Assembly (NCBI RefSeq): GCF_016587355.1
Contig: NZ_BNJF01000004.1
Location: 248,001-312,000, forward strand
From: Ktedonospora formicarum
Lineage (GTDB): Bacteria > Chloroflexota > Ktedonobacteria > Ktedonobacterales > Ktedonobacteraceae
Direction: 5' to 3'
Length of the DNA: 64,000 nucleotides
Shown here: positions 1 to 64,000 of the stretch, one piece after another
Position numbering within the stretch: position 1 is the first letter of the stretch
Layout: every line of letters starts with the position of its first letter
The notes under the pieces: generated by a model
Database searches by the model: none
Seen by the model: the letters and a program-made list of their open reading frames with translations, nothing else
What the model was told of the DNA's origin: nothing
Translations under genes and position numbers: made by a program

Positions 1-354
1 CTGATCTGGGATAATGCGTCCTGGCATGTGAGCAAGATGGTACGCACTTGGATCAGAGAGCACAATCAGCACGTCAAAGCCTCGGAAAGCGGTGTACGGA
101 TTTTGCCCTTCTTGTTGCCTAAGCAAAGCCCCTGGCTCAACCCGATTGAACCCAAGTGGGTCCACGGCAAGCGCAATGTGGTCGAACGTGATGGCTTGCT
201 TTCGGCACATCAATTGGCAAGCCGCGTTTGTGCGTATTATGGGTGCACATATGGGCCTATTAGGCCCGCGCGAGAAATTTACAACGCTAAGCCTTTAAAA
301 GAGTCCAGAGGCGGGCAGAAGCCGGCTCTTCATGGTTTTGAGAGAGAGCGGTGA
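1..354 (+). CDS. IS630-family transposase, C-terminal part (cut by window edge)
   Basis: The frame is open from base 1 and reads LIWDNASWH, the second-Asp motif of the IS630/Tc1 DDE catalytic domain. About 40 residues later comes LLPKQSPWLNPIEPKW, the hallmark stretch before the third acidic residue. The N-terminal helix-turn-helix and the first catalytic Asp lie outside the window. The tail after residue ~90 (GGQKPALHGFERER) is not conserved in the family and may be the natural end or a junction. No terminal inverted repeat is recognisable downstream. Confidence 0.85.
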   Translation: MIWDNASWHVSKMVRTWIREHNQHVKASESGVRILPFLLPKQSPWLNPIEPKWVHGKRNVVERDGLLSAHQLASRVCAYYGCTYGPIRPAREIYNAKPLKESRGGQKPALHGFERER

Positions 355-439
355 TGAGATGAAGCTCTTGAGTGGGAGGAGCGCTTGGGAGGGCTCCTCC
401 CACTCATAGGAGAGGGATCTGCGAGCCAGAATGCCCGTT

Positions 440-888
440 CTACTCCTTCTCCCAAGTTAAGGGCAACGTCTTTACCCCAAAAGCGGATATGCTCTTGAGC
501 ATAGACAGTGGCACATCGGGCACGTGCCAGGAGTCATGCAGGCGGTCGAGCAGCGCGTTCAGCGCAATCTTCGCCTCCAAACGCGTCAGGGGAGCACTCA
601 GACAGAAGTGGATGCCGCATCCGAAGCCCAGGTGCCGATTGGGCACACGCTCGATCATGAACTGATCGGCATCGGGGAACTGGGCCTCATCCCGATTGGC
701 CGAGGCGATCCAGGCAAAGAGTACCTAACCAGCTTCTCTGCGCTGATCGCCAATCGTCGTCTCGGTCACAACCCAGCGCACCATGAGTTTGACTGGCGCG
801 TAGGAGCGCAGTGCCTCTTTAAGTGCTCTCGGTACCAGGTCGCGATGGGCACGCAGACGTTCACCGCTTTTCAATTCCCCATCCTTTC
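440..888 (-). pseudogene. Cytochrome P450 C-terminal remnant
   Basis: The minus strand encodes the haem-binding loop HLGFGCGIHFCLSAPL followed by TRLEAKIALNALLDRL, typical of bacterial CYP enzymes. Upstream in the same frame are LKEALRSYAPV (the ExxR helix region) and WIASANRDEAQFPDADQF. Between them an in-frame TAG sits where Gln is usual, in the stretch reading EAG-stop-VLFAW. Another stop lies at the 5' side near 885, and the N-terminal two thirds (I-helix, substrate pocket) are absent. The remnant is inactive and shows no link to neighbouring genes. Confidence 0.85.
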
Positions 889-957
889 ACCTGTTCGTGG
901 GGTCCTCCCTCCCGAAAAAGGAACCCGGGGAATGAAGTCGGTCACGTGCAGTATCTG

Positions 958-2193
958 TTATCCCAGGCAGGCCACGACCGCCGCAGCCAGGTCCGACGCC
1001 CGTGGTTCGCCAATGCGGAATGACCACAGATTCATGATGTAGCTGAAGCCAACGCCAGCATCGGGGTCGCCGAAGGCAATCGATCCGCCGGAGCCGGGAT
1101 GCCCGAATGAGGCTGGCCCTACCATGGGCATCGGCGGACAGGACCGCCAGAACCCGAGCGACATGTAGAAGGAGCGCTCAGCCGGAAGATTGAGTCCCGC
1201 CGGAAGCCCGTTCATCCGCGTCTTGTCAGTCTGGACGACGGTCATCCTCTCGACCGTCGCCGGATCGAGCAGCCGCACGCCATCAACCTCGCTCACCGTG
1301 GCCGCGTACATCCGTGCCAGAGATCGAGCGTCAGCGTACATGTTGCAACAGGGGAACTCAGCAGCGCGCCAGGCACGCGTGTTCATATAACCGGTGCTGG
1401 GGTCCATCGCGCCTCCGAGGAGGCCGGCGCGGGTTTGTACGGAGTCCGGGCCCCACATGGAGTTCACCCAGGCGACGACCGTCTCCCTATCGAGGCCGAA
1501 GTTCTCGGTCATCCCATCGATCATCTCCTCCAACGTGAACGGAGCAGCGTACTCGACCCGCGCCACCTTTCCCTCTTGCTCCTCGGGCAGCCCGATCCAT
1601 GCATTCAACCCAAGCGGGGCCGCGACCTCGTCGGCGAAGAAGGTGCCAAGCGATTTGCCGGCGATCCGGCGCACGACCTCCCCGACCAGGAACCCGAAAG
1701 TCGCGGCGTGGTAGACGTGCTCGGCGCCCGGCTTCCACAGCGGCTTCTGCGCCTCCAGGGCCCGGATGACTGGATGCCACTCGCAGGCTTCCTCGAACGT
1801 CAGCGGTCCATCGATGAATGGCAGGCCGGCCTGGTGTGAAAGCAGCCAGCGCACCGTGATCTGTTCCTTACCGGCAGCGCCGAACTCGGGCCAGTATTTG
1901 ACCACCGGAGCGTCCAGATCGAGCAAGCCGCGCTGCACCAGCAAATGCGCGCAGATCGCGGCCGCGCCTTTGGTCGTGGATGCGACGGCGACGATGGTAT
2001 CCTTGTCCCACGTCCGGTTCGCCTCGCGATCTGCGAGGCCACCCCACAGATCGACGACGGGGCGACCTCCAACGTAGACGCTGCACGCCGCTCCGATCTC
2101 GCCGGGGTTCCCTTCAAAGTTCGCACGGAAGACATCGGCAACCTTCCCCCAACCGTCCTCGACGTGTCCCTGTATTAATGTTCTGCTTGCCAT
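958..2193 (-). CDS. Beta-lactamase-family serine hydrolase (class C/esterase EstB type)
   Basis: This 411-residue protein has the SxxK nucleophile motif S72-T-T-K75 in VAVASTTKGAAA and the long alpha/beta fold segments of the class C beta-lactamase/DD-peptidase/esterase superfamily (PF00144). GFSYIMNLW near the C terminus corresponds to the last core strand. There is no signal peptide, so it is probably a cytoplasmic esterase or amidase rather than an antibiotic-resistance enzyme; the substrate cannot be told. The ATG at 2193 begins 18 bp inside the ABC-ATPase stump. Local GC is clearly higher than in the flanks, suggesting separate acquisition and a junction near 2190. Confidence 0.85.
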   Translation of the reverse strand: MASRTLIQGHVEDGWGKVADVFRANFEGNPGEIGAACSVYVGGRPVVDLWGGLADREANRTWDKDTIVAVASTTKGAAAICAHLLVQRGLLDLDAPVVKYWPEFGAAGKEQITVRWLLSHQAGLPFIDGPLTFEEACEWHPVIRALEAQKPLWKPGAEHVYHAATFGFLVGEVVRRIAGKSLGTFFADEVAAPLGLNAWIGLPEEQEGKVARVEYAAPFTLEEMIDGMTENFGLDRETVVAWVNSMWGPDSVQTRAGLLGGAMDPSTGYMNTRAWRAAEFPCCNMYADARSLARMYAATVSEVDGVRLLDPATVERMTVVQTDKTRMNGLPAGLNLPAERSFYMSLGFWRSCPPMPMVGPASFGHPGSGGSIAFGDPDAGVGFSYIMNLWSFRIGEPRASDLAAAVVACLG

Positions 2194-2378
2194 AATGTAC
2201 CGCCTTTCCGAGAAAATCTGCGTTTAAGTAGTTTGACTATCGTTGTCTTGCCCGTACCATTGCTGCTCGGCAGGGCACCATTTGTGCCTTGCTCCACGGT
2301 GAAATTCACTCCTTTTATGGTAGTGGGCTTCTTTCGTGATTTTGTAAGATCTTTTACCTGAATAGAAGTGCTTTGCAC
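2175..2378 (-). pseudogene. ABC transporter ATPase, N-terminal stump
   Basis: The first residues, MQSTSIQVKDLTKS, and a degenerate Walker A (NGTGKTTIVKLL) identify the start of an ABC ATPase of the drug-export (DrrA/CcmA-like) type. The usual GPNGAGKTT is altered and two residues displaced. The frame ends after 67 residues, so the Q-loop, signature motif, Walker B and H-loop are missing. It starts 13 bp after the pentapeptide gene on the same strand. This suggests an original operon PadR regulator - pentapeptide protein - ABC ATPase - permease whose 3' part was replaced by the serine hydrolase. Confidence 0.7.
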
Positions 2379-2391
2379 AATATTCCTATGC

Positions 2392-3255
2392 TTATAAAAC
2401 AGTTACCTTCGATACATCAGCTCCCATGCCTTTGAGTGCGGCATACGTGAGCTTATCCATCATCGCGCCGTCAAAGTGAATGGATTGTACAGCACGCTTG
2501 CCGCTCGACCAGAGTGACGCAAAGCGGAAAGACACCTGTTTAAGGATCGCGCCCTGAAACGACACATCCTTCAGTGTTGTCTGGTCAAACCTGACACCGA
2601 GAAAGGTCTGCCCATCAAATCGCAGTTCGCGCAGGTCGGAACATGAGAAGTCCACGCCGAGAAAGGTACAGCGCTCAAAGGTGGTTTTTCGCAGGTCGGT
2701 CGCAGTAAATTTGACATCATTCAACTTGACGCCGATGAATTGTGCTCCGTCCAGCCCCGACGCACTGAAGTTGGTGCGAACAAGGATTGATTCGCGGAAG
2801 CTTGTACTCACAAGATCATTTGCGGAAAAGTTACAGTCTGTCAGATTTGCGCGGTCAAAAGTGGCCTCACGTACATCACTGCCTGAAAACGAGCTGCCAG
2901 TCAGGTCTGCGTCCGTAAAGTCCGAGCCCCGCAACGCGCTCCCTTGAAAATTTCCTTTTTGCGCGATCACGCCCACAAAGTCGCTCTTTGGCAAATTGCT
3001 CCCGCTAAAATCTATCAATACCTGCCGCTCCAGCGCGTGGGAGAGGTTAGCAACTTCCCGCGCGATTTGCTCAATGTCGCCGATGCTCTCAATGGTCATG
3101 GTCAAGGCGGTTTCATCATCCTTGCCCTCGGCTTTGAGTTCACGGAAGCGCTCCTGCGCGTTGGAGAGCAGGTCCGTCTTTAATTCGGCGGCGCTTTTGA
3201 CTCCCTCGCAGGGAGCAAACACGTCGTTGATATAGGTGGTCAATTTCTCATTCAT
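2392..3255 (-). CDS. Pentapeptide-repeat protein with N-terminal helical domain
   Basis: A 287-residue protein. Residues 1-75 resemble the short helical domain found in DUF1700/permease-prefix proteins (MNEKLTTYINDVFAPCEGV...). From about residue 80 to 250 it shows A(D/N)Lxx-type pentapeptide repeats such as SDFTDADLTGSSFSGSD, which fold as a right-handed quadrilateral beta-helix. Such proteins often sit between a PadR repressor and an ABC exporter, and remnants of both flank it here. The function is unknown; in related settings it is proposed to act in membrane-stress or drug responses. The start codon ATG at 3255 has AAAGGAAAGG upstream. Confidence 0.75.
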   Translation of the reverse strand: MNEKLTTYINDVFAPCEGVKSAAELKTDLLSNAQERFRELKAEGKDDETALTMTIESIGDIEQIAREVANLSHALERQVLIDFSGSNLPKSDFVGVIAQKGNFQGSALRGSDFTDADLTGSSFSGSDVREATFDRANLTDCNFSANDLVSTSFRESILVRTNFSASGLDGAQFIGVKLNDVKFTATDLRKTTFERCTFLGVDFSCSDLRELRFDGQTFLGVRFDQTTLKDVSFQGAILKQVSFRFASLWSSGKRAVQSIHFDGAMMDKLTYAALKGMGADVSKVTVL

Positions 3256-3270
3256 ACCAGTACCTTTCCT

Positions 3271-3372
3271 TTATAAGAGGCTATCCAGCAAGCGCCTGAC
3301 ATACTCCCAGTCGCTTTTGTTGCGCTCGTACCAGGTAGCGATGTGTGCTTGGTGTGTATGAAAGAAGTATAG
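3271..3372 (-). pseudogene. PadR-family regulator, C-terminal remnant
   Basis: The minus strand reads HIATWYERNKSDWEYVRRL and stops with TAA at 3271-3273. The NxxDWEYVxRLL motif is typical of the last helix of PadR regulators. The reading frame cannot be followed upstream past about 3372, so the winged-helix domain has been lost. It ends 15 bp before the pentapeptide gene, matching the common PadR/pentapeptide/ABC operon order. It was too short to be seen as an ORF. Confidence 0.6.
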
Positions 3373-3459
3373 AGCTTGTGAGGGGATGGCTCATCCTCAT
3401 ATAGAGTGATTGAGCGGGTGATCTTTGAACGCATGCCGGAAAAGGTTACACGGCTCTCG

Positions 3460-6400
3460 CTAGAGGAGGTCCAGGCGACGCGCAGCCTCATTCGCTTCCC
3501 AGCGACTTTTGACGTTCAGTTTGCGGTAGATACTCTGCACCTGTGTTTTGACGGTGTTGATTGAGACCATCAGGGTTGCCGCAATCTCCAGGTTGGTGCG
3601 GCCTCGGACCAGCAAGCGAAGCACACGCTGCTCGGCTTCTGTCAGGGGCTCCAGCAACAACGACGAACCTGCGTGAGCGGGCACCGCTGACACTCCTGAT
3701 CTACTGACAAAGGCGAGTAGCAAACTCCGCGTAAACTGAATGGACGGTTCTTCGCGAAAATCAAGCAACAGTGTCCGCAGCAGGGTGGCAAGCGGCTCCC
3801 CTTTCTCCAGGAAGATGCGCTGAAAACCCTCTGGCTGAGCAAGGCGTAAGGCCTCTTTGAGCGCCTGCGCGGCCTGAACAGGCTGCGCGCTGGCTGCGTA
3901 GGCGAGTGACCGGAGGGTGGAAATCTCTACCTCGCTCCGCAGACGCCGAAAGCTCCGCGCCTCTTCCTGCCAATTGTCCAGAAGGTGGAGCGCCCCCGTC
4001 ATTTCACCTCGCACAATCAGGATGCGAGCGCGCAACAAATCCTCCTGTTCTTGCAGCATGGCAATGGGCGCGTCGCCGAGAGGGTTCGCGGTCGCCTGCC
4101 AATCCTCAACTGTTGGCAGAACGCCAGAGGCGAGGGCAAGTTGCGCCTGTTGCATCAGAACCAGGCGAGCATAGAGGGGGTACTGGCGCTCCTGCGCGAA
4201 AGCCAGCAGGTGTTGTAATGCCTGCTGCGCCTGCGCATACTCCCCTCGGGCCTCTTGCACACGGGCCAGGAGCAGCAAAGCCGGGAAGCGATGCGCCATC
4301 TCTACAACATGTTTCCCCAATTCATCACGGTGCGTGTTTCCCAACTCAAGCACCCGCGCGAGGTTCTGCTCGACTTCCGCCAGGTGGTTCCACTCATACG
4401 CAATCTGCGCCAGGCCAAACAGGGCCATCATCTGCTCGACCGGGTTCTCTGGCGCAAGCGCGAGCAACTGCTGGAAGAATCGGTCTGCCTGGTGCAGCCT
4501 GCCCTGCTGGAGCGCTATTTCGCCCAACATGTACGTGGTTCCATGCAGATTATAGCCAGGCACCTGGAACGTCTCATATTCTTGCTGCCCCTCCAGGATC
4601 AACCGCCGAGCCTCCTCCAGTCGCCCTTTCTGCATCTCGCTCGTGACGACGATTAGAATGCTAGCCCCTCGCCAGAGCATCGGCGACTCCGGCGGGAGCG
4701 TGAGCGCGCGCTGGGCAATGCTCAGTGCCAGGGGGAAGTCTCCCTGCCAGCGCACAACCTCGGCATGACAGGAGAGCGCTTCGCCCAGTTTTCCCCACGC
4801 CTCCTCCCGCTCATAGGTGCGTTCAGCGCTCTTCAATGGCTCCTCGATAAGGCCCAGCGTGCCTGGTGAACTGGGGTCAAGGGTCAACAGGAGCGCAGTG
4901 GCGTAGTGGACGCACAGGTCCGGGTGGGCTTCTAAGACCTGCTCAGGGATCAACTCCAGCCAGCGCAGCAGCGTGACGCGTTCCTGGAGGGCTGGCTGTT
5001 TTTGGATCGTGAGCATGCGTTCCATCAGGGTTGCCGCCCGCTCCCACGCCTCCGCCGAAAGCAGGGCTTCAATCCCCTCGGCGAACATCTTTTCCTGCCC
5101 ATACCAGTCGCTGGCCCGACTCAGGCACTGCCGCATTGCTTCTTCACCGAGCCTCTTGTGGGCCTGTGCTTGAAGCGCTTCGGCAAAAAGGGCGTGATAG
5201 CGATACCACGGAGGCTCGCCCCCCAGCGCTTGCAGGAAGAGGCCGGAGCGTTCCATCTCCCGGAGCGTCTGCTCACTGTTTCGAGCTCCTGTGACCGCAT
5301 CGCACAGTGAGGCCGTGACGCGCCCAAGCAGGCTGGTTTGCAACAGGAAGTTTTGCTGTTCTTCAGGTAGCGAGGAGAGCACTTCGAGAGCAAAATAGTC
5401 AAGCAGGTAGCGATGACTGCCACCAAATTCGGCAAGCACTTGTTCAATCTCTTGCCGCTCGCTTTTCCCCTGGAGAGCCAGGGCCAGGAGACGTAAGCCT
5501 GTCGGCCAGCCTTCGAGACGTGCTTCGAGCGTCTGACGCTGCTCTGTTGAGAGTGGAACGGGCAAGGCCTGTTGGAGGAACGCGCCCACTTCCTCCAGCG
5601 AAAAACGCAGATCGGCGGCCCCAATCTCCTGGAGATCGCCACGGGCACGCCAGCGAGCCAGCGGCAGGGCGGGCTCGTGCCTGCTGAGGATGACCAGGTG
5701 GAGCGTCGGAGGAAGATGGTCGACGAGATACGTCAACGACTCATGGATCTGCGAAGAGGTGATGACATGATAATCGTCAAGGATGAGCAGCAAGCGCGAG
5801 CCGTGCCGAGCAGCGTCATTCAGGAAGGAGGTGAGAATCTGTTTAAGGACCAGTTGTGGAAACAGGGACCGGTGGGTTGCAAGAAGCGTGAGCGCCTCCT
5901 GACCTGGCTTGCTCTCAAAGTGCTCGCAGGCGGTCAACACATAGTGCCAGAAGCGGATCGGATCATCATCCTCTGGATCAAGGGACAGCCATGCTGCTTG
6001 CGTGTCCTGACCCTGCACTTCGATCCATTGACGAACCAGGGTGGTTTTGCCAGAACCTGCTGGGGCCAGCACCAGGGTCAGCTTGTCCTGGCCGCCTGTC
6101 TTCAGGCGCTCCAGCAGATGCTCTCGCGAGACACACCACGCGGGTAAACGCGGCGGGCGCAATTTCGGGAGCAGGAGGGAGACGTGCTGCACCTGTTCCG
6201 GACGCGGAGAAAGAGGTGCAGAGGTCTCCCTCTCTGGCTGCATTGGGGGGGGACAGAGCACTCAGGGGTACCTCCCAACGGTGATTCTGTCTTCTGGAAC
6301 GGTTTTCCCTGGGTGAGTCCCGCTGCAACCTCTTCTAAACGTGCAAACGTCAGCTTTGTCGTGTGTCCGAGATAGCGTTTGTCTGTCCGCTTGCCCGTCG

Positions 6401-6617
6401 TGTGGTAGGCATACCAGTACTGTCCTCCGCGTGGCCGAGCCTCTTTGTATACATTGAGGCGCCCTGCTCGTCCCTGGAAGGCGAAGGAGTCGTGGCCGAG
6501 AAGCCAGGCCTGCCATGCTTCTTCATCTCCTGGGACAAAGACCTGGTTAGGGGAAACCAGTTCATACCATGCGTGATCCTGGGACCAGCTGATCGTGTGA
6601 AGAGGTGTCCTGGGCAT
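3460..6617 (-). pseudogene. MalT/LuxR-type ATP-dependent transcriptional regulator, split by a frameshift at a C8 run
   Basis: Translation from ATG 6617 (ribosome site AAGGAGAAAAAGG) gives an N-terminal domain with YWYAYHTTGKRTDKRYLG, resembling a small DNA-binding arm domain. The frame then changes at eight C residues (6245-6252). The remaining ~930 residues run LLLPKLRPPRLPAWCVSR, Walker A APAGSGKTTLV, a long TPR-like helical region, and a C-terminal LuxR HTH (LTEAEQRVLRLL...TNLEIAATLMVSINTVKTQV). This is the STAND/MalT architecture, in which an inducer-bound ATPase oligomer activates transcription. The 933-residue part could start by itself at 6261, but that start has no ribosome site. A sequencing error or phase-variable slippage would restore one protein of ~1050 residues. 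The target genes are unknown. Confidence 0.85.
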
Positions 6618-6802
6618 TGACCTTTTTCTCCTTTCCTCCGTTCTTCCCAACACTGTATACGTCCCTCCCAACACGTCATAGTATAGCAAGGAAAAAATCG
6701 GAAGGCAAATGTCCTGCCCCCACCGTTTTGGGCAAGATGGTCCATCTCCCTTCTGCCTGGGCTCAAGGAGAAAGATAAAGAATGACGCTGCCGAGAACTT
6801 TC

Positions 6803-6897
6803 CTTATCAGCACCGTGAATCCCCAAAAAGAGGTCCACGATGCCGATAAGGTGTTGCGTTTCCCGGTGGTTTCTGGTAGATTCTCGGTGCCGATAAG
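6803..6897. repeat. Inverted 19-mer pair with a third direct copy, upstream of the integrase remnant
   Basis: CTTATCAGCACCGTGAATC (6803-6821) is repeated in inverted orientation at 6879-6897 with two mismatches. A shorter direct copy, GATGCCGATAAG, begins at 6839. The cluster lies directly in front of a tyrosine recombinase gene, the usual place for its core and arm sites. It could be an attachment site, but this is inferred from position only. Confidence 0.45.
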
Positions 6898-6953
6898 ATG
6901 CACGTGTCTGGAATACTGCCGTCAACGGCCCAATGCAGCACCAGAGGAGCAGT

Positions 6954-7450
6954 ATGTTCGATCCCATTCTGGAACAGTATGTGCGTCTTTAACGCCCGCA
7001 GGGAAGGCCCCCACCACCCAACGCGCAATTCGCTCCGATCTCTTGCAGTTTTGCACCTGGTGGGAGCATATGTCCCAGCGACCATTCGACCTGACACAGG
7101 TGGTTGAGAGGGATCTGCGCGCGTGGAAAGCCTTTCGCCAACAAGACGAGGGAGCAGCCCCCGCAACGATTAATCGCGGGCTTTCGACGTTGCGCTGCGT
7201 CTGTTCCTGGCCAGTTGAACAGCGACTGCTCACCGAGAATCCCACCAAGGAGATCCCTGACATTCCCTCGACGCCTGTCTCGCCGCGCTCGCTGCCTGAT
7301 CAGGCTGTCGATGCCCTGCTGCGTACCGCCCGTGGCTCTCTTGATCTCCGGTTACGCCTGCGGGATGAGGCCTTGCTCGTTCTGCTGATCTATGCGGGCG
7401 TGCGCATCCAAGAAGCCTATGATCGTCTGCAAATCAGGAAAATACTGTAA
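6954..7450 (+). pseudogene. Tyrosine recombinase/integrase remnant
   Basis: The likely start is ATG 6954 with GAGGAG just upstream, reading MFDPILEQYVRL and then TAA at 6990. One base over, the frame continues APTTQRAIRSDLLQFCTWWEHM and PATINRGLSTLRCVCSW, a SAM-like core-binding domain. LLVLLIYAGVRIQEA is the first catalytic-Arg box. The protein ends nine residues later, so the HxxR box and the catalytic Tyr are missing. It therefore carries a frameshift at the front and a truncation at the back and cannot recombine DNA. Confidence 0.7.
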
Positions 7451-7554
7451 TCGTTGATAGACCTTGAGTAAATCCTAGCATGAAACGGCTCGTGGCCCCG
7501 GTCAGGCAAAGCCCATGATGCGACTGAAAACAGATTTCACATCATCGATGATTT

Positions 7555-8034
7555 CTATTTTTCCAGGTAGCGCCGAAATTGGACACGATTGCTGCCCAAT
7601 CCGTCATAGTTTGTGGTTACTGCGATCCCATCAACTTCCGCGTCCCCTGGCAGAATCTCGAAGCCCATGCTGGTGTGGAACTCAATTGATCCTCTATTTA
7701 CTGGAGAGGTGATAGCGTGCACTTCGGTGCAATCAAGCTGGCGTACAGTTTCAAAGAAATGTTCGTAGAGGCTGCGACCAACACCTTTGCCTCGTGCGCC
7801 AGGATGCACACCGACAAAATGAATATATGCCTCCGCTGGTGTTGTCTGAGAACGGAAGCCTACCAGAAAAGCCTGAAGCTTTCCATCCTCCTCAATCACA
7901 AAGCTTGTTGGCTGGAAATGCTCGAAGAAGAGCCGCGGAAGAAGGCCTGCCATTGGCCGCCCTCCCCACCATTCGTCTACTACTCGAATAATTGTGCTGC
8001 GATCTTTTACTTCTAAATGGCGTAAAATACTCAT
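7555..8034 (-). CDS. GNAT-family N-acetyltransferase
   Basis: About 159 residues from ATG 8034 (AAAGGA 12 nt upstream; an in-frame ATG at 8046 is the alternative). VGVHPGARGKGVGRSLYEHFF is the acetyl-CoA pyrophosphate-binding motif A (Q/RxxGxG/A), preceded by the beta4 strand AEAYIHF and followed by NRGSIEFHTSMGFE, the usual motif B. The acceptor substrate cannot be inferred. The gene stands alone, facing the MITE-like element on its 5' side. Confidence 0.85.
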   Translation of the reverse strand: MSILRHLEVKDRSTIIRVVDEWWGGRPMAGLLPRLFFEHFQPTSFVIEEDGKLQAFLVGFRSQTTPAEAYIHFVGVHPGARGKGVGRSLYEHFFETVRQLDCTEVHAITSPVNRGSIEFHTSMGFEILPGDAEVDGIAVTTNYDGLGSNRVQFRRYLEK

Positions 8035-8062
8035 GTTATGAACCATCCTTTCGAGAGGTATA

Positions 8063-8332
8063 GGTCTATCAGAGTTTTTCTAACGGAAAAGTATTATGTA
8101 CCATATAACTACATATGAGCTTTTGATAAATCGGCTCTAGAGGCCATTGCATACTGCTTGAAAATGTTTATTTCGTTGCATTAAGCCCGAAGTCTCATGA
8201 GACACTCGATATCTGACAAGACCTGCTAGCGAAGAGAGAAATCCAGTTTTTAAACGCAGAGAAGAAAAAACGGGTAAGCTCAGCCTCAGTCATATGGTTA
8301 ATACTTTTCCGTTAGAAAAACACTGATAGGCC
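8063..8332. mobile_element. MITE-like 270-bp element with 34-bp terminal inverted repeats
   Basis: 8063-8096 and 8299-8332 form an inverted repeat. The inner 30 nt (starting TATCAGAGTTTTTCTAACGG on the left) differ at only one position, and the outer part adds one more mismatch. The 200 bp between the arms contain no plausible gene. No clear target-site duplication is visible. The right arm lies about 12 bp from the last recognisable hemD codon, so insertion or deletion at this element probably removed the rest of hemD. Confidence 0.7.
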
Positions 8333-8344
8333 CAGTGTACGCAA

Positions 8345-8600
8345 GCGTTACATACAGATGGCGACACCATTCGCGCTGGTCAGAATCAGCCAATCATACG
8401 CCAGAGACGGCCCAGCGCCATATAGGCGGCGTCTAACTGGCGCCAGTCCTGCGGGGGGCAATGCGAATGGTAGGGAACTCGACAGGCAGCGCTCCCAGCG
8501 CACGCAGCCGGGCGCTAAAGGCGGAGGTCCGTTTGCGTGTACGCGTGACCAGAATACGCTTACCTTGTAAAGGGAGCGTGGATGCCTGCATTTCAGACAT
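8345..8600 (-). pseudogene. hemD: Uroporphyrinogen-III synthase (HemD), 5' remnant
   Basis: From ATG 8600, overlapping the hemC stop, the frame reads LQGKRILVTRTRKRTSAF then LRALGALPVEFPTIRIAP, the conserved HemD N terminus. A G6 run at 8455-8460 shifts the frame (PQDWRQLDAAYMAL continues in another frame). A second shift gives YDWLILTSANGVAIC, the conserved HemD core motif. The gene stops beside the MITE-like element, so the second domain is missing. HemD makes uroporphyrinogen III, so a working copy should exist elsewhere if this strain makes haem. Confidence 0.75.
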
Positions 8601-9588
8601 GTTGCTGCTCCTGCACGCGACTTCCATCAATCTCAGCTATAATAGCATACGCACCTTGCGCGAGCGCTTTCTCGGCCAGTTCAATACCCAAGCGCTCGGC
8701 ATTCTCAAGGATGCCATACTCATTCCAGCCCATCTCTTGCTGCACGAGAATACGTCGCTGCCCATCCAGGCTCGTTACCAGCCCGCGGAGCACCAGACGT
8801 TCATGGACGATATACGCGTGGGCCGCTACGGGAAGATAACACCCAGCGCCCAGACGACGCATAAACGTACGCTCGGCGCTGGTAGCTGCCTGTACATTCT
8901 TATCTTGCAAAGGAGCCAGCAGTTCACGGAAAGCTGGCTCATCCCGAATTTCCAGGCCCAATGCGCCCTGTCCTGGCGCGGGCAACATCTGAGCGACCGG
9001 GAAATAACTGAGCTTCCCTTCCAAGGTGGCTTGCAGGTTCAGGCGATGCAGCCCCGCAGCCGCCTGGATGATCGCGTCATACTCGCCAGCCTCAAACTTG
9101 CGCAGGCGTGTATCTACGTTCCCACGCAGCGAGAGGATCTCCGCATTTGGACAGAGATAACGAATCTGCGCCGTACGCCGCAGACTACAGGTGCCGATAC
9201 GAGGCGCGCGCCCAGGCGTTGTCCCTTCCAGAACGCCCTGAGCGGAAATACGCAGTGTCCCATTTGATACGAGCACATCACGCACATCTTCGCGCGGTCC
9301 TGGCGTGAGCACACAGAGCCCCTCGGGTTGCGCGGTTGGCAAGTCCTTCAGGCTATGCACCGCGATATCGATGCGCCGCTCTTGAAGCGCGTTCTCTATT
9401 TCAGTGACAAAGACACCATCGCCACCAATGCGCGAAACCGGCATACTTGTCACCCGATCGCCTATGGTGCGAATTTGCTCAATCGCGATTTCAACGTCCG
9501 GCCACTGCTGATGTATCTTCTCGATGATCGACTGGGTCTGTATCATGGCGAGCTTGCTGGCTCGTGTTCCTAGCGTGATTCGTTTCAT
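8593..9588 (-). CDS. hemC: Hydroxymethylbilane synthase (porphobilinogen deaminase)
   Basis: 331 residues from ATG 9588. RITLGTRASKLAMIQT is the N-terminal signature. HSLKDLPT and LRRTAQIRYL are substrate-binding segments, and LGAGCYLPVAAHA contains the Cys that carries the dipyrromethane cofactor. It polymerises four porphobilinogens to hydroxymethylbilane in tetrapyrrole synthesis. It lies between hemA, whose 3' end overlaps it by about 98 bp, and the hemD remnant, so the three form one transcription unit. Length and motifs are complete. Confidence 0.95.
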   Translation of the reverse strand: MKRITLGTRASKLAMIQTQSIIEKIHQQWPDVEIAIEQIRTIGDRVTSMPVSRIGGDGVFVTEIENALQERRIDIAVHSLKDLPTAQPEGLCVLTPGPREDVRDVLVSNGTLRISAQGVLEGTTPGRAPRIGTCSLRRTAQIRYLCPNAEILSLRGNVDTRLRKFEAGEYDAIIQAAAGLHRLNLQATLEGKLSYFPVAQMLPAPGQGALGLEIRDEPAFRELLAPLQDKNVQAATSAERTFMRRLGAGCYLPVAAHAYIVHERLVLRGLVTSLDGQRRILVQQEMGWNEYGILENAERLGIELAEKALAQGAYAIIAEIDGSRVQEQQHV

Positions 9589-10852
9589 TATAATCTTCCA
9601 ATGCAAAGAGATAGCGCATAGCTTCGGCGTAAACATGTCCCTGCCCACCTGCGGCCGCGTCCTTCAAACGTAACGTCGGTGTATGCAAAACTTTATTGAC
9701 AAGGCGATGGGTTAATTCTTGCATAGCCGCCACTTCCCGCTCCGAGAGCGAGGCAGAGAGCTGACGCAGTGTGCGAGCGAGTTCCTGCTGGCGCAACAGT
9801 TCGACCTGTTTACGCATGTCACTAATCGTGCCTACCACGCTCAGTGAAGAGAGCCAACGCTCAAAGAACTCGGCCTCGTGTACGATGATTGCACGCACAT
9901 GCTCTGCCTCTTGCCAGCGCAAATGAATACCTCTGTCCACCTCAGACCGCAAATCATCTATATTATAAAGATGCACACCAGGCAGGTCAGCGACCCCTGG
10001 TTCGACATCACGAGGAAGCGCAATATCAACCAGTAAGAGCGGGCGGCCGGCACGCCTGTCCATAACCTGCTGCATCATATCCAGGTTAATAAGGGCGTGT
10101 GGAGCCTTCGTCGAGCTAATTACTACATCAGCATCTACTAGCGCTGGGAGTAGCTCAGCAAAGGTACGGTGTTTCGCGCCTATTGCCTTGACCAGCTCCG
10201 TAGCGTGCTCGTAGGTGCGATTGACAATCGTCAAAATATGCGCCCCATTGTCATAGAGATTGCGCGCCGCCAATTCACTCATCTGGCCTGAGCCAACCAA
10301 TAAAACAGCCGCCTCCTCAAGCCTGGGAAAGAGATGACGTGCTAGTTGCACGGCAACGTGGCTAAGAGAGGCGGCGTTACGGCTGATACCCGTCTCATTG
10401 CGCGCGCGTTTCCCGGTCGTGACAGCGGCGCGAAAAAGCGCCGAGAGAATGGGGCCACTCAGGCCAGCGCCCTGCGCAATTTCCAGCGCGTCTACGACCT
10501 GCCCTTGAATCTGAGGTTCACCGGGAACAAGAGAGCGAAGACCACAAGCCACGCTAAAGAGGTGGGTTACGGCTTCTTGGCCGGTGAACGTGTAGCAATG
10601 GTCGAGGAGTTCCTCGCCTGCTACCTCCCGCGATTCACTCAATACACGCAATACGTCGGCAATTCCTTGCTTTTTATCCTCACATACAGCGTAAAGCTCG
10701 ATGCGGTTACAGCTTGAAAGCAGCACACTCTCTTGCGAAATCTGGCGCGCCGCACTCAGCACTTGAGGAACCTGGCGCGCGGAGCATGAAAGGCGCTCAC
10801 GCAACGCAATAGGTGCTGTCGTGTGATCGGCACCAACAACAACAATATCCAT
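9491..10852 (-). CDS. hemA: Glutamyl-tRNA reductase
   Basis: 453 residues. ADHTTAPIALRERL, SSCNRIELYAV with the catalytic Cys48, and LVPGEPQIQGQV define GluTR, which reduces Glu-tRNA to glutamate-1-semialdehyde, the first step of C5 tetrapyrrole synthesis. VLLVGSGQMSELAARNL is the NADPH-binding site. The C-terminal dimerisation helix (LTHRLVNKVLHTPTLRL) is followed by ~30 residues that run into hemC in another frame. This unusually long overlap may be a read-through tail left by loss of an earlier stop. The ATG at 10852 has an A-rich upstream region. First gene of the hem operon. Confidence 0.95.
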   Translation of the reverse strand: MDIVVVGADHTTAPIALRERLSCSARQVPQVLSAARQISQESVLLSSCNRIELYAVCEDKKQGIADVLRVLSESREVAGEELLDHCYTFTGQEAVTHLFSVACGLRSLVPGEPQIQGQVVDALEIAQGAGLSGPILSALFRAAVTTGKRARNETGISRNAASLSHVAVQLARHLFPRLEEAAVLLVGSGQMSELAARNLYDNGAHILTIVNRTYEHATELVKAIGAKHRTFAELLPALVDADVVISSTKAPHALINLDMMQQVMDRRAGRPLLLVDIALPRDVEPGVADLPGVHLYNIDDLRSEVDRGIHLRWQEAEHVRAIIVHEAEFFERWLSSLSVVGTISDMRKQVELLRQQELARTLRQLSASLSEREVAAMQELTHRLVNKVLHTPTLRLKDAAAGGQGHVYAEAMRYLFALEDYNETNHARNTSQQARHDTDPVDHREDTSAVAGR

Positions 10853-10988
10853 GCAAACCTCAAAAATCTCAATAAATTTAAGTGTCTATGTAGATTTTAG
10901 CGAATTTCAGAAAATCGTCAAGTCCTATTAGCACTATCTCCTATCGGTAAAATCCCTTATTTTTTCTCAGGTGGGCACCATCGACGTG

Positions 10989-11081
10989 ACCCGCTTCAGG
11001 CGGGTGAAGCTGAGGGAACTCTAAGATCCTTGCCAAAAATAGGCAATAGGGATGTGTATGAGCTTCGGAGGTTCATACACA
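10989..11081. other. Cluster of three hairpins before the ISL3 remnant
   Basis: Three stems lie within 93 bp: ACCCGC/GCGGGT (10989-11005), ATCC-TTGCC/GGCAA-GGAT (11026-11053) and the perfect 9-bp TGTGTATGA/TCATACACA (11053-11081). The sequence after the last stem, GTTCATACACAACTTTGG, may be the left end of the ISL3 element that follows. The first two hairpins have no T-tract and are not obvious terminators. The rest of the 300-bp gap between hemA and the transposase contains no gene I can see. Confidence 0.4.
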
Positions 11082-11155
11082 ACTTTGGTGAATCTGCCTA
11101 CTTACTTCTGTTACAGTACATGCATTGAGAAGTAATGATATACTCTTTGTGAAAA

Positions 11156-11683
11156 ATGCTGCTCTCTAGTGTTCACGAGGAACTGGTGATGGAAGGGTTG
11201 CCTCTCTTGTCTCTTCCGGAAGGACTATGCATTATGCAGATCCAAGAGGAAATCACCATTTCGGTGGCAAGCACTCGTCCTTGTTCACGCTGTCCTCTCT
11301 GTGCTCAAGCATCCACTTCGGTTCATAGCCATTACAGCAGAACCGTACGAGATGTGCCTTGTGGAGGCCGTAACGTTCGTTTGCGCCTGGCAGTGCGCAA
11401 ATTCTTTTGTCGCAATTCTGCTTGCCAGCGGAAGATCTTCACAGAGCGTCTGCCTACGTTCGTGGAACCCTGGGCGCAGATGACGCTTCGTTTGATTGCC
11501 GCTATCCAAGCTATTGGTCTCTCCACTTCGGGAAGATTGGGAGCGCGACTAGCAGCGCATCTGGGCATTTCCACCTCATGGATGACTCTCGTGCGACGCA
11601 TCATGGATCTTCCCACCCCTAGCGCCGGTTTGGTCACTGCTTTAGGAATTGACGACTTTTCGTTTCGCCGAGGACGCAGGTAA
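11156..11683 (+). pseudogene. ISL3-family transposase, N-terminal half
   Basis: The N-terminal zinc-binding region CSRCPLCAQASTSVHSHYSR plus CRNSACQRKIF, and the HTH-like segment that follows, are typical of ISL3. The frame ends right after LGIDDFSFRRGRR, the start of the DDE domain at its first Asp pair. The remaining ~230 residues, including the rest of the catalytic site, are missing. The truncation point coincides with the ATG of the next ORF. Confidence 0.85.
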
Positions 11684-11985
11684 TGAAAAAGATGACTGTG
11701 AACTCTCGAAAATATATTGTGACGCTGAGACGATTTGACGACGTTATTGATACTCCTCAGTACGGTGTTGAGTATCATGGGTACTTTATTGACATCCAGA
11801 GTCAGCATGCAACCGTTACAGCCAGAAGATATGATCGTGAGGACATTGTGAGCATCGACAAAGGCGTGGATCCAAAAAACTCAACACTGGTTAAGGACGT
11901 GAGGAAGGTAGCTAAGGAACTCTTCGGTATAGGTAAACTTATGATTTTAACAAATGATAACTATAGACCCTATCATCCGCTGTAG
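11683..11985 (+). CDS. Hypothetical protein, 100 aa
   Basis: I do not recognise this protein. It begins at an ATG overlapping the ISL3 fragment's stop (GTAATG) and reads MKKMTVNSRKYIVTLRRFDD...NDNYRPYHPL. Composition is mixed alpha/beta and charged, with no signal peptide or membrane segment. No ribosome site can be separated from the transposase sequence. It may be a gene fragment fused to the IS junction. The ~200 bp downstream to queC contain nothing I can identify. Confidence 0.45.
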   Translation: MKKMTVNSRKYIVTLRRFDDVIDTPQYGVEYHGYFIDIQSQHATVTARRYDREDIVSIDKGVDPKNSTLVKDVRKVAKELFGIGKLMILTNDNYRPYHPL

Positions 11986-12182
11986 GTGCCATCGTGCCTA
12001 AATTTAACACACTTGCGTTTGTGTGCGCTGCCTCGATCCTTTTAAGGAGGATGGAGAGCGCATGACTAGCCATGTTTACGCCAACACTGTGGACTTTTGA
12101 CTTCCAAATCGATCCCCAGCCTCGATGGTGTACCTTTTGAAACAGCCATCAGGCAGAAATAGGATCAAATACGTCCAAAACC

Positions 12183-12965
12183 TCATGCTCCTTCTCCTGC
12201 TGTTCCTTGCTTTCTCTCAAGAGGCGGATAGCTTTTAGGATTGTTTGCATACCGTGTAGGGTCAGCAATACCTGCAAGTTTAAAGGCATTATATCTGTCT
12301 AAACATGTTGCACATTTTCCGCAATGTTTTTCTTCTAACCCATTACTTCCGCCTTCAAAACAACTCCAGGTCAGCTCAAAGGGAGCATTGAAGCTGGCTC
12401 CCAAACGAACAATCTGCGCTTTCGTGAAGGACAGAAAAGGAGCTTCTACTTTGATCGTGCTGGTGTTCATGGCCACAGTGAGCATTTGGTTGAAGGCTTT
12501 CACAAAGGCTTCTTGGGCATCAGGAAGTGGATATTCGTTATAATGAACTGCATAGGCAACAATGCTAGCCTCCACATCCCAAGCAGCAGTAGTAGCTTGG
12601 ATCAACATGTTCGGATTACGGTAAGGAACGGTAATGGCCTTGAGGCTCTCAGTGGTAGCAGGTCCATAAGGCATCGAACGACTGGCATTGATGAGGGCAG
12701 AATCAGAGTTTTCAAGGAGCTGTGCAAGGGGCAATTCGATCACACGGTGCCTAATTTCAATCGCGTTGGAACCCTTGCAGAAATGTTCTCGTGCTTTGGC
12801 AATATATTTTTCAGCGTAGGTTAGTTCATTCACATTTTTCTGACCGTAATCAAATGAAAGCAAATGCAGATTAAAGCCTGCCGAAGCATAATAGTAGACG
12901 AGTACACAACTATCCATGCCCCCACTGACACTTAAGACAGCAGTACGATCGATCCTTGTTGTCAT
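12183..12965 (-). CDS. queC: 7-cyano-7-deazaguanine (preQ0) synthase
   Basis: 260 residues from ATG 12965, preceded by AAGGAGAATGTT. The PP-loop SGGMDS (residues 13-18) binds ATP. SCFEGG plus KHCGKCATCLDR provides the zinc-binding cysteines that distinguish QueC from other PP-loop enzymes. It converts carboxy-deazaguanine to preQ0 with ammonia and ATP. It is divergent from queD-queE-folE across a ~730-bp gap, so all four preQ0 genes are clustered. A longer in-frame start at 13046 exists but lacks a ribosome site. Confidence 0.93.
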   Translation of the reverse strand: MTTRIDRTAVLSVSGGMDSCVLVYYYASAGFNLHLLSFDYGQKNVNELTYAEKYIAKAREHFCKGSNAIEIRHRVIELPLAQLLENSDSALINASRSMPYGPATTESLKAITVPYRNPNMLIQATTAAWDVEASIVAYAVHYNEYPLPDAQEAFVKAFNQMLTVAMNTSTIKVEAPFLSFTKAQIVRLGASFNAPFELTWSCFEGGSNGLEEKHCGKCATCLDRYNAFKLAGIADPTRYANNPKSYPPLERKQGTAGEGA

Positions 12966-13196
12966 AACATTCTCCTTTTCTGAGGTGCTTCGCACTGATA
13001 TCCTCTCTTCATAATGTTTCATTTTTCCCCACGATAGAAAACTCATTAGTGTATATCACCGTAAATAAAGAATGCCGTAGGGAGAAAGAGTTAAACATGT
13101 TTTCAAGGTAACAGTACCACAGTTTTGATAACATCATTCTCGTGTTGCACAATGATTTGAAGACTTCTCTCATCACGAATATGTCGTATCATTCAT

Positions 13197-13665
13197 ACTC
13201 AGAACGATCCTTGACAATCATGCAGTGATAGAACTCTATGAGGTCGTGCAGAGGTGCTTGCATTGTGCCACGACGATGTCCTGTACACTTGGCAATCTGA
13301 CTATTGGCCCAGCCTTTTGTTTCAAAAAGTGAATCGTTAAACGTTCCATGTATCGAAGCATCCTCTCCTCCACAGACGGCTTCTTTCTGTAGGGGATACC
13401 ATATTCCTGCCTCATTTTAAACCGGAGTTCTACACTTCTTCTGTATATTGCAAATGCAACAAATGATTTAATAGCATTATACATATCAATAATACAAATA
13501 ATCATTGATATCAAAAGCGTAAAAAGGTTTCGCAGCAGTATCTTCTGAAGTTGTCTTACAACCTCATCGGGAGTGGTGCGCTCATAGCACATGACGTTTC
13601 AAAAGTGTGCATGGCCCAGGCTCATTTGTCTAGATCTGGTATGATTGTCAAGGATCGTTCTGAGT
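13197..13665. repeat. 469-bp unit bounded by perfect 25-bp inverted repeats
   Basis: ACTCAGAACGATCCTTGACA and five further bases at 13197-13221 are repeated exactly in inverted orientation at 13641-13665. The unit lies between queC and queD and encloses a 118-codon ORF. The arms could be the ends of a small mobile element, or operators read by one regulator from both divergent que transcripts. The right arm ends 30 bp before the queD start. Confidence 0.6.
13236..13592 (-). CDS. Hypothetical protein inside the inverted-repeat unit, 118 aa
   Basis: I do not recognise this protein. Residues ~18-50 form one hydrophobic segment (NLFTLLISMIICIIDMYNAI...FVAFAIYRR) that could span the membrane. It is followed by a basic, helical C-terminal half (RFKMRQEYGIPYRKKPSVEERMLRYMERL). 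No strong ribosome site is visible. It lies wholly between the 25-bp inverted repeats, so it may be cargo of a small element, or simply a chance ORF in AT-rich DNA. Confidence 0.35.
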   Translation of the reverse strand: MCYERTTPDEVVRQLQKILLRNLFTLLISMIICIIDMYNAIKSFVAFAIYRRSVELRFKMRQEYGIPYRKKPSVEERMLRYMERLTIHFLKQKAGPIVRLPSVQDIVVAQCKHLCTTS

Positions 13666-13694
13666 AGTAAAGAAGTGCTTTCAAGGAGCATGAA

Positions 13695-14120
13695 ATGAAA
13701 CAGGCGATTATTACCAAAGTGTTCAAATTTGATGCCGCGCACCATTTACCGGGACATCGGGGAAAGTGCGCACGCCCTCATGGACACTCATATCGTTTAG
13801 AAATATCCTTACGTGGCCTGCTCAACATGACGCCTGGACGATCTGAAGAGGGTATGGTCATGGATTTTGACGATCTGAAGAAACTGGTCAATACCGCCAT
13901 TCTCGAACAGATTGCCGGAAGTGATACGTTTTGTCACCAGGGGGGAATGGATCATAATGATCTCAATGCGCTCACAGGTATCCGCACAACGGCAGAAAAT
14001 CTCGTTCACTGGATCTGGGAGAGGCTGATTGCCGGGGGCGTTTCTGAGGAGATGCTTTATCGTGTGCGCCTCTGGGAAACGGAAAATGGCTATGTGGAGA
14101 TCACACAAGATGAGCGGTAA
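13695..14120 (+). CDS. queD: 6-carboxytetrahydropterin synthase
   Basis: 141 residues. FDAAHHLPGHRGKCARPHGHSY contributes zinc ligands His16, His29 and His31 and the catalytic Cys25. WETENGYVEI near the C terminus supplies the conserved Glu. It converts dihydroneopterin triphosphate, the FolE product, to CPH4, the second step of preQ0 synthesis. AAGGAGCATGAA stands before the start. queE begins 29 bp downstream on the same strand. Confidence 0.95.
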   Translation: MKQAIITKVFKFDAAHHLPGHRGKCARPHGHSYRLEISLRGLLNMTPGRSEEGMVMDFDDLKKLVNTAILEQIAGSDTFCHQGGMDHNDLNALTGIRTTAENLVHWIWERLIAGGVSEEMLYRVRLWETENGYVEITQDER

Positions 14121-14148
14121 ACACATACAACGCTGATGGGGGGTGAAT

Positions 14149-14919
14149 ATGTATATTCCTCAAGCTTCCGATCTACCCCAAAAGACGAGATCTATTCTCG
14201 TTTCTGAAATTTTTGGGAACACAGTGCAAGGGGAAGGAATTTTAATCGGGAAGCCGACAGTCTTTGTACGTACGGGGGGATGTGATTACCGCTGCGTGAA
14301 TTGTGATAGCTTATATGCTGTCCTTCCGCAATATCGTTCTGAATGGAACCCGATGACAGCAGAAGCCATTTTTGCTGAGGTACAACGCCTGGCAAAGTAT
14401 ACGCCTCTGCTCGTGACGCTTTCAGGTGGCAATCCCGCCATCCAACCGTTAGAGAGCCTGATTGATATGGGGCATGCCGCTGGCTATACATTTGCACTCG
14501 AAACGCAAGGTAGTATTGCTCAACCCTGGTTTGCCAAACTGGATTACCTAACACTTTCTCCCAAGCCACCGGGAATGATTGGAACTCAGCCAACCAAATG
14601 GGAACGGTTGGACCTGTGTGTCTCGTATGCTCGAGGAACACAGGAAGACAGGGGGCCTCAAACCAGCCTCAAAATTGTCATCTTTGATGAAGAGGATTAC
14701 TCCTACGCTAAATATGTTGCTTCACGCTATCCTGGCATTCAGATGTGCTTACAGGTAGGCAATCACACACCGCCACACGTGGCCCAGCAGGTGGATCTTT
14801 CCGGCGTTCTTAACCGACTGGATTGGCTGATTGCGCGCGTGCATAAGGATCAGTGGCACAATGTGACCATTCTTCCGCAATTGCATGTCCTTTTATGGGG
14901 CAATCAACGAGGCGTATAA
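14149..14919 (+). CDS. queE: 7-carboxy-7-deazaguanine synthase (radical SAM)
   Basis: About 257 residues from ATG 14149 behind a G6 ribosome site; an in-frame GTG at 14143 is the alternative. EIFGNTVQGEG is the QueE N-terminal signature. C45-xxx-C49-xx-C52 (CDYRCVNC) binds the 4Fe-4S cluster. LSGGNPAIQ and LETQGS are SAM- and substrate-binding strands. The GNP wording in place of GGEP is usual for one QueE subgroup. It contracts CPH4 to 7-carboxy-7-deazaguanine. Third gene of the preQ0 cluster. Confidence 0.93.
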   Translation: MYIPQASDLPQKTRSILVSEIFGNTVQGEGILIGKPTVFVRTGGCDYRCVNCDSLYAVLPQYRSEWNPMTAEAIFAEVQRLAKYTPLLVTLSGGNPAIQPLESLIDMGHAAGYTFALETQGSIAQPWFAKLDYLTLSPKPPGMIGTQPTKWERLDLCVSYARGTQEDRGPQTSLKIVIFDEEDYSYAKYVASRYPGIQMCLQVGNHTPPHVAQQVDLSGVLNRLDWLIARVHKDQWHNVTILPQLHVLLWGNQRGV

Positions 14920-14949
14920 CAGAGGCCGTTAAAAAGGATGGGAGGAAGT

Positions 14950-14983
14950 ATGAGTATTCCTGAGAGCTCCCCGTGCTCAAGCA
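14950..14983 (+). pseudogene. folE: First codons of an interrupted gene, probably folE
   Basis: Thirty bases after queE, GGGAGGAAGT precedes ATG 14950. The frame reads MSIPESSPCSS and then runs into the IS4-type element. FolE resumes without its own start signal at about 18334, beyond two nested elements. The simplest reading is that these are the first codons of folE, which fits the queD-queE-folE order. This assignment is inference, because FolE N termini are not conserved. Confidence 0.5.
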
Positions 14984-16469
14984 CTGTCACTTACACACAA
15001 ATTATGAAGGATGGAGAAGGGCAGCGAGATGAACGCCATCCAAGACGTCCATGACGCGCATCCATCCTTTCCATAAGGTCTGCCATCCAGGGGGACCATC
15101 GCTCTTACGGTCGAGGTAGCCTCCCAGACGCGCAATCGCGTGCCACACCTCTTTGGCCGTCGTGATGCTGCGATGGCGTTTATCCAGGAAGAGAAGCACT
15201 TGGACGGCCTCTGGCGAAATCACGTTGGTCGCAGGCGTTTCCTCTGCTTCCTGCGCCGTGTGCCGAATAATCAACAAACGCAAGGCGATGGGAGTCAACA
15301 CTGCAAGTAATTTCCACTGAGCCTCCATGCTTTGCACATTGTGCTGTTCTATCCGACAACCCGTTTTGAGGGCTTTGTGGAAATCCTCCAACAGCCAGCG
15401 CCAGCCATACCATTGCACCACTTCCCATGCCTCGCTTGGGCAAGTGATTGGAAGGGTGGCCAACAAGATCCATTCCAACGGCTCTTGTCCTTCGGGTGGC
15501 TGCGATTCCCAAACCCGTACCACCCAGGCGACAATCTCCGTTTTGCGGAAACACGCTCCATGCAGAGGAGGCTGGACACGTACCTTTTGAAAATTGATCT
15601 GGAGAAGGGCATCTCGCCTCGGTTGAGCATGCTGGGCAGGAATGCTCACCAAATGAACATCCACGCCAGGCAGGGCACGAGCCAATGTCTTAAGATGCCC
15701 TTCATCGAACGCGGCTTGCTCCTCTCCTTGCGAAATTTCTACGTTGCGATCTTGAGCCACTCGTAGGACAAAATCATACCCAAGCTCCTCGCATGCCTGC
15801 CAAAACGTGTAGACATCGCTATTGCTATCACTCACATAGATCCATTGGTGGTGCTCTGGCACTTGTCCGATCTGTTGGATACTCTCTTCCCAGACTCGCG
15901 ATTCTCGCACCCTCTTTTTGCGCTGTGCCTTCGTCTCTCCAAGTGGGGCAAGCTGGCGAATGAATGGGGTGAGCATCATACATCCCAAGATTTCCTGTGT
16001 TTGAGGGTCCATTGCGAGCACCGTGTGCAAGCTGAACCCGATATTGTCTCGGCTGTTGCCCACCGGCCCCCGTCCTTTGAGCGAGTTGTGTCTCGTAAAG
16101 TCAAACTCGGTGGTGTCAGCCAACAGCAACGTACGAGCGAGGTGGGTCGCCGCGTAGTAGGTTTGGCTCCAGTGGGGGAGAATGAGATCTTCATATCCGA
16201 ATGCTGGATTCCTGAGAAATCGATATCCTCCCTGCGTCCCACCCCAGGTTTCGAACGCGTGAGGCAATGAGGCTGAGGGATTCACTGCCAGGGCGTTTGC
16301 GATCTTGATCAAACGATCCGTGCGACGCGGATCTCCCAATTCCGCCGCTCCAAAGACCTGGGCGGCCCATGTGTCGGCGTGCTGTAAAGGTTCTTGATGC
16401 ATGAGCCTTCCTCCTTCGCTTGGCCTTCCTTTTCTTTTCAGCACGCCACAACTTGTGTGTAAGTGTCAG
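14984..16469. mobile_element. Complete Tn5-like (IS4-family) insertion sequence with 10-bp target duplication
   Basis: The element starts CTGTCACTTACACACAA and ends, read inward from the other side, CTGACACTTACACACAAGTT. These closely resemble the Tn5 outside end. TGCTCAAGCA occurs directly outside both ends (14974-14983 and 16470-16479), a 10-bp target duplication. The 1486-bp element carries one transposase gene. The intact duplication shows a simple and probably recent insertion, at the boundary of the adjacent TnpB element. Confidence 0.9.
15002..16402 (-). CDS. IS4-family (Tn5-type) transposase
   Basis: 466 residues from ATG 16402 with GGAGGAAGG upstream. The N-terminal segment TWAAQVFGAAELGDPRRT matches the Tn5-type DNA-binding domain. 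LLADTTEFDF carries the first catalytic Asp, and YVSDSNSDVYTFWQACEELG the second. WRWLLEDFHKALKTGCRIE is the YREK-type box with the catalytic Glu. All parts are present, so the enzyme should be active. The gene fills the element, ending 18 bp from its left end. Confidence 0.92.
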   Translation of the reverse strand: MHQEPLQHADTWAAQVFGAAELGDPRRTDRLIKIANALAVNPSASLPHAFETWGGTQGGYRFLRNPAFGYEDLILPHWSQTYYAATHLARTLLLADTTEFDFTRHNSLKGRGPVGNSRDNIGFSLHTVLAMDPQTQEILGCMMLTPFIRQLAPLGETKAQRKKRVRESRVWEESIQQIGQVPEHHQWIYVSDSNSDVYTFWQACEELGYDFVLRVAQDRNVEISQGEEQAAFDEGHLKTLARALPGVDVHLVSIPAQHAQPRRDALLQINFQKVRVQPPLHGACFRKTEIVAWVVRVWESQPPEGQEPLEWILLATLPITCPSEAWEVVQWYGWRWLLEDFHKALKTGCRIEQHNVQSMEAQWKLLAVLTPIALRLLIIRHTAQEAEETPATNVISPEAVQVLLFLDKRHRSITTAKEVWHAIARLGGYLDRKSDGPPGWQTLWKGWMRVMDVLDGVHLAALLHPS

Positions 16470-16501
16470 TGCTCAAGCAGCGGGGGTTCCAGAGGTTCGT
16501 C

Positions 16502-18100
16502 TCACGCTTCCAGTTCTTCTCCTTGAGGGAGAAGAACTGGCTCTAGTGGTGGTTCCCCTGGACTTTTGGGCAGACGCGCTCTGGCTCGGGTCAGACCCAA
16601 GCTTCGGGGCAGATCCTGCCCCTCTTTCGCACGTTGGATGAGACACTCGTGTGCTGCTCGCAGGCGCGCTTCCGCACCTTCCCAATACGGCTGGTATCGG
16701 GCACACGAGGGAGTGGGGTCTGCTGGATCAAGGTAGGCAGCCAGAAACGCCGAATAGAGGTCACGTTGGATGGGACCTATGCCACATGCGCAGTGGTGCC
16801 AGCGCTCTGAGAGCGACTTCTTGACCTTTGTGCCACAGCCATGACACCACTGGCTCAGTGCCGTGGTGCGTGTGGGAACTTCCACCAGGGTGCCGCCCGT
16901 GCTTGCAACGGTGCGTTTCAACAGTGTTACAAACATCCCTGGGGCTCGCAGTCCCACACTCTTGCCATAGGTTTTTTGCCATGCCTTGTAGGAGATTTTT
17001 TCAATGAGAATGGTCTTGCCCATCGCAAGTACCTCGTGCACTTTGCGGCCATGGAGGCTCTTGCGATGCGCCGCCAGCTTGCGTTCTTTGGTGGCCTTGC
17101 GTCGCCTTGTTGCCTGAGAGCGCTTGCTCTGTTTCCACCGCAGTTTCTTGGTCCCTTGCTTCTTGATACGTCCCTTCTCGTCGTAGTGCTCAGGGTTGCC
17201 TGCTCGCCTTTGCCGATCCATCCGCCGCTGCAGACGACGAATGGCTCTCTCATCAGGAGCCAGTTCGGCGCACAACACCTCCAGGCTGGCCTCCCCCTCT
17301 TGGGGAACGAGCGCCAGGCTCGAGGGACCAAGATCAGCGCCAACGATCCCTTGCCCAACCGTGTGCTTCGCTTTGCGGTGTGGGGTGCCCTCCAGGATGA
17401 GTTGCACACAGTAGCGGTTGCCCTCTGCATCGGCTCCAGCCGCTCTCTTGCTGCTGGCAGGACGCCGGAGGAGACGAGCGTACTTGATGCGATGTCTCAG
17501 GCCATGACACACCACTTCGTCCTGCCAATCGATGAGGGCTGGGAGACGGTCCCCGTTCCAGAGCAGGAACCCTGCGTTTCCCTTCTCGGGTGGCTGCAGG
17601 ACAAAGCGCAGACCGGTGTCATTGCGCTTGTTCTCGATGCTGCAGAAGCCTCGCCCTCGGCTTTTGAACCGGACTCGCCTGGCCTGGCCGAGGCAGACAC
17701 GATTGAGGGCACGGTAGGCACGGCTTGCCAGCGTTTGCGCCAGCACCGCCTCAATGTGCTCGGCAATCCACCCAACGCGCAAGCCTTTGACCGCTTGATG
17801 CAAGGCCGCCTCGGTAAAGCCATGGGCTTGGCGCAAGGCGGAGAACGCCACCGCTCGCTGAGCCTTGTGGGAACGAGGAAGGGCACGAGCCTCCTGCCAG
17901 GCAGGATCAGCGCGCATGCGGTGCAGGCGCTGTTGCCCCAGGGAGAGGAGAGCATTGTAGAGTTGTCGGGCCGCTTCCAGATGGGCGCGCAGGCGCTTAG
18001 CCTGCCCCTGGTTCACCACCAAGGGCAGTTCCAGCAGAAACGTGGGGGTGCGAGTGGTTATGGCTTGTGTGTGGTCGTTTGCTGCTTGACGCTTCGTCAT
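16502..18100 (-). CDS. tnpB: TnpB-like RNA-guided nuclease, 532 aa
   Basis: RuvC-I Asp256 lies in GIVGADLGPSSLAL, RuvC-II Glu367 in TILIEKISYKAWQ, a zinc ribbon in C419-xx-C422 ... C437-x-C439, and RuvC-III Asp447 in IQRDLYSAFLAAYL. All catalytic residues are present. It is longer than the usual ~400-residue TnpB and unlike the two smaller copies in this window. No TnpA partner is visible. Its 3' end lies ~20 bp from the folE 5' stump and the IS4 element, where the omega-RNA scaffold and guide would be read. The IS4 insertion therefore replaced the original guide-adjacent DNA. Confidence 0.88.
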   Translation of the reverse strand: MTKRQAANDHTQAITTRTPTFLLELPLVVNQGQAKRLRAHLEAARQLYNALLSLGQQRLHRMRADPAWQEARALPRSHKAQRAVAFSALRQAHGFTEAALHQAVKGLRVGWIAEHIEAVLAQTLASRAYRALNRVCLGQARRVRFKSRGRGFCSIENKRNDTGLRFVLQPPEKGNAGFLLWNGDRLPALIDWQDEVVCHGLRHRIKYARLLRRPASSKRAAGADAEGNRYCVQLILEGTPHRKAKHTVGQGIVGADLGPSSLALVPQEGEASLEVLCAELAPDERAIRRLQRRMDRQRRAGNPEHYDEKGRIKKQGTKKLRWKQSKRSQATRRRKATKERKLAAHRKSLHGRKVHEVLAMGKTILIEKISYKAWQKTYGKSVGLRAPGMFVTLLKRTVASTGGTLVEVPTRTTALSQWCHGCGTKVKKSLSERWHHCACGIGPIQRDLYSAFLAAYLDPADPTPSCARYQPYWEGAEARLRAAHECLIQRAKEGQDLPRSLGLTRARARLPKSPGEPPLEPVLLPQGEELEA

Positions 18101-18333
18101 CCTCTCCCTCTCGCATCGCTCTTTTGGAGTTGGAACAAATATTCTCTAGGATAGCAGCATAATGACCTCTCGTCAAGCCCTTCAACATCCGTTGTTGCGA
18201 GGATCCACCCCTCCCCTGCGCCTTCAAAGGAACGGCGATGCATCCCTGCCATCAATGAGCAGGGCTTTCTCGCTCGGTTTCTTGTAATTTCTCTTCGCGC
18301 AATGGACAGAAAGCACTTCATGGCAGGCCACAG

Positions 18334-18891
18334 TTGTTGCCGAAGGTAGATTATCCTAAGTTACTGACACTTGGTCGAGAACTGTTACTTGCATTGGGTG
18401 AAGATCCCGACCGCGAAGGGCTGCTTGACACACCGAGACGCTGGGCTGACGCCTGGCAAGAATTTATTGAATATCAACCTGGAAATACAGAAACTTGCTT
18501 TACATCTTCTACATCAAATCAAATAATTTGCATTTCTGGTCTATCAGTAAACAGTGTCTGTGAGCACCATTTGATGCCATTCACATGTAGGGTATCCATT
18601 GGATATATCCCAAAAGATGTGATGCTCGGACTCTCAAAATTTGCTCGCATAGCACATAAGTTTGCACATCAGTTGCAAGTCCAGGAGCAACTTGGTATGC
18701 AGATTGCTGACGAGCTTTGCCGAATTACGGGCACGCAAGACGTCGCTGTCAATCTTAATGGTGAGCATCACTGTATGAACTCCAGGGGCATTCGGACTTC
18801 TGGCACCATGACGACGTTTGTTACACGTGGTGCCTTTCTTGGGCAACCAGAGATACGAGCGGAGTTTTTGCATCTTGTAGATCATCGCTGA
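18334..18891 (+). CDS. folE: GTP cyclohydrolase I, 5' end disrupted
   Basis: 185 residues from a TTG at 18334 with no clear ribosome site. LGEDPDREGLLDTPRR is the conserved opening. Cys76/His78/His79 (VCEHHLMPF) and His145/Cys147 (GEHHCMNSRG) are the zinc and catalytic residues. The enzyme turns GTP into dihydroneopterin triphosphate, feeding QueD. The catalytic core is whole, but the natural start appears to lie at 14950, separated by the TnpB and IS4 elements. Expression now would need the TTG or a promoter in the TnpB left end. Confidence 0.88.
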   Translation: MLPKVDYPKLLTLGRELLLALGEDPDREGLLDTPRRWADAWQEFIEYQPGNTETCFTSSTSNQIICISGLSVNSVCEHHLMPFTCRVSIGYIPKDVMLGLSKFARIAHKFAHQLQVQEQLGMQIADELCRITGTQDVAVNLNGEHHCMNSRGIRTSGTMTTFVTRGAFLGQPEIRAEFLHLVDHR

Positions 18892-18961
18892 GGCGAAGGA
18901 TCTCAAACAGGTGTGTACGAAGGCCGCAGAATCTCCCGGCCACGTGACTCTCCAGCGAGCA

Positions 18962-19732
18962 TTAAAGTTTTTGAACAACGAGCAAGAACGAGTGGATGGG
19001 AATATCAACAAACCCTTCCTGTTGGAGGAGATGATGGATTTCTACGAGTTGATGCCAATACTTCTCAATCGAGAAATCGGGCATTTCCCAAGGAACGGCC
19101 TTGAGGTAGTAGACAATGGCACCTATATCATGAAAGCGCATTATGGAGAATTCCTCTTTGCGTTCGATAACATGACCGCCAGCATCTTCCATCTGCCGCG
19201 CTGCGTAGTCGCTATTCCATGGGTGTTCCAACCGCTTTTTACGCCCAAGCAACTCATGCAACCTGGCATTGGTCTGATCGCCGACTTGCTCTGTGATAAA
19301 TACCTGTCCTGGCTTGAGAATGCGCAATACCTCCGATGGGTTGTAGCTCCCATGACGGTTGATCACAAAATCGAGCGTCTTATCTGGAAAGGGCAAACAC
19401 TCATCGCGAACCGTGTAAACAGTGACGCCAAGCGGGGTGAGCCGTTGTCGTGCGGCAATGACATTCGGGGCATACAACTCGGTGGCATACACTTCAGGGA
19501 CAGGTTGGAGCGAAAGCAACTGCGCGAGTATTTCTCCCCCACCTGTGTGCATATCAAGCAGGATATGAGCCTGTTTCATTGCCGTTGTTACCGTGTGTGT
19601 GTAATCCCAAGCTGGATTGGTCTTGATGCTTGTCATTCTCCCGTTCAGATGCGAGAAATCCCAACCAGTGAAGGGATGATTGTACTCCTCAGTGAGGAAA
19701 TCAAAAAGGGCTTGGTCAGCTTTTTCACTCAT
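18962..19732 (-). CDS. Class I SAM-dependent methyltransferase under attenuator control
   Basis: 256 residues, ATG 19732 with AAGGAGAACATCGT upstream. ILLDMHTGGGE is motif I of the Rossmann fold, VYATELYAPN motif II, and CLPFPDKTLDFVINRH motif IV. The substrate is not evident. The 120-bp leader encodes a 26-codon peptide that overlaps an intrinsic terminator, a design typical of ribosome-targeting-antibiotic resistance genes. This raises the possibility of an rRNA or drug methyltransferase. That role is inferred from the leader only. Confidence 0.85.
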   Translation of the reverse strand: MSEKADQALFDFLTEEYNHPFTGWDFSHLNGRMTSIKTNPAWDYTHTVTTAMKQAHILLDMHTGGGEILAQLLSLQPVPEVYATELYAPNVIAARQRLTPLGVTVYTVRDECLPFPDKTLDFVINRHGSYNPSEVLRILKPGQVFITEQVGDQTNARLHELLGRKKRLEHPWNSDYAARQMEDAGGHVIERKEEFSIMRFHDIGAIVYYLKAVPWEMPDFSIEKYWHQLVEIHHLLQQEGFVDIPIHSFLLVVQKL

Positions 19733-19772
19733 ACGATGTTCTCCTTCTTTCTATATGGTGTGGTGACGGGCC

Positions 19773-19853
19773 TTATCCAGGACACAAAAAGGCCGCGAGC
19801 GAGCACTTACGGCCTGGACAGACGGGAAAAATGAACAGGCTGTGAGCGTTCAT
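19773..19853 (-). CDS. Leader peptide of the methyltransferase gene (26 aa)
   Basis: On the minus strand ATG 19853 opens a 26-codon frame that begins MNAHSLFIF, ends AAFLCPG and stops with TAA at 19775-19773. GGGCGAGAG lies shortly upstream. Its codons cover both arms of the terminator hairpin at 19786-19815, so a ribosome stalled in the leader would prevent the terminator from forming. It ends 40 bp before the methyltransferase start. Confidence 0.55.
   Translation of the reverse strand: MNAHSLFIFPVCPGRKCSLAAFLCPG
19786..19815 (-). terminator. Attenuator terminator in the methyltransferase leader
   Basis: On the minus strand AGGCCG (19815-19810), a 14-nt loop, and CGGCCT (19795-19790) run into TTTTG. 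This is a Rho-independent terminator placed between promoter side and gene, inside the leader-peptide frame. Confidence 0.6.
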
Positions 19854-20284
19854 GATCTCTCGCCCACAGCCCGCCATTGCCTGGTTGTGCATTTCTTGCC
19901 TCTCAACTCAGAATCTTGTTTGCAGGTACCTCAAAAAGGGCACAATACGACCTTGGGCGAAATGCTGGTTAGGCAGTGTGATGACGCGACACTCGCTTGT
20001 TTTCATGGCAAGCTTCCCGCATCCGAGGCCAGAGGTCTCTGGATACCTTTCCTTTCTTACAAAATTGCTTCTGGCAGCACCAAAATGAGTCTATCACTGT
20101 AAATGCTGCTTTGTATAATATTAAGCTGTTTCTTCTATGAATGGTCTAAAATAGGAAAAGTTTATATTACATAGAATTTCAATATCATGCAAGTCCGCTC
20201 ATTTCTTGCTTGCAAGGGTGCTTCTACGTGAATAAGGTGCGTTGTCTGCCCATCAACCAAAATGATTGCAAAAGTTCCCATGAC

Positions 20285-20328
20285 CATGAAGCGTCTACCA
20301 TGGTTCGTGAGATGGTGGATGCTTCATG
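20285..20328. other. 44-nt hairpin in a gene-poor stretch
   Basis: A 17-bp stem with two mismatches starts CATGAAGCGTCTACCAT and has a 10-nt loop. It lies in the 19.86-20.48 kb gap, which otherwise shows no convincing gene. No T-tract follows, so it is not a standard terminator. At 20452 in the same gap, TTTCGGATAACGG matches the end of the orphan omega-RNA-like sequence at 23986-23998. Confidence 0.4.
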
Positions 20329-20488
20329 ACAAGAGATGACGTTTCAAAGGGCTGCGGGAGTGTATTGGGCAGCAGACTTCCTCACATATCGACTACCTTG
20401 CTATACGCTGGTGTTTGCAAGCCATTGAGCTCCCATCGTTACCAAGAGCCATTTCGGATAACGGTTCTTCTCGGCGCGCCCGTTTACC

Positions 20489-20782
20489 GTGCTACTCCCC
20501 TATGATCCCAGTTGCGATGCCTGCGCAGCAACCTTGTATGTCTCATTTTGTCGCGTCTATGGGCTCGAACCCGTTGGTTTGTTTCGGCAAGCCTATCCGC
20601 CTACACCTGGCGAGCGTCTCATCGATCCTCCGTTTCCCCTGCTGGAGCGTCTTGCGCGGTGGGAAGGCATTTCCATGCCCTCCGTATGGGATCGAACCCA
20701 CTTTCATCATCTCGTGCGTTTGCTCGCCACAACCCTAGTCACATGCCTCACCCAGACACCCATTGGCAAGCGCCTACGATAA
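20489..20782 (+). CDS. Hypothetical protein or fragment, 97 aa
   Basis: I do not recognise this protein. It reads MLLPYDPSCDACAATLYVSF...ERLARWEGISMPSVWDRTHF. A frame directly upstream (PFRITVLLGAPVYRATPL, 20445-20500) could be its shifted beginning, so this may be a decayed longer gene. Support for transcription on this strand comes from a strong terminator 66 bp downstream. It has no signal peptide or known motif. Confidence 0.35.
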   Translation: MLLPYDPSCDACAATLYVSFCRVYGLEPVGLFRQAYPPTPGERLIDPPFPLLERLARWEGISMPSVWDRTHFHHLVRLLATTLVTCLTQTPIGKRLR

Positions 20783-20847
20783 CACACCCATCTAAGCAAC
20801 CCATAAAAGACAAACTCCCGCATGAAACATCCTTTGCCGCATCATTG

Positions 20848-20900
20848 GCACAGTCCTTCATCTTTCTGTAAAAAGGTGAAGGACTGTGCATTGTTTTTTC
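20848..20900 (+). terminator. Rho-independent terminator
   Basis: GCACAGTCCTTCA pairs perfectly with TGAAGGACTGTGC (13 bp, extended by TCTTT/AAAGG-like pairs), followed by ATTGTTTTTTC. The T-tract marks it as acting on plus-strand transcripts, probably from the 20.4-20.8 kb ORF. Confidence 0.8.
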
Positions 20901-21066
20901 ACCACAAGAAGAAAGATCTCTCTGGGTCCGAAACACAGGCGCGCATATCAGCGCCGCCGACAACGACGCGGCTCCCGTGAACCATATTGGCAGCTTGAAA
21001 GCTCATCAAGGCACGCAGGGATTCGTGCTCTTGGCTCTTGCGTCTCTCAAACGCACACCTCCAATG

Positions 21067-22569
21067 CTAAGTGAGAGGAATGCTCTGCTCAAAGTGGAAG
21101 ACATTCTCAGGGTCATACATACGCTTGACCTCCTGGAGCCTGGCAAGGTTGTCGCCATAATAGACCGTGAGGTCGGTGATGCTGCGGTCGGGAACATTAA
21201 TGTAAGATCCATTGACATAGGGCTGCAGCGCTTCACGGAATTGCTCAACCCATGCGGTAGCCGGACCCTCCTCCGTATCATTCGTCCAGGGGCAGTCCCA
21301 CTCCATGTAGAACTGCGCATCTCTATGGTAGAACGCCGTGGCATCGGTTGGTATCCTGCTCACCGCGCCACCCCAGCTCAAGCACCAGATATTGGCCTGC
21401 GAGATGGGGGCATTCGCCAGGAAACGATGGACCGTTTCAAGTGCCTCAGGCGGAAAGGCGTCATAGACCCAGACCGAGGAAAACTTGTCAGGGCGCGGTG
21501 GATCGGGAGGGGCAGCGAAGTGCAGCCAGGCATCAACATAGGGCATGGTCTGGATCGTCACTTTGGGCGTGCCAATCCCAAACAGCGGTTGGAGCAACTG
21601 GCGCAACGGTGTCTCCTGTGATCCGATGAAGAGACCAGAGGAGGTAATGGTGCCATCTTTCTGGGAATTCGCGTTGAAGACCGAGCCCAGTTGATCGTCT
21701 GCAAAGGGAGTCAAGGACTGCCAGACGCTCAAAAGCTCACTCACATGTTGCCAATCGGCGGAACCCCAGGTTGCCTCATAGATCGTAACAGTGGAGATAG
21801 GGCGAATGGTGAAGGTGAAGGAGGTCGCGATGCCGAAGTTGCCTCCGCCCCCTCCACGACACGCCCACAGCAGGTCGGGATGGTTATGCTCGTCGATCTG
21901 GATGACTTCGGCACCTTGTTTGCCACTGGGGATCACCATTTCGACGCCAACCAGGTGATCAGAAGCCAGGCCCATGGATCGAGCGAGCATGCCGATGCCT
22001 CCACCGAGCGTCACTCCACCTATACCAGGGGTTTTCTCTCCTCCGCTGGGAATAGCGTACCCGATCTTCCCCAGCGCTGTGACGACCGCCCCTTGGGTGA
22101 CCCCAGTCTGGACCGTCGCGACCTCTGCGCTTGTATCAACGTGAATCTGGTTCATATCACTCACGTCAATGACGACCCCATCATCCAGCGATGACCATCC
22201 TTCCAGGCAGTGCCGACCGCTTCGTGCTCGCAAGGCGACATTATGTTCCCGGCACCAACTGAGCGCATTCACGACATCCTGCACGTTTTGACAAAAGACG
22301 ATGACGATGGGGAACTTGGAGAACTGCCTGGCCCAGCCCAAACGAGCGCTATCATACTCCGGGCTATTGGGAAAGACAAGACGCCCTGTTAGCTTGGTCC
22401 CCGACTCACCAGGTCCTCCATCGTGAAGAGCAGCCATGGCATGATCATCGAGACCAGCTATTTGGAATCCTTCCAAACAACTGGTTCCTGCGAGGGCTGC
22501 CAGAGCCTGGAGAACCTTTCGCCGCGAGGTCGGAGCTTCGGCGAATGCATCAAATCGTGTTGATTTCAT
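21067..22569 (-). CDS. FAD-linked oxidase, berberine-bridge-enzyme type, with Tat-like signal
   Basis: 500 residues from ATG 22569 (AAAAGGTG upstream; an in-frame GTG at 22581 is the alternative). The N terminus has twin arginines, TSRRKVLQALAALAG, a Tat-like export signal. RARSGRHCLEGWSS holds His120, the expected 8-alpha FAD attachment. GIGGVTLGGGIGML and CRGGGGGNFGIATSF are FAD-binding loops, and a BBE-type C-terminal motif YYGDNLARLQEVKRMYDPENVF is present. The Cys needed for bicovalent FAD (GxCPTVGxGG) is replaced by Glu, so attachment is probably through His only. It likely oxidises a sugar or secondary metabolite outside the membrane. Confidence 0.9.
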   Translation of the reverse strand: MKSTRFDAFAEAPTSRRKVLQALAALAGTSCLEGFQIAGLDDHAMAALHDGGPGESGTKLTGRLVFPNSPEYDSARLGWARQFSKFPIVIVFCQNVQDVVNALSWCREHNVALRARSGRHCLEGWSSLDDGVVIDVSDMNQIHVDTSAEVATVQTGVTQGAVVTALGKIGYAIPSGGEKTPGIGGVTLGGGIGMLARSMGLASDHLVGVEMVIPSGKQGAEVIQIDEHNHPDLLWACRGGGGGNFGIATSFTFTIRPISTVTIYEATWGSADWQHVSELLSVWQSLTPFADDQLGSVFNANSQKDGTITSSGLFIGSQETPLRQLLQPLFGIGTPKVTIQTMPYVDAWLHFAAPPDPPRPDKFSSVWVYDAFPPEALETVHRFLANAPISQANIWCLSWGGAVSRIPTDATAFYHRDAQFYMEWDCPWTNDTEEGPATAWVEQFREALQPYVNGSYINVPDRSITDLTVYYGDNLARLQEVKRMYDPENVFHFEQSIPLT

Positions 22570-22581
22570 CTTCGTTTGCAC

Positions 22582-22904
22582 CTTTTGAAGGATATGAGCA
22601 CGATGTTCTTACATCCGTACGTCTAGTAGATAGTTACATAAATAAGCAGCTTTTTACAGCGAATAACGAAGAAGAAGAAGCATTGTTTTCCTTACTTCGT
22701 TACGGCAAAGACACTATCTACTGGCAGTCTAGCCTGTGGGCTAAAAAGAGAAATCTACCTACACTTACTTATCGTAGGATTTCCCATGGGGAAGGGAGCT
22801 TCACTGTCTTGCGAACAAGATTGCTCTATGGGCAGCACGTGCTCCATCAGAGAAAGAGGTAAACGCTGAAAATGGCTGAGGCTTAGCACGGCAACTGGAA
22901 TTCC
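22582..22904. other. Non-coding region between the FAD oxidase and repeat-protein unit A
   Basis: No gene seen. AGTAGATAGT near 22627 has an inverted near-copy, ACTATCTACT, near 22712; these could be a regulator site for the oxidase. The conserved repeat-protein leader starts near 22905 (CACACTATTTCTTGTG). Confidence 0.3.
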
Positions 22905-23024
22905 GTTTTTGTTGTCCTTTCACACTATTTCTTGTGTTTGTCTTCAGTTTTATAAAAAAAAGGAGACCTGGAAAAGAAATTGTAGCGTTCCCCTCATTTA
23001 GGTTTAGGATGTTCGTTTATATTA

Positions 23025-23061
23025 GATGAGATGTGTTAAAAACTCTTTAGGACTTCTCATC
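23025..23061 (+). promoter_or_regulatory. Conserved 5' leader hairpin, copy A
   Basis: GATGAGA (23025-23031) pairs with TCTCATC (23055-23061), with CTTTAGGAC in the loop. The ribosome site AAAGGGAGAA and start ATG 23077 follow at once. The same hairpin, with loop changes, precedes the two sister genes. About 120 bp upstream of it is also conserved, beginning CACACTATTTCTTGTG. Confidence 0.6.
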
Positions 23062-23076
23062 CAAAGGGAGAATTGT

Positions 23077-23535
23077 ATGGAATTTTCAGTTCGTGCGAAG
23101 CTTGTGTGCCTGACTGTCTTCGGCAGCTTGCTCGCCCTCTTGCTGCTCCTTGGGACGGCCCATTCGGCATCAGCTGCCAGTGTCAAGACCAACGTGCCAA
23201 CGAAAATTGCAATGCCTCTGCCAGATGGTCCAGGCTATGGTGGCTATGGATCTTCCGCTCCCAGCTATAGTGGCTATGGATCTTCCACTCCGCACTATGG
23301 TGGCTATGGCGGGTACTCTCGCCCGTACTCCTATGGCGGGTACTCTCGCCCGTACTCCTATGGCGGGTACTCTCGTCCGTACTCCTATGGCGGGTACTCT
23401 CGTCCGTACTCCTATGGCGGATATTCTGGCGGATATTCCCATCCGTACTCCTATGGCGGGTACTCTCGTCCGTACTCCTATGGCGGATATTCTGGCGGAT
23501 ATTCCCATCCGTACTCCTATGGCGGCATGCGCTAA
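23077..23535 (+). CDS. Secreted 9-residue-repeat protein A (GGYSRPYSY type)
   Basis: 152 residues. Residues 1-34 form a Sec signal peptide ending in AHSASAA. The conserved linker SVKTNVPTKIAMPLPDG follows. Residues ~50-150 are tandem GGYSRPYSY units, some as GGYSGGYSHPYSY, ending GGMR. Almost no residue other than G, Y, S, P, R and H occurs in the repeat. It shares signal peptide, leader and 3' hairpin with genes at 27445 and 28487. Such Tyr/Arg/Gly-rich arrays occur in adhesive, coat and phase-separating proteins; a cell-surface or spore-coat role is inference. I know no named family. Confidence 0.8.
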   Translation: MEFSVRAKLVCLTVFGSLLALLLLLGTAHSASAASVKTNVPTKIAMPLPDGPGYGGYGSSAPSYSGYGSSTPHYGGYGGYSRPYSYGGYSRPYSYGGYSRPYSYGGYSRPYSYGGYSGGYSHPYSYGGYSRPYSYGGYSGGYSHPYSYGGMR

Positions 23536-23599
23536 GAAGAACCTGCACATGGTGAATAGGTGGTCATGACTGGGTCACTCGTACTCTGTCAAAGCACAA

Positions 23600-23640
23600 G
23601 AGAGAAGGGCGGTGTCAGCCTCTCTACACCCCCTTCCCTC
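23600..23640 (+). terminator. Conserved 3' hairpin of unit A
   Basis: GAGAGAAGGG (23600-23609) pairs with CCCTTCCCTC (23631-23640) with one mismatch; the sister copies are perfect. No T-tract follows. It ends a ~60-bp block after the stop codon that is shared by all three units. Confidence 0.5.
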
Positions 23641-23888
23641 GCCTCAGACCTTACACCATGTAAACAATGTTTGATTGTCCATGAGTGGAAACTGGAGAAT
23701 GGAGAATTGAGACAGTCAGATACCCCATGCATAAGATTGATACTTTCCCCTTCCGTCAAGCACGAGGGTTAAAACAAGTTTCTTGAAGAGTGGACAAATA
23801 GTTCTTTCTGTTAACATCTGCTGCTCTTGCATTCGCATCTCGTTTCTGCGAGAATTACTCCTTGTACGGTGAGTTACACCGGAATGTA

Positions 23889-23998
23889 CGCCTGTGGAGA
23901 TCCTGTAAGACCTGGTCTATCCAGGCACGTTGTTCGTTGAAGCAGGAACCGAACGCCAGATAGGGCTTGTCCCTCTTTGGGGAAGTTTCGGATAACGG
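23889..23998 (+). ncRNA. Orphan omega-RNA/right-end-like sequence of a TnpB element
   Basis: From CGCCTGTGGAG through GTTGAAGCAGGAACCGAAC to GTTTCGGATAACGG this matches, block by block, the sequence just after the TnpB genes at 25.8 kb (plus strand) and 56.9 kb (minus strand). No tnpB remains next to it. The two tnpB-linked copies end GTTTCGGAGAACGG, and their downstream bases all differ, as expected for guide regions. Confidence 0.6.
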
Positions 23999-24664
23999 AT
24001 ACTTTCTTCATCCAAGTGGCTTGCAGGATCGCATAGCTAAGATACTGTAGCGACCCTCCTGTCCAGAAGCGTTTCATACACGCAGTGGTGCATCAGTTGT
24101 AGGGTAGAGGGCTGGCGAGTTGCCGTTTCCGGAACGTTTCCACTCTCCACCCTCCGAACCAGTGCTTGCAATTTTCATGCACACTGCTTTCCAGCTTCCG
24201 ATAGCTTCCCAGCTCGGCCCTCTGCATTATGCATACTTTCCTTTTCTGCTATCGTACCACCTTCCCTTTGTATCGAACATTGCTTTGGTCTCATTTGGGT
24301 ACGATGAGACCTCCGTCATCATAGGCTCACGCCCGTCGGCGATCCCACATTTGCGCTTGTGAAATGTTGAGGATAGCAGCATGGTGATCCCTGTTGAGCA
24401 CCATACCGCAACTGGTACAGTTGTGGATACACACTCAGATGCTTTTTAAGATGTGTGCCCCTCTGAGCAGTTCTGACACGTGAGATGAGGTGAGATGGCA
24501 ATCATCGTGATGGGTAGTGTTTTCCAGCTTTAACATGTAGGGCTATAATTCGTTTTCATTTCTTGAGACAGAAAGTGACAAATAGGTACATGTGCCCCCT
24601 TGCCAGCGCCGTGATTTTCTGGTATATTTGTTCTACTTTCGACACAGAGGGAGAAGCACAACCG
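23999..24664. other. Gene-free stretch before TnpB copy 1
   Basis: No gene seen. AGGATAGCAGCAT at 24370 also occurs near 18152, in the leader of the large TnpB. The left end of the TnpB element probably begins near 24540 (GGGCTATAATTCGTTTTC), as a similar sequence stands at the same distance from the third TnpB near 58300. Confidence 0.35.
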
Positions 24665-25798
24665 ATGGTCCGTGGGTATCGGGGAGAACTTGACCTCAAT
24701 AACGCGCAAAAGACGCTCTGCCGCAAACATGCTGGAGCCGCTCGCTGGGCGTACAATTATGGTCTTCGTCGCAAACAAGAGACCTACAAAGCCGGGCAGA
24801 AAACGCCCACCGCCATCGATCTGCATCGCGAGATCAATGCCCTCAAACCCTCTGAGCCTTGGATGCGCGAGGTCAGCAAGTGCGCCTTCCAAGAGGGATT
24901 GCGTGACCTGGATGCCGCCTTCAAGCACTTCTTTCGCAAGTGCCGGCTCAAAAAAGAGGGCACCTGGAAAGGCTCGTGTGGCTATCCCCGCTACAAAAGC
25001 CGGAAGAAAGCCATCGGTGGCGCTCGCTTCACCGGGAGCATTCGGGTGTTTCCTGATGCCATCCAGTTGCCTCGGTTGGGAAGGCTCCGACTCAAAGAGC
25101 ACGGCTATTTCCCTCTCAATGGCAAGATCAGCAGTGCCACCATCCATGAGCAAGCAGGCAGATGGTTTGTCTCCATCTGTGTGCACGAGGAAGCGAAAGC
25201 ACCCCAGCCAGCCACAGGTGACGTCATTGGAGTGGATCTGGGAATCAAACGACTGGCAACCCTCTCAGATGGACGTACCTTCGAGAATCTCAAGGCGCTA
25301 CGCAAGAAGATCACGGCGTTAAAGCGCACGTCGCGACACCATAGTCGCAAGGTCAAAGGATCACGCAATCGCCAGAAAGCCCGCGCAGCGCCTCTCGCGA
25401 ATGCATGCACGGATCGCCAATGTGCGCAAAGATGCCTTGCACGCGCGCGACGGCTCAGATCGTGGCGAGAACCCGCGCCCGATGCCGAGCGGCCGCGTGT
25501 GATCGTTCTAGAAGATTTGAATGTTGCGGGCATGCTCAAGAACCGCAGGTTGGCCCGAGCCATTGCCGATGTGGGTATGTACGAGTTCAAGCGGCAAATC
25601 CTGTACAAAGCCGAACAGGCAGGGGTACAGGTGCTGCTGGCCTCGCGCTGGGAGCCCTCCTCAAAAACCTGTTCGTGTTGTGGCTGGATCAATGAGGCGC
25701 TCACCCTTTCGGATCGGGTCTTTGTCTGTCTGGAATGTGGAAGCGTGCAAGACCGAGATGCCAATGCCGCCAACAATCTCGCGGCCTTGGCACAATGA
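24665..25798 (+). CDS. tnpB: TnpB-family nuclease copy 1, scrambled in the middle
   Basis: About 377 residues from ATG 24665 (MVRGYRGELDLNNAQ). RuvC-I is GVDLGIKRLATLSDG, RuvC-II VIVLEDLNVAGM, the zinc ribbon CSCCG...CLECG, and RuvC-III DRDANAANNL. Compared with the copy at 57-58 kb, bases ~25385-25490 carry three +1 changes that together restore the frame, so ~35 residues (AAPLANACTDRQ...) are out of register. The catalytic residues survive, but this stretch normally bridges RuvC-I and RuvC-II. Activity is therefore doubtful. No tnpA is present, so mobility would need help in trans. Confidence 0.8.
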   Translation: MVRGYRGELDLNNAQKTLCRKHAGAARWAYNYGLRRKQETYKAGQKTPTAIDLHREINALKPSEPWMREVSKCAFQEGLRDLDAAFKHFFRKCRLKKEGTWKGSCGYPRYKSRKKAIGGARFTGSIRVFPDAIQLPRLGRLRLKEHGYFPLNGKISSATIHEQAGRWFVSICVHEEAKAPQPATGDVIGVDLGIKRLATLSDGRTFENLKALRKKITALKRTSRHHSRKVKGSRNRQKARAAPLANACTDRQCAQRCLARARRLRSWREPAPDAERPRVIVLEDLNVAGMLKNRRLARAIADVGMYEFKRQILYKAEQAGVQVLLASRWEPSSKTCSCCGWINEALTLSDRVFVCLECGSVQDRDANAANNLAALAQ

Positions 25799-25955
25799 AC
25801 AGAGCGTACCGCAAGTTCTGCGGGAAGTGACGCCTGTGGAGCAGGTGTAAGACGAGCGAAACGCTTGCAATCTGCGTTGTACCCCCTCGAGGGTTGAAGC
25901 AGGAACCGAACACGAAATGTGGACTGTCCATGTTTGGGTCAGTTTCGGAGAACGG
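25799..25955 (+). ncRNA. Right end/omega-RNA scaffold of TnpB copy 1
   Basis: Directly after the tnpB stop there are small stems CCGCA/TGCGG and CCTG/CAGG and a block ending GTTTCGGAGAACGG at 25955. The same block follows the second tnpB and stands alone at 23.9 kb. By analogy with IS200/IS605 TnpB systems this is the guide-RNA scaffold, with the guide starting at about 25956 (GAGGTGGTCAATGAG). Confidence 0.6.
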
Positions 25956-26187
25956 GAGGTGGTCAATGAGTTCATCTCGCATACGACCATAAACGAAGGC
26001 TTGATGGTGATGGAAATCACTGTGAATCCCCTTCGCGATCACACATAGAATTGCCAAGAAGAGAGTGCCATAATATGGCACTCGTAATGATAATAGTTGG
26101 TTAGTCCTCAGGCGCGCCTTGGAGAGGGCTATCGGTGTCGGCGCTGTATCAGTATTGGTAGAGTTAAACCTAGCACCAGAGCCAAAG

Positions 26188-26916
26188 CTACCGTGTCATG
26201 CCACGGAACTCGCTACGGCCACGAATGAAGCCACCACCACGATCGAATCTGCTCCCACGAATGAAGCCACCACCACGATCGAATCTGCTTCCACGAATGA
26301 AGCCACCACCACGATCGAAATCGCCACTGCGCATGAACCTGAACCCACGAATGAAGCCGCCACCACGATAGAAACTGCCGCCTTGGTAGAAACTGCTCCC
26401 GCCACCACCCTGGTAGACACCACCGCTAGAGACTCCGCCACCACTAGAGACTCCGCCACCACTAGAGACTCCGCCACCTTGGTAGGCGCCACTGCTAGAG
26501 ACTCCACCACCTTGGTAGACGCCACTGCTAGAGACTCCACCACCTTGGTAGACGCCACTGCTAGAGACTCCACCACCCTGGTAGACGCTGCCACCCTGGT
26601 AGACGCTGCCACCCTGGTAGAAGCCACCACTACGATAGAACCTGAACCCACGAATGAAGCCGCCACCACGAATGAAACCGCCACCGCGATAGAAGTCGCC
26701 ACCACGATAGAAATCGCCACTGCGCATGAACCTGCTTCTGCTAGAGACGCTACGGCCATATTCACCAAACAATCCTGGACCTCTAGGCACCGCGACCGTG
26801 CGCCCTGCACGTGTGTTTGAATATGAGGTCGAGGCAGACGCAGGAGTAGTGATACTTGCCCAAAGGAGTAACGCCGGGACTATACTTGCGACAATAAAAC
26901 AGGCAATCTTTCTCAT
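26188..26916 (-). CDS. Secreted Gly/Phe/Arg/Tyr-repeat protein D
   Basis: 242 residues from ATG 26916 (CGGAGTG upstream). MRKIACFIVASIVPALLL...PASASTS is a signal peptide. The rest is low-complexity: YRGGDF and GGGFIRG units, then VYQGGGVSSSG units, then RFDRGGGFIRGS units, ending EFRGMTR. It is unrelated in sequence to the RPYSYG proteins but lies among them on the opposite strand and has the same build: signal peptide, short linker, then tandem repeats ending in -GM(T)R. A structural or adhesive extracellular role is inferred. Confidence 0.7.
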   Translation of the reverse strand: MRKIACFIVASIVPALLLWASITTPASASTSYSNTRAGRTVAVPRGPGLFGEYGRSVSSRSRFMRSGDFYRGGDFYRGGGFIRGGGFIRGFRFYRSGGFYQGGSVYQGGSVYQGGGVSSSGVYQGGGVSSSGVYQGGGVSSSGAYQGGGVSSGGGVSSGGGVSSGGVYQGGGGSSFYQGGSFYRGGGFIRGFRFMRSGDFDRGGGFIRGSRFDRGGGFIRGSRFDRGGGFIRGRSEFRGMTR

Positions 26917-27282
26917 GGAAATGGTCACTCCGTTTCTTCTCTACACTTCAGCATCAAAAATCTCTACGAAAGCTACTACAATACCGTTCCCCGGTTTCTA
27001 CTATAGAAAGAGGCAAAAGCTCAGAAATGGGTATCTGTTGTCGAGATGCCGATCGCTTTTTGCTCAGGCAGGGGCAGAGCCAACAATGAAAATATCTCTT
27101 GCACCATCTTTCAGGCAGAACCCAAACGCTGTGGAGAAAAATCTCAGTGTACTCTCCCGCATCTTGCGAATGAGCAGCTTGAAACACTCAATAAGGCGGA
27201 ACGTGAGCTCATGTGTCGCTTGAACAGACTCTAGAGGATGTACCATAGCAGCAGGTCGCGAAAGACTGGTGGCGAATGCTTT
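26917..27282. other. Intergenic region between protein D and unit B
   Basis: No gene seen. It must hold the promoter of protein D on the minus strand. The conserved upstream block of unit B begins near 27283 (CTTTCACACTATTTCTTGTG). Confidence 0.3.
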
Positions 27283-27391
27283 CCTTTCACACTATTTCTT
27301 GTGTTTGTCTTCAGTTTTATAAAAACAAAGAGACCTGGAAAAGAATTTGTAGCGTTTTCCCAATTGAAGATGTAAATAAAAATTTACATTA

Positions 27392-27428
27392 GATGAGATG
27401 TGCTAAACACTCTTTAGGACTTCTCATC
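27392..27428 (+). promoter_or_regulatory. Conserved 5' leader hairpin, copy B
   Basis: GATGAGA/TCTCATC stem as in copy A, loop TGTGCTAAACACTCTTTAGGACT, followed by ribosome site AAAGAGAGGAA and ATG 27445. Confidence 0.6.
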
Positions 27429-27444
27429 CAAAGAGAGGAATTTG

Positions 27445-27918
27445 ATGGAATTTTCAGTTCGTGCGAAGCTTGTGTGCCTGACCGTCTTGGGCAGTTCGCT
27501 CGCCCTCTTGCTGCTCCTTGGGACAACCCATTCGGCATCAGCAGCCAGTGTCAAGACCAACGTGCCAACGAAAGCTGCAATACCTCTGCCAGATGGTCCA
27601 GGCGCTTCAGGCGTCATACCGAGAACTCAACTGCCAGAATACTATGAACGCCAACGGCTCGAAGAAGAGGAAATCGCAAAAAGGGCAGTCGAAGAAAAGG
27701 CGGCACCTGCTCAACAGCGCGCTTATGGGTCGTCCTACCGACCATACTCCTATGGATCATCGTATCGACCATACTCCTATGGATCATCGTATCGACCGTA
27801 CTCCTATGGGTCGTCATACCGACCATACTCCTATGGATCGTCATACCGACCATACTCCTATGGGTCGTCCTATCGACCGTACTCCTATGGAGGATACTCC
27901 CACGGATCCATGCGCTAA
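27445..27918 (+). CDS. Secreted 9-residue-repeat protein B (GSSYRPYSY type)
   Basis: 157 residues. The signal peptide and linker (to PTKAAIPLPDGPG) are nearly identical to protein A. Then comes a unique charged, probably helical stretch, PEYYERQRLEEEEIAKRAVEE, absent from A. Seven tandem units of the GSSYRPYSY type follow, ending GGYSHGSMR. The unit is 27 bp at DNA level with scattered silent changes. The helical spacer may be an assembly segment. It is directly followed by unit C, so B and C arose by tandem duplication of the whole leader-gene-hairpin block. Confidence 0.8.
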   Translation: MEFSVRAKLVCLTVLGSSLALLLLLGTTHSASAASVKTNVPTKAAIPLPDGPGASGVIPRTQLPEYYERQRLEEEEIAKRAVEEKAAPAQQRAYGSSYRPYSYGSSYRPYSYGSSYRPYSYGSSYRPYSYGSSYRPYSYGSSYRPYSYGGYSHGSMR

Positions 27919-27982
27919 GAGGAACCAGTGCATGGTGAGTAGGTGGTCATGACCGGGTCACTCGTATTCTGTAAAAGCACAA

Positions 27983-28022
27983 GAGAGAAGGGTGGTGTCA
28001 GCCCTCTGCACGCCCTTCTCTC
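27983..28022 (+). terminator. Conserved 3' hairpin of unit B
   Basis: GAGAGAAGGG pairs perfectly with CCCTTCTCTC across a 20-nt loop; it lacks a T-tract. The ~250 bp after it are also shared with unit C. Confidence 0.5.
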
Positions 28023-28433
28023 GCCGCAGGTGGCACACCTTACAAACGACGCTTGCCAGTCCACAAGTGGGAACTAGAGAATTGAGACAGTCAGAGACAC
28101 CATGCAGAAGAGCAAACACAGACAGGCTCCAATCCCTTCTTCACGACACAATCTCTCGACCATCCGTCTTGAGACTCGCACATGTGTTGCTCGCCTGTCT
28201 TTTGTGCGAGCAGTGCAAACTCGAAGGTGCGCTTGCCCGCTGGTGTGTGGAACTCCAGCATGCTCCCCTTGCACAATGATGCAACCATTCAGCAAGGCAG
28301 CAACAAGACTTCCGTTTTTGTTATACTCGCCCAATATTTCTTGTGTTTGTCTTCAGTTTTATAAAAACAAAGAGACCTTGAACGGAGATTGTAGCGCTCG
28401 CATCATTTAGGATAAAAATGCTCGTTTGCATCA

Positions 28434-28470
28434 GATGAGATGTGCTAAATACCCTTTAGGACTTCTCATC
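28434..28470 (+). promoter_or_regulatory. Conserved 5' leader hairpin, copy C
   Basis: GATGAGA/TCTCATC stem as in A and B, with loop TGTGCTAAATACCCTTTAGG and more; ribosome site AAAGAGAGGAA and ATG 28487 follow. Confidence 0.6.
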
Positions 28471-28486
28471 CAAAGAGAGGAATTTG

Positions 28487-28993
28487 ATGGAATTTTCAGT
28501 TCGTGCGAAGCTTGTTTACCTGACTGTCTTCAGCAGTTCGCTCGCTCTCTTGCTGCTCCTTGGGACGGCCCATTCGGCATCAGCTGCCAGTGTCAAGACC
28601 AACATGCCAACGAAAGTTGCAATGGCTCAGCTAGATGGTGACGTGCCTACACATCTCATCACGCCATCATTAGAACCAATTGAACGCGAACGGTACGCAG
28701 CAGAAGCAGCCAAACGATACCAAGAGGCATATCCTCGATCGTACTCCTATGGTGGATCTTCCCGTCCGTACTCCTATGGTGGATCTTCCCGTCCATACTC
28801 CTATGGTGGATCTTCCCGTCCATACTCCTATGGTGGATCTTCCCGTCCGTACTCCTATGGTGGATCTTCCCGTCCATACTCCTATGGTGGATCTTCCCGT
28901 CCATACTCCTATGGTGGATCTTCCCGTCCATACTCCTATGGTGGATCTTCCCGTCCGTACTCCTATGGCGGCATGTATGGCGGCATGCGCTAA
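28487..28993 (+). CDS. Secreted 9-residue-repeat protein C (GGSSRPYSY type)
   Basis: 168 residues with the same signal peptide. The linker has diverged (AMAQLDGDVPTHLITPSLEP) and is followed by a helical spacer ERERYAAEAAKRYQEAYPRS. Then come nine or so GGSSRPYSY units and GGMYGGMR. The 27-bp units are almost identical, differing mainly at CCG/CCA of the Pro codon, which points to recent array expansion. Spacer position matches that in protein B, so B and C are closer relatives. Function as for A and B: probably an extracellular structural protein, not demonstrated. Confidence 0.8.
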   Translation: MEFSVRAKLVYLTVFSSSLALLLLLGTAHSASAASVKTNMPTKVAMAQLDGDVPTHLITPSLEPIERERYAAEAAKRYQEAYPRSYSYGGSSRPYSYGGSSRPYSYGGSSRPYSYGGSSRPYSYGGSSRPYSYGGSSRPYSYGGSSRPYSYGGSSRPYSYGGMYGGMR

Positions 28994-29057
28994 GAAGAGC
29001 CGGCACATGGTGAGTAGGTGGTCATGACCGGGTCACTCGTACTCTGTCAAAGCACAA

Positions 29058-29097
29058 GAGAGAAGGGTGGTGTCAGCCCTCTGCACTCCCTTCTCTC
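29058..29097 (+). terminator. Conserved 3' hairpin of unit C
   Basis: GAGAGAAGGG/CCCTTCTCTC, a perfect 10-bp stem with a 20-nt loop, in the same place after the gene as in units A and B. Confidence 0.5.
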
Positions 29098-29489
29098 GCC
29101 GCAGGTGGCACACCTTACAAACGACGCTTGCCAGTCCACAAATGGGAACTGGAGAATTGAGACAGTCAGAGACACCATGCAGAAGAGCAAGCACAGACAG
29201 ACTCCAATCCATTCTCCACGACGCAACCTCCCAGCCATCCGTCTTGAGACGCTCACATGTGTTGCTTGTCTGTCTTTTGTGCGAGCAGGGCAAAAGCACG
29301 TGCCCACTAGCGCATGGGCTCCAGTACGCCACCGTTCATTGTGCCACCTTGAGTCGATTCCTAGCGAGCGTCGATCGTCCCTGTCTGGAAGCGTTTCGTC
29401 GGCTCTTTGAACAGCCATGAAGCGTGCTTCTCTCTGAGGAAGTCTCTCCCTTCCTTAGAGGAGTTTCCTCAGAGAGCAGCCGCTACGGA

Positions 29490-31849
29490 TTAGGAAAGTG
29501 TGATACCCGCTTCCGCATGCCCGACCACGATGTCCGTGCCCGCTTGAGGCCCTGTGGTGATCCGGAGATGCAGCGCGTTCACCACGATCAAGATCCGGTT
29601 GGCATCCTGTGTTATCGTCTGCTCATTGAGCGTGACTGTGCCCGAACCATCAGCCATCGGGATCACCATATTGGCTTGCGGACCAAAGTGAGCCGGGAAG
29701 GTTGTGCTGCCGATAGACAATGTAGCGAAAGTTGTTGTCCCCCGCAGTTTGTGTTCCCCACTGGGCCAAGACAGGTCGCCATGAGCTGTAGCCGTGATGC
29801 CCGAGGCGACAATGCCCAAACCATGTAGCCCACCAATCGCGGAGGAGGCATCGACATGGGGGAGCGTTGTCGTCAGCGCACCAGAGACCTTATCGGTGAT
29901 GGCTGTCACACGCAGACCTTGCCTGGATAGTCGCACCGAAGGCACCGTCACTGTATGTGTGCCTCCTGTCGAGGGAATCGAGACATCGCCAAAGGGAGCT
30001 TGCGGCGGCGTGAGATGCTGCCCCCGAAGGCCCGAGCATGCAGGTGAGTCGCCTTGACAATTGCCTGACCACTCCCAGTGGCAGTACGTGTGCCTTCCCT
30101 TACGCTGACAGTCAGGGGGAAGGTGCCGCCCCGGCTGTAGGTATGGCTCCCACTTACCCTCAACGTGCCGTCATGATTGGGCACCACCGTTCCAGGGGTT
30201 GCGGCAGAGCCATCCCCCCAGTTGATGGTCACGGTTGTATCGTTGGCGCTGAAGGCTCCGTTAATCGTGGCCACAGTCCCGTGAAAGGGCACGTGTGCTG
30301 AGGCATGAATAGTATTCACCTGCACAACTTGTACGCCCGTTGCCGATTGCACCATCGCCTGACCGTAACCGGAAGTCACGTTGGGTCCCTCTTCCGCTAT
30401 GACATACAACGTGTAGGTCCCTGGGGTGGTGTAGGTATGGCTCCCACTCACCGTCAACGTACCATCAGAATTGGCACTCACCGTCCCTGAGGTATTGGGA
30501 GTACCATCCCCCCAGTTGATGGTTGCCGTCGTATCGTTGGCGCTTCTGGCTCCCCTGATGATGGCCACGGCTCCATTGAAGGGGACATTCACTGTGGCAT
30601 GGATGGTGTTCACCTGCACAACGGGTAACTGTAGTAAGACCGTGACCGTATTGTCGCCGTTGTTGGTAGCTACGATACCCGGCTCCCTATTGTTAAGGAA
30701 ATCGCCCACCGCGACACTCCAGGGACCCTGTCCAACACTATAGGGGCTCTCTATAGGGGTCGCGAAGGTACCGTCCCCATTGCCTAACAAGACCGTGACC
30801 GTGCCGTCGGCGGAGTTGGCAGTGACGATATCCAGGTTGCCATCGTTATTGAAATCGCCCACGGCAACACCGATAGGCTCCTGTCCAACGTCATAGAACC
30901 GTGCGCTTTGGAAGGTGTTGTCCCCATTGTTCAGCCAGACTGCGATATTGTTGCTGTAATAGTTGGTAGTGACGATATCCCATTTCCCATCGTTATTGAA
31001 ATCGCCCACGGCGACATTGTAGCAATAGATGTCCTCTGCCCCCCAGGCCTGTGGGGATTGGAAGGTGCCGTTCCCATTGCCTAACAAGACCACGGCCACA
31101 CCCTGATTGCCGTATATGGTGCTGGCAGGGATGGTAGTGACGATATCCAGGTTGCCATCGTTATTGAAATCGCCCACGCCGATGCCCCAAGGGAGACCAG
31201 CAAAGTTAAAACTAATGGGGCTGCCCGGAGCGGCCGTGAAGGTACCGTCCCCATTGCCAAGCAAGACCGTGATCGTGCCATCAGCACCGTTAGAGTAGTC
31301 ACCGTAGTTGACAGTGACAATATCCAGGTTGCCATCGTTATTGAAATCACCCACGGCGACAGAGGTGGGATTGGTGCCAACACTAGGGGGGCTGCCCGGA
31401 GCAGCCGCGAAGGTACCATCTCCATTGCCAAGCAAGACCGTGACCGTGTTGTCGTCATAGTTGGCAGTGACAATATCCAGGTTGCCATCGTTATTGAAAT
31501 CGCCCACGGCTAACGCGTAGGGACCTTGTCCAACACCAGGGGGGGAGCCCGGAGCGGCTGTGAAGGTGCCATCCCCATTGTTCAATAAGATCGTGACCGT
31601 GTTGCCACCATAGTTAGCAGTGACGATATCCAGTTTGCCATCGTTATTGAAATCGCCCACGCCGACAGGGGTGGGTCGTGGGCCAACAGGGTAAGGTGTA
31701 GCCTGGAACGGCAGGTGGGACGATAGTGGGTCTGCTATTCCCATGCTCCTGATGGCATCCGATACCTCGGAATGCCTCCCTAAGACGCCTGTCGTTTCTT
31801 GCACCATCATTTCCATTGCTGTGAGCTTCTTCATCTCTTCTTGCGACAT
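29490..31849 (-). pseudogene. FG-GAP/VCBS-repeat and PKD surface protein with choice-of-anchor-P-like end, frameshifted
   Basis: ATG 31849 follows AAAAGGAG; the frame open further upstream lacks such a site. After ~50 residues come seven repeats of the type VGDFNNDGNLDIVTANY...VLLGNGDGTF, which form a calcium-binding beta-propeller. Two PKD-type domains follow (INWGDGTPNTSGTV...GSHTYTTPGTYTL). At the C5 run 30021-30025 the frame shifts. The continuation, LTPPQAPFGDVSIPSTGG and on to GTVTLNEQTI...VNALHLRIT...IVVGHA, resembles choice-of-anchor-P domains. No signal peptide is evident at this start. If the shift is a sequencing error, the whole is one ~785-residue surface protein. Confidence 0.8.
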
Positions 31850-32309
31850 GTCCACACGGCTCCTTTTAGCGATGGCTGCTCCCGCTCCCTTTGAGGATGG
31901 GGAGTCGATTGCTTCAAGACGTTGCATACAGATGCACGTTTTACGAAGGCCGATGATCAGGCATTGAGTGTCCGGCGAAAGGTAGATCGAGGGTTGGAAG
32001 GAAAGCACCTCTCTTTCTCAGGCAGGCTGCGTGTCACTGCCCTAGAACATGAGAAATCATGCATACCTTGTATTATCTATAGTACACTTACTATTGTAAG
32101 TATAATGTGTTTAAAGAAAAAAGACAAGGATATGCACTATTTAGAGAAAATATTCGATGTAGTGCAATGGGAGGAGCAACGAGCCGCATGAGCCTTTCCC
32201 AGCTATCTAGTACAGTGAAGAGGGCTGGGTTGGTTTGCAGAAATAATTCATGAACACCCTGCTCAGACGGGTTCATGTTCCTCGTAGAGCCTCTCCCCCA
32301 GCAAGGATA
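31850..32309. other. Gap upstream of the FG-GAP gene
   Basis: AT-rich at 32070-32150, with no convincing gene. GTACACTTACTATTGTAAGTATAATGT contains an imperfect palindrome (ACTTACTATTGTAAGT at about 32087-32102) that may be a promoter-operator region. Confidence 0.3.
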
Positions 32310-32471
32310 ATGAGAGAACCAACACAAGAGTATCTCTCAAACGTGGACAGTGACATCCGTTCAAAGGTTTCGGCAGGAAACAAGAAGGTGGGGTTCATAC
32401 AGCCTTCAATCCGCAACTTTATTGTTCGTGAACAGCGACAGGAAATGCGCCAATTGTGTCAGATCCAATAA
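32310..32471 (+). CDS. Small hypothetical protein, 53 aa
   Basis: ATG 32310 follows AAGGATA. The product begins MREPTQEYLSNVDSDIRSKV and ends REQRQEMRQLCQIQ. It is polar, probably helical, with no motif I know. It stands alone, so it may be a chance ORF. Confidence 0.3.
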   Translation: MREPTQEYLSNVDSDIRSKVSAGNKKVGFIQPSIRNFIVREQRQEMRQLCQIQ

Positions 32472-32556
32472 TTAAGTCAAATGACAAATACCAGCGCTGA
32501 TGGACTTGTTCTTGAAAACGAGATAACGATCGCATTATTGTAACCATTCAGGAGGC

Positions 32557-33460
32557 CTAGAAAGAAGGGAGTACGGGATGACCAGCGCAAGCGAGTTCAA
32601 GCGCTGTGAGGACATTCATCCCTTGTTTACGCAGCGTGGAAAGGTAGCCACGGATCCGACAAAAGGCTTGCACCCCAAGCAGGCTGCTTCCGCAGCCTGA
32701 AATCTTTTGTTGCACCTTGAACATGCGAATATCGCGCTCAGCCTGCGAGTTATCAAATGGCACGTCTAAGTTGGACAAAAAGCGCAAGACCGCTTCCTGT
32801 TGACTGCTTGGCTTTGCCTTGTTTCTTCTTGGTTGGAGCAGACTCTGGTGGATTGGCCTCATAGCCTTGGTGAAGCAGGTGCCCATAACGAGTGACCAAC
32901 TCCTCAAAGATAGGAGGATCCAGACAGCAGTCTCCAGAGGCCGTAGCGAGGTCCACCTCTCTTTTCATATGGAGCAGCAGATCCTTGAGCTCTTTTGCCT
33001 ACATCTGGTGGTGTTGCTCAGCCATGAAGGTGAGCTCTCGCAGGTGATGCACATTGCACAGAGCGTGCGCACAGTCGTAGCGTTGATAGCTTTTCCAGCC
33101 ATCGCGCACGCTGATGTCTTGGAAGGTGGGCAAGATACCGATGGCATCGAGGGCTTCACCACCTCGTTTGGGATGGCAAGCATAATGCGTCAGGCGAGCG
33201 GTGGCACTCACATGCACCCAGTGGCACTGCCCCATCACGTAGCAGCCGGTTTCATCTTGATGGAGCACCTCTGCAGCCTTTAAGGCCTCTTTGATGCGCT
33301 CCTCAACAGGAATGAGATGGGTTGCACAGCGTTGGACCAGGGCTTGTAAGGCCCCGGGACTCATGCTCTGTCCAAGCAGAGTGTTACGGGTGCGACAAGA
33401 AATTTTGCGCGTAGATGTACCAACGCTTTGTGCCACCTTTTCTCTAGACTCAAAGCCCAT
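32557..33460 (-). pseudogene. IS66-family transposase remnant
   Basis: VLHQDETGCYVMGQCHWVHV carries the first catalytic Asp of IS66 TnpC. RDGWKSYQRYDCAHALCNVHHLREL holds the second, and VPFDNSQAERDIRMFKVQQKISG the Glu box. An in-frame TAG at 32999 stands where Trp is usual, between HHQM and AKELKDLL. A frameshift follows around 32800. The N-terminal zinc-finger and linker region is missing, and no TnpA/TnpB partner genes are present. The element is dead. Confidence 0.88.
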
Positions 33461-33678
33461 CGAGGTATGTCTCCTCCTGCTATGAGCGGTCGCGATGGTA
33501 TGATTTGCTGAAATTGAGAGGTATGAAGGAGATCATGGAAAGGAGAAAATTTTTCATCTCCTTTTCTAACATTGGAAAGCGCTGTTCCCCTTTATCGGCC
33601 AGATTGCACAGTTCTGTCGGTTCGTTAGGCGACGCGGTATGTACCAGTACCACATAGTATGCAAATCTGACAAAAAGA
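33461..33678. other. Gap between IS66 remnant and terminator
   Basis: No gene seen. AAAGGAGAAAATTTTTCATCTCCTTT near 33540 forms an imperfect stem. Nothing else stands out. Confidence 0.3.
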
Positions 33679-33715
33679 GGAGCCGTTCGGGAGCTTGTGG
33701 CTCCCGAACGGCTCC
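33679..33715 (-). terminator. Rho-independent terminator of the M20 peptidase gene
   Basis: GGAGCCGTTCGGGAGC pairs perfectly over 16 bp with GCTCCCGAACGGCTCC around the loop TTGTG. On the minus strand it is followed by TCTTTTTG, so it ends transcripts from the gene at 33816-35039. Confidence 0.85.
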
Positions 33716-33815
33716 TTCCACCTCCTCTTAGGCCTTGTGAGCCGAGGGCATGACCCGAGCGCTGGTAGTGCTCAGGTCTGATCAGCGCGAAGGGAGAGCA
33801 GTGGATGGCAGATGA

Positions 33816-35039
33816 TCAGTCTCCCATCTTCCACATCGAGCACACGTAGCCGATAAAGCTCGCCACAAAGACGAACTTGTCGACCAGCGGCTTGCCGAGA
33901 AGCATGTGCTCCTCAGCGCCATTGTGGTCTCCATCACCGAGCGGGCCCATGCTCGCAAGCACAGGTACCTCAAACTCGGCGAACGCGTTCGCGTCCGACG
34001 TCCCCCCCTTCCACTCAGTGCCGAAGGGAAGATCAAGCCTCTCGGCTACCTCCTGCGCCATCCTGGCCAGACGGTTGATCCCTTCGGTGGGGGTATAGGG
34101 CGGCGGAGTAAAGGCGATGAGCTTGTACGTTGCTTCAACACCCTCCTCCAGGCCTCCTCTGTTCGTCCTGATTGTCTCCATGAAGCGGGAGATCAGGATG
34201 AACTCTTTCGGCGTCATGGCTCGGAAGGCCATTGTTACCTCTGCCTTTTCGGGGATAGTGGTGATCTGGATGCCAACTCCGCCGCTCAGGCTGGTGGCGT
34301 TGCAGCTCATGCCGGAATGCTGCGCTACCAGTTCCAGGAGACGCATGTACTTCGATGCAAGCGCATCGATCGCGGAGATCCCGCCTCCAATTCCAGAGTG
34401 CCCTGCCTTTCCTCGAACCTCGAACTTGTAGACCTGTACGCCGCGTCGCGCAACGGTGACATGGATGCCGTCGCCGAGTCTCTTGTCTTGCGACTCGAAC
34501 TCGAACCCGACATCGATGCTGTGCTCTCTCAGGAGTTGTCGGTACCACGGGCGGGAGTGCGGCGATGTCTGTTCCTCGTCGTTGTTGAGAATGACAAGGA
34601 TCTTCCTGAAACCTGTGAAGTTCTGAGCGTGCAGAAAGCGCAGAGCCTCAAGCATGAGCAAGTTCCCCCCATGCATATCCGAGGTTCCCAACCCATAGAG
34701 ACGCTCCTCCTCGATATGGGGCGGGTTCTGCGTGAGCTGCTCTCGGCTGTACACGGTATCGACGTGCCCGATCAAGGCGAGGGACACGTCGTCCTCGTCA
34801 CCACTGCCCTTCAGTGTAGCTGCAAGGTTGTTCCCGTACTCGGGAACGTCATACAGCATGACCTCGAAGCCAAGCTCCTCCAGCCATTCCTTGTAGTAGC
34901 TGATTTTTGTGTTGATTCCCGGCACATATTGGGTGCCGGAAGCGATGGCGGCAAGCCGCATGAGAGTTTCGACGAAGTCCGCCAGGCGGACTTCGTCGAA
35001 CCACCTGCGAGCTTCAACCACAAGAGGCAATGATGTCAC
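33816..35039 (-). CDS. M20-family metallopeptidase (carboxypeptidase G2-like)
   Basis: 407 residues, GTG start at 35039 behind GGGAGAGGGG. Zinc ligands lie in GHVDTVY (His92, Asp94), GLGTSDMHGG (Asp121) and NNDEEQ (Glu155 base, Glu156), and near the C terminus HNGAEEHM. RGKAGHSGIGGGISAIDAL is the dimerisation-domain motif. It would hydrolyse a peptide or N-acyl amino-acid bond; the exact substrate is open. No signal peptide. Base composition is more GC-rich than its neighbours, suggesting separate acquisition. A strong terminator follows. Confidence 0.9.
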   Translation of the reverse strand: MTSLPLVVEARRWFDEVRLADFVETLMRLAAIASGTQYVPGINTKISYYKEWLEELGFEVMLYDVPEYGNNLAATLKGSGDEDDVSLALIGHVDTVYSREQLTQNPPHIEEERLYGLGTSDMHGGNLLMLEALRFLHAQNFTGFRKILVILNNDEEQTSPHSRPWYRQLLREHSIDVGFEFESQDKRLGDGIHVTVARRGVQVYKFEVRGKAGHSGIGGGISAIDALASKYMRLLELVAQHSGMSCNATSLSGGVGIQITTIPEKAEVTMAFRAMTPKEFILISRFMETIRTNRGGLEEGVEATYKLIAFTPPPYTPTEGINRLARMAQEVAERLDLPFGTEWKGGTSDANAFAEFEVPVLASMGPLGDGDHNGAEEHMLLGKPLVDKFVFVASFIGYVCSMWKMGD

Positions 35040-35318
35040 TGCCCCTCTCCCTTCGGTTGGTAGGGGTGGATGGCTTGTTGTGCCTGGAAGGTGATAACCT
35101 TCGCGTCTATGATCCCCTCAAGGCTTGTGGCCTCTTAGATAAGAGATGTTTGTGAATGTACTGTAACCGATCAGGGCTTCGCGCTCAGAGCTGCAGATTG
35201 CCCTTGCAGGTCGCTTTGAGGAACATTGCGGGATCGAGCGTGTGGCTTCTAGACCCTTGAGTTATTCCCCACCTGTAGCTTCCCTGTGTGGAGAAGTAGC
35301 AGGCAGTGTCAAAGGCGA

Positions 35319-35492
35319 TTATAGAAAATGACCAGCACAAATTGGTTGTGTATCTGAGCGCAAAAAAACTTGCCGCACCCGATGAGTTGTGAGAATCTGG
35401 ATCATCTGAGCCTTGAGCGATGCAGGGACCGTGAAACCATACGTGTGCATCATCACCTGGGCCATCTCATGGACTGCGTGTGCGAGGGACAT
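35319..35492 (-). CDS. Small protein or gene fragment, 57 aa
   Basis: On the minus strand ATG 35492 opens MSLAHAVHEMAQVMMHTYGF and continues without interruption to SDTQPICAGHFL, then TAA. The composition looks protein-like (amphipathic helices), but there is no ribosome site. It may be the end of a decayed gene. I cannot name a family. Confidence 0.35.
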   Translation of the reverse strand: MSLAHAVHEMAQVMMHTYGFTVPASLKAQMIQILTTHRVRQVFLRSDTQPICAGHFL

Positions 35493-35604
35493 CTCCCTGA
35501 CTTGCAGTGGGCTTTAGCGCTCTTGTTCCTCACTTTGGTATTGCTCTGATGTCTTCTCGATCTGCCTTCGAGACAACTGCTGGTCCGTTTCCTTTGTGTG
35601 ATGC

Positions 35605-36219
35605 TCATGACGAGAGAGAGCCTCCCTTGATTCCATGGGAGCAGCATCTGCTAACAAGGCACACACGCGCTGCAACGCCTGAGAGGATCGCACTTTGCGC
35701 CGCCTCTGGTGCAATTGCGTGACGAGTAATAAAAGGGTCTGGAATACCTGCTCCTCGAAGAAAGCGCTCCGAAATGTTTCCCTGTGAGTGGTAAATGGTA
35801 TCAATGCCAATGTGAGAAGGAGCCATGTGCCGAACGGTTTCGAGTCCTTGGGCCGTGCTTAGATCAACATCAACAAATATCGTTCTAGAAAAAAGGGCAT
35901 GATGAAAACGCGTCTGGTGAAGCTTGGCGTCTTGAAAAAGAGCAACACTGAGATCCGAGATGCTAAGATCTGCGTGGTGAAGTCGAGTATGCCAGAGATT
36001 GGCAGATTCTAAACAGGCGCGTCGGAGACTTGTGCTCGTCAGATTTGCAAAGCTCAAGTTAGCACTGCGAAGGTTGGCAAAGCTAAGATTAAGTTCACTG
36101 AGATCTTCCTCATTAAGAAGTGGCCGTGCCTCTGGATGCTCTTCACGCCATGCATTCCATACAGTGACTCCTTGTTTGAGTATCTCAACGTGTTCTGGAT
36201 TGGCCACATAAGCCTCCAT
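35605..36219 (-). CDS. Pentapeptide-repeat protein, paralogue without its TIR domain
   Basis: 204 residues. Residues ~35-125 carry repeats such as LSELNLSFANLRSANLSFANL. The block GLETVRHMAPSHIGIDTIYHSQGNISERFLRGAGIPD matches the linker of the neighbouring pentapeptide-TIR protein (GLKTLQHEGPSPISINTIFQ...RNTGVPD). Right after the linker, where TIR should begin, the sequence becomes unrelated (AAQSAILSGVAARVCLVSRCC). It therefore looks like a paralogue whose effector domain was deleted or frameshifted. It lies 124 bp downstream of the intact copy on the same strand. Confidence 0.7.
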   Translation of the reverse strand: MEAYVANPEHVEILKQGVTVWNAWREEHPEARPLLNEEDLSELNLSFANLRSANLSFANLTSTSLRRACLESANLWHTRLHHADLSISDLSVALFQDAKLHQTRFHHALFSRTIFVDVDLSTAQGLETVRHMAPSHIGIDTIYHSQGNISERFLRGAGIPDPFITRHAIAPEAAQSAILSGVAARVCLVSRCCSHGIKGGSLSS

Positions 36220-36342
36220 TCTTCAATGGTTCTTTGCTAGTACAAAAAATTGCGATTACGACACTAATACATCTTTGAAGATTTATAGCCTCTTGAAAGG
36301 TAAATGGGTTTTCGCTCGTATTTCTCTTTTAAGTTCTTAAAT

Positions 36343-37407
36343 TTACACTTGAAGATCATGCAGGAGCCGATCAAATGTTACCTGATAGTGGTCATAGTCT
36401 TTCCAACAGGTAAAGTTTCCTATGTGGCGTTGATGCTGTATAAGTGCTGGCCAACCACTATGACCTTGTTCGAAAATGGCTGTGTCAAGGCGTATTGGAA
36501 AAAGAACAGCTCTTTTTTCTCTTTGTTCCTTGGCTAATGCCATCTCTACTTCGTGTTCGACCCAGTCACTGGCTACTGAGTGTTTTGAGAGCACCAGAAG
36601 TAGTTTGTCATAAAGACGAATAGACTCATCAATACGTACTCTGATCTTGTCTCCAATTTTCATGTCGTGAGGTGCGAACCAACAGCGGACTCCCTGAGCC
36701 TGCAGATCAGCGTGCAGACGTTGCACAAAAAACGCATCTTTGCTGGAATAACTGATGAAACAGGTGTAGTAATTAATTGGCTGGTTGGTAAATGCATGGA
36801 TATATTCGATAAAGATATCGGGAACACCCGTGTTGCGTAGAAAGATTTCGGACAATTTCCCTTGTGACTGAAAAATAGTATTAATGCTTATCGGCGATGG
36901 GCCCTCATGTTGAAGCGTTTTTAACCCATTGAGAACTCGCAGATCGAGGTCGCCGAAGATAGTCCATCCAAGTATGGCATTGTCCAAATTGACATTGGTG
37001 AGATTAGCATGAAGAAAACTCGCGCCATTCAGATTCGCTCCAGTCAAATTCGCTCCCTCAAGATTGGCGTCATAGAAGTTGGCACGGCTGAGATCTGCAT
37101 AGGCAAAGTTTGTATACCCTAGATCAGCCCCTGTGATATTTGCACCAGTTAACACAGCGCCTCTGAAATTGCCTTTGTAGAGATTGGCATCATAGAGAGT
37201 TGCATAACGAAAATCGGCGTTGCTACAATTGGCTTCACTGAGCGTGGCTTCGTTAAGATTCGCATCATAGAGATGGATTGAAGGTATATAGGCTGCATGC
37301 AAATCAACATTTCTAAGATCTATCAGTTGCTGAGGACGCGCACGCCTCCAGGAGTTCCAATGATTAAACCCTTTTTTCAGAATGTTTACCTGCCGTTGAT
37401 TTGCCAT
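36343..37407 (-). CDS. Pentapeptide-repeat/TIR-domain protein
   Basis: 354 residues. After a short N-terminal segment, residues ~30-150 contain pentapeptide repeats (ANLTGANLNGASFLHANL). A linker (160-205) leads to a TIR domain at 213-350 that opens YTCFISYSSKDAFFVQRL. SDWVEHEVEMAL places Glu286 at the position of the NADase catalytic Glu of bacterial TIR domains. The build, a repeat scaffold plus TIR effector, suggests NAD depletion or signalling on stimulus, as in antiphage TIR systems. This is inference, since no partner gene of a known system is adjacent. ATG 37407 has AGGAGGGTTT upstream. Confidence 0.85.
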   Translation of the reverse strand: MANQRQVNILKKGFNHWNSWRRARPQQLIDLRNVDLHAAYIPSIHLYDANLNEATLSEANCSNADFRYATLYDANLYKGNFRGAVLTGANITGADLGYTNFAYADLSRANFYDANLEGANLTGANLNGASFLHANLTNVNLDNAILGWTIFGDLDLRVLNGLKTLQHEGPSPISINTIFQSQGKLSEIFLRNTGVPDIFIEYIHAFTNQPINYYTCFISYSSKDAFFVQRLHADLQAQGVRCWFAPHDMKIGDKIRVRIDESIRLYDKLLLVLSKHSVASDWVEHEVEMALAKEQREKRAVLFPIRLDTAIFEQGHSGWPALIQHQRHIGNFTCWKDYDHYQVTFDRLLHDLQV

Positions 37408-37545
37408 AAACCCTCCTTTACTTTGCTTTGCTTCTTTGCAGAGAGAGTATCGGGGTAAAGCTGCTTAACATGATCTGTTACAGAACCTAGTCGATCGATT
37501 CTTGTAGATCTATCAGAAAGGCACTAATAACGTTGAAAATGATAT

Positions 37546-37958
37546 CTACAAGTAAATAATACGTTTTTCACGAACATGATGCAGGACAGATGCAACTCGT
37601 TTCTAATACAGGAAATAACCTCCTGCAATGAAAAAACAACTCCTTGCGGAATATGCTGGCAGAGGGGTTCATAAGGAGCATAGTTCATGGCCTGAAATAA
37701 AAGGTGCACATGCTTCTGGATACCAAAATCAAGCAAACGCACAATGTTGGGATGACTGAGTTCGGTATTAGTACCTGCTTTTCTCAAGAGATGGCATGAT
37801 CGTGGTGTGAAAATACTGCTTTCTGAACCTAGATGATAGACAACCTGTCGATTTAAATAGAGATGGTGACCCAGATACACATTCGAAAAAGCGCCCTGTC
37901 CAAAGAAATAGGCCAAACGATAATGGCCGAAGAGCTCTTCAATTCGATCTTGCATCAA
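37546..37958 (-). pseudogene. Serine/threonine protein kinase, N-lobe remnant
   Basis: FGHYRLAYFFGQGAFSNVYLG is the glycine loop of a Pkn-type kinase. ELSHPNIVRLLDFGIQ and MNYAPYEPL are the HPNIV helix and hinge. The catalytic Lys segment (AIKVL) is replaced by VVYHLG. In the second half the frame shifts, and VASVLHHVREKRIIYL then stops exactly where HRDVKPEN should follow. The catalytic loop, activation loop and C-lobe are gone, so it is inactive. Confidence 0.75.
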
Positions 37959-38368
37959 GCGTTACCTCTGTGTATGCATTAAGATGTGATGTTTCGCTCA
38001 TAATACCATCTATAGTAAGTATTTGCATATAGTATGTCAAGAAGCAATTGCTAAGGTGTAAAGTGTGATATTAAGAGCAGAATGGAATCACTGAGATCAG
38101 TGTAAGGGAGAGCTGGCTCGTGAAGCCGATGAGAGATGAAGGCGAGTATTGACAATATGAAAGGGGAGGCGGGAAACGCAACTTCACAGACCGAGCGATT
38201 TGGTGTTTTGCTCCTCAATGACCTCCATGCATCACAAATCAGCCCTTCATTTCCTATTCGGAGAGATTTCACATGAGGAAGCATCTTCCTCACTATGAAT
38301 ATGGGTCAGATGATCATCAATACATGTAAAACAACATATAATGTCTTTAATTATTCTATAAATAATTG

Positions 38369-38391
38369 AAATTACCAACGGTTGGTAATTT
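38369..38391. promoter_or_regulatory. 23-bp palindrome, operator-like
   Basis: AAATTACCAACGGTTGGTAATTT is a perfect inverted repeat except for the central base, the form of a dimeric repressor site (TetR/LacI class). It lies in the 700-bp gap between the kinase remnant and the signalling operon, with no adjacent gene start that I recognise. Confidence 0.45.
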
Positions 38392-38485
38392 GCCATCGTA
38401 TCCACTTGCGTCCATTCCCGTTTGTTTCCCACGCCTTTCTCATGTGTGTCAGTGGAAAAATGCACACCGAAGGTTGGCATAAGAA

Positions 38486-38517
38486 GGCAGTGATACGGTT
38501 GCAATCGTATCACTGCC
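38486..38517. terminator. Hairpin GGCAGTGATACG/CGTATCACTGCC
   Basis: A perfect 12-bp stem with an 8-nt loop, 140 bp downstream of the minus-strand gene ending at 38656. It lacks a T-tract on either side, so terminator function is uncertain. The rest of 37960-38650 contains no gene I can support. Confidence 0.4.
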
Positions 38518-38655
38518 CGTTTGTGAGAAGCATGGAGGCTGAAGTCATGGGCAGGCAAGACCAATGCCATTCTCAAATGGGACAGCGGCGCAAGATCATA
38601 CGTTGGAAAAGGTGCAACCAGGATGTATAGACACAACGCACAAAGAACAGCCATT

Positions 38656-39117
38656 TCATCGGGGGTTGCACCTTTCTTCTGATGTTTCATCTTGTGGTGT
38701 CTCAAGGAGACGCCAGGATGGATTGCCAAGGTAGTGTGCTACGAGCAGCAGATCCTGACGCAATGGCCCACACACCTGCTGTCTTACGACTTCCCTGAGT
38801 TGAGGGATGGCTTGCTTGGCCTGAGCCACCCGTTGCAACAGTGCATGCTGCTCTGGAACGACATTTCGTATCACTGGCTCCCAACATTGCAACCCGCTGA
38901 GAGCATCACACCCGCGATCTATGTCATCGAGCACATCTTCCATTTTCATTGCAAACTGAGCCAGATCTTCAAGCAGGCACGAAAGCGGGATCGATGAGGG
39001 ATGAGACGCGCAAAAGGGAGAAGAGGATCTCTCCTCATCAGCCTTCTCGTGTGTTTGTTGTTGCGGTTTGAGTGCTGCCTCATTCTCAAGCAGCAGTGGG
39101 TATTTCATACGAACCAT
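38656..39117 (-). CDS. Hypothetical helical protein, 153 aa
   Basis: I do not recognise this protein. After a polar N terminus the region 50-140 is amphipathic helix (LLEDLAQFAMKMEDVLDDIDRG...LLQRVAQAKQAIPQLREVVRQQV). There is no membrane segment. It lies 36 bp downstream of the OmpR-type regulator on the same strand, so it is probably the last gene of the signalling operon. A plus-strand ORF over the same bases is less likely because of the operon context. Confidence 0.5.
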   Translation of the reverse strand: MVRMKYPLLLENEAALKPQQQTHEKADEERSSSPFCASHPSSIPLSCLLEDLAQFAMKMEDVLDDIDRGCDALSGLQCWEPVIRNVVPEQHALLQRVAQAKQAIPQLREVVRQQVCGPLRQDLLLVAHYLGNPSWRLLETPQDETSEERCNPR

Positions 39118-39152
39118 TCTCTTTCATCATATCCGTCCTTCCATAGACACCT

Positions 39153-39950
39153 CTAAGGCGTGCGTGGAAGGCGTCTACATGATTGACAAAATCGATAGCC
39201 CACCCTGGGCACGGTTTCCAAATAGGCTGGGTGGTTGGGGTCAGCTTCAAGCTTGAGGCGGAGCTGACGCATATAGACCCGTAGGTAATCGAGCTCGGTT
39301 CGATACCTCTCGCCCCACACCATATGTAACAGAGCCAGTCCCGTGAGCACAGTGCCTCCATCACGCATCAAGAGGTAGAGGAGAGCACATTCCGTGGTCG
39401 TCAGACTCACAGCGTGCCCACGAACCAAGGCACTCCGTTCATGTGGCATCAGACGAATCTGTCTGTCCTGGCTCTCCAATGCGAAGACGACTTCTCCCTG
39501 TCCGGGTGGCTCGTCAAGCTCCACCTGGCATTCACGTGCGCGCTTCACATGGCGGCGGAGCCGGGCCTGGAGTTCGTCTCTGCCGCAGGTGCTGAGTTGC
39601 AGATAATCATCAGCCCCAGCATCGAGCATGCGCGCAAGATGTACCTCGTCTGCCTGGGTTGCGTAGAGAACCAGAGGCAAATGAGGTGCAAGTTGACGAA
39701 GGTGCTGGACCTCATCAGCAGTGATACAGCGAAAGAGCACAACCTCTGGTTGCAAGAAGAAGAGAGCCATGGCAGAGGGTACCTCTTGTCGATGGGTGAT
39801 AACAAACGCTCCTCCTACCAGCAATGGGATGAGCAGAGATGCCTCATGATGGGAACCAAGCAGGAGCAACCGTGTTCGCTCGATTCCCAACTCCTTGCAC
39901 GCAGAACCATTCACTTTGTCTGTATTCCTCTTTTGTTGCCACCCACTCAT
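39153..39950 (-). CDS. OmpR-type DNA-binding protein with receiver-like domain lacking the phospho-Asp
   Basis: About 265 residues from ATG 39950 (MSGWQQ); the frame is open to 40070. The first half resembles a receiver (PEVVLFRCITADEVQHLRQL...LVLYATQADEVHLARMLDAGADDYL). The Asp of the usual LLDL strand is replaced by Arg-Cys, and the Lys-Pro of the KPF loop is gone. The C terminus is a winged helix (LTTTECALLYLLMRDGGTVL...LDYLRVYMRQLRLKLEADP...LETVPRVGYRF). It probably binds DNA without phosphorylation. It follows the MFS gene in the same operon. Confidence 0.8.
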   Translation of the reverse strand: MSGWQQKRNTDKVNGSACKELGIERTRLLLLGSHHEASLLIPLLVGGAFVITHRQEVPSAMALFFLQPEVVLFRCITADEVQHLRQLAPHLPLVLYATQADEVHLARMLDAGADDYLQLSTCGRDELQARLRRHVKRARECQVELDEPPGQGEVVFALESQDRQIRLMPHERSALVRGHAVSLTTTECALLYLLMRDGGTVLTGLALLHMVWGERYRTELDYLRVYMRQLRLKLEADPNHPAYLETVPRVGYRFCQSCRRLPRTP

Positions 39951-40044
39951 CGGACGTGCCTCCTCTCTTAAAGCCACCCAAACACACGGTCTTCCGCCCT
40001 GCCATATGTTCCAAGAAGGAACACATAGCAGAGAGCATGTACGA

Positions 40045-41404
40045 CTAGCGAACGGATTTGATGGGCACAATCAGTCCAGCCGCCAGCACACTTGAGAGCG
40101 CTGCGACCAGAAAGAGCATCGCATAATTGTTGCTTGATACGTTCAAAACAGAGGCTCCAATGATGGGGCTGAGAATGAGCGGCACGAAAATCGAGGTATA
40201 AAGCAAACCCAGATCCTTTCCACTACTCCCATTCTTGGGCAAGACCCGAATGGCAAGGGCGATATCGACCCCTACATAGAGCCCGAAACCACAGCCAAAG
40301 ATCACCGCTGCACTCAGTGCTACCTCCCAGGAAGGCACCACAGCCAGGAGAGCTAAACCTCCTGCCATGATGACTGCCCACCAAGCACAAAGGGCTTGAG
40401 GCGCTGGACCAGGTGCGCAAGCAAACCACCAATGATCGAGAAGAGGAGCACACATCCCGTAGACAGCACTTGAAAGAGCGTCACTCCTGCTTTGGCTTCA
40501 GCCAGCGAGAAGCCAAGCCGGGCACGAAGCGAGAAGAGCAGATAGGCTCCCAGAATGGTAAAGCTGAGAAAGACCAGGCAGCGCGAGAGCACCGTCCAGG
40601 TAAAATCACGGACGCGTAAGGGAGCCACAAACCCACCAAGAAACGTGCGCCACTGAAAGGGTGGGCAATGCTCGCGGGCCAGTGGCGTCTCCCGGACCAG
40701 GAATAAGAAGGGAATTGTGCAGACCAGAGAAGCTCCAGCCAGCAGCAGATAGCCCTGGGAGGTATCGCCCGGCTGCGAGAACAGGGTCACCAGCAGCAAC
40801 CCCAGCATGCCACCAACAATGGGAGCCATCCCATTGAGGGCGGACAGCAGCGAACGACGCGCTGAGGGAACCTGATCGGGCAGAATGGCCGTCACACAGG
40901 AGAGCACCATATCAACTCCGATCTGCGCCAGAATCTCTCCGATGAGCAACACTGAAATACTGGTCGCGCGAGCCATGAGCAGCAACCCACAGACCGCAAC
41001 CAGGAGGCCACCACTGATCCAAGGATGGCGGCGTCCACTTCGATGAGTGGTCCTGTCGGAGAGCGCCCCAGAGAGGGGAGAGGCAATGAGCCCGGCAAAC
41101 GCTCCAATGGAAGCCACCAGCGCGAAGGTCGTATTGGTTGACACAGGATCAAGAGCACTGACTTGAATGGGCAAAAGGAGCTGCTTGATGCACACGCTCG
41201 AAAGGCCGCCAACGGCACTTGCCAGGGTAAAGGCGATGCGAAAGCGCACTGTGAGAGGAGCGACGGAAACCGTGTGCGGATCGGTGATTGGTGCCTGTGC
41301 TGAGAGCGGTGTCTCAGAGAGCCCCTCTTCTCCCCCTGAGGATCTGCATGAGAGGATGGTGATGGCAAGGATGCATCAGACATACCAGAAACTCCATTTC
41401 TCAT
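40045..41404 (-). pseudogene. MFS transporter, interrupted by two frameshifts
   Basis: The main part (41249-40353) has transmembrane segments and the MFS A-motif-like stretch GALSDRTTHRSGRRHPW between helices 2 and 3. At about 40380 one G appears lost in GGTGGG, and the frame continues AVIMAGGLALLAVVP through the last four helices to LIVPIKSVR. A second break at the G5 run near 41335 separates a starting frame MSDASLPSPSSHADPQG. Correcting both gives a 12-helix protein of ~440 residues. The sugar-cation-symporter-like motif suggests GPH-type MFS, but the substrate is unknown. Confidence 0.75.
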
Positions 41405-41471
41405 TATAATGGCGCAGATGGCACCCTCACTCTTCCAGAGAGGGAAGGTGCTCTCCTGCGCGAGGTGGCTA

Positions 41472-42671
41472 TTAGAAGGTGGTCAGCCAGCGCATGTGTT
41501 CTCCATGCACCGAGCAGTCTGCGAGATGCGTATAGCGAGCGAGCTTCCCGCTATGGTAGGCAAAGAGTTCCAGGCGAGGAGACTGCCACTGCGCCGCGTT
41601 TATCTCCAGAGAGACACGATACAGATCACGTGTCGCGGACGCCTCCTCAATGAGCGCAAGGATCTGATCACGCACCTGCACTGGCCCTTGCTCCAGAGCG
41701 TAACTGTGATAGATGCAGGGCGTGACCCCCGGAGGTAATGCTTCCAGCACCGTTGGGAGCATCTCACAGGCATCGCCCTTGATAATCGAAAGAGGATGCT
41801 CCTTTCGGGCCATACTGATCGTCGCCCGCAAGAGCTGATGACGCGCCATTTCTTCGGGCCAAATACAGGCCCTCAACAGACGTTGATCCTCTTCTTTCTC
41901 AATATCGAGAGGAGCCAGATCAATCCCGACACGTTGAGCAACTGGCGGCATGGTGATGCCATACGGCAAGGGGGGGCGCATATCCCCTGCGAGCGTGCAA
42001 CGAATTAATGCTGGAGAAAGCGGGTTGCCAAAGGAAGCCAGCACTCGTGGTTGTTCATCCTGGGGGTCGTCACCATCCAGATAATAGTAGCGATACTGGT
42101 CCCATCTGAGGTTGAGGCCAGCGCTACAGCCAATCTCAATCATGGCAAGGGGGCGACGATGCCCCAACCGAAAGACAGACTCGAAGGCTGGAACGAGGTT
42201 TGAACACCGCGTCGGCTCGTTGGTTTGCAGGCGCATAGTGGGCAGCATCTGTTGGAATGCCTTCTGGTGCCGAAGGCAAAAGTCGCGAAAGTATGGGTAC
42301 GCCTCCCCAACTGGGCATGGAGATGAGGTGAATGAAGGGTAAAAGGCCGCCAGCGGATCGCCTGGCTCACCGTAAAGCAGAACATTGACCGCCGTAAAGA
42401 ACGTGACCAGGATGGGTTGATCAGGATCGACAAGCGCAACCAGTGCCTCCATCTCATGGTCCTCCTCAAGCTGTTGTGCGAAGCTCTCATAGAGAGGTGA
42501 GATCTGAGCAAATGCGACCCTCGTATAGCGCCCCCATTGCCTGGGATCAGCAATCTCTTGCGGTGGGTGCGGGAGCCGGTGCTCCTGTGATTCCTCAGGC
42601 TCCGTCGTTGCCTGGAGAAGCAACGGGTCGTGATCAGGAAGACGGTGGGTATTAGAGATATTGTCGGTCAT
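41472..42671 (-). CDS. DUF2332-like protein
   Basis: 399 residues from ATG 42671 with AAGGAGATTCACG upstream. The start lies 20 bp inside the end of the membrane-protein gene, indicating translational coupling. FAQISPLYESFAQQLEEDHEM, then FRDFCLRHQKAFQQML, and LAMIEIGCSAGLNLRWDQYRY match the DUF2332 pattern. The last resembles a methyltransferase motif I. CIYHSYALEQG and the final LEINAAQWQSPRLELFAYHSG are also typical. The function is unknown; a methyltransferase-like fold is likely. The long N-terminal extension possible in frame (to 42980) overlaps the upstream gene and is rejected. Confidence 0.8.
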   Translation of the reverse strand: MTDNISNTHRLPDHDPLLLQATTEPEESQEHRLPHPPQEIADPRQWGRYTRVAFAQISPLYESFAQQLEEDHEMEALVALVDPDQPILVTFFTAVNVLLYGEPGDPLAAFYPSFTSSPCPVGEAYPYFRDFCLRHQKAFQQMLPTMRLQTNEPTRCSNLVPAFESVFRLGHRRPLAMIEIGCSAGLNLRWDQYRYYYLDGDDPQDEQPRVLASFGNPLSPALIRCTLAGDMRPPLPYGITMPPVAQRVGIDLAPLDIEKEEDQRLLRACIWPEEMARHQLLRATISMARKEHPLSIIKGDACEMLPTVLEALPPGVTPCIYHSYALEQGPVQVRDQILALIEEASATRDLYRVSLEINAAQWQSPRLELFAYHSGKLARYTHLADCSVHGEHMRWLTTF

Positions 42672-44034
42672 CGTGAATCTCCTTGTGAGTGGCATGGAAG
42701 GGTGGCATGGGCGATGAAAACGAAGCTGGAACGACAAACTGCTGTTGTGGCTGCAAAGAGAGAGGGGTAGCAGACAACGAGTGCGCACCTCCTTTGTTCT
42801 CCTGAGTTGGCAAGGTGGCAGGATCAGGCAACCCGGATACATATGTCGGCGTGAGAGCGCCTGCGACTCCAGCTCGCGCTGGCTCAGTTGTCGAGGGGAG
42901 GAGCCAATATCCTTGCAAGGGAGAGAAGAAGGGTTCCAGGAGCACCAGTTGCTCCGGCACGACAAATGGGCGTTGCTCATAGAGCGCCTGAGCCACCGCC
43001 TCCTTGAGCAGCGCCTGCTCCTGTGTGAGACGTTGGGTAATGTGATGGGATGCTTTGTGCTGATGGACGGTCAGCCGCAGAGTTTGGACCTCTCTCGCAT
43101 CCACCACAGCTCTCTCGTAGCGGGTCAGGAGGCCATTGAGCATCCCTCCCAGTGCCCAAAACTTCCCTCCCTGCTGATTGGCAACACGAACGTTTAGTTT
43201 TCCACTGACTGCCTGGGTAAGCGTGGCCTCAATTTCAGCAAGAGCCTCTTGCAAAGATTGAGCATCTTGATCACGCTGCGCCCTCAGCGTCGCCATATCA
43301 TGATGCAATCGTGCAGTCTCTTCCGCCATATTTGCCCGCTGGGTATTCGAGCGGGCGTGAGAATTGAGAATCCAGAGCACTCCCGCAATAAAGAGATGGA
43401 CCTGGAAGACGCGAATAAGCATCGTGAAGAGACTTGTTGACGACATTGCCGCCAGATCAGCAGCATGTGGGGCAAAGAAGAGTTCATAGGTGCTAAAGAG
43501 CAGGTTGATGACGAGTGGCACTGTGATCCATGGGGAAGGGAGGATAGCCCCGATGAACAGCTCGGAAAAGACGAGCAAATAGAGGATATCTTTGTCCATG
43601 AGCCCCAATCCACCAGGAGCACGCAGGATGCTCAGATACATCCCCGTATTGATGGAAAGACACAGCAGAAGCCCAACCAGATTGACATGTTTTCTTCGGT
43701 TGAGCACGACACCAATACCGATAGCGACCCATACAATGAGTGCTGTGTATAAGATCTGCTTGTTTGGTCCAAAGAAACCGATAGCGGCAACGGCCACAAG
43801 AATGATGGCAAGAAACAACATAACGGCACTAGCAATACGAGCACGACGCACGACATCACGCTGTGCGAAGGTGGCTCCTGGTGGCGCGTCTGCGGGAGCA
43901 CTGACCCGATACCACCAGGCGAGCATCCCTCCCCGCCAAAAGTTTTGATCGCCAAAACTGTTATAGGACCATGTGTCCGTGGAGACAGTGCCTCCCTTGC
44001 CTGAAGGGGGCAAAGAATGCGGTGAATGAGACAT
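42652..44034 (-). CDS. Membrane protein with coiled coil and HAMP-like segment (sensor-like)
   Basis: 460 residues from ATG 44034, after AAAGGACGTTGT. Five or six transmembrane helices lie between ~66 and 235 (IASAVMLFLAIILVAVAAIGFF, ILYTALIVWVAIGIGVVL, ILYLLVFSELFIGAILP, VFQVHLFIAGVLWIL). A coiled coil follows (ETARLHHDMATLRAQRDQDAQ), then a HAMP-like stretch (IEATLTQAVSGKLNVRVA...LGGMLNGLLTRYERA) and a proline-rich tail. No kinase, cyclase or methyl-accepting domain is attached. With the CheY-like protein at the operon head it may be the sensor of the module. Confidence 0.7.
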   Translation of the reverse strand: MSHSPHSLPPSGKGGTVSTDTWSYNSFGDQNFWRGGMLAWWYRVSAPADAPPGATFAQRDVVRRARIASAVMLFLAIILVAVAAIGFFGPNKQILYTALIVWVAIGIGVVLNRRKHVNLVGLLLCLSINTGMYLSILRAPGGLGLMDKDILYLLVFSELFIGAILPSPWITVPLVINLLFSTYELFFAPHAADLAAMSSTSLFTMLIRVFQVHLFIAGVLWILNSHARSNTQRANMAEETARLHHDMATLRAQRDQDAQSLQEALAEIEATLTQAVSGKLNVRVANQQGGKFWALGGMLNGLLTRYERAVVDAREVQTLRLTVHQHKASHHITQRLTQEQALLKEAVAQALYEQRPFVVPEQLVLLEPFFSPLQGYWLLPSTTEPARAGVAGALTPTYVSGLPDPATLPTQENKGGAHSLSATPLSLQPQQQFVVPASFSSPMPPFHATHKEIHDDRQYL

Positions 44035-44114
44035 ACAACGTCCTTTCTGAGAAACAAAATACTGACATGAAAGAGCTCCTGAAGGGGTGCAAAGCACATC
44101 ACCTCCTTTCTCGT

Positions 44115-44666
44115 TCAGCTTGATAACACTTGCCAGGTAATTAACTGCTGCTCCAAGAGTGTGTGCATCACCTGTTGCATGCTTTCTCCTGAGAGGCAAA
44201 GCAAGCGAGCGATATCATCACAACTGCGCGTTCCATTACTCAAGAGAAAGACCTGACGACCTTTGGGCGACAACAACGTGACACGACGGTCATGGAGATC
44301 TGCTGCCTGTTTAGGAACGGTAGACGAGACAACCTCTCTCTCTGTCGTGCTATTTTCCTGCCTTAGAGCATTCTCAGGTGTCAACAATGAGAGCGGCTGG
44401 CGCGGCATGACCTGCCAATCGAGGATTCCTGCCTGAGCCAGCAGATGGAATGCCGCATCTCCCTGAGCAAGACAGACCCCACCCTGAAGCAAGCGAATGT
44501 CACACGAGAGCACTTCGCCCCTCTCAAGCACGAGTTGGATGAGCGCATCAAGCGTCTGTCCCTGCTGCATGAGCGAGAAGGTCGCCTGAAGCGATGCGGT
44601 TTCCTGCAATGTACGCATCGTCTCAAGCAGGATGCGCACTGGGAGTTGGTAGATATGTGGCTCCAT
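44115..44666 (-). CDS. Hypothetical protein, PATAN/DUF4388-like N-terminal half
   Basis: 183 residues, ATG 44666 after GAGGAGACAATACT. Residues ~35-90 (LDALIQLVLERGEVLSCDIRLLQGGVCLAQGDAAFHLLAQAGILDW) have the pattern of PATAN/DUF4388 modules that accompany response regulators. The C-terminal part (KGRQVFLLSNGTRSCDDIARLLCLSGESMQQVMHTLLEQQLI) looks like a winged helix or PqqD-like fold. It follows the receiver and the 118-aa gene on the same strand. An adaptor role is inferred. Confidence 0.6.
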   Translation of the reverse strand: MEPHIYQLPVRILLETMRTLQETASLQATFSLMQQGQTLDALIQLVLERGEVLSCDIRLLQGGVCLAQGDAAFHLLAQAGILDWQVMPRQPLSLLTPENALRQENSTTEREVVSSTVPKQAADLHDRRVTLLSPKGRQVFLLSNGTRSCDDIARLLCLSGESMQQVMHTLLEQQLITWQVLSS

Positions 44667-44772
44667 AGTATTGTCTCCTCCTCAAGCTGCATATCGATTC
44701 TCATGAATGCAGAATCCTTGATCATCACCATCACACAAAAAGCTTCCTATTCTCGTGGCATCAGAGGTCGCA

Positions 44773-45129
44773 TCAGGAGCCTTCTAATGGCGTCTCTTGT
44801 CCTTCCTTCTCATCCTGGTTTTTCCGATTCCAGGGAACCCTCTCGATGGCCTCCCAGAGATGAGAGAGCGGAACTTCCTGATAGGCGAAGACATCTTCAT
44901 CGCGTTCGAGTATCCGCTTCACACGCTGCCGGAATGTGGTGGCTTCTTGTTTCACCAGGAGCCAGATAACTCCTTCATGACGGCGCTTGCTCACACCACT
45001 ATAGATAATCCGCGCTGCTTGGGAAGCCTCGATGTGAATATGATCTTGAAGTTCTTCAAACAATTGTTGGGTGCTGCCCTCGCGCACAAGCAGCACAAAC
45101 AACGTGCTATGAGAGAACGGATGTAACAT
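44773..45129 (-). CDS. Hypothetical protein, 118 aa, coupled to the receiver gene
   Basis: Its start at 45129 overlaps the end of the CheY-like gene (stop at 45107), so the two are probably translated together. Residues 8-30 (TLFVLLVREGSTQQLFEELQDHI) and 50-95 form alternating strands and helices; a Roadblock-like or small alpha/beta fold is possible. No catalytic motif is visible. Confidence 0.6.
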   Translation of the reverse strand: MLHPFSHSTLFVLLVREGSTQQLFEELQDHIHIEASQAARIIYSGVSKRRHEGVIWLLVKQEATTFRQRVKRILERDEDVFAYQEVPLSHLWEAIERVPWNRKNQDEKEGQETPLEGS

Positions 45130-45532
45130 GTGTGCCCCTCTCTCTCAGTGTGCTTCTCGATATGAGCAGTTGGGAGGCACACTCACAAATCGTTGCGGGA
45201 AGAAATGGTTTGGAAATGTGGCCCTCCCCACCTGCCAAGCGGCATTTAAGGTGATCGATCACGCCATCATAGCGCGTGAGGAAAATCACAGGAATATGTG
45301 CCAAGCGCTCAGAGTGTTTGATGCGAAGCGCCACTTGATACCCATTTAACTTCGGCATATTAAGATCCAGAAACACCAGATCAGGAAGAGGCGTATGTGG
45401 TTGTGATAAGTGATGGAGCGCCTCCACGCCATCTGGAAAACTCTGGACGAGAAAACCTTCGTGTGCTAAGAACACTTCAGCGATCCTCCTGATCGTCGGG
45501 GAATCGTCGATAATAGCTATAGATCCACGCAT
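45107..45532 (-). CDS. CheY-like single-domain response regulator
   Basis: 141 residues from ATG 45532. Acidic pocket D9/D10 (IIDDSPTIRRIAEV), phospho-acceptor Asp56 (LVFLDLNMPKLNGYQV), Thr86 (FLTRYD) and Lys108 (ISKPFLP) are all present, so it should be phosphorylated. No output domain; 20 extra residues at the C terminus. It heads the minus-strand operon that continues to 38656. No histidine kinase is encoded in the window. Confidence 0.9.
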   Translation of the reverse strand: MRGSIAIIDDSPTIRRIAEVFLAHEGFLVQSFPDGVEALHHLSQPHTPLPDLVFLDLNMPKLNGYQVALRIKHSERLAHIPVIFLTRYDGVIDHLKCRLAGGEGHISKPFLPATICECASQLLISRSTLRERGTHVTSVLS

Positions 45533-45653
45533 GGAAGCCTCCAACAGAATGAGACGTGTAACGTTCTTTCCCATTAGCGAAACATGTTCGAGAAGAGCAA
45601 ATTCCTTTTGCAGTGCCAGAGACTATTTTACGTGTATTTCCAGACAAACAGAA

Positions 45654-45706
45654 TTTTTTTTTAACGTTTCTTTCACACTTTTTACACACTTTTTTACGTC
45701 TTTTTT
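45654..45706 (+). promoter_or_regulatory. Phased T-tracts upstream of the truncated XRE gene
   Basis: T-runs centred near 45658, 45670, 45681, 45692 and 45703 repeat every ~11 bp, the signature of intrinsically curved DNA. A matching set lies at 51405-51465 before the full-length paralogue. About 150 bp further on, TTGGCAGTGTGC-TATACT could be a promoter. Confidence 0.5.
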
Positions 45707-45902
45707 CACCATAGGAGAGATTTGAAAAGCATTATTCAATATGAAGGTTGTATAGAGCGAAATCCGTGCAAAAGCATAGATAGAACAGCTGTTGGCAGTG
45801 TGCTATACTCCGATCAATGGATGGTGATGGTCTGTAGCACCCTCCAAAGGCAGTTCCACCGCAGTGATCTCATGATCTCGCCGTCGCAGAAGGGATATGA
45901 AC

Positions 45903-46397
45903 ATGGAAGAACTGCAGAGGCAAAGAAACGAACTCCCACCGCCGGGTACGTTCCCAAATCATCTTGACCAACGTATTCGTCATCTGGGTTTCCAAAAAGC
46001 ACGGCTTGCAAAAGAGCTTGACGTGAGTCTAACCACATTCTCTCTCTATGTGACGGGCAGCTGTGTGGTGCCTCACGACCTGCGTGCAGTGTTCGCAGAC
46101 GCACTCACATGTTCCGTAGACGAGCTTTTCCCTTCCTATGCGCAAAAGACTCCCTCGCAGGTATGTGTGCAAGAAAAGTTGCACATACAACTACAGCATC
46201 ACCCATCCGCAAGCCCTTCTGCCAGTTCATGTTTTTCGGTCGATATCATCCCAACCACGGGGGCACTCTGGTTTGCGCTGAAACAGAAACAATGGGAGAT
46301 GCTTGTTGAGTCTTATTCAGGGGATATTGCCTCTTGTAGTACCCTTCAATCCCAACTTGATCAGGAGTTTGATCTGCTCACGCGTAAATCTCCCTGA
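45903..46397 (+). pseudogene. XRE-family regulator, truncated duplicate
   Basis: From ATG 45903 (AGAAGGGAT upstream) it is nearly identical to the start of the gene at 51662. HTH: LDQRIRHLGFQKARLAKELDVSLTTFSLYVTG. After LQSQLDQE the frame is lost (FDLLTRKSP, stop), although DNA similarity (CAATCC...GTCTCCATCGG) continues ~40 bp. The TPR region is missing. The ~200 bp upstream are also duplicated. It may still make a 164-residue HTH protein that competes for the same operators. Confidence 0.75.
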
Positions 46398-46613
46398 ATG
46401 CGTCTGCAATCCGTGTCCTCCATCGGCTCTGTGGGACCCACGGATTGCACAACGAGATTCAAAAAAACGGAATAGAAAAGGAAACACATACCATCTCATG
46501 TCCAACATGCTTGCCAGTCTGGAGGGGTTTCGCGTCAGTTTTCAACCTGCTGAACCAGAGTGAAGTGTGATTCGCCCCGGAAAGGCGTGTTTTCAACAAA
46601 GGAGAAAGAACCT

Positions 46614-46946
46614 ATGGCAACCATTCTTCCCAAAGAGCAGCTTGAAAATGGCTACTTGTTTCAAGGAAAGAACTATGGAGATATACCCATTTCGTTTTTC
46701 TGGATGCAGCTTCCGCCTGATGGAGAACCCAAGCTACACTACCACCCATATGACGAGATTTTTATCGTTCTGGAGGGTCGCGCCACGTTCACGGTGGGTG
46801 AGAATACGTTAGAGGTCGAGGCAGGAAACGTCGTAATCGGCCCAGCCAATGTGCCTCACAAGTTCAGCAGAGCGGGTTCGGAGAACTTGAGAATCGTCAC
46901 GATCCATCCGAGTCCAAAGACCATCGGAACACGAGCTGAGGACTGA
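46614..46946 (+). CDS. Cupin-domain protein
   Basis: 110 residues from ATG 46614, with AAAGGAGAAAGAACCT upstream. KLHYHPYDEIFIVLEGRATFTVGE is cupin motif 1 with two His and a Glu for metal binding, and GNVVIGPANVPHKFSRAG is motif 2 with the third His. It forms a small single-domain beta barrel. The substrate is unknown; such proteins can be dioxygenases, isomerases or sensors. The next gene starts 50 bp downstream. Confidence 0.88.
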   Translation: MATILPKEQLENGYLFQGKNYGDIPISFFWMQLPPDGEPKLHYHPYDEIFIVLEGRATFTVGENTLEVEAGNVVIGPANVPHKFSRAGSENLRIVTIHPSPKTIGTRAED

Positions 46947-46996
46947 GACAAGGAACGGTTACACGAAAGCACACTCTATGGCCTATGAGGACACGC

Positions 46997-47287
46997 ATGG
47001 GAAACAACACATCTATCGATGAGCAAAAGACTGAAATCCAAACACCCAAGAGCCAAATTTGGTGGCAGCAATGGAAACATCTCGTACATGCATCCACCTT
47101 AGCCATGGTCGTTGGAATACTCCTAGGATGGGTATTCATCAAAGGAGGATCTGCTCTGATCTCGAACCATCTGTCCTTTGGAGTACTCGTTGAGCAAATA
47201 GGGGCATCTATCATCATTGGAGGAATTTCCTCCCCACTGTGGCTAGGCCTTTTTCTCTTCTTTGGCTTGAGAAAGAGGCGGAAGTAA
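46997..47287 (+). CDS. Small membrane protein, 96 aa
   Basis: From ATG 46997 (GAGG 7 nt upstream; ATG 46985 also possible). Two hydrophobic helices (TLAMVVGILLGWVFIKGG and IIIGGISSPLWLGLFLFFGL) are joined by a short outer loop, with a positively charged end RKRRK. No family recognised. It probably shares a transcript with the cupin gene. The IS701-like element begins 35 bp downstream. Confidence 0.6.
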   Translation: MGNNTSIDEQKTEIQTPKSQIWWQQWKHLVHASTLAMVVGILLGWVFIKGGSALISNHLSFGVLVEQIGASIIIGGISSPLWLGLFLFFGLRKRRK

Positions 47288-47321
47288 GCAGGTGGGCTTC
47301 ACCTATTGTTCCAGACAGCTG

Positions 47322-48789
47322 AGCTCGACTTTGTACATTTCCAACTAAAAACAGGCAGCGAAAAGCAGACGATCAAGCGTGGAACGAGGGAGCAATCCCA
47401 CATCAGGATCAGACCCCGATGTGGGAATAATCTGCTGGTGCCAGATGAGCTGCCGTACCGCCGCCAGCACATCATGAAAGGTGGCAGCTGTTTTGCGATA
47501 CCAAGCAGTCTGCTCAATATGGATTGACTTGTGACAAGCGAGCTGATGGCCAATGAGGGCCACCAAGCTGTAGGTAGCTAACAACAAGGGCGTGCTACGC
47601 TCAATTGCGAGATCCGACCATTGCCTCTGGGTTTCGATGCCCAAATGGGCACGTGACTCCTCAAACGTGCATTCCAGGCTCCAGCGTTTCATGAAGGTGC
47701 GGATGATCCGGAGGGCATCAAGGCTTGGATCAGTACACATGAGAGCTTTCGATTCCCGCTTGCCCTCTGGATCACGAGTCAGGACCCAGCGAATAGGCAA
47801 AGGAGGAGAGCCGAAGCGGTACCACAGAGCCGTCCCGCTGCACCACTGCACCTTTCGCTTGCCTTGCCCGTACCAGAGGAGCTCCTCTTCTTGCCAGTAC
47901 GTCTCAGGATCAGCAAGCACCTGCTCCAAAGAAGGAAGGCGTGGTCCCACCACCTGGGGCTTACCCCCCTTGCGGCGCTGCTCGATGGGAGGGGGAAGCT
48001 CTCGTAAGACGCTATCCAAGCGCATAGAAGTGATGGTGCTCACCTGGCGTTTGCTGGCGTGGACTCCCAATTCCAGCACATTGTAGGCGCTATCGCCCAG
48101 CACCCGAAACTGGCGGTCTGGAAGCCAACGATGCAACAGGCTGATCATCTGGGCCGCCCACATGGCGATGGTTTTGTGCCGTTTGCCCAGGCTTTCACTC
48201 ACCGAGGGGGAGGTAGTCAGCACCACCAGGAAGGGCAAGGCCCAGGGCTGCTTGCAAAAGTTGGGGGTGACGACCACGGCCATGACCATCCAGCGCAACC
48301 CAGGGCTACTGACGGAGCGTTCTTTGCTGGAAAGGTGGCTGTCGCGATAGTGCCCGCGCTTGCTGATCTGGGCTCCCCATCGTCGTTCCAGCGTTTCGTC
48401 AATACCGATATCAATGGGAGCATCTGCCGGGACAAACGTTTCAAGGATGAGCTGCAATAAACACCGGCTGGCTGCCAATGGCGACCAACGGGCTCGATTG
48501 AGCACCTGATGATACAAGCTCCAATTCTCCGTGTGCTGCTCCCCGCTAAAGCGTAAGGCACTACAAACGGTTCGGCGGCCATGCGCGAGAAGCGTTCCCG
48601 TGAGTAAGATCATCAGTTTTCTCCAGGTTGGAGCAGTGAAGAGTGGCCCCATTTCGGCCACAACGTTTAAAATAGTTTCTGGAAGGGGCATGCATTTCTC
48701 CTGAGATCAGATTGGCTTTGAGCAGCTCTATCTTATCTCATTGAGGAATCCATGCCTTCCTTCTTCGTCATTTTGTACAAAGTCGAGCT
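47322..48789. mobile_element. IS701-like insertion sequence
   Basis: AGCTCGACTTTGTACA at 47322-47337 is repeated exactly in inverted orientation at 48774-48789. The 1468-bp element holds one intact transposase gene on the minus strand. I could not settle the target duplication: TGA or CTGA-like bases occur on both sides. Confidence 0.8.
47345..48691 (-). CDS. IS701/IS4-type DDE transposase
   Basis: 448 residues, ATG 48691 after AGGAGAAATGC. IDIGIDETLERRWG carries the first catalytic Asp, and FRVLGDSAYNVLEL the second. MKRWSLECTFEESRAHLGIETQRQW is the YREK-like Glu box. This layout fits the DDE_5/IS701 group better than classical IS4. The reading frame is complete, so the element is probably active. 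Confidence 0.85.
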   Translation of the reverse strand: MPLPETILNVVAEMGPLFTAPTWRKLMILLTGTLLAHGRRTVCSALRFSGEQHTENWSLYHQVLNRARWSPLAASRCLLQLILETFVPADAPIDIGIDETLERRWGAQISKRGHYRDSHLSSKERSVSSPGLRWMVMAVVVTPNFCKQPWALPFLVVLTTSPSVSESLGKRHKTIAMWAAQMISLLHRWLPDRQFRVLGDSAYNVLELGVHASKRQVSTITSMRLDSVLRELPPPIEQRRKGGKPQVVGPRLPSLEQVLADPETYWQEEELLWYGQGKRKVQWCSGTALWYRFGSPPLPIRWVLTRDPEGKRESKALMCTDPSLDALRIIRTFMKRWSLECTFEESRAHLGIETQRQWSDLAIERSTPLLLATYSLVALIGHQLACHKSIHIEQTAWYRKTAATFHDVLAAVRQLIWHQQIIPTSGSDPDVGLLPRSTLDRLLFAACF

Positions 48790-48847
48790 GAGGAGGAGAA
48801 TATGTTCTGGGAGCGCGGCTGGCATCAACATCAAAAGGTGCTTCATC

Positions 48848-48890
48848 TAGCACACTGCAAGCCCTCCTCTGGAGGGCTTGCAGTGTGCTA
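48848..48890. other. 43-bp perfect hairpin
   Basis: TAGCACACTGCAAGCCCTCC pairs over all 20 bp with GGAGGGCTTGCAGTGTGCTA, with a 3-nt loop TCT. It lies between the IS701-like element and the 150-bp inverted repeat. There is no T-tract. It may be a transcription stop of the disrupted region, or a REP-like or IS-related structure. Confidence 0.6.
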
Positions 48891-48933
48891 TGAACGTCCT
48901 GATCGTGTCATGCGGAAGCAGGAAGCAATAGAT

Positions 48934-50421
48934 GGTAAATGCCGTACCAAGTGAGCGGGTTTTGCCCGCCGATGGAAGCACTTGCCCTCCCATGTGAGCA
49001 CTGGTACCAAACTCCTTGAGCAAACCGCTTCACATCTGGGTATCAGCAGAGAAGAGTGGAAATAACAACGAGATCTACACCCCTAGTTGGTCCGATGGGG
49101 AGTATGCAATTTGACACACTGGCGTATGAGGTGGTTGTGCTGCATGCAGGCTAGGTAGGACAGCGTTTTAGCGGCCTGATCTCTCCGCGTTGACCTGAGC
49201 TGCAGCCGCAGTCAAGCAACAACTGGACCCATGCCAGATCCGTCTTTATCCTCGTCGCCGCCGCTAGTAGTAAACAGGTGCGCGGTTCTCCATTGGGGTC
49301 AACGCGCAGACATGAGGCGCAAGCGCTTTTTCAGTCAGGATACAACATATGCTACAATAAAGCCTAAAAGCAGAGATACACATGGATGCAAAGGAATAAC
49401 AAAATGCAACAAACAGCGGGAGAGATGTTCTATTATCGCCTGAGCAGCGCTATCGAAGCACAGGATCTTGCCACCCTGGAAACTCTATATCATCCCGACG
49501 CCACCCTGATCTCCCTCACGACTGGACAGATCATCCAGGGGCGAGCCGCCATCATGGCAACCATCAAACAGACCCTCTCAGTCACCAGTCCCATCAAACC
49601 GATAGCCATTGAGAGCTTCGTTGAACTCTCGGATGATATTATCTGTGTCGAGGCCACCCAGTCTACTCGCTTCACCCAGAACCGCCAGGCCTATGATATC
49701 TATTTGCTCCAGGCAGGCGTCATACGCAATCATTTCAGCGGCATGATTTCGCCACGTCAGCCCGCTACTCCACTCCATCTCGGAGCCCCAGCCACACCTG
49801 AGCAGCACTTTCACCGTCGCTACTGGACCGCTCGACAGGCACAGAATCTCGCCCAACTTCGCACCCTCTATCACCCCGACACTATCAGTATCTCCGTCAG
49901 CGGCGGTTCCGTCACCCAGGGATACGATACCATTGAGAACAACTTTCAACAAGAGACGCGCGAATTGGGTCCTTCGCGGCTCAAGGCTCTCACCCGCTTC
50001 ATCGAAGATTCCGATCTGATCTGCACCGAAGGGACCTTCACCATTGATATAGACCCCGGCATGTCTCTTACCAGGGTTCCCCTAGATCTGCAATTCTACA
50101 ACATCTTTCTCCTGCGGGCCGGAGTCATTCGCCTGACCTTCAGTGGCCTCATTTCCCCCCGCCCCGCCGAACTCAAAGAGGCTTTCAAGCTCATTGCCGA
50201 GCGTCGCCGCAAAGCGCTGGGCATGACGTGGGACGCCTTTATAACCTCCCGGCGCCGCTGGGGGTTATAAGGGGTGTGGATCTCGTTGTTATTTCCACTC
50301 TTCTCTGCTGATACCCCAGATGTGAAGCGGTTTGCTCAAGGAGTTTTGTACCAGTGCTCACATGGGAGGGCAAGTGCTTCCATCGGCGGGCAAAACCCGC
50401 TCACTTGGTACGGCATTTACC
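48934..50421. repeat. 1.49-kb unit bounded by 150-bp inverted repeats
   Basis: 48934-49083 and 50271-50421 are inverted copies that differ by two substitutions and one or two single-base changes. The unit encloses only the SnoaL-like gene and its promoter region. The right arm continues into a transposase fragment (HLPIEKLVQRYEAVQ), and its own frame (GKCFHRRAKPAHLVR) looks like the same protein. The arms therefore seem to be an inverted duplication of part of an ISL3-type gene. Region 49084-49403 has a likely -10 box TACAAT near 49350. Confidence 0.85.
49404..50270 (+). CDS. Tandem SnoaL/NTF2-like domain protein
   Basis: 288 residues from ATG 49404, preceded by AAAGGAATAACAAA. Two related halves of the NTF2 fold occur: residues ~8-125 (EAQDLATLETLYHPDATLISL...GRAAIMATIKQTL...FSGMISPR) and ~140-260 (QAQNLAQLRTLYHPDTISISV...GYDTIENNFQQE...FSGLISPR). 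The identical closing motif FSG(M/L)ISPR shows internal duplication. SnoaL-like proteins act as cyclases, hydrolases or small-ligand binders; no specific substrate can be given. The gene fills the inverted-repeat unit, its stop abutting the right arm. Confidence 0.75.
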   Translation: MQQTAGEMFYYRLSSAIEAQDLATLETLYHPDATLISLTTGQIIQGRAAIMATIKQTLSVTSPIKPIAIESFVELSDDIICVEATQSTRFTQNRQAYDIYLLQAGVIRNHFSGMISPRQPATPLHLGAPATPEQHFHRRYWTARQAQNLAQLRTLYHPDTISISVSGGSVTQGYDTIENNFQQETRELGPSRLKALTRFIEDSDLICTEGTFTIDIDPGMSLTRVPLDLQFYNIFLLRAGVIRLTFSGLISPRPAELKEAFKLIAERRRKALGMTWDAFITSRRRWGL

Positions 50422-50562
50422 AATAGAGAAGCTTGTCCAGCGCTATGAAGCCGTGCAGAAATTGGTGAAGGAAGGAATCAGCCATCGGGAAATTGCACGA
50501 CGACTGCACATGCACCGAGAGTCAGTCATCCGCTCTGCTAGGGCCGATCACTTTCCCGAAAA
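50354..50562 (+). pseudogene. ISL3-type transposase fragment
   Basis: The frame reads GKCFHRRAKPAHLVRHLPI, then LVQRYEAVQKLVKEGISHRE and IARRLHMHRESVIRSARADHFPE, the internal helix-turn-helix insertion of ISL3 transposases from Chloroflexi. After HFPEN the sequence changes to the opposite-strand ISKra4 remnant. Neither N terminus nor DDE domain is present. Confidence 0.65.
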
Positions 50563-51123
50563 CCAAAGCAGCCATCTCGGCTTCTGCTGTTTGCGCCACT
50601 TCCATGTATGCACCCATGTGCTCAGTGAGTCGGCGGGCAGTTTCGGCAGTACTCAGTATGCCAAGGAGTGTGGCGAGCATCTGTGCTGCCTGTTCGAAAG
50701 GCATCCAACCGGCGAGGTGGACTAGATGCTCCTGCTGGCGAGGAGCCAGTGTTCCTGGCAGCAAGCCAAGCTCCTCATCGAGGGGAAAAAGACCATGTCG
50801 GCAGATGGGACACTAACCGTAGGTTCTCTCCAGCTGGACGCATTCTCCGCCATTACCTTGTAGGGTTCGCTGGCGCTTGCCTCGTAACTGTAAGGGAACG
50901 GCGCAGGTAGGACACAAGGGGGCTGGCTGTTCGGATATTTCCCCCACTCGCGGTTCGCGCTCGCCTGAGCAGCCTCTTGCAGGATCTGTGCCTCCAGTTG
51001 CATCATGCGTCGATGCACCTCGTCTTCGATCTCCACAAAGGTCGCTATAGGATGGGCTTGCCGCCACGTTTTGATGTTCGTCAGGATCTCGGCGCTCTTG
51101 TGAAGCCAAGCACGTTCATCCAT
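50535..51123 (-). pseudogene. ISKra4-type transposase, N-terminal remnant
   Basis: From ATG 51123 the frame reads MDERAWLHKSAEILTNIKTW...FVEIEDEVHRRMMQLEAQILQ. In a second frame it continues LCPTCAVPLQLRGKRQRTLQ and GNGGECVQLERTYG (zinc ribbon), and in a third LLPGTLAPRQQEHLVHLAGW...AETARRLTEHMGAYMEVAQTAEAE. This order is typical of ISKra4 elements. Two frameshifts and loss of the catalytic domain make it inactive. It abuts the ISL3 fragment, so several IS insertions have collapsed here. Confidence 0.7.
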
Positions 51124-51404
51124 TTTTCTTCTGCCTGCTCCTTTTCTTTCAGATCCGACTATCGTAGCATCTTTCCTTTGGCCTAAACAGACTCGACGCA
51201 AAAAAATGTGGGACACCCATTGGCACAAGGCAACTAGGAAGAAACTAACACCAGGAACTTTTTCCGAATAATTTGATCAACGCATATAGTGTCAGGTCTA
51301 CTAAAGATAATGGTAGCCGAAGCTCTTAATGTGAATTCCACCACATATTTAGAGAAGAGCATGTTCTTTTTCCCATACAGAAATCATTCCACATGTATTG
51401 GCAA

Positions 51405-51465
51405 TTTTTCGCCATTTTTTAAACTCTTCTTTCACGTTTTTTTCACTCTTTTTTGCGTCTTTTTT
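51405..51465 (+). promoter_or_regulatory. Phased T-tracts upstream of the XRE-TPR gene
   Basis: T-runs centred near 51407, 51417, 51428, 51440, 51451 and 51462 are spaced 10-12 bp apart, implying a bent promoter region. The 190 bp after them to ATG 51662 are almost identical to 45715-45902. The gap from 51124 to 51404 shows nothing else. Confidence 0.5.
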
Positions 51466-51661
51466 AATTATGGGAGCTATTTAGACAGCATTATTTAACA
51501 TGAAGGTTGTATACAGCAAAATCCGTGCAAAAGCATAGATAGAACAGTTGTTGACAGTGTGCTATACTCCGATCAATGGATGGTGATGGCCTGTAGCACC
51601 CTCCAAAGGCAGTTCCACCACAGTGATCTCATGCTCTCGCCGTTGCAGAAGGGAGATGGAC

Positions 51662-53140
51662 ATGGAAGAACAGCAGAGGCAAAGAAACGAACTCCCACCG
51701 CCGGGTACGTTCCCAAATCATCTTGACCAACGTATTCGTCATCTGGGCTTCCAAAAAGCACGGCTTGCAAAAGAGCTTGACGTGAGTCCAACCACATTCT
51801 CTCTCTATGTGACGGGTCGTCGTGCAGTGCCTCATGACCTGCGAACACCGCACACAGGCGCACTCACGTGTTCCGTTGATGAGCTTTTCCCTCCCTATGC
51901 GCAAGAGACTCCCTCGCAGGTAGGTTTGCAAGAGAAGTTGCACACACAACGACAGCATCATCCACGCATCGCCCATCAGCAAGCCCTTCTGCCAGTTCAT
52001 GTTTTTTCGGTCGATATCATCTCGACCACAGGTGTACTTTGGTTTGCGCTAAAACAAAAACAATGGAAGATGCTTGTTGAATCTTATTCAGGGGATGTCG
52101 CCTCTTGTAGTACCCTTCAATCCCAACTTGATCAGGAATATATGTACTCACGCCGTCAATCCCTTGTCTCCATTGCCGCTTTGCCCATCTTGTTTATTGC
52201 AAGATTAGGGAAGGGTGCAGAGACCCCTTCCTATGGTGCAGAAGATCTCTTACCCTATTGTGCCGCCAGTGTGACGGCTTGTTGGCATCTCATGAGGGGC
52301 AGTGATTTTGCCATCGTAGAGGAAATCATTGCCAAATATGTACCTGCTCTGGAATATCTCGCTCAACATCCCTCAGCCTATCAGACAGAAGCTGCTCGAC
52401 TGGCAACCCAAGTGTTTCGTCTGCGGGGCATCCTCGCGTTACATCGTGATGATCAACATGCACGCGAAACCTATTTTCGGCAAGCTGTTCTCTATGGGAA
52501 AATGCTCCATGCTCCCGATCTACGCACAGCAGCGCTCATCTCCCTGGCGTATCATCAGTCCAATCCCAACCATGCAGGAAACGTGTATGAGCAAGCCCTT
52601 CCTTTAGATCATACACAGGTTCCACTGCTTCAATCTCGCCTCTATGCAGAATTAGCAGTCGTTTCTGCGAAGAAGAAACAGCACCAACTGGCACTTGAAT
52701 ATCTCAGGCGTTCACAAGATCTCTATCCTGAGCAACAGGAGCGCGATCCGAGCTTTCTCTGCGCTGAATTTAGCCCCTCCTCCTTGATTATGGAGAATGG
52801 AAGAACCTACCTCGCATTACATGAATACTTTCCTGATGCTGGCTATGATCACCAAGCGATGCAGACCTTCCAACGCCTCTCGGCGACCCCAGAAGAATGC
52901 GTTATTCCTGAACGGATTCGTATGGAAGTGATTAATTATCAGGCCAAAGCGGACCTGTACGAGAAAAAGCTTGATATGGCATGCGAGTTTCTCGCCAAAG
53001 GAATAGAAGGGGCGCAGCAGCTTGGCAGTAAGAAACGGAGGCGAGAGGCATGGGAAACGTACCAGGCAATGAAGCAGCGCTATCCAGATGAAAAGCGACT
53101 CGAACAGATTGCCGACCTCTTTGTCGCAACAAGTCACTAA
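51662..53140 (+). CDS. XRE-family regulator with TPR sensor region
   Basis: 492 residues from ATG 51662 (AGAAGGGAG upstream). HTH at ~17-70: LDQRIRHLGFQKARLAKELDVSPTTFSLYVTGRRAVPHDL. A spacer follows, then from ~170 helical TPR-like repeats (ARLATQVFRLRGILALHRDDQ, HARETYFRQAVLYGKML, QLALEYLRRSQDLYPEQ). The build resembles quorum-sensing RRNPP-type and Streptomyces HTH-TPR regulators, in which the TPR part binds a peptide or protein. It is 40 bp upstream of an SDR gene on the same strand. Its N terminus is duplicated at 45903. Confidence 0.85.
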   Translation: MEEQQRQRNELPPPGTFPNHLDQRIRHLGFQKARLAKELDVSPTTFSLYVTGRRAVPHDLRTPHTGALTCSVDELFPPYAQETPSQVGLQEKLHTQRQHHPRIAHQQALLPVHVFSVDIISTTGVLWFALKQKQWKMLVESYSGDVASCSTLQSQLDQEYMYSRRQSLVSIAALPILFIARLGKGAETPSYGAEDLLPYCAASVTACWHLMRGSDFAIVEEIIAKYVPALEYLAQHPSAYQTEAARLATQVFRLRGILALHRDDQHARETYFRQAVLYGKMLHAPDLRTAALISLAYHQSNPNHAGNVYEQALPLDHTQVPLLQSRLYAELAVVSAKKKQHQLALEYLRRSQDLYPEQQERDPSFLCAEFSPSSLIMENGRTYLALHEYFPDAGYDHQAMQTFQRLSATPEECVIPERIRMEVINYQAKADLYEKKLDMACEFLAKGIEGAQQLGSKKRRREAWETYQAMKQRYPDEKRLEQIADLFVATSH

Positions 53141-53180
53141 AATCACGCGATCATGAATATTTAGAGGGAGAAGACGACCA

Positions 53181-53933
53181 TTGAACCAGAAAACGATCGT
53201 CATCACTGGAAGTACCAAGGGGATTGGAAAAGGCATTGCGCTCTATTTGGCAAGGCAACACCATCGAGTCGTGCTCAACTATGCGATGGATGATGTGCAA
53301 GCACAGGAAACCTTGCGCCAATTCCAACAAGAGCAGCTCCAGGTCCTCTTAGTCAAAGCCGATATTGCCCACCGCGCAGAGGTCGGGCACTTACTTCAAG
53401 CAACGCTTCATCATTTTGGGCGTGTGGACGTCCTGGTGAATAATGCGGCACGTGTTCGCGATAAGCCCCTGCTCGAAATGACCGAAGATGAATGGGATAC
53501 CGTGGTCAACACGAATATGAAGGGAACCTTCCTGTGCTCACAACTGATTGCTTCCCACATGCTTCAGCAGGAGCAGGGAGGGTGCATCATCAATATTGGC
53601 GCATCGACAGGAATACGAGCACGCAAAAATGGTGTGAATACCTGTGCATCGAAAGCTGGCATCCATTTGATCACCCAAAGCCTGGCGTTAGAATTAGGAC
53701 CAAAGATACGTGCCTTGACGGTTGTCCCTGGCTTGACCCGAACAGAAGAAGTTGCACATCGTTTCCGTTTAGATGATCCTGACGTCCTTCGCTCGCGCAT
53801 AGAAACAATTCCGTTGCAACGAATTGGTACACCTGATGATATTGCCAAGGTGGTTGCGTGGCTTATTTCAGACGACGCTCAGTGGATCAATGGACAAAAA
53901 ATCTTTGCTGATGGCGGGCAATACATGTGGTAA
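53181..53933 (+). CDS. Short-chain dehydrogenase/reductase lacking the catalytic Tyr
   Basis: 250 residues, TTG start at 53181 behind GGGAGAAG. TGSTKGIG (9-16) binds NAD(P), and VLVNNAA is the structural motif. Ser142 (INIGASTG) and Lys158 are in place, but the catalytic Tyr of YxxxK is Thr154 (VNTCASKAG). The C-terminal IGTPDDIAKVVAWLISDDAQWINGQ is FabG-like. Without Tyr, normal hydride chemistry is unlikely, so it may be a degenerate or binding-only SDR, or carry a point mutation. It lies between two XRE-TPR genes, probably in one transcript with the first. Confidence 0.88.
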   Translation: MNQKTIVITGSTKGIGKGIALYLARQHHRVVLNYAMDDVQAQETLRQFQQEQLQVLLVKADIAHRAEVGHLLQATLHHFGRVDVLVNNAARVRDKPLLEMTEDEWDTVVNTNMKGTFLCSQLIASHMLQQEQGGCIINIGASTGIRARKNGVNTCASKAGIHLITQSLALELGPKIRALTVVPGLTRTEEVAHRFRLDDPDVLRSRIETIPLQRIGTPDDIAKVVAWLISDDAQWINGQKIFADGGQYMW

Positions 53934-53996
53934 TTGGGTCATTCTTATACGAAAGATATGCATATGGAATGATGAGGAATCAAAAGAGGGTGTAAT

Positions 53997-55322
53997 ATGG
54001 GAGCACAAAAGAAAAGCGCACGCAAACAATTGGCTCCAGGGGCCTTTCCGAATCGTTTGGATCAATTAATACGACATAGAGGCTTGCAGAAAGCCAGCTT
54101 TGCCCAAGCCCTTGGGATTAGCAATACGACGCTCTCATATTATGTGACAGGCCGCCGGGCCGTACCTCATGATCTACGGGCCAAATGTGCTGAACTGCTA
54201 CAGCGCCCAGTTGATGAGATTTTCCCGCTTACATATGAATTCATTGATAATGAATTGAGAAATGGTCAGCAAGAGAATGAGGTTTCCCCTTGGGAAACTT
54301 CAGGACTCCAACCTTCTCTCACTGAACCGGCAAAATACGCCAGTACCTCCTCTGCTTCGGCTGTACATCCTTTTTTGGAAACACAAATACCGGAGACACG
54401 ACAATCGTTCCTCGAACTCAAAGATTCTCTTATAGAAACATCACCAGATATGCTAGAGCATTTCGAGGAGATGACAACGCTTTGTCGGCGTCTCAGTGAA
54501 GGAAGCGAACTTAAAACGGCTGAGCGTACCCTTTGGTCGTATCTTCCAAGAGTCGATGCAATTGCAAAGCTTTCCTTTACTCATCAACAAAAAGCTGCAA
54601 GCGTTGCCTCACAAAGCTATCTCCTTGCAGCATCGCTCGCAGGCCACCGCAATGACCTACAAGCACGATACCAGTTGAGTGAGCAGGCGTTACTTTATGG
54701 GAAACTCGCTCATGACTTTGATCTTCAAATTGCAGCACTGAGGCAATTTGCGGTGACATTTGATTATCTGGGATATCCTGAGAAGGTCTTACAAGTCTAT
54801 CAACTCACTCTTCCTCACCTTCACAAAGCATCTCCACTTCTACGTGCGTGTATTTATGCCGATATGTCTGGTTCCTATACCCAGCTTCACCAACAACAGG
54901 AAGCGCATACATTTTTAAATATGGCTTATGACCATTTCCCAGAAAATACACATAATGAACCAGGCTATGTGAGTACTATTTGCAGATACTCGACGCTTAT
55001 TCTATGTGAAGGGTTACATCATCTAGCCTTTGAACAAGCGCGAAATGCTGAAAGAAGCTTCGAGAAAATTGATGGGTTACATCCGAAGATCCCTGTGCCC
55101 GAGCGTATTCGCATCGATGTTTTAAATTGCCAGGTAGAAGCATTTATGGCTTCCATGAATCTTGAAGCTGCTTGTTTTTATCTCGAATCCGCAGTCGAAG
55201 CGTCCTTGTCTATTGGAAGTGAGCGGCGATTTCAAGAGGCGTACTCAGTATTTCAACAAATGCAAGCGACCTGGGGGCATGAGCGACGTGTGCAATCTCT
55301 AACCGATCTCTTTCGACGCTAG
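53997..55322 (+). CDS. XRE-family regulator with TPR sensor region
   Basis: 441 residues, ATG 53997 after GAGGGTGTAAT. HTH at ~18-75: LDQLIRHRGLQKASFAQALGISNTTLSYYVTGRRAVPHDL, closely related to the gene at 51662. TPR-like helices follow from ~165 (ASQSYLLAASLAGHRNDLQA, RYQLSEQALLYGKLAHDFDL, KVLQVYQLTLPHL). Its stop overlaps the end of the convergent nucleotidyltransferase gene by 24 bp. The ligand and regulon are unknown. Confidence 0.85.
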   Translation: MGAQKKSARKQLAPGAFPNRLDQLIRHRGLQKASFAQALGISNTTLSYYVTGRRAVPHDLRAKCAELLQRPVDEIFPLTYEFIDNELRNGQQENEVSPWETSGLQPSLTEPAKYASTSSASAVHPFLETQIPETRQSFLELKDSLIETSPDMLEHFEEMTTLCRRLSEGSELKTAERTLWSYLPRVDAIAKLSFTHQQKAASVASQSYLLAASLAGHRNDLQARYQLSEQALLYGKLAHDFDLQIAALRQFAVTFDYLGYPEKVLQVYQLTLPHLHKASPLLRACIYADMSGSYTQLHQQQEAHTFLNMAYDHFPENTHNEPGYVSTICRYSTLILCEGLHHLAFEQARNAERSFEKIDGLHPKIPVPERIRIDVLNCQVEAFMASMNLEAACFYLESAVEASLSIGSERRFQEAYSVFQQMQATWGHERRVQSLTDLFRR

Positions 55323-56120
55323 ATAATGCCCAATCTTCTCGATGAGTGGTTCAATGGCTTCCCTATGCTCTCTTTGGAAAAAGGGAAATAAGAGATGAGC
55401 TGTTTCCTGAAACAAATGAAGAGATGCAATACTTCTCTGTACAAGCGAAGGGGCTACATCAGAGTGTATGCCAAGTGCTATCTGATGGTAATGCGTCCAG
55501 GTTGAGTGTTGTCCTGCCGCCTCTTGAGCTTGATGAAAGTAGGTATTACCACTTTTGATCAAGAGACCTCGTTGGACAACAAAAGCCTCAGTGACAGCAG
55601 GAAGCAGGTCCAGCGTCAACACATCCGCAAGCAAAAGCGCATCCTGCATATGAAGTGCTTTGAGTGATTTCAATACAATTTCCGTCTGCTCCATCATCAC
55701 TTGTCCTGCATACTCATTGGCTGCTGCTTGCAATGGTTCCCAGCGAAATTGTTGCACGTCCCGTTGAAATTCACGAAATGCATCATCTTTTTCTAAGAGA
55801 ATACGAGCTTCTTGGATGCCTGGTACAGCAAAGATAGCTTCTTCAGGCCGTTGAATACGTTCTCTGTAGGATGCAATCGACCATGTAGAGATACTTACTG
55901 CGTAGCCTTCTCGCCAAATATAGTATTTAGGCGGCAATACCTTGACCGTATCTTGGGTGATGATTGTAAGATCAACGTCGCTGTATGGAGGAAAGGCATC
56001 GCCTCTTACATAACTTCCACGTAAAATGATCGCTCGAACCGTCTCCTTATCAAGTTCAGCTACAAGTCTTGTAAGGAAATCTTCCGAAAGATAATTGTAA
56101 GAGACTGATTGATGTGTCAC
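55299..56120 (-). CDS. Nucleotidyltransferase-domain protein
   Basis: 273 residues. ILRGSYVRGDAFPPYSDVDLTII is the pol-beta-type GSxxR(G/x)D...SDxDL motif with both metal-binding Asp. The rest is helical, as in kanamycin nucleotidyltransferase-like proteins and MNT domains (LKALHMQDALLLADVLTLDL). It might modify an aminoglycoside or a protein; the length suits a streptomycin/kanamycin adenylyltransferase-like enzyme, but sequence alone does not settle it. No HEPN partner is adjacent. It is convergent with the XRE-TPR gene. Confidence 0.8.
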   Translation of the reverse strand: MTHQSVSYNYLSEDFLTRLVAELDKETVRAIILRGSYVRGDAFPPYSDVDLTIITQDTVKVLPPKYYIWREGYAVSISTWSIASYRERIQRPEEAIFAVPGIQEARILLEKDDAFREFQRDVQQFRWEPLQAAANEYAGQVMMEQTEIVLKSLKALHMQDALLLADVLTLDLLPAVTEAFVVQRGLLIKSGNTYFHQAQEAAGQHSTWTHYHQIALGIHSDVAPSLVQRSIASLHLFQETAHLLFPFFQREHREAIEPLIEKIGHYLASKEIG

Positions 56121-56369
56121 CTATTTCTCTCCTGCTTGAAGGGTTAGAGTGCTTCATCTATCAAATACAGCATCATCTGAATCATACGTCACAATTCACA
56201 GCAGTCTTTCTTATCTTATGACATATTTATCAAAATGGGTAGAACACATATTACAAACAATTCAGGGTCTTTGAGATCACCTATAACTTCATTCGACCTG
56301 GCCACAAGTTATGAGGGCGAACTCAACCATTTCTCGTTGAGTTGCAAAAGGGTCAAAACGATCTCTTCT

Positions 56370-56582
56370 CTACTTTTCAGGATCATATTTAATTTTATGC
56401 TTATATATCTTTCGGCTTTGGCGGAAGGCATCGAGGAGCGTTTCAGGAGCAAGGCCAAGTGAAAAGGCAAAGAGCTGACAGACCGAAGACCAGCTCTGGT
56501 CAGAGCTTTGGGTGATCAGCAGCAACACGCCATCCATATCAAACAACATTGCCTCGGGAAAGGCATTGGTGGGTCGTTTCAT
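56370..56582 (-). pseudogene. HAD-superfamily hydrolase, N-terminal fragment
   Basis: From ATG 56582: EAMLFDMDGVLLLITQSSDQSW, the DxDGV nucleophile motif I of HAD hydrolases, followed by cap-domain helices (VCQLFAFSLGLAPETLLDAFR). It ends after 70 residues, before motifs II-IV. The expected continuation was not found in 56121-56369. Confidence 0.65.
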
Positions 56583-56909
56583 ATCGAAAGTATAGCATAT
56601 TTCCATGAAATTCACCTTTCGACACGCCAATTTGTATATTTCCCAATAGAATCACGTCGAGTTTTCAGTCTGCTGTAGAAAGTTGTACCTGCTAACCAAC
56701 ATTTGTACGCCCCCTGCGAACTTGTAGTTTCCTCCCTTGACATAAGAGCCAGATTTGCGTTTGCAATGCCTGCGCAATGTGCTTGCGGTGGTGCAAGGGA
56801 GTCCTGGTAAAGAGCGGGCATGACCTGCGATGTCCTCACCTCACACCAACGATGCAGCATTTAGCGATTGATCCTCTTCCCAAGCCTTCCATTCGATGGA
56901 AGTGTGCAA
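56583..56909. other. Gap between HAD fragment and TnpB copy 2
   Basis: No gene can be supported. The guide segment of TnpB copy 2 would be read here on the minus strand, starting at 56909 (TTGCACACTTCCATCG). Confidence 0.3.
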
Positions 56910-57052
56910 CCGTTCTCCGAAACTTACCCAAACATGGACGAGCCATATTTCGTGTTCGGTTCCTGCTTCAGTGCAGACAGCAAGCCTTTCGCTCGTCTAA
57001 CACCTGCTCCACAGGCGTCACTTCCCGCAGAACGTGCGGTACGCTGTTTTCA
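56910..57052 (-). ncRNA. Right end/omega-RNA scaffold of TnpB copy 2
   Basis: On the minus strand the 140 bp after the tnpB stop match those after copy 1: CGCCTGTGGAGCAGGTGT, then AGACGAGCGAAAGGC, then GAAGCAGGAACCGAACACG and finally GTTTCGGAGAACGG at 56923-56910. Guide-like sequence after it differs from the other copies. Confidence 0.6.
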
Positions 57053-58181
57053 TCAGGCCAACGCCACCAAATTCCTGGCGGCGTTCAAGTCTCGATCCAG
57101 TGTACTTCCGCAATCCATGCAGGCAAAGATCCGATCAGAAAGCCTCAGTTCCTCATTGACCCATCCACAACACGAACAGGTTTTTGAGGAAGGTTCCCAA
57201 CGGGAGGCCAGAACCACCTTGATCCCTGCTTGCTCTGCTTTGTAGAGGATCTGCCGCTTGAACTCATACATCCCCACATCGGCAATCGCTCGGGCTAACC
57301 TGCGGTTCTTGAGCATACCTGCAATGTGTAGATCTTCTAGGACGATCACACGCGGCCTCTCTTGATCGGGCGCGGGTTCTCGCCACGATCTGTGCGGTCG
57401 CTTGGTGCAAGGCGTTCTGGCGAACATGGGCGATACGGGCGTGCATCCGAGCAAGTCGCATGCGTGCTTTCTTGCGATTGGCACTCCCTTTGGGCTTGCG
57501 GCTGTGGCGTCGCGACGTGCGCTTTAACGCCGTGATCTTCTTGCGTAGCGCCTTGAGATTCTCGAAGGTACGTCCATCTGAGAGAGTTGCCAGTCGTTTG
57601 ATTCCCAGATCCACTCCAATGACGTCACCTGTGGCTGGCTGGGGTGCTTTCGCTTGCTCGTGGACACAGATGGAGACAAACCATCTGCCTGCTTGCTCAT
57701 GGATGGTGGCACTGCTGATCTTGCCATTGAGAGGGAAATAGCCGTGCTCTTTGAGTCGGAGCCTTCCCAACCGAGGCAACTGGATGGCATCAGGAAACAC
57801 CCGAATGCTCCCGGTGAAGCGAGCGCCACCGATGGCTTTCTTCCGGCTTTTGTAGCGGGGATAGCCACACTTTCCTTTCCAGGTGCCCTCTTTCTTGAGC
57901 CGGCACTTGCGAAAGAAGTGCTTGAAGGCGGTATCCAGATCGCGCAACCCCTCCTGAAAGGCGCATTTGCTGACCTCGCGCATCCAAGGCTGGGAGGGTT
58001 TGAGGGCATTGATCTCGCGATGCAGATCGATGGCGGTGGGCGTTTTCTGCCCAGCTTTGTAGGCCTCTTGTTTGCGGCGAAGGCCATAATTGTACGCCCA
58101 GCGAGCGGCTCCGGCATGTTTGCGACAAAGTGTCTGTTGCGCGTTATTGAGATCAAGTTCTCCTCGGTAGCCACGTACCAT
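57053..58181 (-). pseudogene. tnpB: TnpB-family nuclease copy 2, frameshifted
   Basis: From ATG 58181 (MVRGYRGELDLNNAQ) the frame covers the N-terminal domain and RuvC-I (GVDLGIKRLATLSDG) to RMHARIAHVRQNALHQATAQIV. At CGCGCCCGATC (about 57372) one extra base changes the frame, and RPRVIVLEDLHIAGML (RuvC-II), the zinc ribbon CSCCG...CMDCG and RuvC-III DRDLNAARNL follow in the new frame. The same extra base occurs in copy 1. Both halves are otherwise intact. Its left end lies inside a TPR gene, which it appears to have cut. Confidence 0.8.
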
Positions 58182-58304
58182 CTTCTGCTCTTCTTCCTCT
58201 GCGATGAATGTAGAACAAATATACCACAAAGTCGCTGCTGTTTCAAGGGAAGGTATGTCCATGTTTGCTCTTTTTTGTCCATATTCTTGAAAACAAATTA
58301 TACC

Positions 58305-58972
58305 CCTGGCTTGGTCTTACTATCAGTTCTCCTTAAAAGCTGCACAAACAGCCTCTAATCATGATCTTTGGGCGGTTGGCATCGGGCGCATGATGTTTGC
58401 TGTTGCTCTACTGGAAGCGGCCCCAACAAGCACTTCCACTCCTACAAGAGGTTCATCAATTGACGATTCAACACACATGCACCATTTGTTGGCTTGCCGT
58501 AGTGGAAGCAGAGGTCTATGCAGCACTTGGGAATCAGGACGCCTGCGAAAAATCACTTACAACCGCAAAGACCCTCTTAAAGAAGAAGGTTCTGGGTGAA
58601 GATCGCTATGCAACCGGACTAAGTGCCTCGCGCATAGCGGGATACGAAGGGGCTTGTTATGTACGGCTCTACCAACCACGTCGTGCGCTCCTTGCTTTAC
58701 AGCAAGCGCTTTCTCAGCTTGATGCACAGGCATTGCGTCAGCAATCTACTCTTTTGACTGATATGGGTATTGCCTATGCTCAACAAGGGAATATCTAAAA
58801 AGCGTATGATTTGGCAAGTCGGGCATTTTCGATCACACAACAGACGAAATCACGATCAGTCTTAGATCGCGTTCATATGATCTGTACAGAACTGGAGGCC
58901 CAGAAGGCTACGAACGCAGCACACGATCTAGACCAATACGTGAACACCACTCTCACCCTCATAACTATGTAA
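58305..58972 (+). pseudogene. TPR-region of a regulator, cut by TnpB and with a nonsense codon
   Basis: The frame opens at the TnpB left end (AWSYYQFSLKAAQTASNHDLW, IGRMMFAVALLEAA). It shifts near 58420 (RPQQALPLLQEVHQL...WLAVVEAEVYAALGN) and runs to TAA at 58796. It then continues in the same frame KAYDLASRAFSITQQTKSR...LDQYVNTTLTLITM to the real stop at 58970. This is the C-terminal TPR half of an HTH-TPR regulator like those at 51.7 and 54 kb. The stop overlaps the ribosome site of the flavoprotein gene. Confidence 0.7.
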
Positions 58973-58981
58973 GGAGAGCGT

Positions 58982-59527
58982 ATGATAGAAAAATCAACAA
59001 GTCGTTTGCAGGTCCTCTATCTTATGGTCTGCACAGCTCCTCCTGCACAGCAAACCCTCCATGTTGTCATCCCACTTCAAGAAGCGGGATGGGATGTGTG
59101 TGTGCTTGCGACGCCTCAAGCTAGCCGCTAGATTGATCAATCAGCTTTAGAAGATGCAACAGGGTATATTGTGCGAACAGACTATAAATTACCAGGAGAG
59201 GCTGATCCTCTTCCCAAAGCCGATGCTATATTGGTTATGCCTGCCACCTTCAATACGATCAATAAGTGGGCACAAGGTATTGGCGATACGCTGGCCGCAA
59301 ATATCTTGTGTGAAGCCCTTGGGAGAGGGACGCCGCCAATTGTTGCAGTTCCTTGTCTCAAAATGGATCTGGTACGCCATCCAGCCTTCAAGAAAAATCT
59401 TGCGCTTCTCCGTGAGTACGGAATTCATGTCCTGCATGAACCAAAAAAGCCCCCTTCTCCGCTGATGGTTCCTTGGGAGAAAATATTTGAGACACTTTGC
59501 ACTCTCACACCAGACACAGCAGGATGA
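58982..59527 (+). pseudogene. Flavoprotein (PF02441-type), with one in-frame TAG
   Basis: ATG 58982 after AAGGAG. LQVLYLMVCTAPPAQQTLHV and AGWDVCVLATPQASR are the FMN-binding start of the phosphopantothenoylcysteine-decarboxylase/lantibiotic-decarboxylase fold. TAG at 59129 interrupts the frame, which then continues IDQSALEDATGYIVRTDYK, ILVMPATFNTINKWAQGIGD (the PxMNxxM-like segment) and VPCLKMDLVRHPAFKKNL. The full product would be ~181 residues. It is paired with an HTH-TPR regulator directly upstream; the substrate is unknown. A second, shorter remnant lies at 61866. Confidence 0.8.
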
Positions 59528-59570
59528 CTTTCTGTTATCATTCTGTTGTCTTCTGCGGCTTTGCTCATCA

Positions 59571-59621
59571 TTACACCATATGCGCTTCAACGGCGTTGGA
59601 ACCAAGAATCGTTTTGAGGGT
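59571..59621 (-). pseudogene. Remnant of a dnaE 3' end
   Basis: On the minus strand the last codons read TLKTILGSNAVEAHMV and stop at 59571, matching TLETILGPHTVEVHVME at the end of the dnaE gene at 62105. Flanking bases between the flavoprotein stop and this stop are also alike in the two places (GGATGA-TTTC-GTT-TCAT-CTG). The region 59622-60095 has no other gene I can recognise. Confidence 0.6.
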
Positions 59622-60095
59622 TCTATGCTGCTGTGGGATAGAATTCTCCAGACTGTTGTAGAACATGAAGCACACCTATCACTTCCCGTTTGCTACCAGG
59701 ATTTTGTAAGTTCTAAAGGTGATATATTACATAGACAACTATTTCTTTTCACATTACTATGATCTCGACATGCAAATATTTAATCACACTCTCTATTAGA
59801 GACTCCAAAAGCAGGTTATTCCTGTAGCAAGGTCACTTTAGAGTAGAGTTGCAAAGAAAATTGACATAATCATGTATTGCTCTATTAGGTAGGCTTAATT
59901 TTGGTGACGTAGCTCTCCTTCTGCTTCTAAAGCTCTCATCAGCATTCCTGACATAAAATTGATTTCCATGCGTTCGCGACACTTGTTGCTAGCAGAATTC
60001 TGCTGTTTGAAAAGTCAAAATAGCAGAGTGAGTGCGAACAGAACCCACCTCCGAGAATAAGAAGCGAAGATTCATGAGAAGAGAACGGAAGATAT

Positions 60096-61832
60096 ATGTG
60101 GAAAAACAACAAAACACAAAAGCGTACAACTTATCGTTGCTCTTTCTGCGGTCATAGTCAAGAACATGTGAAGCGCTTGATTGCAGGGCCTGGTGGTGTC
60201 TATATCTGCAATGAATGCATAGACATGAGTCGAAAGATCGTTCTAAAAGAGGAGACAACACATAGTTGCTTCTTCTGTAATAAGGAGCAGAGTCAAGTGA
60301 AGCGTTTGATAGAGGCACCCAATGGCGCCTTTATCTGCAATGAATGTGTCGAGAGATGTCGAGAGATCCTTATAGAGGAGGAGCGAGACTATCACTGCTC
60401 CTTCTGCAACAAGGAACAAGATCAAGTTCTGCGCCTCATAGCCGCGCCCGGAGGAGTATACATTTGTGACGAATGCATCTATCTTTGTCGGGAGATCATT
60501 GACGAGGTGAGAGGAAAAACGCCTCCAGTCGCAAAGCATGAGGATGTGGAACGATTGTCAAAACATGCTCTCTTAATATATGAACAGCAGTTGGGAGCTA
60601 CGCATCCCGACACTGCTTCGGCACTTACAAACTTGGCAATTCTCCACTGGTGCAAGGGGGAGTATGGAGAAGCCGAACCGTTGCTCCAACGTGCCCTCTC
60701 GATTCATGAACAACCATTGGAGTCCCCATATCCTCGTCTAACGATCAGCCTACATCGTCTGGCAGTTCTCTATCAAATACAGAGAAAGTACAAGGAGGCG
60801 GAGCCACTCCTGCAACGTGCGCTCTCCATTACTGAAAAGCAATTGGGAGCCACGCATCTCGATACGATGGAGCGTCTTAATGACTTGGTAGGACTCTACC
60901 GAACACAGCAAAAATATGAAGAAGCGGAGCCACTCCTGCAACGTGCGCTCTCCATTACTGAAAAGCAATTGGGAGCCACGCATCTCGATACCGCTCGTAG
61001 CTTGCATAATCTTGCAGAACTCTACCATGACCAGGAGCGATACAAAGAGGCGGAACCGTTATACTATCGTGCCCTGGCTATTCGTGAGCAGCTATTAGGA
61101 GCCTCGCATCTTGATACGGCGGTCAGCCTCAATAACCTTGCAGAACTCTACTGTGATCAGGAGCGATACAAAGAAGCGGAGCCATTATATCAGCGTGCCC
61201 TGACTATCCGTGAGCAGCTATTAGGGGCTACACATCTCGACACAGCTTGTAGCATCAATAACCTTGCAGAACTTTACCGTGACCAAAAGCAATATGAGGA
61301 GGCAGAACCGCTGCTCCAGCGTGCACTGGCTATTCGTGAGCAACTATTGGGAGCTTCGCATCCTGATACAGCAGATAGCCTCGATAACCTTGCAGAACTC
61401 TACCATGACCAGGAGCGATACAAAGAAGCGGAGCCATTGTATCAGCGTGCTCTCTCGATCTATGAGCAGCAATTGGGGATCACCCATACTGATACCACTC
61501 GCAATATGAATAATTTAGCCCAACTTTACCGTGACCAGAAGCGATACGAGGAAGCAGAGCCACTGCTCCAGCGGACTCTCTTGATTGCTGAGCAGCAATT
61601 GGGAGTTTCGCACCCCGACACAGCGGATCGCTTGAACAATTTAGCTGGACTTTACCATGACCAGAGGCGATACAAGGAGGCAGAACCGTTATACCAGCGT
61701 GCACTCTCAATCTATGAGCAGCAGTTAGAGGGCACAGATCCCATGCCCCAAAAGATGCGCACGAATTATGCGTCCTTACTACAAGCAATGGGGCGTGATG
61801 AGGAAGCAAAGAATTTGGAAGAAGATTCGTGA
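60096..61832 (+). CDS. Triple ClpX-type zinc-finger and TPR protein
   Basis: 578 residues. Three tandem C4 zinc-binding domains of the ClpX N-terminal type: C15/C18/C38/C41, C58/C61/C81/C84 and C101/C104/C124/C127, each with the pattern CSFCxxxxxxVxRLIxxPxG...ICxEC. From ~155 to 565 come about nine 42-residue TPRs of kinesin-light-chain type ([20 protein letters not shown]...[18 protein letters not shown]). No AAA+ ATPase domain and no signal peptide. In ClpX the zinc domain dimerises and binds adaptors and substrates, so this may be an adaptor or scaffold for Clp-type proteolysis. Two repeats share 68 identical bases (60798-60865 and 60924-60991), showing recent expansion. ATG 60096 follows GGAAGATAT. 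Confidence 0.85.
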
Positions 61833-61865
61833 TCTTTTTCTCATGGCAAGCATTTGCGACAACCC

Positions 61866-62063
61866 TCACCCCTATGAAGAGGAACACTACCTTCCCTACC
61901 GCAAACTGGATTTGGAACGCCATCCAGTCTTCAAGAAGAACATCGCGCAGCTGTGCAATGGCTATGATTCATGTCCTCTAGGGACCATAGCCCTCTCCAG
62001 TTGTAGTTCCGTGGGAGGATGTTTGTGAGACTCCTCTGCTTGATCATAGAGAAACAGCAGGAT
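61866..62063 (+). pseudogene. Second flavoprotein remnant (C-terminal part)
   Basis: LPYRKLDLERHPVFKKNIAQL matches VPCLKMDLVRHPAFKKNLALL of the gene at 58982. In another frame VVPWEDVCETPLLDHRETAG ends at TGA 62063, matching MVPWEKIFETLCTLTPDTAG. The N-terminal two thirds are missing and the frame is broken. Like the other copy it stands tail to tail with dnaE sequence. Confidence 0.65.
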
Positions 62064-62104
62064 GATTTTCCGTTGTCATCCTGCTGTTTCCCTGGCTTTG
62101 TTCA

Positions 62105-64000
62105 TCACTCCATCACGTGAACCTCAACCGTGTGCGGGCCAAGAATGGTTTCAAGAGTTGTATGCAATTGCGGAGTATACTTCACGGTATTCTCGCTTGG
62201 GGTCAGGCGTACCTCCCACTCACCACTGGTCACGAGAATGTCGTATTGGTCACGCCCTGGATGGGCCTGGAGACATTGACGAAGTTCCTGTACTTTCATA
62301 ATGTCATTCGAGACAGACACCTCATCGGTTCCACTCCGAACAATGGTGAGCCAGAGGTGATGCCGCTCGCGGTTCATTTCCTCTTCCAGCGCCTGCACGG
62401 GCATGATGCTACTACAGAGCAAGTTGGGCTCGTCATTGCGGATCTGGACCTCTCCTCGTAGGATCACTACCGCCTCTTCCACCCACTGCTCTCCGGTCTC
62501 TTTGTAGATTCTGGGAAAGACTGTCACCGCCATAGCCCCGTACATATCTTCCAGGTGAGCCATGCACATCGGATCCCCTTTCTTCGTGGTGATGCGATGA
62601 ACCTCTTTGAGCATCCCTCCCAGAACAACCTGCTGCTTTTCCAGTTCTGCGGTCACATCCGCAATGGGCTGCACTCCTTGCTCCTGGAAAAGGTCCGTTA
62701 AGTAGGAGAGAGGGTGGCGAGAAAGATAGATCCCGGTCAGTTCTTTTTCCCATTCAAGCAGTTGCTTGCGTGAGATGGACGGTGCGTCATCCGAGAGACG
62801 GAAGGCGAGTGTGGTTGTCGTCTCATCGTCGCCAAAGAGGCTGATGAGCCCGCGCTCTTTCGCGGCGCGCTCGCTCTTGCCGTATTGCATCGCTCGTTCC
62901 ACAGAGGCCAGCAAAACCTGTCGTTGTCCATCGGCGAAGCTATCCAGAGCACCTACTTTGATGAGCGTTTCCAGTGCCCCTTTGGCAAGCAAACGTGCGT
63001 CCACGCGTATGCACACATCAGCCAGTGAGGTAAAGGGGCCACCCTCCTCGCGTGCCGCAAGAAGCGCATCAATGGGACCATTGCCGATGCCTTTGATGGC
63101 AAGCAACCCAAAGCGCACGGCTTCGCCTTCCACAGTAAAGCCCTTGGCGCTCGCGTTAATGTCGGGGCCACGAACCTCGACTCCCAGACGCTTACACTCA
63201 GCGACTGCGCTGGCAATTTTCTTCGCATCGGCGGCTTCCGCTGTCATCGTTGCCGCCATAAACTCGGCGGGATAGTTGGCTTTGAGATAGGCACAATAGA
63301 ACGCAACCACAGCATAACTCGCGGCGTGTGGCTTGTTAAACCCGTAGCCGCCAAAGGGTTCAATGAGCGTAAAGAGTTCTTCGGCACGCTCTGGTCGCAT
63401 CCCATTGTGGATACAGCCCTGGATGAAATCCTGGCGGTAGCCTGCGACTTCCTCCACTTTCTTTTTACTGAGGGCCTTGCGAAATTTGTGCGCCTTGCCC
63501 CAGGAGAAGCCTGCGATATTGACGGCAATAAAAAGCACCTGATCTTGATACACAATGATGCCGTAGGACTCGTCGAGCCAGGTTGAGAGGCGGGGGTCAA
63601 GATACGCTACCTTCTTACGCCCGTGCTTGGCATCAATAAAATCGGGAATACTTTCCATCGGACCCGGACGATAGAGCGCGACCATTGCCGTGAGATCTTC
63701 GATACGGTTGGGGACCAGTTGCCTGACATATTCGCGCATCTTGGCTCCCTCCAACTGGAAGATTCCCGTCGTTTCGCCTGCCGCCAGGAGCGCAAACGCA
63801 TTGGCACGCCGCTTATCCTGCTGTCTGTCGCCAGTCTCATCGAGTGGAATACTTTCCAGGTCGATATCTTCCCCTCGGCTCTGCTTGATGAACTGGATCG
63901 TGGTATCAAGGATGGTCAGGTTGGAAAGCCCCAGAAAATCAAACTTGATCAGCCCCAGTTCTTCTAGATGACGTTGTTCATATTGCGTGATGCGCAACTG
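62105..64000 (-). CDS. dnaE: DNA polymerase III alpha subunit, C-terminal ~630 residues (cut by window edge)
   Basis: The frame is open to the window end. ITQYEQRHLEELGLIKFDFLGL and YRPGPMESIPDFIDAKHGRKK belong to the polymerase palm/fingers region. DESYGIIVYQDQVLFIAVNIAGFSWGKA is the fingers motif. GNGPIDALLAAREEGGPFTSLADVC is the HhH region, and VVLGGMLKEVHRITTKKGDPMCMAHLED the OB fold. The N-terminal PHP domain and catalytic Asp triad lie outside the window. It is the replicative polymerase subunit of DnaE1 or DnaE2/3 type, which cannot be told from this part. It is convergent with the flavoprotein remnant. Confidence 0.95.
   Translation of the reverse strand, partial: QLRITQYEQRHLEELGLIKFDFLGLSNLTILDTTIQFIKQSRGEDIDLESIPLDETGDRQQDKRRANAFALLAAGETTGIFQLEGAKMREYVRQLVPNRIEDLTAMVALYRPGPMESIPDFIDAKHGRKKVAYLDPRLSTWLDESYGIIVYQDQVLFIAVNIAGFSWGKAHKFRKALSKKKVEEVAGYRQDFIQGCIHNGMRPERAEELFTLIEPFGGYGFNKPHAASYAVVAFYCAYLKANYPAEFMAATMTAEAADAKKIASAVAECKRLGVEVRGPDINASAKGFTVEGEAVRFGLLAIKGIGNGPIDALLAAREEGGPFTSLADVCIRVDARLLAKGALETLIKVGALDSFADGQRQVLLASVERAMQYGKSERAAKERGLISLFGDDETTTTLAFRLSDDAPSISRKQLLEWEKELTGIYLSRHPLSYLTDLFQEQGVQPIADVTAELEKQQVVLGGMLKEVHRITTKKGDPMCMAHLEDMYGAMAVTVFPRIYKETGEQWVEEAVVILRGEVQIRNDEPNLLCSSIMPVQALEEEMNRERHHLWLTIVRSGTDEVSVSNDIMKVQELRQCLQAHPGRDQYDILVTSGEWEVRLTPSENTVKYTPQLHTTLETILGPHTVEVHVME

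Follow-up and report, generated by a model that had tools for sequence, protein, structure and literature searches.

Three genes on the forward strand of the window (the whole 64,000-nucleotide stretch of DNA analysed) encode small proteins that begin almost alike and then run into different tandem repeats. All three start with ATG. Gene 1 (23077-23535, forward strand) encodes 152 amino acids, made up of a signal peptide, a linker, a GYGSS segment and GGYS(R/H)PYSY repeats (five units of GGYSRPYSY and two of GGYSHPYSY). The 157-amino-acid product of gene 2 (27445-27918, forward strand) has a signal peptide, a linker, a charged spacer and six units of GSSYRPYSY. Gene 3 (28487-28993, forward strand), encoding 168 amino acids, has the same arrangement with eight units of GGSSRPYSY. 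The first-pass annotation described period-9 arrays with the core RPYSYG in these genes, which is borne out by the open reading frames, the unit counts and TRF (period 27 nt in all three arrays; scores of 220, 238 and 433 for genes 1, 2 and 3). The C-termini are short (GGMR, GSMR).

The first 45 residues are almost identical across the three products, and the DNA encoding the signal peptide and linker is 92 to 94% identical. Signal peptides were read by eye, without SignalP, and those of genes 1 to 3 fit M-K-x-S-V-x-x-K-x-V-C-L...ALLLL-x-G-T-A-H-S-A-S-A-A-S. The outer parts were initially described as near-identical; this holds for the signal peptide but was overstated for the leaders, which are 79 to 83% identical. 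Trailers are 81 to 94% identical. That of gene 1 (23536-23736, forward strand) is common to genes 2 and 3, and in a DNA comparison the trailer of gene 2 (27909-28208, forward strand) shows 92% identity to that of gene 3 (28984-29283, forward strand).

The sequence shows the charged spacers reported for genes 2 and 3, and a single-sequence AlphaFold2 model of the gene 2 product predicts a helix at residues 65-86, corresponding to the spacer. In the same model the repeats are low-confidence coil (pLDDT about 43), which, coming from a single sequence, is weak evidence for disorder. A spacer between signal peptide and repeats is present in some paralogues outside the window and absent from others.

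A fourth, divergent member of the family, here assigned to class B (genes 1 to 3 being class A), lies on the reverse strand (26188-26916; 242 amino acids) and matches the class-B signal-peptide profile with an E value of 1.1e-16 (contig positions 274803-274916). Its signal peptide (MRKIACFIV...TPASAS) is related to that of the family and its mature region contains GGGFIRG, VYQGG and GGVSSSG repeats. A pattern match upstream of it, also on the reverse strand (26973-27022), has the promoter-like form GAGCTT-N11-TATA ... TGTAG.

The class-A leader

The leader of gene 1 (22909-23076, forward strand) was recognized from alignments, a genome-wide pattern match, a covariance-model match and the sequence itself. 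It contains a promoter-like block, CTTGTGTTTGTCTTCAGTTTTATAA (22931-22955, forward strand), a TAGCG motif at about 22983 and a hairpin, GATGAGATG...TTCTCATC (about 23027-23063), followed by a Shine-Dalgarno-like purine run; motif and hairpin are likewise on the forward strand. The leaders of gene 2 (27277-27444, forward strand) and gene 3 (28319-28486, forward strand) contain the same elements, with promoter-like blocks at 27298-27322 and 28340-28364, TAGCG at about 27350 and 28392, and hairpins at about 27397-27433 and 28439-28475, respectively.

In the 22 class-A leaders examined, CTTGWGTTTGTC-N8-TATAA is found about 145 nt before the start codon, together with a TAGYG motif. The TATAA element (TATGA in two) is at -122 to -128 from the start in all 22. 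Aligned leaders have the order CTTG(A/T)GTTTGTC, 8 bases, TATAA, about 30 bases, TAGYG, hairpin and ribosome-binding site, the hairpin ending a few bases upstream of the ribosome-binding site. Divergent class-B members, including that in the window, retain GAG(T/C)TT-N11-TATA as the sole part of the block.

The promoter-like block is closely associated with the family. The pattern CTTGNGTTTGYC-N(6-11)-TATAA has nine matches genome-wide, all nine before family genes, and a reversed-pattern control had none. When TAGYG was included there were 19 matches in four Ktedonobacter genomes, at least two of which have no intact family gene downstream, and none in 43 other genomes of the order. A promoter shared in this way would drive transcription of each class-A single-gene cassette. 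The spacings do not fit promoters of the sigma-28, sigma-B or sigma-H type.

The hairpin is supported by covariation. In a 16-pair helix aligned across 20 leaders, 77% of cells are standard pairs, compared with 34 to 50% when the partners are slid; two-sided changes occupy 50 cells (≤ 24 with slid partners) and the covariation score is 0.448 (≤ 0.163 with slid partners). In a longer, 18-sequence alignment (A5) the helix leads by less (69% versus ≤ 54%). RNAalifold predicted no structure from the mixed 20-sequence alignment, as the sequences are too divergent. Several leaders had fold z-scores ≤ -3 in a shuffling test, by which class-B leaders have no such hairpin. Judged by its covariation, the class-A hairpin is kept by compensatory changes.

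Under strict filters, a covariance model of the leader had 24 matches in the four Ktedonobacter genomes and none in the 43 other genomes of the order. A family gene follows 22 of the 24. In another case an insert of about 1.2 kb lies between the leader and its likely gene, and the remaining match is an orphan leader ahead of an unrelated secreted protein.

Given its position, the hairpin would end a 5' UTR of about 110 nt at the ribosome-binding site, where it probably stabilises the mRNA or tunes translation, giving high output. A 5' UTR stem-loop together with the ribosome-binding site supports long mRNA life in aprE of Bacillus subtilis and in ompA and papA of Escherichia coli, according to works cited in PMC3997798. 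The likeness lies in the combination of stem-loop and ribosome-binding site, and makes a role in mRNA stability or translation likely. However, the hairpins of aprE, ompA and papA are at the 5' end, whereas that of Ktedonobacter, whose function is putative, adjoins the ribosome-binding site and is common to a dispersed gene family. Alternatively, the hairpin may be a ligand- or temperature-responsive regulatory RNA or the target of an RNA-binding protein, in keeping with its fixed place just upstream of the Shine-Dalgarno sequence, its covariation and its association with the family. This is unlikely, since the helix varies freely in sequence and has no conserved loop or bulge motif, unlike aptamers, and the whole window has no Rfam 15 match at the gathering score.

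A genus-restricted family with conserved outer parts

With the signal peptide and linker of gene 2 as the query, a search of this 10.67-Mb genome gave more than 30 matches at E values up to 1. Profiles of the class-A and class-B signal peptides matched 23 (E ≤ 0.001) and 24 places, respectively; these overlap and represent about 30 distinct, dispersed loci, of which two or three are damaged or uncertain. On this evidence the window genes belong to a family, unnamed until now, whose roughly 30 products are secreted, mostly repetitive and share one export signal; the class-A half, which includes genes 1 to 3, also has a single promoter-like block and RNA hairpin in common. Homologues with the same cassette in related genomes, which the first-pass annotation had set as a test, were found in three Ktedonobacter congeners (seven to ten members per profile), one named match being in Ktedonobacter sp. 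SOSP1-85, which puts the window within or beside that genus. In 43 other Ktedonobacterales genomes the class-A profile had no match, and a single marginal one (E 9.2e-4) was obtained with the class-B profile. By these searches the cassette family is restricted to the genus Ktedonobacter.

The earlier view that no named family applies still stands. The four window proteins had no significant match in Pfam or NCBIfam and a PDB sequence search found nothing significant. Nor did Pfam match any of six additional proteins, which included four other members of the cassette family. A literature search found no paper describing such a family and none on surface proteins of Ktedonobacteria.

Interiors are diverse. 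RPYSYG arrays are carried by six genes of this genome and by none of the other genomes among the 47 searched. Other interior types include YYRPYYYP, YPVYPRPVI, VVYPRPVVYPVP, YPYYRP, GWNGGNTG, GRGFGFGRGF and Gln/Phe-rich sequences, among others. Behind the same cassette, L045, L052 and L058 (family locus numbering, in which gene 1 is L002) have globular, non-repetitive mature parts, so that a description as structural repeat proteins does not fit all members. The concept of a conserved expression and export cassette with variable interiors is therefore supported, but for a larger family than was first apparent: the roughly 30 members, the additional interior types, the fourth member in the window, the promoter-like block and the covarying 5' UTR hairpin were all beyond that initial view.

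Variation within the arrays is strongly constrained. Pairwise comparison of the six units of gene 2 revealed 46 synonymous differences per 110 sites and no nonsynonymous difference per 295 sites (pS 0.42, pN 0), from which it follows that the repeat units are coding. In the remaining five RPYSYG genes pN/pS within arrays is 0 to 0.25, and between orthologous family members it is 0.2 to 0.5. By these measures the RPYSYG units are under strong purifying selection within one array, which excludes that the open frames run through a minisatellite by chance. The arrays had been characterized as fast-changing, which is correct for comparisons between paralogues and species but not for the units of a single array.

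These values also bear on whether the family is largely neutral, duplicated promoter-signal-peptide segments having captured unstable minisatellite DNA of little function. Transposons and duplications abound in Ktedonobacter genomes (PMC3236041), the family is confined to one genus, and the orphan leader and the leader cut off by an insertion are what such a process might leave behind. However, neutrality is highly improbable given that pN is far below pS within arrays, that orthologous members are also constrained and that the hairpin has been kept by compensatory change.

Divergence of interiors behind conserved flanks is evident at several loci. Gene 1 and L007 share 90% identity across 1.65 kb, up to a point inside the region coding for signal peptide and linker, and their interiors have a different linker and repeat type. 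L039 and L041, orthologous loci from two other species, have flanks 93 to 95% identical and arrays that align only with 52 gap columns, and the C-terminal parts of L035 and L036 differ. The interiors were originally called interchangeable. Upstream DNA of 90% identity leading into different interiors supports this indirectly, but not a literal exchange between genes. The GRGF tail of L036, a class-A gene, is 90% identical over 41 nt to class-B arrays of the same genome; the orthologue L035 carries homologous DNA, however, which leaves recent transfer unsupported.

Neighbouring genes differ between family loci and give no functional clue, indicating that each class-A gene is an autonomous unit. 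A functional link to a neighbouring FAD oxidase gene was considered and rejected: it is intact beside L007 but a remnant beside L003, and so may have been carried along when the segment was duplicated.

Possible extracellular role and relation to known systems

The conserved signal peptide, with predicted cleavage after ASA, would export the chain. Mature parts are nearly all net positive, mostly of negative GRAVY and 10 to 48% aromatic; most are hydrophilic, with abundant Gly, Tyr, Pro, Ser or other aromatic residues, and Cys is absent from the window's proteins. The proteins are probably best regarded as abundant secreted structural components of the hyphal or spore surface or matrix. The mature part, usually a disordered, positively charged array of aromatic residues, Gly, Pro and Ser, would assemble outside the cell at the anionic wall, hyphal sheath or spore surface, while interiors would diversify by array expansion, contraction and replacement, the outer cassette being kept. 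Cross-linking through Tyr and expression timed to development can be guessed at, and phase separation, also raised in the first-pass annotation, may be a further property. Overall, the proposal of genus-specific, co-regulated, Sec-exported structural proteins, encoded by autonomous cassettes and with a mature part that assembles outside the cell, has slightly better than even chances of being correct.

The main rivals to this structural interpretation are adhesins and secreted antimicrobial proteins. As adhesins or a surface-binding matrix, the arrays would not form a coat but would attach, as flexible stalks or as sticky chains, to minerals, cellulose or other hyphae. Adhesion would be in keeping with the Tyr/Arg/Gly-rich composition of the arrays and with their varying length and sequence, a common trait of adhesins, and there is no globular core. 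This role is fairly unlikely, however, as the proteins are small (about 60 to 220 amino acids when mature) and Pfam finds no binding or anchor domain, LPXTG or other, in the window proteins.

Alternatively, a conserved signal peptide might deliver diversified cationic peptides or proteins directed against other organisms, resembling bacteriocins or other antimicrobials. Radically different mature parts behind a conserved signal peptide are typical of diversified effectors, the net charge is positive, and some members are short (51 to 65 amino acids when mature) with aromatic ends. Most are longer, however, with strongly hydrophilic, perfect repeats and neither an amphipathic nor a disulfide-rich design. 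Genes for immunity or export do not recur beside family genes, and selection on the repeat units is purifying, not diversifying. An antimicrobial function is thus quite improbable.

For a structural role, the biology of the group provides a setting. Ktedonobacteria, a group of Chloroflexota, resemble actinomycetes in forming hyphae and exospores. One congener, K. racemifer, grows as Gram-positive filaments that bear aerial hyphae and round spores in clusters (PMC3236041). The roughly 30 genes in one genome are concrete candidates for surface proteins of Ktedonobacteria, and the compact regulatory signature offers a way to find further members.

The chaplins of Streptomyces are also a multigene family of small secreted hyphal-surface proteins in mycelial spore formers. 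Chaplins, however, have a defined hydrophobic amyloid domain, whereas the Ktedonobacter mature parts are hydrophilic; Pfam finds no chaplin domain in the window proteins or in the six further proteins, four of them cassette members. The CotG-like coat proteins of Bacillus are similar in organisation only, having positively charged, disordered tandem repeats. They have conserved ends and central charged, disordered repeats that differ by species, and include members without primary-sequence homology (PMC9765600). The mother cell produces CotG, which has no Sec signal peptide, is rich in Lys, Arg and His and is phosphorylated by CotH. In contrast, the Ktedonobacter proteins have a signal peptide, are rich in Tyr, Gly, Ser and Pro, share a 5' UTR hairpin and have no Pfam link to CotG.

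Similar in logic and composition only are the shematrins and KRMPs of pearl oysters and silk-like proteins, secreted multigene families with a signal peptide and Gly/Tyr-rich repeats. In relatives of KRMP1 the N-terminal part is kept and the repeat region replaced (PMC3120837). These are animal proteins, for which no sequence homology is claimed. The Ktedonobacter family belongs to neither group, since CotG has no signal peptide and there is no relationship to the animal families. A tentative extension, less likely than not, is a 'materials cassette' with a constant promoter, hairpin and export signal, behind which new interiors, whether repetitive or globular, would be acquired and replaced, giving species-specific extracellular structural proteins. 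If true, it would make the family a prokaryotic parallel to the silk or shell-matrix gene families. What is unusual is the restriction to one genus together with a single promoter-hairpin-signal cassette common to many unlike interiors. The family is a clear bacterial example of signals for transcription, translation and export being kept and the exported sequence being replaced between species, which opens the evolution of new extracellular materials to direct testing.

Neighbours of the repeat genes

Gene 1 (23077-23535, +), which encodes one of the putatively secreted RPYSYG-repeat proteins, is divergently oriented to the gene for an FAD-linked oxidase (21067-22581, -). The oxidase contains the domains FAD_binding_4 and BBE, and its N-terminus (SRRKVLQALAAL) is twin-arginine-like. 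Among other family genes, L007 is adjoined by an intact copy of this oxidase, 96% identical (L125:6597-8138), and L003 (L124) by a remnant. The FAD oxidase may be a source of H2O2 for Tyr cross-linking; alternatively, it may be a hitch-hiker, carried along in segmental duplication.

The interval from gene 1 to the class-B gene, a divergent family member, contains a gene whose translation suggests a TnpB-like transposon protein of IS605/IS607 type (24563-25798, +). Gene 3 (28487-28993, +) is adjoined by a gene (29948-32008, -) predicted, likewise from its translation, to encode a large protein in which 'VGDFNNDGNLDIV' repeats of FG-GAP/VCBS-like type occur along with PKD-like segments.

Variation beyond the signal peptide

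In family genes L045, L052 and L058, the shared cassette leads into a non-repetitive mature domain (FVGFWYAHGADVVVNADGQAHFGARTYTWC...), which has no Pfam match and is probably globular. The class-A gene L036 (L036:1492-1803) has a C-terminal GRGF tail, 41 nt of which match class-B arrays in that genome at 90% identity. In its orthologue L035, an early stop seems to have removed this tail.

Displaced and orphan leaders

In another Ktedonobacter genome, G032, one family leader (L084/L109, C8:307090-307233) and its likely gene, L058 (C8:308428), lie approximately 1.2 kb apart; the intervening DNA is an insert, probably an insertion sequence. A second, orphan leader (L080/L113, C7:1899448-1899587) lacks a signal-peptide gene of the family; downstream there is instead a gene for a secreted protein with DG...GYSQGL repeats and a weak Yae1_N match.

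Distal tandem array

TRF output places a tandem array of 7.4 copies (126-nt period) at 60789-61723 in the window; it looks like TPR repeats that encode LLQRAL...

Follow-up and report, generated by a model that had tools for sequence, protein, structure and literature searches.

Three ClpX-type zinc fingers joined to a kinesin light chain-like TPR array in an ATPase-less protein of Ktedonospora formicarum

We found that one intact open reading frame at positions 60096 to 61832 (+) of the 64-kb stretch of K. formicarum DNA analysed here (the window) encodes a 578-aa protein with three complete ClpX-type zinc fingers, followed by TPRs resembling those of the kinesin light chain (KLC), and with no ATPase. 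It contains no internal stop. Because the open frame begins only six codons upstream of ATG 60096 (584 aa in all), this ATG was taken as the first start; a weak GGAAG lies ahead of it at 60088 to 60092, and no promoter-like site above chance was found for the gene. A Pfam scan of the protein returned PF06689 three times (protein E 3.6e-50) and a dense TPR_12/TPR_10 array, with no match to any AAA family, to NB-ARC or to the SspB profile PF04386. The NCBIfam clpX models aligned with the fingers only, far under their cut-off, so the protein lacks the AAA+ module that marks the ClpX unfoldase. The first-pass annotation, which had described triple ClpX-type fingers ahead of nine TPRs without an ATPase, was therefore right on the architecture. 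The full-length model reached a mean pLDDT of 85 and a pTM of 0.68.

The fingers are located at 60135 to 60245 (ZF1, aa 14-50; Cys 15, 18, 38 and 41), 60264 to 60374 (ZF2, aa 57-93; Cys 58, 61, 81 and 84) and 60393 to 60503 (ZF3, aa 100-136; Cys 101, 104, 124 and 127), all on the + strand. Their PF06689 scores are 69, 67 and 61 bits against a curated cut-off of 27 bits, each has the C-x2-C...C-x2-C pattern, and all twelve Cys noted earlier can be read directly in the translation (12/12). The fingers presumably bind zinc. Compared with the finger of the genome's own ClpX, ZF1 is 73% and ZF3 81% identical, and ZF2 is the most diverged (54%). ZF1 and ZF3 share 59% identity, each being nearer to ClpX fingers, which are also their best neighbours, and ZF2 is the odd copy.

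AlphaFold2 modelled the finger array as three separate strand-strand-helix knuckles (mean pLDDT 75), and the placement of one finger relative to another, on which dimerisation would be judged, was not confident (pTM 0.33). Foldseek matched the modelled fingers to the solved ClpX zinc-binding domains 2ds5-2ds8, with TMt 0.76-0.85, 52-60% identity and rmsd 1.0-2.2 A, so that the predicted fold is ClpX-like, as had been anticipated. The fingers thus share sequence (54-81% to the own ClpX), the four-Cys pattern and the predicted fold with the N-terminal zinc-binding domain (ZBD) of ClpX (PF06689; 2ds5-2ds8, 1ovx). Unlike ClpX, this protein carries the domain three times per chain, and no AAA+ motor follows. 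A linker of low model confidence (aa 137-147, 60504 to 60536, +) leads from the fingers to the first TPR helix.

Differences from the own ClpX finger fall mostly at third codon positions (21/30 in ZF1 and 25/34 in ZF3), with pS 0.76 and pN 0.14 for ZF1, and pS 0.99 and pN 0.12 for ZF3. Since synonymous change is near saturation and pN is low, the ClpX-likeness of ZF1 and ZF3 was kept. A recent copy of the own clpX was considered as the source of the fingers and discarded, because synonymous sites are near-saturated. At the level of sequence these values are strong, yet not absolute, proof of protein-level constraint on the fingers and for the gene, because the finger ancestors may for some of that time have belonged to ClpX itself and because the TPR unit pairs, in which 800 of 1647 differences are at third positions, share history.

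The KLC-type TPR superhelix is a peptide-binding fold. In the present protein it occupies aa 148-578 (60537 to 61829, +), as indicated by Pfam (TPR_12, E 3.9e-131), by the exact 42-aa phase of nine EAEPL units, and by a model in which the superhelix runs unbroken from residue 148 and a C-terminal helix pair is added. The nearest solved folds are KLC TPRs (5oj8, KLC1; TMt 0.85, 46% identity), so the array is KLC-type in both repeat length and fold. The claim of near-identical 126-bp repeats did not hold, as the nine units are only 47-84% identical in DNA, and the best pair reaches 88% over 106 nt. This pair (60760 to 60865 and 60886 to 60991, spacing 126 nt) makes up the youngest duplicated stretch (60760 to 60991, +). 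TRF gave 73% matches at period 126 and 78% at period 252. Accordingly, the recent growth proposed for the array applies to that one pair and not to most units; from their DNA identity, the array seems mostly old, plus one local event of later date. For the TPR half, the nearest proteins are the NB-ARC/XRE-TPR proteins abundant in these genomes, at up to 67% identity. These NB-ARC/XRE/TIR-TPR proteins share the KLC-like 42-aa arrays, but there an NB-ARC-type ATPase precedes the TPRs, whereas here the finger array forms the N-terminus.

The architecture did not recur in any of the sets searched. Neither the 47 class genomes nor the 400 phylum genomes yielded a second protein that has three fingers or combines fingers with TPRs. 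Searches of phages, plasmids and viral contigs, and a pattern scan of GTDB contigs, were likewise negative for both; the GTDB scan relied on one protein with few exact patterns, by which distant forms would be missed. Its two matches (L105 and L106) were ordinary ClpX, and matches in one genome (G022) that looked as if they ran from finger 3 into the TPRs were NB-ARC-TPR proteins without fingers. The literature search found no paper on ATPase-less ClpX fingers with TPRs, only one on cyanobacterial sigma factors with zf-C4_ClpX. Searching for zf-C4_ClpX with TPRs and no AAA, as the first-pass annotation had advised, therefore found the combination only here across the class, phylum, GTDB, plasmid, phage and viral sets, and it is apparently unique within what was searched.

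The fingers themselves are another matter. The earlier statement that zf-C4_ClpX normally occurs only in ClpX was not borne out: ATPase-less fingers are routine in the class and also occur in the phylum and on viral contigs. The protein is an unusual orphan within a little-described group. The own genome (10.67 Mb, 15 contigs) has five zf-C4_ClpX places, namely the three described here, ClpX (429 aa) and an ATPase-less 216-aa protein. Two-finger ATPase-less proteins are present in 7-8 of the 47 class genomes. In two genera, two fingers precede aspartate carbamoyltransferase (PyrB; OTCace domains) (L036:1915-3660, - and L037:1809-3221, -), an arrangement that may connect this pyrimidine enzyme with ClpXP or else serve oligomerisation, and others are short proteins (L038, L040, L041, L043, L054). 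These two-finger Chloroflexota proteins likewise have tandem ClpX fingers and no AAA, but they differ in having two fingers rather than three, and these are joined to PyrB or to no recognised domain, and in no case to TPRs.

Single fingers occur ahead of a beta-eliminating lyase/aldolase-like enzyme (L052), after MerR (L039), behind a HicB-like domain (L047), and together with zinc-ribbon-like Cys pairs (L042, L044, L045, L050, L051). L096:1927-3003 (-) joins two Clp_N domains to two ClpX fingers without an ATPase, that is, the recognition domains of two Clp ATPases in one protein. Cyanobacterial sigma factors carry zf-C4_ClpX as an accessory module (PMC11119718). In one Chloroflexota family, a solo-finger gene lies between clpP and clpX, directly upstream of clpX, at 8/8 loci (L074-L081; the order is also seen at L099 and L100), and its product is a candidate ClpXP cofactor. 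In family f20, the tandem matches "with a stop inside", which might be taken for a broken fusion, are two separate genes. The ATPase-less fingers as a whole class, above all the clpP-ZF-clpX order, may be the more valuable lead.

About two dozen of the 59 viral-contig loci examined have fingers without AAA, and some of these contigs may be proviral or cellular. Single-finger ORFs without AAA, of about 60-145 aa, were seen at L118, L123, L143, L146, L158, L168, L171 and L175, and further ones at L177-L179, L184 and L186-L194; some other viral contigs encode full ClpX. A ClpX-type finger near the C-terminus of a protein with a ParB-like N-terminus, judged by eye, lies around 3001-3132 of viral contig L133. 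Phage interference with host ClpXP is a possible role of the viral solo fingers.

ClpXP substrate choice is partly set by partners that dock on the zinc domain of ClpX, SspB among them. It has been reported that the ClpX ZBD is the docking site of adaptors, that the isolated ZBD dimerises, and that it inhibits RssB-mediated sigma-S degradation when added in trans (PMC7226468); the ATPase-less ClpC2 sequesters a ClpC1 ligand (PMC10030653). Based on these findings we infer that a three-ZBD chain on a client-binding TPR arm may act in trans. The reading we tentatively prefer, rated somewhat short of an even chance, is that the protein is a multivalent mimic of the ClpX finger which, while its TPRs hold a client, works in trans on ClpXP or on partners of ClpXP. 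As a scaffold, one chain would display three ClpX-type ZBDs while the KLC-like superhelix would grip another protein. Either ZF1 and ZF3 would pair with the ZBDs of ClpX, of which the genome has one, or they would bind ligands of the ClpX ZBD (adaptors, substrates); as a result, the TPR-held client would be brought to ClpXP or partners would be kept away from it. Calling the protein an adaptor or decoy for ClpXP, as was first suggested, is plausible; these two roles differ only in sign and are inseparable by sequence.

There are partial precedents. SspB and RssB offer a proposed functional analogy, as adaptors that use the ZBD to supply ClpXP with substrates or to hold them back, but the ZBD is their binding site and not their building block, and SspB is absent from this genome. 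ClpC2, an ATPase-less partial ClpC1 homologue that works in trans, is likewise a Clp recognition domain without a motor (PMC10030653), but its domain is of ClpC rather than ClpX, and it is a single unit without TPRs.

Several results argue for action in trans: ZF1 and ZF3 are ClpX-like, their pS is near saturation with low pN, the models match 2ds5-2ds8, the TPR superhelix is of a peptide-binding type, ATPase-less fingers recur in the class and the phylum, among them the protein with two Clp_N domains and two fingers, and one family has a solo-finger gene flanked by clpP and clpX. The published findings on the free ZBD and on ClpC2 point the same way. Such wide occurrence of ATPase-less fingers raises the likelihood of a trans-acting role rather than lowering it. 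On the other side, no clp gene is among the ORFs of the window, the gene is an orphan across 47 class and 400 phylum genomes, the finger placement has a pTM of 0.33, and SspB was not found in the genome, which hence has no known ZBD partner. Further, the same finger is fused to PyrB and aldolase-like enzymes, where a ClpXP role is not obvious. The latter point makes a ClpX-independent scaffold a close rival, because the finger is also joined to enzymes and regulators that are not known to be connected with ClpXP. Its fingers would be dimerisation modules within the protein or between copies, yielding a multivalent TPR scaffold for a signalling complex, in the manner of the NB-ARC-TPR proteins that are numerous in this genome. 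We regard it as possible but doubtful. Dimerisation of the isolated ZBD (PMC7226468) and the closeness of the TPR array to NB-ARC/XRE-TPR proteins are consistent with it. So are the fusions of the domain, which involve aspartate carbamoyltransferase (with two copies), the aldolase-like enzyme, MerR, and HicB-like and zinc-ribbon proteins as well as cyanobacterial sigma factors (PMC11119718); they would suit a module of general use in oligomerisation or docking. However, the ClpX identity of ZF1 and ZF3 exceeds what pairing alone would seem to need, and pure dimerisation leaves three copies unexplained.

Inhibition of adaptor-mediated turnover by free ZBD in vitro (PMC7226468), the ClpC2 precedent (PMC10030653) and solo ClpX fingers on viral contigs could also point to an anti-adaptor or substrate decoy, whose fingers would mimic the ClpX docking site and absorb adaptors or ZBD-binding substrates, the TPRs being no more than a carrier or localiser. 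This seems improbable, given that SspB, a known ligand, is absent from the genome and that a large constrained TPR array would be superfluous. Least credible, and very improbable in our judgement, is a non-functional or short-lived chimera, in which a fragment with ClpX fingers was joined to TPRs within a mobile region undergoing decay. The gene is an orphan, promoter-like sites do not exceed chance, an IS605-type OrfB transposase lies in the flank, and fragments of a flavoprotein (PF02441) lie on both sides, but 578 open codons, the 12/12 kept Cys, the third-position excess in the ZF-ClpX differences (21/30, 25/34) and the TPR units (800/1647), and pN/pS well below 1 argue against decay.

Extending the preferred trans-acting reading, ATPase-less fingers might be widespread, so far undescribed trans-acting regulators of ClpXP in Chloroflexota and phages, with the triple-finger TPR protein as the most elaborate, a multivalent adaptor that would recruit TPR-bound clients to ClpXP via ZBD hetero-pairing; we consider this broader proposal rather unlikely as it stands. 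The forms it would embrace are solo, tandem and enzyme-fused fingers and the clpP-ZF-clpX operons. If motor-free ClpX fingers do act in trans, they would offer a modular, evolvable route to rewiring regulated proteolysis, and phages could turn the same device against the ClpXP of their hosts.

The surroundings of the gene are accessory DNA. Its simplest history would be that fingers derived from ClpX became fused with a TPR array within a mobile region. The window ends with the C-terminal part of a DNA polymerase III alpha subunit gene (dnaE, 62105 to 64000) beside the finger-TPR gene. Related genomes have several dnaE paralogs, 41-54% identical to the window copy, and dnaE was rejected as a synteny anchor, the relatives being too diverged (best 46-54%) and the paralogs several. 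The flavoprotein fragments at 59171 to 59524 and 61891 to 61953 (62% identity over 21 aa) suggest insertion or rearrangement in a decayed region. Upstream of the finger gene, the IS605-type OrfB transposase (57053 to 58262, -) seems frameshifted, with homologous-looking sequence (57053 to 57484) in another frame. Elsewhere, most genomes of the class encode about one single-finger protein of about 216-290 aa with no function assigned (for example L004:988-1638, -), and that of the own genome adjoins a gene which, by eye, resembles a ribosome hibernation factor.
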